This document shows, piece after piece, positions 1 through 64,000 of a stretch of DNA of 64,000 nucleotides (positions are counted from its first letter, which is position 1; each line of letters starts with the position of its first letter). The translations under genes were made by a program, and so were the position numbers. The DNA is from Lepisosteus oculatus (lineage: Eukaryota; Chordata; Actinopteri; Semionotiformes; Lepisosteidae): contig NC_090711.1 in NCBI RefSeq assembly GCF_040954835.1, positions 6,083,501 to 6,147,500 on the forward strand, given 5' to 3'. The notes below the pieces were generated by a model. The model was not told the DNA's origin and did no database searches. It was given only the letters and a program-made list of their open reading frames with translations.

Positions 1-2100
1 TTTAATGAACAGTAAGCTAACATGGTTGCATATCAAACAGAACAGTTAAAATGGTACAACCCATAATAAGTTTTTCATTAAGCCTTATTCAAAGACTCCA
101 CAATGGATCTCAGCACTGTTTCTTTGAGGAAAACAGATTTCTAAAAAGAAAGTGCAGGATAAGGAAATGAGAAATGACCCTATTTATCTGGTACTTGTGG
201 CCCAAGTTATTAAGAGTATCAAAATCTAATACATTGCTGTGACGCCTGGTTCTACGATTGGTTTATGGATTGTGATATGAAAGTCCTTCTAGATTCAAGA
301 GGGTGATACAGTTCAAGGCCGAATGATGAAGAACAATATTATACTACTGAAGATACTCAAGGTATGTGTTAGCACATTTGTTATTAGCTGTCGGAAACAC
401 TGAAGTGCTCACCTCACTACTGTCCCTTTTCTGAAGTAGGGAGCAGGGGGTTAATAAACACAGATAGCTATAAAAGTACTGACAGCACAGTGAGGTTGAT
501 GGTCCATGGCTGACTGCACTGACCATCTAGAGCTGCTGGGAAGTCTCTCCTGCTTGGTAAACACAGCCTAGTGATCTGAAACCAGCCACCTTGAATTGCT
601 ACACTTTCTTCCCTGGATGTCAAAAAGCCACTACCTGTCATCTAAACCCATCATCAAAAGTGCCAAAGGACTTTGGCATGCTTTGCCATGCTTCCAAATC
701 AAGAAAAATATTTTTGAAACTTTGGATTTGTATGGACAAGATACATCAACCAAAAGTACCAAAACGTTATGAAGGAGATTACATTATTGAATCCATTATA
801 CACTGACCAATGCTGTTCTTTACAACACGCATTTGTTGTTTTTTTCTGTATGTATGCATCGATATGCAGACGTGAGTATCAAATGCAAATGGCCTCTTCC
901 CTCTACTTGTGCAATAAAATGGGGTTACAATAGTTTAACATTCATTAAATTTCCAAGGATTTTTGTTTTGCATTCTGCTATGTTCAACAAATGTGGATTA
1001 AAGGGTTTATTGTTGTTTTCAAAGCCCATATTTTTTGTAATTGGCCACAAGCACACATATAATAACATAACAGTTTCAAACGCTTCACTTAAGACTTAAT
1101 GCTCAGATGCCTGGTCCCAAGGCAATCATAAAATTAAATTAGTTTAGCTACAATCTTTATTTAATAATATAGGATGTTAGATTAGAACAAAAAAAAATGT
1201 TTTCACAAGATCTACTGTTTCCATGCCTTCAATTCACTTATGGATTCAACGTTAATTAGGATGAACATTGAAATGGACAGGTGAGTAAACCTCATTCGCT
1301 ATACTTAATCTTAATATGCAGGTTAATTAATTCTTTTATCAGAATTGTGGGTCTAATATTCATAAGCCATTTTGCAGGAATTAAATAAATTCTTATCCAT
1401 TATTTACCATCTTTAATTGGGCTGTTCGTTTTAATTTTACAGCTTTAAATCCATAATGCCTATACTAAGAATAACCTGATATATCATCTTGAGGAGAACG
1501 AATTGAAATTAATGGCCGGAACAGCCATTGACATCATTGTTTATCCTCCTTTGGTGTGATCAATACACCCTATAATTCATTGGTTCTGCTGTTCTGCATA
1601 TAATATCTCTCTTTTTTAAAATCAGTATTAGTGGATATATTTATGACTGGATTATTTACAGGACATGTCTGTGACCTTCACATTATGGATAATACAATAC
1701 ACACTGTACTTTTAATTTAGTCCTGCTTCACACATTTAAGATCTGGTCTTCTCTATGTATCACGGAGCGTTTTTTGCTCTCATTACTGAAGTATGATCAC
1801 AGACCATTCATTTCAGGGGTCTTGCCAGGCTCTAGTATAAGGGAGAACTAGACTTGCACACTGGGCTGGTTGATTTGTAAGCATCCCCATGTGCAGTGGC
1901 CTAAGTATTTTCAAGGGCCATGGTAACATATTTAGCAACATTCATAAATGAAATAAAAGGTATAAATAAAATAATATGTAATCATGGGGCAATATAGAAT
2001 AAACTGCAAACTATGCTTTCAAAGTTTTGAAGAGAGCTGCACACAACAGCAGCAACATGGTTGCACTGAGGTTAGGATTGTTCCCCTTGTGTTTACATGG
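1..2100. other. AT-rich non-coding DNA, no gene seen
   Basis: I see no exon with protein-like reading and good splice sites, no RNA gene and no clear repeat. Open frames here are short, low in complexity and begin or end in AT-rich sequence. If the minus-strand gene starting near 17.85 kb runs leftward, this stretch is probably inside it or downstream of it. Confidence 0.5.
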
Positions 2101-2104
2101 CTCT

Positions 2105-2330
2105 CCTCTGGGGGCTCTGCTTTCCTCCCACAGTCCAAAAACATGTTGGTAGGTTAATCGGTTCTGGGAAAACTGGGCCGAGGTGTGATTGTGTATGGGT
2201 CTGTGTGTGTGCCCTGAGATCGACTGGCTTCCTGTCCAGGGTGTATCCTTGCTTGCTGGGATAGGCTCAGGCTCCCCCCTGGTGCCGAATGGGAAGATGT
2301 GTTTAGGAAATTAAGGGATGAGAATGTGTA
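2105..2330 (+). repeat. Degenerate tRNA-derived SINE (body and tail part)
   Basis: The order of motifs matches a widespread fish SINE body: a CCTCCCACAGTCCAAAAACATG-like block, then 'aggttaatcggttctggg', a TG-rich 'tctgtgtgtgtgccctgag' block, then 'gactggcttcctgtccaggg' and 'gcttgctgggataggctc'. The 5' tRNA-like head is absent or unrecognisable, so this is a truncated copy. A fuller relative lies at 33,512-33,795 and shares the same block order. Family membership is from memory of fish SINE sequences and was not searched. Confidence 0.6.
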
Positions 2331-2586
2331 ATCAGTATATATTGGAAGGTTATTTTAATTAGAATCACTGAGTACATTAAGTAAACAATCTGAACAACTG
2401 CTTTAGCCTTTATTTTAGTAGGATGGCATTTCAATAAATAAAGGCAAGTTTACTGATTACTCCTAGAGCTTCTTTTTGTATAGATCAATTTCTCTTTAAA
2501 GGAGATTTTTACATGGGCATGTTATTTTCTCTAGTGAAAAGCATGAGATGACTCCACTTTGGTAGACCAATACTAGGGAAGCAGGA

Positions 2587-2692
2587 ATTTCCACAATGGA
2601 GGACAACCCCACTAGTGAACTCTACAATGGACAAACACTACCCTAGTGGACTTTACATTGAACAAACAGCACCCTAGTGGACTCCACAGTGG
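2587..2692 (+). repeat. Minisatellite, about 31-bp unit, 3 or more degenerate copies
   Basis: Three consecutive units read roughly 'ctctacaatggacaaacac' followed by 'taccctagtgga', with substitutions such as 'ctttacattgaacaaacag' in the next copy. Period is 31-32 bp. No coding meaning is apparent. Confidence 0.7.
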
Positions 2693-2699
2693 AGAACTG

Positions 2700-5600
2700 C
2701 AACTAGACAGCTCCTATGGAAGCTCAGCAAAGACAGTGAAACAAACAGACATAGGCTTTGTAATGATTTTTCTCATAGGTTTCATGTTGAGGGAGTTGAG
2801 TCCTGGTCTATCACAAAGAACCAGAGTTCAGGGGTCAAATCAGATTCTGAATCATCCTAATGCACCCGTGACAATGAAGTTCAAGTCTGATTTTCTGAAG
2901 GGAAAAGTCATGAGGAAGAGCTTTTCATTTCTTTGACAATAAAGGAAGCTGTGAAAAAAATCCATGTTGTCATGGCTACAGCATCAGCCTAAAGATGTCT
3001 TGGCTGTGCAAATGTGAAAAGTCGTTTGGAAATAGGACAACTGAACAATATCTATGTACAGGGGAATTATGTTGACAAATAGTTGTAACAGGATACAAAT
3101 TTATTCGGGCCTTAAGGATGTAATTTTTTATAGCCATCTTAATTGTTCCTAAAGCTTAATAGTATCCTTTTCTTTTTAAAAAATGTTTAAAAAACAGAAT
3201 ATTTTAAAGAATGAGACTTAAGAGAAGGTTTTTTTTTCCTACTACACCCCTTCTGAATGGCCTATATTTGATCACATTTTGTTTGTACAAAATAACTTCC
3301 GTTATTATTCAATTTCATAATACAAAATTTCATAAAACAAAAACCTGGAAAAAAGCTCAAACAACTCTTAAAATCCCTGAAACACCAAACAGTATTCCCT
3401 AGCTGCTGCACATCATTATGGCTGACTCTGGATTTACTATGAAGAAGATCTGAAGGCTCATTCGTAACACTCATTTGAAGCGTAAATATATTTTATCTTA
3501 AAAGAACAGTGGTAGGCTTTTAGCTACCATGGAATAAAGTACATTTAGAATCCAGAGGCTTGTCACTGTACATGGACCACTTTCCATTACAGAATGTGAG
3601 AGATTATGGGGTGAATCCTGAGGAAACAGTCCTCAAACACTTCCAGCCACCTACAACAGACTATCCCAAAAACTGCACCTCACTTAAAAACAGTGTCGTT
3701 GACTACGTGTCTGTCCTCACTCTGGCCCTGTCAACAAAAGAAGGGTCTTCTGGCTCTGTCTCCATTACCGTCCTCCAAGCTCTACATTTTTATTTCTCGA
3801 CACAAACAGTCACCAGAGAGTTTATTTTAAGCTCCGGTGACTTCTGGCAGGTGTTCCGACCCTTTTGAAAGTGTCAATGTCACTACAGTGCAGGTTATTG
3901 ATTTCTCCACTGTGCGCGATAAGGGGCAATGAGGAGTAAGCTCTTCCCATACTCTCAGCTGTGTCGGCACCTTTTTTATAGTCAGATCATTTTTTCAGCA
4001 AAGAGCATCATTAACAAAGGGACAGGATGAGTTCCTCGCAATCCAAAGGCAGTGGACGAAGTATCACAGGGTCCGAAGGAAAGAAATTTAGACCCGGCTT
4101 CTACCACTTCACCTCACTATTTTACAAGACTAGACAGCTGACAGATGATAAGTGCTGCATCTACAGGACTGTGAAACATAAACCACAGCTAAAATGGAAA
4201 CAACAGCCAGTGGAATCTTATCACTCCCTAAATGAGACTATTGATTAAAAAAAATTTGATTAAAACATTATGGGTGTTTCTATGGTCTTGAACATGGACA
4301 ACGCAAATTAGAAAAAAATCCAAATGCACCATCTAATAGCTCAGTGAATGATTGCTTTGATAAGTAAAATAGCATAAATGACCAGGGAGCTAAAGGAGAT
4401 GGGTTTACTACTTAATTATCAACCATATAATTGCTCATCAATTAGCACAGTGTTGTGTCTGGATCTTAAGTTAAAGATTGATATAGAGTTCATAAAAGGT
4501 TAATTTGCTTTTTACACTTACTGCTTATTACATTTCATGATTAATGCATAACTAACCGTGCTTTTCCATGGTCCCTGCCAAGATATTCAGACTACGGTAG
4601 TAAATACTATTTAATATATACCGAGCAGTAAATACCTAACCCTTGAAATTCAGAAAGTGGAAAAAGTGTATAACGAAACTTTTAATGTATCCAGAACCGG
4701 ATCACAATGCATCAAATTGTGTAATTTTTGCTATTGCAGGAGAAAAGATGTAACCAGAATGAAAGTCAATGGGAGGAAAGTGTGTCATGTGTTCATTTTT
4801 ATGGCATATAAAAAATAAAATAAAAACTAAAAGGGGGAAAGTAGCCAGTTTCCATCTGTAAGAAACAGAACAACCTCATCGAAGCACTTTTCATTCCACA
4901 TTCAAAATGTTTCAGTCCACAAATTTAATAGGTAAAAAGGTCAAACCTGGTAGTTATGAAAATCTAAATTTGCACAATGAGAGAATAGCATTTTGTTTGT
5001 ATAACTAAACCTGCCTGAATTGAATCTCCTGCCTCTGCCTATAAAGAATAGCATGCGAAATTAGTCTTCTCAGAGAAAATGTGGCACAGAATATAGTCAA
5101 ACACTGTTGCAATTTAGCAGAACAAAAGAGCTGAGATGAACAAACAAAAGCAAAATCTGGATGGCATGACACTTTCATAAAAATTGATTTGCTCTGGAAT
5201 GTAATTCTAAAAAAGACATAAAACATGATAAAACCATATTACCATTAATATTAACTTAAAACAAAAGGACAAAATAGAACCACTTGAGATTCCTTGTAAA
5301 ATGTTCAAATGAAAAATAAAAATGATTGGTGTCCTATAATTTGTGTCTCTTACCTAAACTAATCAGAGTTTGTATATACTGTAGCTGATTGTTTTTCCTA
5401 AATTTCATAACGTTGCAAATGCTTCTTCTTAAAGGAATGCTAAAAAGTTATTCATTTGATAATTTAACAGCATTGTAGCACTCTATACTTGGAAATTTTC
5501 AATATAATATATTACTATACTGTATGTACCTTGTTTGTGAGACACAAATGTAATTTTGTGAGAACAATGAAAGCAATAACAACTATGTATGAAATAAAAT

Positions 5601-7650
5601 CTACTGAATGTCTTGGCTTGTTTCTTCCGTTTTTTCTGATGCAGTAAATCTTTTAAATTTAAAGTTAATATCAAGCATTGGTAAAGTGGGACCATTTTTG
5701 TTTTGTTTGGTATCGACGTTTGATCTGACTATTTTCAGAACAGAGCTCAGGCAGGCAACTCTGCCCACTGAAGTCTGGAATAAGTAGTGATCGTGCAGTA
5801 AATGACACAGCCCAATGTCAGCATGATCTATGTGGTGTATCTTGAAAGATCCTTTGTTTCAATACTAACTGTAGGGAGGAAAGCAAATGATAAAAGGTCC
5901 CTCACTTTCCAATCAATACATATTATCATTGCATGCATTTAACAGGAAAAGGGGCTGAATTCACACACAGTTCAATACTGCTGTTTGTAACTTATCAGCT
6001 TCACCTTGATAAACCCAATTCCAATATTCACAGTAGACTAGTGGCTCAGCCCTTTTGGAGGACTCGTCCTTGGTTAGTTATTCAAAAAGGGAGGTGAACA
6101 TCAGGAGAGACATTTCCTGCTGTTCAATTGCTGGTATCTAAAAATGACTTCCACAGTCTGAACAATTCCTCATCCTTAACTCGAAAAAGGCTGTTATCAT
6201 GTCTGGCAATCTGTCAAACACATTTCTGTCAAAAGAGAGAAACTGAGACTCAGTGCTAACCCATTTATTTTCAACTTCAAACACCTACAAAAATCCACTC
6301 TCTGTAAACAATAACTCAAAATAAAAAAACAGAGACAGTTAGAATGTGTAGTTGAACTCCTAAATATGCCATTTTATACCAGAGGCCCACAGTGTCTGGA
6401 TTCTTTCATGTTTCCCTTTTAAAATGATCTGAGCAGGATTAATTTCTTTGCCTTTTTTGCAACAATAACGTGATAATGTGATAACATCTTTCTTTTTTTA
6501 TCACATTTTTAATGTGCGCATTAGAAACAAGTTAGAATGTCTACAACTTTCTTCCAACACATTTAATCAGTGCATTAATAATAACCTGTTTTATTACCAA
6601 GTGTTTCTGTTTTTCTGAGATAGCTCTTTTACACAGTTTTTCCTTTATGTTTTGCTGGACTGTTCAGGATTACAATCCCTCGGCCTTGCTGTGCAGGAAG
6701 ACCTGAAATTAGAATCCATGTCACTGAGGTGCACACTTCAAGAACGGATGAGTATACTCTGGGGGAGACAGCACAATGGAACAGAATCAGAGTGCCATTC
6801 AACTGACATGGACAACAGAATCATTCTGCCTCCCCTGTCACTGCTGCATATATCTCAAGGGCTTTTCACCAGTCAAGTGGAAATTTAAAAAAAAACTGAT
6901 TCAAAGAAACCCAACTGTTCTATATCAGGACGCTATTGAAACATTACAGGGATTTGCTCACAAAACCAGAAATGCTTGCAAGAATGACATGCGTTTTGGG
7001 ACCTGCTTTAGGTCACTTACAACGGGCCAATCCCTGGTTTTTATTATGTCGATTAAAAAAAAAAACTAATTTCATTTAGTCTCGGAATGATATTTAGTCT
7101 CCTCACACAAACTGTTAAAAGGGGAGGAAACGTGACAAATAATGGCACAGAAATAAATGTCTGTACCTTCCACCTCAGTTTGCAATAAAAATACAATCTT
7201 TCGCATATCATTGAATGGGTATATGTCATTTATGGTAAGAAACAAGTCTTCATTTCCCCCAGGAAACTATATCCAAGGCGGGACGAGAAATTGGGCAGGA
7301 TTTTAACCAGTGCTGGGGCTCTGTGCTAGACTCTACATAGTGCCAAGTAATGGCCTCATTCTTTGACCTTCAATTTGTCTGCCCTGTCAGCTCTGCTAAT
7401 TCCCCAGCTTCTTTTCACTTAAATCAGTTACTTCTGGACCACTTCCATTTACAGTCCTACCAGTGACTGGAGATGTGTGTATAGCATGTTTCATTAATGC
7501 AATGCGGCAGGAATCCATTTTAAAAAAACGAAGGCAAAGACAGAAAGGATATTTCTTATTTCTGGAAATGATAATGAACTTGTTCTCTGTGGAAACCTTA
7601 CCTACTCTAGTTACTTGTTTAGACATTGGATGACTGCAAGGACAATGCTG
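2700..7650. other. Non-coding DNA, no gene seen
   Basis: The stretch contains several open frames of 60-100 codons, but none has recognisable domains, biased composition or a convincing splice-site arrangement. I see no RNA gene and no clear mobile element. Homopolymer A and T runs are common. Confidence 0.45.
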
Positions 7651-7659
7651 TATTTATTC

Positions 7660-8200
7660 TTGTGTTGTGCAGATTAACAGCTAAATTAATTCGAGCTGAT
7701 CTCTCAGACACTCTCCGCCTTTCATTCAAAGCACTTTCCCTTCCTGTCTCTCTCTCTTTCTTTTTCTGACTTAATTGCTATGCTAGCAGTGCTGTGTGCA
7801 ATCCATTTTCACTAGGTCCGTGTTGTCTAAGAACAGAGCCAATTACCTTGAAATTTGTTGCAGGGCCTTGAGCTCCCAGGTAGCGGCCAGCCGTCAGCAA
7901 TTAAAAAAGAAAATTAAAGTGCCGTTTTAACACTTCGGTAACCCTCCTGGCAACGACTGTGCCAAACAATGCACACAAGCCAACTCTTCCCTCCCCTCCT
8001 GGTGCCCTGCCATTCCTTCTACCTCACAATTTCACCTGTGGTTCCATTCACATAACAGAAGACAAGTGGCTTTTGTGAACAAAATCCTCATTCCAGCAAA
8101 GCCACCACACTCCATAAACCAGCACCTCATCTGATTAAAGTGCTTGTCCATTCAGAGCAAAATAACGCGTCTGGGCTTAATTCACAAACTCCCGGGGGAG
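7660..8200. promoter_or_regulatory. Candidate conserved non-coding element
   Basis: Compared with the flanks this stretch is less repetitive and has more balanced base composition. It contains several AT-core homeodomain-like sites, for example around 7,900-7,920 where 'cagcaattaaaaaagaaa' is followed by 'attaaag', and a pyrimidine tract near 7,745-7,770. No reading frame stays open through it. Calling it a cis-regulatory element is inference from texture only. Confidence 0.25.
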
Positions 8201-11200
8201 AAGAAAGGGTCAAACCACAGCACTTTTCAATGAATGCTTGTTTCATGATAATGGTGATAAATACTTGAAAAGTTTGAGAGTTCAGAAGACCTTATTGCCT
8301 GGAAAAAAGTGGTTTAGATTGTGTTAAATGGCATGTCAAACTTTAACAGAAACAGAAAAGGTTTCTTTTTCAGCCACAGTTACAGTTATTCCCAAATTAT
8401 TGATGTAAAATGATCTGTGTAAATCAACATATGATAATCATTAATTTTTAAAGATACTATTTAATGAAATTATAATGTAATTGTTATCTAAAGTGTTTCA
8501 TTGCAAGGACTTTTAAAATGAATTTAAATTTAATGTAATTTGTCAAAGACAGAGTTAATCACCCCAGCATTTCTATCTAAACGAAATGAACTACATATCA
8601 GAAATCAGTTCAAGTATCCTTATGCATGATAATCTGACTTTACTCTAATTGCAGCCTCAATCCTTGAATCAATAAAATACTAAACCAGAAATAAGATACT
8701 TATACCTTTAGTGACTTACAGCAGTGAAACATATGCAGAGCAAACCAGCAGACAAAATTGTATCACATTTCAGTAGAGCATCAGTGCAGGCATACAGATT
8801 ATATGACCTTTACCATCTTCAATTTACAGGTGTTTATTGATGTGATAACCCTGTTGACATCTTATTGAATACAGTTTTATTTTCCAATCAGAAGGACAGA
8901 CTGTGTCATATTCCCTTAAAAAAATGCCAGATGCTCTTACTTCCTGTCCATTGCTTCCTTGACCTTAGAGTCTGCAATTTTGGATGTCGGAAGTGGCTTC
9001 TGATACTTAAAACTTTCCTTAAAATGATCTATAATAAACTTTTATGACACCGTTGTAATCTCTCCTTGCACTGAATTTTACCTTCTTTAATTCCAGTCAT
9101 TTTGCTCCAGAGCTGGGTGTGCCAGAATAAATTTTTTTTTCAGCTTCCTCTCTCCAGTAACTCTGTTAACATGTCCAGTGTTAATTAAGAACCTAACCCT
9201 CTTATGATCATTGGGTGTATTTAGATTTTCATGGTGGTTGCAAAGTGGAAATGAATATGTGACAGTATTCTCTTCCATCCAGGCCATTTTCAATTTTCTC
9301 TCTCAAATCTTACCACTGAAATTCTCATTGGACAGCCACCCTATAAACGAAATAATTAACAATAATCTTTTACTGAAAGACTGGAAACAAAACTGGAAAT
9401 CCTTAAAAAGAACCTGAAAAACCCTGAGAAAGGTCACAACTAAGAACCATTTGGTTAATCTCTCCCACCTAATAAGTACTTTACCTCTCTGTTTCACGAA
9501 AAATCCCAGTGAAAATATTACCAGGTTTAGAGTTATTCTTTTTCCTTCACAGGGAAAACCTGGTTAAAGTCAACATTTAAAAAAAAATTAAGCTTCTACT
9601 GGATTCTGTTAAACCGCCAGTAAGCAGAACCCTTCTCTCTGAACATTATAGTTCAAACCCATCCTCTGGCAAGGTTATAAATCCCTTTGTGTTGTAGGAA
9701 GAAGCCATCTTTCAAGTTGATATCAAAGTAAGGTCCTTGATATATCTGACATGAAGGAACCTAGCATACAGAAATGTGTAAAAGCAGGGCAGCTAACCCT
9801 CCTGGTCCTTGTCACAGCCAAATCCAACAGTGGCTGTCGGAAAACCAGGCATTGGTCTGGCTCTCCTAATCTAGTTGAGATTAACAGCAGCGCAGCCTTC
9901 TGAGACATTTCTGTGATCTGGCTATTCGCAATACATTCATCCTTAAAATGGCTGCTTTTTGTCCTCTTCTGTGCTTCACAAAATCATTGCTGGTTCACTT
10001 GGAGCATCACTTAGAATGTCCCTGATTATGATCAGTGGTGGAATACAGGGGTAATGTGTAGTTGTTGTCAGAAAGGTTAAAAGCATTATCTGAACTTTGG
10101 ACTCATTTCAACATGTAGCCCTTCCAATCACACTCAGAGTACTTTCATGCCACTAGCACTGTAATTTTATATTGCTAATTATAAATGAAGAAATGAGGAG
10201 CTGGTTGCAGCAAATGTTTCTACTGAGGCATTAAACCCAAACCAGTGCACATACAGTGACTAGAAAGAGGGCACAATGTGGTAAACATACTGTATGGAGG
10301 TTAAAGTATGGGAAATAGAATAAGAGAAAGTCAGAAGGAAACAAGGCATCACAAATACAGCTGCAGGCTCACATGTTCAGCGATCCATTTCTAAGAATCT
10401 CCTAAGAGGATCAATCACACATCTGTTCATACACTGCAAGAAGAAACAAGAAATGCAAAGACTTTTGTTGTGGAATAAAAATCAGCTTCAGAAATGACTG
10501 ATTATGACGCCTTACATAATTATCTTCAGTGCCTTTCCGTTTTCTCAGATTAATTAGCATTTACCTCAATAACTGTTAAACTAAATTATGTCATAATCAC
10601 TCACTGAAGCAACATAATTACATTACAATGATATAAAAATGGCTTTTCATATAAAAATGGCTTTTTATGATATAAAGAAACTGTTGCAATCTGAAGATCT
10701 TCAAGGGATGAGACACATACTGTTCTATAATTATTAACTGTTTATATTGTTGTAACCAGTTGCATTAAAATATTCTTTATTGTACTTCTTATAATCAGAA
10801 ATGATCCCTCTTTTTTTCTTAACTCTTCATCACTTGGTAGTTCGTTCAATCATACATGATACACAGAAAATGTTGACAAACCAAAGTATGTCAATTCACT
10901 TCAAAACACATACAGTAGTAGCATGTGTTTTGAATAGCAATTGCACTGTAACAAAATAATGTGAATTTTACTGGGGTTTGGCATATACCTCAAACACATG
11001 TTCTAATGGAAAACATTACATATTAGAGGACAGTAAATAATGCAATATGTATCTAAAATCAGGGATGACAAAAAATGAGTTGAAAATGTGCCATATTCAA
11101 CCATTCCCTACAGTCAGGAGCTGTGTAACAAGAACAAAGCAACTGAAGTGTTTAGGGCAGAAGAAAAGGCTAGCCTGCTCAACCCATTTTTCATTCATGA

Positions 11201-14200
11201 AAACAGTATTTTCATCTTTTCTCTTTCTAAGGCCCTCTGTTCTCCCGAAATAATTAACAGTCCCTCTTTTCATGGATAACGCAGTATAAATATTCAGTTA
11301 TTCACCTCTTTTTTTTTTACACACTCTCTCTAGATTTTCTCCTTAATCCAAGTTCCCTACTGTAACGTGTGAACCATCCTGGAATTATCTTACGTAAAGA
11401 AATTATACATGAAATCTTTTCTAATCTTCAATAAAGTACCTGCAGTAAATTACACTAAAATCACACGAAGAGCAGGGTAAAGATCACAGAATGAGGACAG
11501 TAGAATACATACAGAAAGCAGAAAATACCATAAATGCTGATTGTTTATCTTCTGTTGCTCAATTAAGACAAGGAATTTCTGCTGGAATTTGACAAAATAC
11601 TGTGTCAAAGGCACATACCTTGTATGGATTTTTTAATATTTACTGAATGTTTCTGATTAAAGTTAATAAACTAATAAACTCAAAGCATTTCAAAGTTATT
11701 AAGTTACTATTATCAAACAAAGGCTTGAATACAATACATGTATTGTATGCCAATAAAAGGGCACAGATAAAACAACAGCATCATCCTCTATAATGCAGAA
11801 TATATTTAGGCAGAAAGGAGTACAGTTCCTCTTCATTCAACAACAATTTTTGTTTCAAAACACCTGTATTTAGTAAGAGCTCCGATTGTCATCTGCTCCT
11901 GCTCATATTTTAATCTATTATATACTACAAAGTCAACACTTTGATTTTGAATCACCATATTTGAAAATATTTATAGCTGTTTTTCTTGTTTTGTCTTTTT
12001 GTCCCTCTGAGGGTCTTTGCAGGAAATCAAAAAGCACTTCAGCGTTTATTTAAGAAGGAGCTCAAGTAAGAAAATAGCAAAAGCAGCTACTTTAAACATC
12101 AGTATTTCAGAATATTCCACTCACTCACGTGCAAAGTCCTTATTACCTTCAGAGCAAAGAGGTCAAGAATAATAAGTCCAGTTTGAAAGCAACATGTAAT
12201 TGCATTTGGAAATAATGTGACTTTGGTTTGAATGTGTTGAACAATGTGTTTTTAAATGCAAGGCAGCTATGATGTCCATCTGAAGTGCAGTTAGAATCAG
12301 AACACTATGGATGTATTAATATTGGAACACAAATGGAATAATGATCTATCTCAGGATCCCTGTTTAATTATAATAAAGCAGAACTACAAATTAGAGCACA
12401 AACGCTTCACTTGAAACAAATAGCTTACTACAGGTTAAAGTCTTTATGCTTAACGCTTGTTAGTTCTTTGAAAGCAGATCTGAATTTAGGCTATGCTGAA
12501 TTCTGATTTGTCTATGTTTTCAATTTCATTAAGAGCTTGTCAAAATGAATGAAGATCTTCAGACTAAACCCTGTGCCCCCAGGATAAGGCACCTCTTAAA
12601 AAGAGAAAAAGAAAGGAAAAAAGGGAGAAATTAGTTTAGCCCCACTATAACTGGCTCAGTTCATCTTTCTATTTGTTTAATTAGGATGAATGCTTCACTG
12701 AGTATCAATTTTTTTCAATAAAATGAAAAGTGGTTTAGAGGGAATAGAATAAAGAACACAGCAAGCTAACACGCTTTAAATCCACTAAGTTACATCAGAT
12801 CATTAATCAGAAAAAGCCCTCTAAAAAATTATGACTAATTAGCATCACTCGTTCAACATTTTTCCCTTCTTTCCTACTTGTCGCATATCTAATTGAAGAA
12901 GTGATGTTGCTCATGGCCTTGAGAGTTTCATAATGCAATGGGAAAGTAAAGAAGAGATACTCAAATCCTAAATGGGATTAGTGAAGTGGAATTAAGAGGC
13001 TGCAGCACTCAGTTGAAAATCTGGAGCTTAGGCAGCACAGTGTTTTTTCAAGTAATTATTCAAAACTCAACCATTGTGCACTGTTAATACCTTAACTAAA
13101 GAGAGACTACATTGGTTAAATCAATGATCACTCTGCTCCTTTTGGCAGCCCTTAATTCTTTAACAGAAGCTAAATGCAGTCTCTTGAGAATTAAGTTGAT
13201 TTATAGTGTATTGATTTTTCCCCTCTCGTGTTTAATCAATGTATTTAAGCCACAGAGAGCAAGCGGCAAATGTTTATCAGTAGCGCACTCTGTACCACAA
13301 AGACACAAGAATTTATCTATCACACCTTTATGTAAAGAGTTTTTTGTATTAAACCGAGAAGGGAAAATATGTATTAACCTACTGCACAAACGTTTCTATG
13401 CCCAGGACTCTAAAAAGGCAACTCAGTTTATGAGAAAACCATGTAACTGCATTGCATGACATAGAGAAACCAGCTCTCAGATTGTAAGGATCATGCACTG
13501 TTCAGATAGTTCCACCAATCTATATCAGCCACTTCAAGGTGTTTAAGCTGCAGTCAGCTTTCCGTCCTTTGCAAATCTTTCCTTTTTCTGAGCATCCCCA
13601 TCAAAGCATTTAAAAAATGTTCAGCTGAATAAGAAGAATGGCTAAACTGTTCCAGATGGAATTAATATCAATAATAATTTCAGACACTCCATCAAAACAT
13701 CTCTTCATTTCTTCAAGGATCCACAGATGTATTAAGCAGAAGTATGTGTGACTGAAAACAGAGTTTATCTCTTGATATGTCATCACGCATGGCAGCACTA
13801 TTATAGGTGCTGACAAAGATGAAGAGTGCTGTATTTTTCAAGATGTTCATAAATGGGAAAAAAGTGATGCTGTAAATCTGCGAGTGCAGGATTTTTATGA
13901 AGCTACTGGGATGGGGAATTGAGATCTAGCAGTTGGAATGGTCAAGATATGGATACTATTACTACAAGATCTGAGAGAGAGGTAGCACATGGTGTGGTCT
14001 AGTTTATTCCAACTTGATCTGCAGAACACAGAGGTGTTTTATAATACCATTACATTTCTATAAATAAAATGCATGATTAGATAATTCTGACAAGGTTGTA
14101 GGGTGTAAATGGAAACCAGGCACAACAGGACATGGATTACAGTAACATTCCTTCTAGCCGATGATAAAGGCCCCCAGACAAAAAAGGCTGGGCCTCTGTA

Positions 14201-17200
14201 ATCTTATTCTGAAGTCGGGGCTAAAACCAAGCATTATGCATTGTTTAGTCCATAAGAGTGTTGCAGCTTTTAAATCATGAGTTCTTGTGGAAGCAAGATG
14301 GCTTAGTGTAAGGAAGCACAGCTCACAAACAAAAGAGAATGGGCCAAATGCTCAAAGATCCAACAGCAATGCCTGCAGGGAGAGGAATCCAATTTCAAAG
14401 CAAAAGACACCTTTTGGGGCTTCAACCAAATGGGACACGAAGCATCCCACTGTCAGTGAGAAAGCAAGTGCAAAGTTCTGTTTTAAAAGAAAACACTGTT
14501 CAGCCTGCAGTGTTTTGGTACTATTAAGAGTCAGGATAACACAGGATGACTGAGAAACACTGCCATTGTCCTGCAGGCTGTCCTTCAAGCACTTAACTCA
14601 CACAGCATAATTAGTCTGTGGATATAATATCGCTCATTTGTAAAACTATGAACAGGAGCACGCTTCTAAAAAATGAATCATTGCTTGAGCTACTGTACCC
14701 TTTTCTGAAGGTTCTCTTTTCTGAAACTCCCTCAACATTGCACAGAAAGGAAGGTTTCTTAGTTTTATTGGGTCAACTCATTTTTATTAGAGAGACATTT
14801 CAATTTAACACCCACCAAATATGTACCATATGATTACAAATATACCACCCTTCCAGCTACTCAAAATCACAGCCATTGGGTCAGTATCTTTATGCTGTAA
14901 CAAATAAGAATAGCAAAGTGTCTGAAATTCTGATATAATTATATACAAATATCACATCATTATTAATCAAGTTCCTATCACACAAATTCAAAGTGTAGTA
15001 TTCAAAGGACATTATGCTTTTAGGACATATCCCATAAATAATCAATATTGTTTTCCTTGTTGAGTATGAATAATTAATGGACAGCCACTTGTTATAAAGA
15101 ATTAATAACAGAGGCATGGATATTCCAAGCCTCTCTTAAAAAAGATACATACTTTTACTCTCTTTACACTCCTTGTCATTTGAATATATCAGTCTCATGA
15201 AACCCTCTACATACAGTATTGGAAACTAGACAGTACAGCAGAGTCTTTTGGAGTCTCTGACAATAGTTTTTTTTACCTACAAATGAACCTCAGTATTTTA
15301 ACTGTAATACAATAGACCAAAAAAAACAATAAAATAAGGTTTGCAGGTATTTCTTACACACCAATATGAAAAATGAGCCCTAATATACTGAATGGGACTG
15401 AACTAAACCATCTATAAGCTGTGCTTATTAGATTTAGATTTTTATATAATATGTACTGTGCCTAAGAAGTGAACATTAGGTAGTGACTGGTTAATTAAAG
15501 CAGAGCATAAATACAATAATTTTTAACTGTTGCTTAATATTAAAAAATGGATTAGGGACATGGTGGGAATTAGGAAGAAGCTAAATATTGTGATCAAACC
15601 TGTGAACGCATTACTGACAGGTTGTCACCGTCACCGCAGTTGTTACTGTCCAACCAACTATATATGCGTGGATCGGCATCGCTAGAGGGTAAGACATGTC
15701 CTGGGCTGGTGTCCCCTCAAAGGTGGATGTCATGTCCTTTCTAGTCCAGTTTAACGCTACGAAAACAAGGATGAGCTCTGTCCCGACGAGCTGTTGGACG
15801 TCTCCTTTCATCGGTGTCTAAGACGTACATCCAGCCCCACTTTTTCCTCCCTTATTTAGCCAAATTCTAGTTTATTATTGAACGTATATTATAGAGAGAG
15901 AAATGTTTCCCCGTAAACTCTCTGTTCCAAGGTTAATAAAAAATACGGTAATGTTTTTATTGTACAGTATGTATGCCTTTCTGGAATTATTTACTTTCAT
16001 GTCAACTGGAAGGATATTTTGTCCGACTCCACCGGGCACTCGGGAATTAGCGCAGCCTTGTGACCTTAAGCAAACTTTTCATTTTGATTAGATAACGTCC
16101 TTGCGTTAAATATTTTCCCGTTAACTGAGTCCTCGGCAACCTTCCAGTTCTTTCTACGTGTAAAGAAAAGATTGTGTGGTAACAATGTCACTTTGGTACA
16201 GGCTATTATCTGCACATCGAGAGTTAATAGAACACACATTTGCAGTTTGGCAAACCCACCGACAGCTGGGAATGTTATTTGTAATTATATGAAAATGATT
16301 ACCAATTAAAAGGATAACGTTTTGGGTTTTAAATGCGTATGTGAATACAAAATAAAGAACAATTCAGATGTACAAATTTGTGTACTCATCTTTGAACTTA
16401 GTGTTTTAAAAATATTCTTCATAGAAGGTTGCAATTTTTACAGATCGGTATTGGCATCATTATCTTACTGTACAACTAAAACAATAAATAATATGAAACT
16501 ACATGTGGCTGCCCAAATAAGGTCAGATTAATACCTGTGAAGAGGGTTTAACATTTGTTATAGGCCTACTATAAAAAAAACGCTTTGAATGTGAAGATAT
16601 TGTACGTCTCCTTGGATAAGGGTGCCTTATAAGCAAATAATGGTTTTAAAAAGGCAGCTATTACATTTGACAAGGAATATGTTTACTAAAGAACTTCAAA
16701 GGCAGAAAAACTGAGACACTGTGATGCGTGAAACACCCACAAACAGCATATGGATATTTCATTGAAGAAACCCCGTGGGAAAGTTCGGCTTTGTTTTCGC
16801 TTTCCTTTTCAGCACCACAGTAGATCGCTACGGATTTCGCTTTGAGCCAATTTATAGCTCCCTCTCCACGTTTTTCTTGGGTTACGAAATCTGCTTGGTT
16901 GTGTTGTTTAAAAACCGCAAAGTCCCAGCAGGTTAAGTAATAGCTCGGTCAGCCGTTAAGCCAAGAAATTCTCAACAGTCAAAGACTTTACGTTATGATA
17001 AGTGAACCGCCGGTCACTGTAAATGGCCGTTTAATGTAAATATCATATTTATATATATATGCCATGTTTAAAAAGGGTATGGTTTAAAATAACCTTTATT
17101 AATCCACTCCCGTGAGATTAATGTTATGGTTGCAGGAATATTTATGTAAACTACTGGTACTAAGAGAAACATTATCTGACGTCTAATACTTGCTACAGTA

Positions 17201-17300
17201 TGTGCTGTATACATACTGTAGTCATTTGTGTCGGAGTTAGTTGTATGCTACTATGTAGCTACTGTACCATCACGCACTTTTGTTATGAGTTTATAGAAAA
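8200..17300. other. Non-coding DNA, no gene seen
   Basis: AT-rich sequence with short open frames only. A small direct duplication of 'atataaaaatggctttt' occurs at 10,632-10,665. A CpG-containing patch at 15,600-15,830 may be an old repeat but matches nothing I can name. If a minus-strand gene starts near 17.85 kb, this would be its long first intron. Confidence 0.45.
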
Positions 17301-18350
17301 CTAAATCGCAGACGAACATTGCCAGTACAGTTTTTCTAAAAAGCTACGCGTGAATTTCATAACGTACCCCGCCAAAGCAGATTATAAAAGAACTTTGCGA
17401 GAACAGCCAAGTCACTGTGAACCTTCGTGGTTAATAACAGCAAATGGAGGTGAAATGCGTTATAAACGGGCACTTCAGCGTGGTTAGTACGAAAACTGAC
17501 ACTAGCACAATCGGATGCAAAACAAACGGTTCAACTTTTCCAGCCCAGTCTGGGGCCAGAGCGTATAGTACTAATTAGTTCTTAACACAAAACCTTTGAG
17601 AAAGAAAAATAAAATACTGAGTAAAGTTATTGAACAATACATGTAATTATACCTTAACAATTACATCAAACAAAACACCTAGCGATTATATACATACCAT
17701 ATCTGATAATTTAAAGCTGTGTGTGAGCTTCTTCCACGATGTCCTAACTCAAAACATTGCAAATCAGTCTGGTCCCCCCCCCTAATTTTTAAAATGAAAA
17801 ATGTTTTACATCTTAAAAGCCACGGTCGAGTTTCTTACCGTCCACAGCCATTGTAGGTATCGCCCTGTCTTTGTAGCCGTGTTTGTTCAGCTATCTCCCA
17901 TGCTGTAGCGGCTCCGGAGCTGAGCCGGTTATGACTAGATAAGAGCGCAGCACTCCGCTGTGACGGCTCTGACCAGGTCGGTGCTGCTCCCCGGTTCCCT
18001 ATTCCCAGACTGATTGATCTCTCCTGCCTTTCCAGCTCCCCTTTCCTTTTTTTACACCCCCAGCCAGACGGAAATACATGAATGTAACTCCGCCCTAAAT
18101 ACCTGTCCGTCTAAACCGGTGCCCAGTGGTCATCTTGCCGGCTACCCGATTTGTAGATTTTGTTTTTTTGAGCGAAACACATCAACGCGTCAAGGAGGCA
18201 TAAGCACACGGAACGCTGCTGTATCCGCAGCCAAAAGCAAGAAGGCGCTAGTCGTGCAAAGATTTAGAGTTTATCCGTGGCAAATATTCCTAGTTAGTGG
18301 AGTTCCGTTCTCTCCAATGTTTTGGATTGATAGAAAGGTCTGCATACAGT
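17300..18350 (-). promoter_or_regulatory. CpG-containing promoter-like region of a minus-strand gene
   Basis: CpG dinucleotides are frequent here relative to flanking DNA, notably at 17,870-17,970 and 18,080-18,260. The block sits directly upstream, on the minus strand, of the short ATG-bearing candidate exon at 17,839-17,851. No TATA box at a convincing spacing was found. Promoter assignment is inference. Confidence 0.35.
17839..17851 (-). CDS. Candidate first coding exon (Met-Ala-Val-Asp-) of an unidentified minus-strand gene
   Basis: Read on the minus strand, an ATG in strong Kozak context (A at -3, G at +4) encodes Met-Ala-Val-Asp. One base into the next codon the frame meets a consensus donor, GTAAGAAA, so the exon would end in phase 1. 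A very short first coding exon with a CpG-containing upstream block is a common vertebrate 5' gene arrangement. I could not identify a downstream exon between positions 1 and 17,838, so the product is unknown; the rest may lie left of the window. Chance occurrence of an ATG beside a donor cannot be excluded. Confidence 0.3.
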
Positions 18351-18399
18351 AGCGTGTGGGATGTGTCAAGACATACAAAAATATCCCATAAAATCACAT

Positions 18400-21300
18400 T
18401 TCAGTACGCGCTATGAATTTGTACAGGCCGATCTTGAAATCAAATCTTTTTCGCAATTGTTGTTTAAACAATCTGTCACAATAAATATTTAAGTAGTTTT
18501 TTATCATCTTCTCGATGCTTTTACTATATTTTCTGGACTTCAAATTCAGAGAAAAAAACTGTGCACTGTAAGCATTTTTCAGAATTATTATAGTTTAGTC
18601 GTCCAGGACTCACATTATCTATGGACGGTTTCATGTAATAGAAAACGACATACTTTAAATTGTGAATATGTGTCCTTCTAACGTAGGTCGTTAGACTTAT
18701 TTTTAACGATTTTACTACTTCTAATTTTAAGATAATCATTTTCTTGGGTCCTTCTTAGTTAATGGACTGCTAGTGTGCTTCACAATCACTAAATCCGAAA
18801 TACTTTTACATGTGTTTGAATTACGTTGTTTGAAGGCCACAGATTCTGGTGTGAATTAATACATCAGAAAAAGATATATATGTGCCTTCTGCAAAACTTT
18901 GACAAATTGAATTGTTTTTAATTTTTAATTCCATCACACAATGTTCTGTTACTTGATGAATATTAAATATTGGTGAATTAAACATGAATGCTGGGAGTTT
19001 TAATTGAGCCTGGGGAACATATTGGAAAGTAAAATGTAAAATGGAGTCAGGGGAGTAAGTCACAAGCACATAAAAAGCACATTGTCTGTGATTCGCTGTC
19101 TGAAGAATTTGATTATCTACGTGCTGCTTTACAGTATGTTATCTTACAAATTAAACAAATTAGAACCTTGGTTGAATACTAATATTTCAAGGTCCAAATT
19201 GCAATTATACATGAATAAGGAATACAAATATAAATTCCACTGCATGTTGGTTGTGAGCTTATTTTTACGGAACACCATGCTTTTTCTTCTTCTGAGATAA
19301 AGGATCTTCTTTTAATCCTTCCCCTCCCCCGTACCTCCTTAAGGGGCAACCGTGTGGGACATCAAAGCAACGAGTAGGAGACAGGTTCACAACTGCAGAA
19401 ATCCAGAAACACTGTGTGTCCCAGGTAGACACTGGTTTGGGAATTCATGCATACCATTGTTCATTCTCATCTCCCTGAATACTGTAAGCTCATTGCTATC
19501 CAATCAGAGCTATTTTTGGATGCTTTGGAAACCATGTGATTACAGACTATAACTGTGTTAGAGGTAACTCTCACATGTGCAAATATGAAAGAGATTTCTA
19601 TGAAGGTGGGCAGATGGGGAAAGGTACTTTAAAAGAATTTAGCAACAGCTAACAGATTCTCAGCCAGCATAGCAGTGTTTTTCTTGTCTTGTTTCATTTG
19701 GTCATTAGAAAATCAATTTAGAGAAACTGATGTATATTACAAGGCAAATGCCAACAAAGAGGTAAATTCACCTTGCTTAAATTAAACACCCATAGTTGCA
19801 AAACTAATCCTTGTGCGGAAGTGTGCAGCACTAATTATGTAAATTCAACGAATATCCACATGAAACAGAGTTTTTTAAGTCCATTGATATGTGTGACCAC
19901 CAGTCGCATTGGACAGATAAAAAATAAATGGTGTTTAACGGAACTTTTAACACAAGTCAAACAGATTGTTTCACCCAAGCCAGTAATTAAAATTTTACTG
20001 CATTGTGTTCCTTTATAGGCTCACAGTTCATGCCTGGGACTTGTATTTCCATGGCAACATTAAAATGCGGAAAGCACTGTATTCAACAGGACATACTAAA
20101 GCCATTGATCTTATTTTACATTTTACACATTCAGTAGAAAGCCTGATTTGGCAGTCACGTTTCCAGCCAGTTGTTTCTGAGGTTAGAATATGTCATGCTC
20201 AGCTTTCCTGATTTTCACTCCTTTGATGGAGCCAACTTCACACTCATTTCAAATACACCCTCTGTTTATCTGTCACACAGATTGCAGAGAGCCCAGCATG
20301 GTCTGTATGCTGCTTATTTGAAGGCAATGATCCAACACTGGATTAGGTGAACGCAAACCATACCCAGAGGAAGTTCCAGATCTGTTATAGCCCTTGACAA
20401 TAGACCAAGAAGCACTACTGCTCGTAAAGTCTTTATTTTCTGGAGTGCTAGAGCATGCTAGAGTCATGAAAATGTATTTCAATGGCAGATCTTATCAGTG
20501 GCTGTCATCATCTAAGGAACAAGTGGCAGTATATTTCAGATATAATAATGTGCGTTAAAGGTTGGGCACCTAACAGTATTAGGTCATCATTAACAGGTTT
20601 AACAGATCTCAGCTCACCACCTAATGGAAGGGTTTCGCTGGGATCTATTTTAATTCATTATATAACTAAAGATCAGCAACGCAGAGAAACAGATTTTTTA
20701 CCCATAATTCCTTCAGTAATTCAAATACATGCAGACCTTCTCTGTTCATTTAAACGAATGGAATTTCTTCTTTGCCTTTTTACCACAAGGATGTCATACC
20801 AAGACACATTTATAAAGCACATTCTTGAAACTGACAGTGTGGGAAACGAGAAACATTTTTGTGTGTGTGTGCAGTTACAGCCAAGATGATTTGGCAGACA
20901 ACATTACGTCTCGTTCAAGCATTTGTTTTTGCTCTTGCCCTGGGGATATTTTCTGACACCATTCTCCACAAATCTGCTCCAGCTCCTAAGTAATTGAAGA
21001 ATGCCATCTTTTCAGAATTTTGATCCAGCTCGATTGAATCCATGACTGACAGAGTCAATCTATTCAATCTACTGTACTTAACGTTATAGAGAAATTAACA
21101 TATTTTTATGTTTTAAATTGACATTAAAGCAAATAATGGCATTTAGCTTGGCAGTACAATGTAGTTGTAGTGTATTGTGCCAATATCAGCTCTGTAATCA
21201 GATTTATTTTAACAGCCAGGTACGTACTAAAACAAAATTACAAAGACAATCAACTGACAGTGTCAGAAAATTAGTTTTAAAAATAAATCTGGTGAGGATT

Positions 21301-22430
21301 TTCTATCTCTCTAAAATGGGTCACCCATCACTGAATATTTCAGATCTTAGATTTAGGAACCATTACACATGCAGTTTTCTCAGAGGGAACGGTGAGTTAG
21401 GAGCAGATCAAAGCAGTAGGAGAATGAAAAACAAAAGAAGTGCCTCTGGCCATTCTTTCTATAAAGGCCCAGGCCTACACAGGTTTGAAGACTCAGTGTT
21501 AGATGTTAAATAATGGAGTATAAAAAAGTTACCTGCTTGTACCTCTAGAAATGTCATTAACACCCCACAAAAGCATGGCTTGCAGTAAAAATGATTTGCA
21601 CAGCAAGATGAGATGTTACCTGTCAGAATGGCATCAGAATGGCCTGAAATCCAAGTGCTTTATCCAGGGACTAATGCTAAAGTTGAACAGACCTTAGTCA
21701 CTTTTGAACTGTGAAACCCCAATGTAGACTCAATTAAAAAGCCATCCCTGCTCATACCATAATATAGGCAGAGAGGCCTATAATCAAGGTATTCACCTAT
21801 AAAAATGTGTGCACTACAAAGCATTTTTCTTCACCAAAAAAGCTCAATGGAAATAGTATTTTCAAAACCTAGGTTGGCTGTTGATATAATGCATTTGTCT
21901 GTCTTTCTGGTATTTTAGAGCCAAAATTGCTATTTAACGTATTTTAATAAATGAGCATGCAGTTTCTCTCTCCAACATTTATTATTTCATACAACTATGC
22001 AGACTTGGTGCTTAATCATCGCTTTTCTGAAGCACCCAGTGCTGATTTGTCAGATTTCTGTTTAGGTCTAATCAGAGGTTTTTCAAAACCTAAAATAAAA
22101 ATACAAATTAAATACAATATTAACCAAGTCTCTGACCAACAGACAGCTGCATCTATAGTAGGATCATTTACCCTCACAGACCAAGGTGACCTCTGAGAGC
22201 TTTTAGAATTGTGACAAATGGGAGCAGTCCATAAAGTAATCACCTTGAATCCTATTCTTCATCTTGAGAGTAATGAAAACTTTAATGATGCTGCAATATT
22301 GCTTTTGCACTGTCAAATATGTATTTTTGTCAAAAACAAAAAGATAAATGTAATGGGTTTTCTGTCAATAAACATATTGCACACTTTTTTTAATAAGCGG
22401 ATAATAAATTACCCACATGGAGCTCCTGCG
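18400..22430. other. Intergenic non-coding DNA, no gene seen
   Basis: Several open frames of 70-135 codons occur on either strand, including one of 135 codons at 20,482-20,889, but none shows a recognisable domain or plausible exon structure. A short (GT)n tract lies at 20,860-20,872. Confidence 0.45.
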
Positions 22431-22439
22431 ATATTATGA

Positions 22440-22760
22440 TATGGCGGTTGAGGGACCGCCCTGTCAGACATTATTAACCAAGAAGAAGTGAAAGACAGCT
22501 CTTTCCTGAGAACAGCTTCATGCTTACCCTGCAGTTTTCGTTCACACGAGGCTCTGATTTGACAGGCAAAGAGCTCTTCTTGCCACATACAGCTTCCTGC
22601 CGAGACTAAATAGCTCTTGTCACTTTCCAGCTCCCATCTGGCATTACTCCGGACAATTTAGTGGGAGATGTTTTTGTTTTGCTTGGGGAGCCACAATTGG
22701 GAAATCTCCTTTCACACATTACTTGGTCTCAAAAGGCATCCATTTGGGATGGAATGATGG
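22440..22760. promoter_or_regulatory. Candidate conserved non-coding element
   Basis: About 300 bp of high-complexity sequence, starting at 'atggcggttgagggaccgcc', that contrasts with the AT-rich simple flanks. No frame stays open across it and no splice sites bracket it. I infer a possible enhancer from composition alone. Confidence 0.2.
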
Positions 22761-23671
22761 AAACCTATATCATTGTAGAAAGATTCATCCAGTGCTTAAT
22801 TGGTGGATTGTAATCATTATATAGTAAGGATCAGTGTGATCCTCAGTATAGTCCCGTGACATGGTGAGCTGACCTCGAACCTTGATTAAGCTTTAATGTC
22901 TCTCATTTGTTTTACAACTACAGCAATTCCTAACAAATGAAATCTATATTACACAAAAAATATTATTTCTTAAAGTGCTTATTTTCCTTTTATAACAATA
23001 AATTTATATTTTTTTACATGTAATATATATATATATGCAGTTTGAGGGTGCTTTATCAAAATTTAACACATTTTAAAGATACAAAGATATTTATTTCCAT
23101 CTATTTTATCCTTGTGTCAGAATAGCGGCTATATTTGTATCTTTCAGCTTGATGCAGGTATAATGCTAAATAATAAAGTGCATTCTACATGGCAGAAAAG
23201 AGCAATTAAGAACTCTACTTTCAATAGTTTTAAACTTTAAGTATACCCATACTGTAGTGTGCACTCATTCCTCTTGGTAGATCAATAAATCATAATTAAA
23301 CTCCACCAAACCTTTCAGTCAGCATGAATTAAATTGAATCATTGATCATGAAGGTTCAAGTTAAATCACCTTCATTTTAACTTAACCTGCACAAACTGCA
23401 ATGACATAAACATTGAAACAAACTTTAGTCTATTGAGCCCCTCTGTTATGTTACACATCTAGCATTTTTTGAAAGTGAATATTAGGATTGTTAGATTATA
23501 TACTGTACTTAGTGAGATTCCCGGCCCTTGTCATATTTAACTTAACATGTTCTTTATAAAATCACTGCCCAGTGATTTTTCCTAACCAGGTAGGGTGAAA
23601 AATGCATACTCTTGGTAAAGATAAGCCTTTCAAAGTTATTTAGATCAAAGATAAGACAATGCATTTTTCCA

Positions 23672-23703
23672 TTTCAGCATGGAATAAACCTATTACTTGT
23701 TCC
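23672..23703 (+). repeat. Fragment of a dispersed repeat shared with 34,277-34,309
   Basis: The block 'tttcagcatggaataaa' followed by 'ctattacttgttcc' occurs here and again at 34,277-34,309 with a single mismatch over 32 bases. At the second site it directly follows a fold-back repeat, so this is probably a solitary piece of the same element. Confidence 0.55.
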
Positions 23704-23899
23704 ATAAAGACAGATGACTTTTTTCACCTCCTTCTTTAAATGCTGTAACTAAATTAAATCAGATACAGTGAAAAGCAGTTTGTTAAAAACAGCAGTCAAC
23801 CAGAACTGAATATCTTTTTATCTTGAATCCTCTGTGCTAATCTCTAGTTGTTAACAATTATTCCAGCCACTGCATTCTCTTAGGTTAGGGGCTTTATGT

Positions 23900-24200
23900 A
23901 ATGTAATGTACTGAACCACAAAGGCTCTTTTCCAGGTGCAATACTCAGGGAAGGTTTTAGAGAAGACAAATTGCAGAAGCTAAAAATGACACTGGAACAC
24001 ATCAAAGAGGATTATTAGATCCTCAGGCAAGAACTTTGGTTCTTTTCTAGGGTCTGAGCCCCTGGGCCTAAAGAGATGATTAGTTTTCCATTTCTCTCCT
24101 TCCAGCTTCCCACCCCTTAGTGCTGCATTCATTTAATTTAAAGGAAGCCTTCCTGGGCTGCAGACGAGATATTTTCATAACAAGCTGCTTCAGACAGGGC
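23900..24200. promoter_or_regulatory. Candidate non-coding element with balanced composition
   Basis: A stretch of mixed composition between AT-rich flanks, containing 'ctaaagagatgattag' and 'cattcatttaatttaaagg', which resemble homeodomain-type cores. No open frame or splice sites. This is weak, texture-based inference. Confidence 0.15.
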
Positions 24201-27200
24201 AGTGCACACGAAGCAGGAGAAACTCATTTTGACATATTGCAATAACCCATTCAGGGGCTATAAAAATCATATTGTAAAACTAAGGATACAGCCAATCAAA
24301 ATGCATCAACACATTTTGATGGCTTCTCTGATTCTATTATATACACACACACAACATATAGATGTAATATATATATATATTTAGAATTTTGTGGTATCTC
24401 CATCCAGAACTGAATCAATAAAGACTGCAGATGATGATATACTGTGCATTTATACTATATACAGTATAGGTTTAATAGCATACTTAGACAGAAATGGCAT
24501 AGGGAATTTGTATTTTGTATTGCTTCCATTTCTTATTTGTGCTTCTGTTTACATGTATTATTAAACAGTAATTGTGAAGTAAGTTATTCTGAGGCTGCAG
24601 CAATGGTTACACTACTCGAAACATCACTGGCATCATCACTATGGTACATTTTAAAGTTACTTCAAGGTTTTCTTTTCTTGGGGATCACTGCAGTATGTCT
24701 ACAGAAAGACTTTCCCTCTCCTGGACTCCGTGTCGGACTGAGATGTTACCGATGATGTGATCAATCCACAAAAATGAATGCTTAAACCCCTAAAGAAATT
24801 AATTAGATATGAGCATCTTGTTTCATAAAAGAAAATTTAAAGTGCAACACAAAAAACAGGACAACAAACTGTAAAATGTAGGCAAAAGAATCAAATGTAT
24901 TATATTGACGTGTAACAGGCACCATATTTTGAAAAGGCAGTACTGTGTGAGACAAGTGAGTTTTAATATGAGCTCTGAGTATTTCATAGTCTTGATGCAA
25001 AGTAGGACAAAGCATTTTGCGATTCAAAGTCTTGTTAAGGGTGCAAAGAATAAATCTGCTTGGAGCACCATAAGAACATAGTTAGGGGTGTAATTCATCA
25101 GGACGGTAGAAATAATAAAGGGAAAGTTCCCTGGCATGGCCTATAAAGCAAGAACTATATCTTGAAGTCTATTCAACATTTAACATGAAGGCAGTGTGAA
25201 ACCTAGTCAGAACTCTGGGTACTGGGTTTTGAACATACTGTAGTGCCTTTAAAAAATGCAAAGGTCAGCTGAAAACAAAGTAACTTCAGCGTGTGCATTA
25301 ATCATAAATCATAAATATTAATAATAAATGTTCCAGGTACATTACCAGTCCCAGAGCAGATATTTTTAAGTATAGTATTACATACCTTTCTGGAATGAAT
25401 GTACATATAAATTATGGTCAAAACCATATATTGAATCACAGTCAAGTCAGATGGCTTCAAAGAAATCTTTTTCTATTACCTGAAAATGAAACGTCAAATT
25501 AATTCAACATATCAATGTTTCTATAAAGATTTACATTTTCAGAAATTGTAATAGATGTATTATAAAAGAATAAAGCTTTACTGTATATGTCTGTCTTTAT
25601 AAATACATCTGTCTTTATAGTCATTGGATTATAGCTTATAGTAAAACCAATGTAAAAAAACAATTTGCTAAGCAAAAATCTGAGTTTTAATAATAAATCT
25701 CTCCTACATGAATAAGAATTTATGTGAATGATGTTTAAAAGTAGAAAATACATGTGTTTTTCTTTACCCAGGATATATAACGAGTATAAGAACATTACAG
25801 ACTATATATTATGGGGGGAAAATATTATTCCTTAAATGTATTCTTCAATGTATTCATCCTTAAACGTTAAGCTTCGGTATGAATTCAGAACACAATAATA
25901 GAAGCTCACTGAACAAAAAAAAGGTTACTGACATTTGAGTATTCCAAAGAAAATGAGACTTTCAGAAGAAGCCACCCTAGTTTGTCAGATAACGCATGCC
26001 CCTTCTTAAATGCGAGAGACGCTCATTTTCTGAAATTAGTGAAAATTCAAGAAACTAAATTGTCGAGGGATGAACGATAAGTACAATGGAATTCAATCAC
26101 ACGCTAATCTTGTTTCTGAAATCCACATCATTGTCTATCCTGTACACTGGATTGGTAATGGCATAGACTCACGAAATTAAATTATCTCCCCTAGAACAAA
26201 GGTTACCTGAATGTCTCCTAAAAGTCTATAAAACTGAACACCTTGTCAACTGAGCCATATTCGTTGACATTAAGATAGGCTCCTCGCAATCGTTAGAAAG
26301 TGGAGCAAGGTGTCTAGTTCCATTACAGTGCAGGGCAGCAAAACACTCAACATGTAGCAAATGGAATTACAGCGGAGATTTGGATTGGCATTCTGGTTGA
26401 TGAGTTGGCCATGAACGAAGATTGCAGACTGATCTATTAAGTCCCGCAAAATACATGTCAAATAATTTAATCAAACAAGGGCCTCTTCCTCCCTTTTGTT
26501 TATAGGCTTGACAGACATGGAAATTATTTTCATTATCTCTCCGTCTCTCGTTTAAATCAGCATTCTAGTTCGTTTAAACATGCAACATTATGGCCTGCTA
26601 TACGAAGGATCATTTTATATTGTTCTGCTGCCCTCTAATGTTAATACATTGTGTGTGTTTGTGTGATAAACAGCTGTATAGTATCTGTATAGCATTTATA
26701 CAGTGCTTTACATATATGGGAGAACGTGCTTCATCTGACCACCTGGATGACGCGTGGTAGCCATTTTATCAGGCAGCCTCACTTCACAGGCAGGTCAGGT
26801 CTTAAGAGGTTCAACCTATTTTCGTTGCGAGTATCTCCTTTCAAAAAGATCGTTCCCCGTAAGAAACGCCAGTTTTAGCATCAAATAAAATTTCTATACA
26901 TGATTGTCATAAATAAAACTCTCTTTAATAATAAGATATTAAAATCGAGTGCTAAACATCAGTTAGATCCATATCTTCAGTCTATTGTTTGTTGTAAGAA
27001 TTATATAAATATCATGAATGCGATTTATATATATACCTTTTATTTTGTTAACTGAGTATTCTGTCTATAGAAGTCGTTTGGCTAAAGACACCTGACGAGT
27101 AATAGTAAAAAAAAGATCATTGTGAAAATGTAATTAACTTATAACAAATAAATAAAAGTATAAATATGTAAAGTAAGAGGGGTTTAGATGGTCAAACAAA

Positions 27201-27599
27201 ATCCCAAATCTGTAATTAGTAACAGGTAACAGTATACAGTATTAATCTACAGAAAACCAAGCAAAATCTAAGTACAAAAAGCAGGATGAACCAAATAGTA
27301 ATAATTAAACACCACACGCAACTGTTGGCATACCATTTCACTGTAAGAAATATAAAATATATTGGAAGATAAAAATAAAGTGTAATTATTGCTATTTCCA
27401 TTTTAAAACCAGTTAAACTGCTGTTACTTATATTTTATATGACAAAATTGACATTGGTTCTGTTGATCTGCAGTTCTGATCTTTATATTTCACATTGCAC
27501 CAAGAGTAACGTTTTTTACAACAACTGAAATCTTCAATTTGACTGTGTTTATTAATCTGTGAGATTTTACTGAGTAACATGTAGGCAAAGTTTAAACCC

Positions 27600-27600
<1 letters not shown>
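24200..27600. other. Intergenic DNA left of PRPF6, no gene seen
   Basis: AT-rich sequence with a short (CA)n tract at 24,343-24,353, an (AT)n tract at 24,366-24,380 and a microduplication of 'tctgtctttata' at 25,588-25,619. No exon-like reading was found. Confidence 0.5.
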
Positions 27601-50253
<22,653 letters not shown>

Positions 50254-50970
50254 ATCGCGCGCACCGACTCTGTTTATATAGAACCGAATGCTTTCCCATA
50301 GGTGTAGCAAACGGAGCATGCCCAAACTCTGAAAATCCGTTTCCTGTCATGCAAATGTAAACTGCACACTGTGTGTTTTTTTAAAAAAACAACAAATGCA
50401 TCTATAAAAAAAGTGAAAAGTTGTATTGTTTTGTCTTTTAAGGAATGATTACTATAAGTGCTGTTTCCTACTTATCACCCTTCGACCTCCCCTGGTTTTT
50501 TCTTCAGCAAAGGATTGATGTCCTATCTAGTGTCGCTGAACTGAAGCATCTTTTGGCCTGACAAAATATATTTATGTAATAATTCCTCTTTGTAAATATT
50601 GTGCGACCTTTGGGGTTTATATACAGATTTTATTTCTTTTTCTGTTTTATTTTGGATCTGGGACATAGACTACAGTTTGAAAGTGCTGGATTTATTTTAA
50701 ACTGTGACTGTATCCTATGTAGTGCGACAATGCATTTACCTCGGGAAGCCTTTGAGTGATATATTTTTGGTCAACAGTGAGCTTGGCAGTAATTGTAACT
50801 GCCTCCTACTGTATGTAAAAGTGTCCTGACTTGCTTACTTTGTTGAAAAGGGAGAAAACTGAATGGTAACTGTAAATGTATGAAGCTGACCTTTACTTGT
50901 AAGTTATTTTTCCATTAATCTTTTTAATTAAAGGAAAATGGATTAATAAAACTACTATTAACAAATGTCC
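50254..50970 (+). other. PRPF6: PRPF6 3' UTR and polyadenylation signals
   Basis: About 0.7 kb follows the stop codon without another open exon. An ATTAAA hexamer lies at 50,927-50,932 and AATAAA at 50,945-50,950, placing the likely cleavage site near 50,965-50,980. Further AATAAA-like strings near 51,030-51,090 could give longer forms. Confidence 0.6.
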
Positions 50971-50979
50971 CTACATAAT

Positions 50980-52380
50980 TGTGTCATAATATTTTGTCCC
51001 TACAAAATATTGTGGATACAAATTTGGAGATAAAATAAAAAATAATCTTGTTGTTTGTTTGGGTTTTAAAGTAATATTCTTTACACAATAAATAACATTA
51101 TTATTATAACACCTTTCAGACTCAGCCCCTTACAAATATATTTCAAATGGAAAAAAGGGTAAATAACGCGAGCTAAAATGACCAAGCTAACATTGATATG
51201 AATGAGAACGAGTGTGAAAAGTCTGGTTTTAAAAGCAATTTTGTAAAAGGGATTTTAAATAGGGCATGGCTATGAATTCCGCAGTCTCAATACAGTATAA
51301 TAAAGTTTTCTTTTACTTCACTCTTTGGGATACAAATTAAATCACTGCCAGCAGACCTATATCTATGTGTAAATTAAGAACCTGTTAGTTGATATCTGTT
51401 AAATATTAGGGGTTCCGGCAAGTAGGTAATTTATACGTTAGCAAAAGAATTGAGGCGGATGAAATAAAGCCTGAAAAAATGTATCAATCTAAATTGAAAA
51501 CCGTTCCAGAGACGCAAAGCCGCAAGTAATCTTGGCAGAATAAACATGGATCACTCACTATTCCCTCGACGTTGATGCAACTGTATGATTGCTTCTCGGG
51601 GATTTCCTTTGTGTGGTTGGCTTTTATTTTTTGTGAAAAACACATACCATAGTAGAAATAAACGGCAAGGAACAGCATCTGGGCTTATTGATGAGGCATT
51701 CGACAAAGCTACAATTATATGTCCCTTGTCAAACAGAATATCATCTGTAATATCATCCTGAAATAATCTGTCTTTTCACATGCTGACACATAAGAATGAA
51801 ACAAAAGACCTTGTTTTGCCGTTCGCATTTATTGTCACATTTTATAAATTGGTTACAAACCAAAGACGTTTGCAGTTTTTTAAACGGATAACTTGATTCT
51901 GCGTTCTGTGAAGCTGCTCCTTTAGGTGCAAAGCACTTGTCCCGGGAAACTCAAGTCAAACCACCAATTTTCTTTCTTGAAAAGAAAATCGCAGGAAATC
52001 CTTTCGTGCGGTGTAAATGTCTAGGAATCGTACAATTTGTATAATCTAAAAAAAAAACACGTATTGACGAATTCAATTAATGTATTTGGAGTGCGTAACA
52101 TACAATACCCCCTACCTAACATTGCTATGGTAACTTGGAGATTTATGTTTTAAAGATAATGATATTTAAGAGTGCCTAATGCTGTGGGTGTAATAGGGTT
52201 AAATGTGTGAAAACGTGAACTGAACCAGCAGTTTTACCCATATCAAAAGTGTGGAAACGACCTGCGGCACACGAAAAGCGATCAGCTGGTCTCTTCTCCA
52301 TTGTGTCAAATAAGGGGCAGTTTAACTAGGTATCGTTACAGCCATGGTACCTGCTATCTCGTTACTCTACAGACAAAAAT
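50980..52380. other. Intergenic DNA between PRPF6 and the cytokine-like gene
   Basis: AT-rich sequence with no convincing exon. CpG density rises from about 52,200 rightward, toward the promoter of the cytokine-like gene. Confidence 0.5.
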
Positions 52381-52399
52381 TTAATGTTAACACGATTTG

Positions 52400-52807
52400 T
52401 TTTTCTTGTTTAACGAAACTGAAAGCATGGTGATTGATCGCGGAAGTTTTCAAGACTTGATCAGACTAGATTTACGTGAAAAGAGAAGCCCACCACCAAC
52501 AGTAAATGACGGGGTACGAAATTTGAGCTTAGGGGTTGAATTCAGTTGCATGCCATGGCACAAAGTCCACTTCATTGCACGTCCGGCCAGAGACACGCCG
52601 ACTTTAATTTTAAAGAATTTAAGTAAGAATAAACTCAGTGATATTTCCGAGCGTCGCCCAAAACTGCATTTCGGGGACCGTCGAGGAATAAAGGGAGTGC
52701 ATGTCTGAAACGCGGTAGATGCAATCGCAGTTTGACCATGAGAAACTTCTGTTGCTGTGGTTGCCTGACAAATGGGTTTCAAAAATCTGAGGATCATCCA
52801 GTAGACA
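52400..52807 (+). promoter_or_regulatory. Promoter / 5' leader of the cytokine-like gene, with IRF-E/ISRE-type motif
   Basis: At 52,414-52,425 the sequence GAAACTGAAAGC fits the IRF-element consensus G(A)AAA(G/C)(T/C)GAAA(G/C)(T/C) at every position. It lies about 390 bp upstream of the proposed start codon. CpGs are frequent at 52,430-52,720. The leader contains two upstream ORFs: 52,738-52,821, which overlaps the start codon out of frame, and 52,772-52,804, which ends 3 bases before it. The transcription start is not defined, so which of these lie in the mRNA is inference. Confidence 0.45.
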
Positions 52808-55800
52808 ATGATAAATGGTAGGTAAGAGATCGCTTTTGACAACGCTTCTTTATCGAACTGCGCATATCTGTGTCGTGTGTGTGAGTGATTAGGGTCTAAT
52901 GCGGTTTGTGACACGAACTCGGTAAACGGATATAGATAAACGGGTTTAAAGGTGTTCACATTAGTCACGGGTTTGTAATATTGCATTCTGGAACCCAGTG
53001 AATGAGTACCAGTTCAAAAGTACAGTAATTCCCACAAATGCTTTTTGAAGTACGTTTTCCCCGTTTAAGGTTTCATAGTTTGACTTGACTACTGGATAGC
53101 TCTTTGCCACTGCTTAATGAATATATATATATACTTAATATGAATATTTCCAAACACACTGTCGAAGACAGCTGTTCATTAAGCCAGACGTTCACAAGCT
53201 CGGACAAAACGCTTCTTTACGGCTGTAAGAAGTTTCAATAGTAATAAGAGAAGAGACAGTTGAGTTTGTTAATCTTATTTCTCTTTTTTAGTGTGTCTCC
53301 AGGACTCTGATTTGTATTTTAGTGGTAACGGTATTGTTTTCGGACATCTCAAACAGTAGACAGAGGTGCAACTATCAAGAGATCCTCATCGCTTACAAAG
53401 AACTAATCCTCACAGAACTCCAAAGCCTGGTATGTACTTGTTATGTATGTGTTTGTAATGAAACAGGAACTATTGCAAAATGAGGAGCTCAATAAATCAA
53501 AAAAGCTTTCGTGTAGTGTCCAACTACAAGGTTTAATGGTTAAAATAATTTTACAGAATATACTGTAGGTACACGTCATTGTGGACAGAAGTCCCTCTTC
53601 GGGTGATGATACTATTTAACTTCATCTTTATATATGTTTGAGTGTGTGTTGGATTTATACTGTATGTGGGTATGTTGTCTGTGCATTCATGATGTTATTT
53701 GCCTGACTTTTACGGGAGTTATTTTAAAATACTAAAAGGCAACAGCCTTTCTCAATGCGAAACATTGTCAGAGTCAGTGAGTTACTGCCCTCTTGTGGTT
53801 TGGGAGATCTTGTAGCGATTCAACCTAAATTAATTGCTGTTGTGGACTGATCAATATTCTTCTTTTTTAGAACCTCACAGGTCCTTATGACACATCAAGT
53901 GAAAATAAAAATTTAAGAGACCATTGCCCCTCTGGAAAGGTATGATTTAGAGTTTAGCCATTTTAGTTCCACTAATGTAACTTGTGTGTACTTTACCTGA
54001 TGTGTGTATGTCCTGTACAGTATACATGTATACTGTATGTGTCTGGTATTCTGGTATAGTATGTAAAACTCCAAGGATCTTTAAATGTATATATACACTA
54101 GACAAAATCTAAATCACCTTCGTTCATGCTGAGAGCATGGATGATAGTGATTACTCGGACAAAGCTCAGTTGTATGTTTTGCCTTTCTTGCATGACTTAA
54201 AATCAAGAGTATAATTTGTGAATGGAGATTTGTAAAGATTCATAATACACTACTGCTATCAATCGTAACTCAAATTAAATTCCAAATTCTATTAGACTGA
54301 CAACTGTAGGAAGTTACATGACTTACGCTAACTGTATTGTTATCTTAGAAAAACAATTAACAAATCTATTTAATTAAAATGTAAACAACAGAATCTAGAC
54401 TGGTCTATTGTGTATTTGCAGTACCTAGTACTCTATTAAAGTTAATTAATGCATATCGTTATAGTTACAGTATGTAATATTCTCGTATATTTTTTAGAAC
54501 AGGAGGAAAACAAAGAATACAGAAAAAAATAAATCTCAGAATTCCCAAGGGAGGCTGTATACACTATCTTAAAATACATGAGTGAACATAATTATTTCTG
54601 TAGGGCACCGGTTTCTATCCGTAGAGTATAAGAACAATAGAAGACAGTATTCTGAGCAATATAACTCAGTTTTTAATTCCTTTTCCAAGATGTCACATCC
54701 TAGTCCTGTTTTGCATGCACCATGACAAGTAGAACAATGTTCTATGAAGCCACAGTAAGCCCGTTGTTGAACAATTGTCAGGAAAAGTCAGTAAGTTTTA
54801 ATTTCTAAGCATATTGTCACATAAAATGCATTGATTCTGTAACAAAAACCTTTATTCAGATCAGGAGGCAGGTCAGAAAGAAAACAGTTCAATACCATTC
54901 TCCCTTACAAGAGAGGTATTCAGCACCAAGGACAGCACACGGCAGATTTATTTTTTTCGTGTTTCAGTGCCATTGGGGTCAAGGGAATTGTGAAAGGTGT
55001 TGGTCTTATGTCAGTCAAACCACTAGGAGTTCTCAAAAAAAACTAGTCCATCAAGTTACTCATTGAGCTAAGCATGGGGATTTCTGATAGTCAGAGGAGA
55101 AATTATAAGAGAAAACGTGGAGAACAATTTCACGATTTTCAAGCAGTAAGTTGTATACTGCCACCCCATAATCAGTTTTTTCATGGCTAGGCAACAGTGC
55201 ATGATGATACAGCAGAGTATAATTTGTGCTGGAACTGAGTACTTTTCATTTGAAGATTGATGATTGGGCTGTAAATCTTTTGTAAATATGATACTCTATA
55301 GGTTTAGAGAAACATGAAGTTAATTAAAAGGGAAGTTTTTTTTTCATTATGCTTTTGGACACTTACGAGGAAGCATGTCTTGGAATAGGATGCAAAGTCT
55401 GAATTATCTGCTAAATAGCCTTCTAGCTTAATATCTGAATTCAACTAATTGCTCTGCCAGTGCTTTGTTTCAAACCCTGAAATTTTATTTTGATTATTTT
55501 AGGTACACCATATCCTGCAGTCTATCTACAATATGACACAGTTTTTTAAATGTCAAGTCAAAGGTAAAGGATCAAATAACCTAGGTAACCCTGTGAAAAG
55601 AATGGAAATGGTTATTAAACAAAACTGCAATTATGCTGACCTGGTAAGTTACTGTGATATAACACTTTAGAAGAGGGCTTAAGTCCAGCAGATATTATGA
55701 GTTTATTATAATCATCAACAGACTTATAAGTTTATTTTAATCATCAACAGACTTCAGGAAAAGAATTTAAGTAACTCACTTAAGGCTTATTCTTATTGAT

Positions 55801-56270
55801 TAAGGAATCAATTTGGAGATTTTAATCCTCATGTACAGTAGGTTCTGAAACTGCTGGTGATTTCAGAAGGAACAAAAGTCTGTGATAATGAATTTCTGCT
55901 CAGGGATGTGAAGATAGAAGTGAATCTAGGGACTGTAGTGAAAAAGAGAGAACAATATTCTCCTTTTCCCCAACATCATTGTTCGCTGTGCTTCCACAGT
56001 TTTGAATAGCGCATGTACACAACACAAATTCTCACCTGGTGATGCTTCAAAAGAAATGATTTTTTTCTCCAAGAGGTTAACAAGGAATATATGCTTTGGT
56101 ATTTTGTTTTTCAGATAAGAAGATCAGAAGGTGACCCAGTATGCACAAATAGTAAAGGTTTAGGAGGGAAAAGAAGGAAAAAAAAGAAAAAGAAGATTAT
56201 CGAGGCCTTAATATTGTGTTGGAAGAAGTTACAAATCATGTATTCTCCAAAACCAAAAAGAAAGACATAA
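52808..56270 (+). CDS. Short-chain four-helix cytokine-like secreted protein, IL-7/TSLP group, complete, 5 coding exons
   Basis: Exons: 52,808-52,821; 53,303-53,429; 53,871-53,939; 55,503-55,643; 56,115-56,270 (168 aa). Intron 1 is phase 2, the rest phase 0; all are GT-AG. Residues 1-22 form a signal peptide with hydrophobic core TLICILVVTVLF. The mature part has six cysteines (27, 66, 87, 112, 127, 152) and N-glycosylation sites at Asn48 and Asn80. Residues 28-47 suit helix A. IL-7-like features are FFKCQVKGKG at 84-93 and a final ALILCWKKL helix at 148-156, with C-W as in human IL-7. TSLP-like features are a Cys-aromatic-acidic/amide start (CNYQE) and a Lys/Arg tract (136-144) just before helix D. 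Length fits IL-7 (177) and TSLP (159). The tiny first exon is the least certain part. A cytokine is likely; which member is open. Confidence 0.75.
55700..55755 (+). repeat. Short tandem duplication, 29-bp period, two copies
   Basis: Two adjacent copies of 'agtttattataatcatcaac' plus 'agactt', the second with one change, lie in the last intron of the cytokine-like gene, 57 bp past its fourth exon. Confidence 0.75.
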
Positions 56271-56340
56271 ACTAGGAGGAATACACACTAAAGGAAAGAA
56301 CTGTTAAGGGATTTGTAAATAATCAATAAAGATTTTAGCA
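56271..56340 (+). other. Short 3' UTR and AATAAA signal of the cytokine-like gene
   Basis: AATAAA occurs at 56,325-56,330, only 55 bases after the stop codon, so the shortest 3' UTR would be under 90 bases. It lacks the ATTTA instability motifs usual in cytokine messages; such motifs appear only further downstream (for example around 56,530), in any longer form. Confidence 0.5.
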
Positions 56341-58215
56341 GTTACAGTCAAAAACTGTACAAAATATAAGCTTTTGCCACACCTAATGTGAGAGCTTTTA
56401 TAAATACTTTAAGAAGAAATATTTGGAAAGACACTTACATATTCATAGAAATGTACCATACTCACATACAGTATGCTGTATAGATACTGGGACTTTGAGA
56501 GTTAGATGTATTAAATGCATCATTTTTCATTTAATCATTTAAAAATTAAAATATAAAAGACTTTTCAACTTCTGTTTTATTTTTTTGTTTAGTAGGTTGT
56601 ACTATTTATTAACATGTATCCCCTTAACCTAAACCTATGCTAGTTATAAGAACAAGAATATTATTTTTTTATTTATGTTTGTAATTATATGTTTTCCAAG
56701 AGATAGATTCTTTGTTTTTAGTTGATGTTGTTCACCATCACAATATTCTAATTAATTCTGAGATGTGCCTGTCTTACAATATCAGCATGGTGTCATAAAT
56801 GATGCTATAAAATAGCATATCTTGTTATTAATATGGTCTAAGAAGATCTTTTTAAGCTATAATGCATTTATTATTGTAGACATTTAAAAATGCTGTTTAA
56901 TCTGTATGGCTAACGTAAAGTTATATTGTTAACATGTACTGTATTTACATACTATATTGCCTGTATAGCTGGTCCTTTGTACTGTATTTACATACTATAT
57001 TGCCTGTATGTTCTATTGTGGGTATTGATTTTGTCTCCAAGATCCATCCAAAAATATATTAGCTGAAGAAAATGTTTATATGACTATAGGGTTGTTATGA
57101 GTCAAGTTAGCTGATTAACAGAATGACCTTCAAGGTGTTGACGTTCAGTTGGTATCCAAGATGGTGCCGTTCCCATGGTGACGTCACGCGTGCAGCTCTT
57201 TCTTCAGTACTTTGAGGTCAATGAAGGGAAAAGATTCGAGCTCTCCATTTGGTGCTTTTATTGAAATGCAATGCTATCATATGCTTGAGAGTTAGAAGCT
57301 TGATTTAAATGGATATTGTAAAAGATTGTATAACCTTTATAAGATAGTTTGTGACTAAGGTGCAAATAGAGTGAGGTCAATAAAAGAAAACAGAAAATGC
57401 ATGTTGTTGTATATTTGGATGTTTCTGTGTTCAAAACTTCAATGATGGCCATCTTTCATCTGTTTCATGACGTGCACAAGACTGCAGTTTATAGATCGGT
57501 TTAAATAAACCATGTCTTTTCTTCCTATGAATTATTGTTATTACATTTACTGTATATGAAGTATTTTAATCCTACTTTATTTGATTAGCTTTGTGATTTT
57601 ATTTCATGTCTTGTAATACACTGTGGATTTAGATTAAAAACACCTCAATTCACTGAATATTATTTCAAGGTAGTTAATATTACATGCTAAAATAAAGATT
57701 AGAACAACAATTGAATTCAGCTTGGCCCTATAGGTGTGTAGTCATTTTGAATTATAGCACAGTGGACTAAACCTAGTCCTGGTTGGCCAGTCTGAACATA
57801 GGTTTTATATGTCTAATTAGAGAGCCGGAATTTGAAGAGCAGGGAGAAGTTTGTAAATTGGTCCAATTTAACAAATAACTCCTCAAGAGCTGTGGAATGT
57901 TTTTTTTATCCCTGCATTGAGGCATCTACTATTGCCCTAAGTTCTTTTGTGTTAGTATTTTCCCCCCGAGAATAATATTACTATTATTTTAAAGACTAAA
58001 ATACATATTGTTTTTATATCAGATTGTTTAAATATCGTAATTTTACTTTATTATGTTTTTTTTTTACAGATTTCTATAGGGAAGTTTTTCCAATGGTGCC
58101 ATACCTGCTCCATAATGAGGCCAATACCTATTAAGGATTAATTTTCTATGGAGATTCTTAAAATGTTTATATTGTATAATCGGAACCTTTTTTCTAATTG
58201 GTTTTTGGTTCCTTA
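56340..58215. other. Intergenic DNA between the cytokine-like gene and AAR2
   Basis: AT-rich, no exon seen. It contains a 31-bp direct duplication (56,936-56,966 and 56,979-57,009, 'gtactgtatttacatactat' and continuing) and a CpG-rich patch at 57,130-57,200 with a palindromic cAMP-response element. Confidence 0.5.
57150..57200. promoter_or_regulatory. CRE and YY1-like cluster, candidate regulatory site
   Basis: A perfect palindromic CRE, TGACGTCA, lies at 57,179-57,186, inside 'ccatggtgacgtcacgcg'. A YY1-like 'ccaagatggtgcc' lies just upstream at about 57,156-57,168. No exon of a known gene starts here; it may serve AAR2, the cytokine-like gene or an unannotated transcript. Confidence 0.35.
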
Positions 58216-58330
58216 ACAAAAAAGGACCGGAAGTGAGCTCTCTGGTACACAATACGTTGCTACGCGTTTACGTTCAGGAACGTGGAGTTTTGTCTGCTAT
58301 GCTACAGAGCTACGCTCCGTGATCGTTCAG
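58215..58330 (+). promoter_or_regulatory. AAR2: AAR2 promoter and inferred 5' non-coding exon
   Basis: A full ETS/GABPA site ACCGGAAGTG lies at 58,226-58,235. About 95 bp downstream, 'gatcgttcag' is followed by a donor GTGACT, so a non-coding first exon may span roughly 58,250-58,330. It would splice to the acceptor 'ctttctag' just before the AAR2 start codon. Confidence 0.45.
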
Positions 58331-58923
58331 GTGACTTCATTATATATTGACTAAATATATATTAGGCCCTCAAAGGTAACGTTTTGCTGGCTAGAAAATT
58401 ACGGTACAGTGCCAAGAAATCGTATTGTTGAAGTCGCAGTTAATTAGAAAGATTTTTTTAAAACGAAACGTTTCAACACAGTTTTTTTTTCGTAATTTTA
58501 TACTTGCATCTTTGTGCTAAAGGAATTATACGACTATGGGAAAACATCTTTGTTTTTCTAAGTTGGGGTTAGTGATTGTGACTGATAGTATAGATCATTC
58601 TTAGCACTTTTTAATGTAAAATACCGGGTAAACTGATCTTGACATTTCATTCTCACGCTGTCTGGAGCCACAAGAACGACTTAATTTAAAAGTGAATTGT
58701 CGTTTTTTTTTCCATTGTAGATAAGTTGACTATTTTAGGTGCGAATTGTAGTTGCAGAAGCCTTGTCGAGTATTATGGAGGAGCCATACCTAGGTCCTTT
58801 TGTTTCAGAAATGTCACAATGTTTTGCTTTATTAAAACCTTAGCTCCTAGGTTATTTTATTTGATGTCTTGCTGTGGTCCATGTAAGTGTTTAATTGTCA
58901 GTTTTGTGCTCTTTCTAGTAGAT

Positions 58924-60893
58924 ATGGCCAGCATGGACATGGATCCTGAACTGGCCTGCAGTCTGTTTGAGGAGGGGGCCACACTGGTTTTGTTGGGGGT
59001 GCCCGAGGGGTCGGAGCTGGGGATCGATTACAAGACCTGGCAGGTGGGTCCCAGGTTCCGAGGGGTCAAGATGATCCCACCGGGCCTGCACTTCCTGCAC
59101 TACAGCGCTTCCAACAAGCCGGAGCAAGGAGGGGAGACTGGGCCTCGGACTGGGGTCTTCCTCTCTCTCAAAGCCCGAGACGTCCTGCTGGCTCACTGGG
59201 ACAGCCAGCAAGAGGACCTGGACTTCTCCGCCTCCCAGAACGAGGAGGAAGTGGCCCGGGTGCGGGCTGGGCTGCGCGATCTGGACCGCTTTCTGGGACC
59301 GTACCCCTACGACATGCTTCGGAAGTGGGTCTCCCTGACGGACCGCGTCACCCAGGAGGTTGCACAACGCCTGCAGCCCCTGAATGGCAAGATCTGTGCC
59401 TTCAGCGATGTGGTACCGGAACTGTCGTTGCCTCACACGGAAGATCGGGTCCAGCAGAACCTCCCACGGTACGACATCCAGTGCCAGAGCATGCAGGAGG
59501 GTTTGGACAGGCTGCCTAAGATGAAGCTGAGAGCCGGCACAGAGCTGCGCTTCTCAGAGATCCCCAAACAGACCTACCCTGAGGGGGCCACACCTGCCCA
59601 AATCACCCAGTACAGTATGGACCTCAGTTATGCCCTCAACAGCTTACTAGAACGCTACTACAAAGACGAGCCACTGCAAGTGCTGGGTGAGTTCTGGACT
59701 GAAAAAACACACTCTGACACAATTCAAAGCCTTTACAGTTCCTTGCATTGATTGATGCTATAAAATGCCAGCCTTTTTTATTTTCTGAACACATACAGTA
59801 AATCAGGAGATGACTACTAGCCTGTGTAGTTGAATGCCATTCATTTCAGTGTAATTCTAACAAACTTCAGTTTTCAGGATTCCAATAAGCTTTTGCTTTT
59901 GATGCAGTTTGTAAGTAAATGACCTTTCCTCTCCTCCTTCTCTCTTTTTTTTTTTTTTCTGTTTTGCTGTCCAGGGGAGTTGCAGTTTGCATTTGTGTGT
60001 TTCCTGATTGGGAATGTGTATGAGAGCTTTGAGCACTGGAAATGTCTTCTGAACCTGCTATGCCGCTCTGAAGAGGCTATACTCAACCACCGGAACCTGT
60101 ACCTCCACCTCATCCCTGTTCTCTACCACCAGCTGGGAGAGATTCCCCCCGATTTCTTTGTAGACATCGTATCCAAAGACAACTTTCTCACTTCCACCTT
60201 GCAGGTAGGTTGTTTGGTTCTCTTCACAAAGCTGGTCTTGCTGCCTCAGTGCTGTGCAGCGTAGGAAGACTCCAAATCCAGAATATGAATAGTAAAAGAA
60301 GGGTTAAAGTCCTGCGTGATCTAGCGCTTCATTTAGGCCATAATCGGGGCTCTTATAGATTTTCATTATCTAAGCTGTTTGTCACCCCAAGTTTTACCAT
60401 GGTAAGTTGTCTTCTCTTCCGAGTTTTTTTTTTCTGTTGAAAATTGAGATCGTGTTTGATCTACCAGTTTATCTGGGGACTCACAGTATCTGAGAGTTAT
60501 ACATAAAAGAGTAGCTAGGGAAGAGTACAGAAAGAAGCTTAGTCAGACGTTTTTCATTTAAAACAAAATCATGTTCTTCTTTTGTTTTTTGCCGTACACC
60601 AGCCAGGAGAATACGAGGGTGGTTATAACACCAGCCAGGAGAATACGAGGGTGGTAATAAACGAGAGGTGGTCATGTGGCCCATCTGCATGTTCTGCACT
60701 GATCTCTGATTTTACTCTTGCCCAGGAGTTCTTTTTGTTCACGAGTGGGCCTGGTGTGGACAGTGGTCTTCGGAAACGGGCTGAAAAGTTCAAAGTCTAC
60801 CTGACCAAGAAGTTCCGGTGGGATTTTGAGATAGACCCCGAGGAATGTGCCCCTGTGGTTGTAGAGCTGCCAGAAGGAGTGGCTCCAGAATAA
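58924..60893 (+). CDS. AAR2: AAR2 splicing factor homologue (U5 snRNP assembly factor), complete, 3 coding exons
   Basis: AAR2 binds PRPF8 in a cytoplasmic U5 snRNP precursor and is exchanged for BRR2 during nuclear maturation. Coding exons: 58,924-59,686; 59,975-60,204; 60,726-60,893. They join in frame to 386 aa (human 384). The N-terminal domain reads [19 protein letters not shown], then [22 protein letters not shown] and [10 protein letters not shown]. The helical C-terminal part includes [20 protein letters not shown] and [15 protein letters not shown], ending [24 protein letters not shown], all strongly like human. ATG 58,924 is preceded by a splice acceptor ending at 58,920, so the longer open frame to the left is intron. 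The first coding exon is much richer in G+C than its surroundings. Very secure. Confidence 0.97.
60599..60658 (+). repeat. Tandem duplication, 32-bp period, in AAR2 intron
   Basis: Two copies of 'ccagccaggagaatacgagg' followed by 'gtggt' lie in tandem 70 bp upstream of the last AAR2 exon. Near-identity of the copies implies a recent duplication. Confidence 0.8.
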
Positions 60894-61340
60894 GGCTACC
60901 GTCTGGGACAGCCCAACAAGAGAGTCGAGCCAGGATGTTGGGCATATCGGTGAGTTATGGATTCCTGACGGCACTGGATTTTTTTTGGGATTGATCAACT
61001 GTGCTTGTAACAGAGACCTGTAGTGGAATAGAGAAGTCTGGTTTCCAAAAAGAAAAGTGTGGGCTTGTTGGGAATTTTGTAGATGTTTTTTTAATAACAT
61101 TTTGCTCTGTGGCACACAGATGGACAGCACTCTGAGCAGATCTCTGAAGATAACCATCTGTATCACTTCTTGACAAGGAGACAGGTTTTTCATTTCCTGA
61201 TTGGATTTTGGAAGCTGTTCGGTGCTCTGTTTTGTTTCACATATGTGACTACAAAACGTAAAGACTTCTCATGATTTTGAAGTTTCTGCAACTACTGTGG
61301 TATTTGGGGTGTGAATGAAATTAAAAATTGAATGAAAGTC
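60894..61340 (+). other. AAR2: AAR2 3' UTR
   Basis: No further open exon follows the stop codon. An ATTAAA hexamer at 61,320-61,325 is the first plausible polyadenylation signal; AATAAA at 62,008-62,013 could serve a longer message. Confidence 0.45.
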
Positions 61341-64000
61341 TGAAGACTTAACGTTGACATGGTCTCTAGAAAATACAGATCACAGGAAGACATTAAACTC
61401 ATCTTTTGATACTGGAAAATATCTCTCTTTTGTTCAATTTAATAAGTTTATTTTATTTTCTCTACTTCATGAGTGATACAATTGTAGGTAGATTTCAGAT
61501 TACTGCTTATTGTAATATTTAAGTATAAAATGATGTAAACAGCCATATACCCTGAAGAAGAATAAGATTGATATGATCTAACATTTTAATCTAGTTTTTA
61601 CTTTTCCAATGGTAGTCCCAACTAACAGCAAGCATTTCCAAAGCACTTAACCCCTTTTCTTACTCATATTATATTTTGCATCAGAAGGATTGTAACTGTT
61701 GTCTCAGTGATTTGTGCTCAACACAAAAAAATGATTTCTGCTTATATCTCAGAATCAAGACATGGGAATGTGGAGAAAATGTCTGCTTGAGCAAACCGTA
61801 AGTTTGCATGGAGTGCTGTTCAAGGAATAATGTCATGATACTTCTGTAGGTTTTATCTACAATACCAGCTGCCATACACCTTACAAAGCCATGCACTTGC
61901 CCAATACCTCTTACTTACGCAACTCGCACGAAATGAAAAGGAAGAAATTCTATTTTTTGCCCCCTATTGTTGCAGATTGTAAAGACATGATCAGGAATGT
62001 TCCCTTTAATAAAATATTTTATCATCTTAATGGAATTTGTGATTGGTTACTTCTGTCTCACTTATTCAAGTTTCATTTTCCTGTCTTGGTCATCAGGTTA
62101 CACTTCATCATGCTTTGTAGCTTTGTTTTCCTTGCTATACTTAAGGATACAGTGTGTCTTTGACGGTAGAGCTTAATTACACTTCAAATCAATTAACTAA
62201 TGTCTATTCAAGAGCTGAGGTACTGGTTGAACAATTCATTTGTGTCTGAAGTCCTTTGTAATACAATTAATGGACCTTAGATTAAGAATAACGTGATTGG
62301 AATAGAATAACTTGATTGCTTGTGTTCTTAAAATTACAGCTACAGCCCAGGGGGTTTCTCGAAAAGAGTAGGGGGGTAACCCAGGCATGCTCGCCATCTT
62401 GACCCTCCTGCATTTTTACAGCGTTTCCAGTCGGGTATTGTGAGCTATTGTCGTTTTAACATTCTCCACTAGATGGCGACCTTAACTCAGCATTGCCGTT
62501 GTTACTGAAACGTTGTTCACGACACGAGTAAACAATAAAACCAAAAAGGCTCATATGAAAACAGTGAATTGCACATTTTTTTATTAAAATGCACGTCCTA
62601 CAGAAAATTAGATGTTAACTTGTTAACTAAATAAAAACCAAAAAGGTACAGTTTGGGTTTATAAGGTCATAGTTTGCAATCTGATATAACATTTTATGTA
62701 CTAAGGGAATATTTGGTGTTAAAATAAGAGACACGACAATTTATTTTCTGTAGTTACTCTGTTTTTTTAGTGTTTTTGTACTTTAAGTCCTTACATTGCT
62801 TTGGAATGATTTATTGTACTTGTCAGTGTTTTATAATACTTTCTCAATGGCCTGGCCTGACATTAAGGCTTTACAATGGCACTTGAAACCAAGGTTTTCA
62901 AGTCACTTGTTGGAGAGTGAAGACGCCCTGCTGTTTTATTCTTAGAAAGTGAAAAGTCAGTTCTACTGAACTTCCCTTTTAGAAAGCTGAAATAAAACAG
63001 GGCATTTTTCTGAGGTGCAGTGGTATTCATTTTGCAGGAACAGACCTGATGCTTGTCTAGCAAGTTAACATCACAGACATTCCTCTCTGGAAAATAGATC
63101 TTGGTTTAATGACATGATTGGATAACCTAATTTCTCCAGCTGCATTCTTTCAGTCTCTTAAAAATATTTTATTTAAACTTACTGAGAAGTGAGACATGCT
63201 TACCAAAATGTGCCATAAAAAAATCATGTCTTATTTCTAAAATGAGGAAAAAATATTTATGACTGCACCCTTTTCAATTTCAAATTGCAGCTTTTACAAG
63301 ACTTTTTCCTGTCTGACATTGTAATAAGTGCATGTTCTGTGGAATACCATGTTTTTTAATGTTAAAGTTGCCAGTAAGTCAGTTAATGGTAATTAGCATG
63401 CAAAGTGTGTATGAATCTTTCACTATAGATTTAATTGATTAATTGCTTGGAGTGGAGTCAGAGATCCTAATAAAGTCTGGACCCTGCAGGAGTCTTGCAT
63501 TGATGCCCAGGGCTTTAACTTCCTCTCAATGGACTCTTTGGTCTTAGAATAAACACTTGGATGTCAGCTGCAAGGTTTAAGCTATTGGTGTGAAAACACA
63601 GGAAGAAAAGTGATCTGATAGAAGCACTTGTTTTGTTTTTTTGCCCATTTCCCTTTTTTTATTTCTGGTTTTAGCCTGTTTTTCTATTTTTAAAAATAAA
63701 TAAAAATAAACTTCCCTCTTTTGTAAAATAAGCTACCTCTTATCTTTGTGCAACCCTTTCTTGTTTGGATGCCCACTTGTTACAGAATTTCGCTTGCTGC
63801 TATGTATCTTGTACTGGGACAGTGACAGTGTTGACCAAGCATGCTCTCCTGCAGACAGAGTCCCACAGTAAGCCTGGCACTGTTGTCTGGAGTCACCCCT
63901 TGGCCCTCACTGACAACACTGTTGAGCTGGGTACAGATCTGCTCTTCGTGGCAAGCCAAGGTACCCTGGACAATTCAGTCCCACCTTGCCCTGGTGGTAC
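61340..64000. other. Downstream flank of AAR2, no gene identified
   Basis: Mostly AT-rich. From about 63,770 to the end composition becomes more GC-rich and a plus-strand frame stays open to the window edge (from the ATG in 'agcatgctctcctgc' at about 63,840). I recognise no domain, and the minus strand also has partial open frames, so I do not call an exon. Confidence 0.4.
62466..62480 (+). promoter_or_regulatory. CTCF-type motif, candidate insulator
   Basis: CCACTAGATGGCGAC fits the vertebrate CTCF core CCASYAGRKGGCR across all its positions. It sits 1.6 kb past the AAR2 stop codon, a sensible place for a domain boundary. Confidence 0.5.

Follow-up and report, generated by a model that had tools for sequence, protein, structure and literature searches.

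The window analysed here, a stretch of 64,000 nucleotides, carries between PRPF6 and AAR2 what looks, from its sequence, like a real gene of the IL-7/TSLP type. We think it probable that this is a functional third member of the family, encoding a secreted short-chain four-helix cytokine, and a second-round (2R) ohnologue of IL7. An earlier sequence-only reading had proposed five exons, a secreted protein of 168 aa whose mature form has six cysteines, and a position between these two neighbours; the GT-AG introns and the open frame are confirmed, and both flanks match the genes that were named. All three genes lie on the same strand, and the features of the locus are as follows.

27709..50253, forward strand: PRPF6, the upstream neighbour, with ends judged by eye; its exon at 43568-43801 matches PRPF6 (E 6.6e-33)
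52808..52821, forward strand: favoured coding exon 1 of the window gene, 14 nt, encoding MING and part of a split Arg codon; best donor (4.79), ATG with A at -3
53303..53429, forward strand: exon 2, 127 nt, with the signal peptide, Cys27 and proposed helix A (from comparison with IL-7 and TSLP)
53871..53939, forward strand: exon 3, 69 nt, with the AB loop and Cys66
55503..55643, forward strand: exon 4, 141 nt, with proposed helices B and C, Cys87 and Cys112
56115..56270, forward strand: exon 5, 156 nt including the stop, with the CD loop containing Cys127, the run KRRKKKKKK, and proposed helix D with Cys152-Trp
56325..56330, forward strand: poly-A signal AATAAA, beginning 55 bases beyond the window-gene stop
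58921..59718, forward strand: first large coding stretch of AAR2, the downstream neighbour (AAR2 match E 1.3e-79)

Upstream of PRPF6, positions 1-27700 hold no gene recognisable by codon score or open reading frames. A separate Rfam search gave nothing of use.

All four introns of the window gene are GT-AG (phases 2, 0, 0 and 0), and the spliced frame stays open throughout. Scored with an approximate splice matrix, its four donors fall at percentiles 98.2-99.7 among GT sites of the window and its four acceptors at 92.2-98.3 among AG sites. Enumeration of models with five exons and at least 150 aa, using splice cut-offs chosen post hoc as the gene's own weakest sites, gave two five-exon models in this region, which differ in exon 1 alone. 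No such model arose in any of 300 dinucleotide shuffles, and among 52 half-overlapping control stretches, taken from other parts of the window and both strands, a single one gave any, namely the stretch bearing AAR2. A non-working gene, whether an accidental model or the remnant of a gene that has decayed, is extremely improbable given the empty shuffles, the open frames, the eight splice sites in the top 8% of window GT/AG sites and the poly-A signal, even if the lack of a transcript on record here, the ambiguous first exon and the negative codon-usage score (-15.9 bits, with a human table) would fit one. Because that score is negative, it is the splicing and the open frames, together with the relatives and the synteny, that carry the case for a real gene.

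The 14-base first coding exon that had been proposed is the best-scoring start and most likely the correct one, with some uncertainty, as other starts with good donors are possible: ten options can formally be drawn, three of them with good donors. The alternatives involve the following features.

52738..52817, forward strand: alternative coding exon 1, with ATG at 52738 and donor ATG/GTAGGT, spliced to the acceptor of 53303
52815..52817, forward strand: alternative minimal coding exon 1, ATG alone, joining the acceptor at 53292 (MCVSRTLIC...)
53292..53302, forward strand: possible 5' extension of exon 2 from an alternative acceptor, encoding CVS (score 4.30 versus 5.26 for 53303)

The mature protein is identical across the three best-donor options. 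Within 52738-52821 two ATGs overlap and two donors are separated by 4 bases; if splicing used the donor at 52822, the upstream ATG would open a short upstream frame that stops at 52821.

Close to its N-terminus the predicted protein has a hydrophobic core, averaging 3.48 across 10 residues, that fits a signal peptide, inside which Cys9 lies, and the mature cysteines are at 27, 66, 87, 112, 127 and 152. Its C-terminus is basic by eye, and it is predicted to be secreted without a membrane anchor. The mature part has 30 K+R versus 11 D+E, two N-glycan sites (N48 and N80) and a nine-residue basic run, KRRKKKKKK at aa 136-144, before proposed helix D; the furin motif R-x-[KR]-R is absent.

Could the window gene simply be IL7 or TSLP in a new place? 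The IL7 orthologue of the same 1.2-Gb genome (G000:C6:1188845-1191619; 170 aa, eight mature cysteines) lies 11 kb from ZC2HC1A, with which human IL7 is arranged tail to tail, and it is matched by Pfam IL7 (PF01415) above the cut-off (32.5 bits, E 9.5e-8). A TSLP-like gene (G000:C3:29891988-29894882), whose model is incomplete in lacking the ATG exon and being short in the helix C region, lies between SLC25A46 and WDR36, and the human order is SLC25A46 - TSLP - WDR36 - CAMK4. A displaced IL7 and a displaced TSLP are thereby ruled out and, since both genes occupy their usual loci, the window gene would be a third family member. An earlier candidate for IL7, beside STMN2/HEY1 on C10, was rejected, as 200 kb gave weak matches of which the best was broken by stops; a match to window-gene helix A at C6 offset 35017 (E 0.036) was taken as chance. 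Dozens of frames of about 110 aa, on C283, C304, C326, C498, C627 and others, match part of ZC2HC1A at 43-47% identity and are probably a repeat family.

The whole-genome Pfam IL7 search gave no match although IL7 is present, and its controls found nothing either. Whole-genome searches with human IL-7 and human TSLP reached best E values of 0.29 and 6.4, neither at the genes found later, and human IL7R and CRLF2 queries gave no match, a result uninformative on receptor presence. The window protein matched only itself in its own genome, which leaves room for further relatives, since such searches miss IL7.

Above shuffles, the window protein resembles the IL-7/TSLP family, and more so than other short-chain cytokines. 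IL-9 is likewise a short-chain secreted helical cytokine, and a passage of one paper calls it the closest relative of IL-7 (PMC6238376). We hold it very improbable that the window gene is some other short-chain class I cytokine, such as an unfound fish IL-9 or IL-4/13-type gene. The IL-15-like gene (IL-15L) is a precedent for an ancient cytokine paralogue that differs in its IL-2/15 subfamily and its locus; it is described as retained by fish and reduced to a pseudogene in rodents and higher primates (PMC7658486).

Within the family, sequence comparison alone does not separate an IL7 from a TSLP affinity. The global alignment Z puts the window protein closer to human IL-7 than to human TSLP, the best identity to the eight other rows of the tree set is 20% (human IL-7), and its placement in the tree of nine rows is 54/0. 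The HMM comparison suggested by the sequence-only reading was mixed in outcome: Pfam IL7 matches the local IL7 and not the window protein (at E<=10), and Pfam TSLP (PF15216) is silent on the window protein, but equally on the TSLP-like gene that occupies the TSLP locus. At helix A, the C-x-aromatic motif gave a local profile match to TSLP (P 0.0011; hhalign probability only 20%).

That match upholds the C-aromatic start as a TSLP trait, and the basic cluster before helix D, read in the same way, also stands, with human TSLP carrying its cassette at 125-131. The window protein thus shares with TSLP the pattern C-x-[FYL]-x-x-[IV] at helix A and W-[KR]-[KR] near the end, and with both human TSLP and the TSLP-like gene of this genome a basic run of at least 7 before helix D. 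It lacks a Cys69-Cys75-type pair and TSLP's furin motif, and its gene differs from TSLP in separate exons 3 and 4, in the last exon boundary and in locus. From IL-7 it differs in the first Cys directly before helix A, the long basic run, six mature cysteines versus eight in local IL7, and a PRPF6-AAR2 locus instead of ZC2HC1A.

The two motifs that had been taken as hallmarks of IL-7 fared less well. CQVKGKG does not serve as one: in human IL-7 QVKG follows helix C (helix 3 being residues 73-91), in the window protein proposed helix B, and QVKG is absent from the IL7 of this genome, as it is from mouse IL-7. One free-end-gap alignment pairs the QVKG of the window protein and human IL-7 while leaving most of IL-7's first 40 residues unpaired; in charged-end-gap alignments the two blocks are not paired. 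Nor is C-W-K-K specific to IL-7, as the TSLP-like gene here ends in C-W-K-R-F and the local IL7 in C-Y-T-R.

It is the gene structure that leans to IL7. The window gene has an IL-7-type exon layout, with a short exon 3 and helices B-C in one exon, and its exons 3-5 measure 69/141/156 nt versus 75/132/150 nt in the IL7 of this genome. In both genes the closing five residues of exon 3 start with its final Cys (CPSGK/ in the window gene, CEEDN/ in local IL7, the stroke marking the boundary), and the last exon boundary comes after the helix-C Cys (NCNYADL/ and GCSCHRRK/), whereas that of the TSLP-like gene precedes it (GFQ/QHCPEF). A phase-2 first intron was dropped as an IL7 trait, because the ATG of the local IL7 is contiguous. 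Traits of both IL-7 and TSLP are supported at the sequence level: the exons resemble those of IL7, and helix A and the basic CD loop those of TSLP. A rival reading derives the window gene from TSLP, as a duplicate or an early branch that came to lie beside PRPF6 by dispersed duplication and acts via IL-7R-alpha and a CRLF2-like chain. This we judge unlikely: the boundary after helix C follows IL7 and not the TSLP-like gene, the global Z favours human IL-7, and the locus shares paralogous markers with the IL7 chromosome.

The last point comes from a comparison of C16, which carries the window gene, with C6, using human band positions and marker genes whose names come from identity to a single human query apiece rather than from trees. 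On C16, TPD52L2-like and DNAJC5 lie 0.64 Mb and 0.17 Mb from the window gene, both upstream of PRPF6, and STMN3-like and HNF4A about 7 Mb away; on C6, HNF4G lies 0.70 Mb and a DNAJC5B-like gene 50 Mb from IL7. C16 and C6 thus share two ohnologue pairs, HNF4A/HNF4G and DNAJC5/DNAJC5B-like, and TPD52 and STMN2 are located on C10. At least four stathmin and at least three HNF4 loci in the genome point to a vertebrate lacking the teleost duplication, perhaps a gar or bowfin. The third of the HNF4 loci, HNF4B-like (G000:C20:10125672-10132225), may mark one more arm of the paralogon, in which a further family member could be looked for. In the passages available, one paper links families on human chromosomes 1, 6, 8 and 20, the opioid-receptor and stathmin families among them, to 1R/2R (PMC7249433), and another assigns STMN2 (8q21.13) and STMN3 (20q13.3) to a 1/2/8/20 paralogon for which it argues segmental duplications rather than 2R (PMC6585022).

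Gene structure and locus together lean to IL7. IL7-like exons on a chromosome paralogous to that of IL7 make the window gene a candidate 20q-side ohnologue of IL7, and a third gene so placed would explain the PRPF6-AAR2 location. A lineage-specific dispersed copy of IL7 that diverged fast and reached the 20q-like chromosome by chance would draw on the fast evolution of cytokines and on the comparison of a single species; we find it distinctly improbable, given the low identity (<=20% to every other row of the tree set), the retained introns, which mean that the gene is not a retrocopy, and its place within a block of TPD52L2-like, DNAJC5 and PRPF6.

Under the ohnologue reading, an ancestral IL7-bearing chromosome would have duplicated in early vertebrates to give two cytokine genes, one of them kept on the 20q-like chromosome here and lost or undescribed elsewhere. 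The protein would be secreted, glycosylated at N48 and N80, and folded as an A-B-C-D bundle; helix amphipathicity by itself spoke neither for nor against the up-up-down-down arrangement of such cytokines. By an exon-anchored alignment and the IL-7 pairing, Cys27-Cys112 and Cys66-Cys152 may form IL-7-like bonds, and Cys87-Cys127 one resembling TSLP Cys90-Cys137. The TSLP disulphides are given in a passage as Cys34-Cys110, Cys69-Cys75 and Cys90-Cys137 (PMC5382266); by eye the first and third can be matched to the cysteine pattern here, and Cys69-Cys75 has no counterpart. The basic CD loop would retain the protein on heparan sulphate near its source. Members of the IL-7/TSLP family signal via IL-7R-alpha with gamma-c or TSLPR to STAT5, so the same is expected of the window protein: it would engage a receptor of the IL-7R-alpha type, paired with either gamma-c or a CRLF2-like chain, and elicit JAK-STAT5 signalling in lymphoid cells.

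Across the titles, abstract beginnings and passages of the open literature, which take in few subscription papers and no annotation databases, no cytokine at PRPF6/AAR2 and no such IL-7/TSLP paralogue is described; an automatic 'IL-7-like' annotation record for the window gene may exist. TSLP is stated in passages from 2015 and 2020 as not found in fish (PMC4690019, PMC7658486), and an icefish genome paper counts both TSLP and IL-7 among the genes that two species have lost or lack (PMC7327861). The TSLP-like gene here sits at the human TSLP place, in a probable fish, despite this reported absence.

IL-7 and TSLP share IL-7R-alpha but use gamma-c and TSLPR, respectively; with IL7, a TSLP-like gene and a third gene in one genome, how the two diverged can be approached by comparing receptor pairing, expression and loss. 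We would give even chances to the wider proposal that jawed vertebrates inherited three genes of this family: IL7, TSLP, and a sister of IL7 from 2R that lay on a 20q-like chromosome and still exists here, with features of the TSLP type. In that case both lineages would have inherited the basic CD loop and the C-W-[KR] helix D from their common ancestor, and TSLP would have an earlier origin than has been thought and would occur outside tetrapods. According to a passage of a review, zebrafish that lack IL-7 lose thymocytes only to a moderate degree (PMC9465101), and the window gene may bear on this finding. On the same three-gene reading, part of the role of mammalian IL7 would once have been shared with a cytokine that mammals lost.
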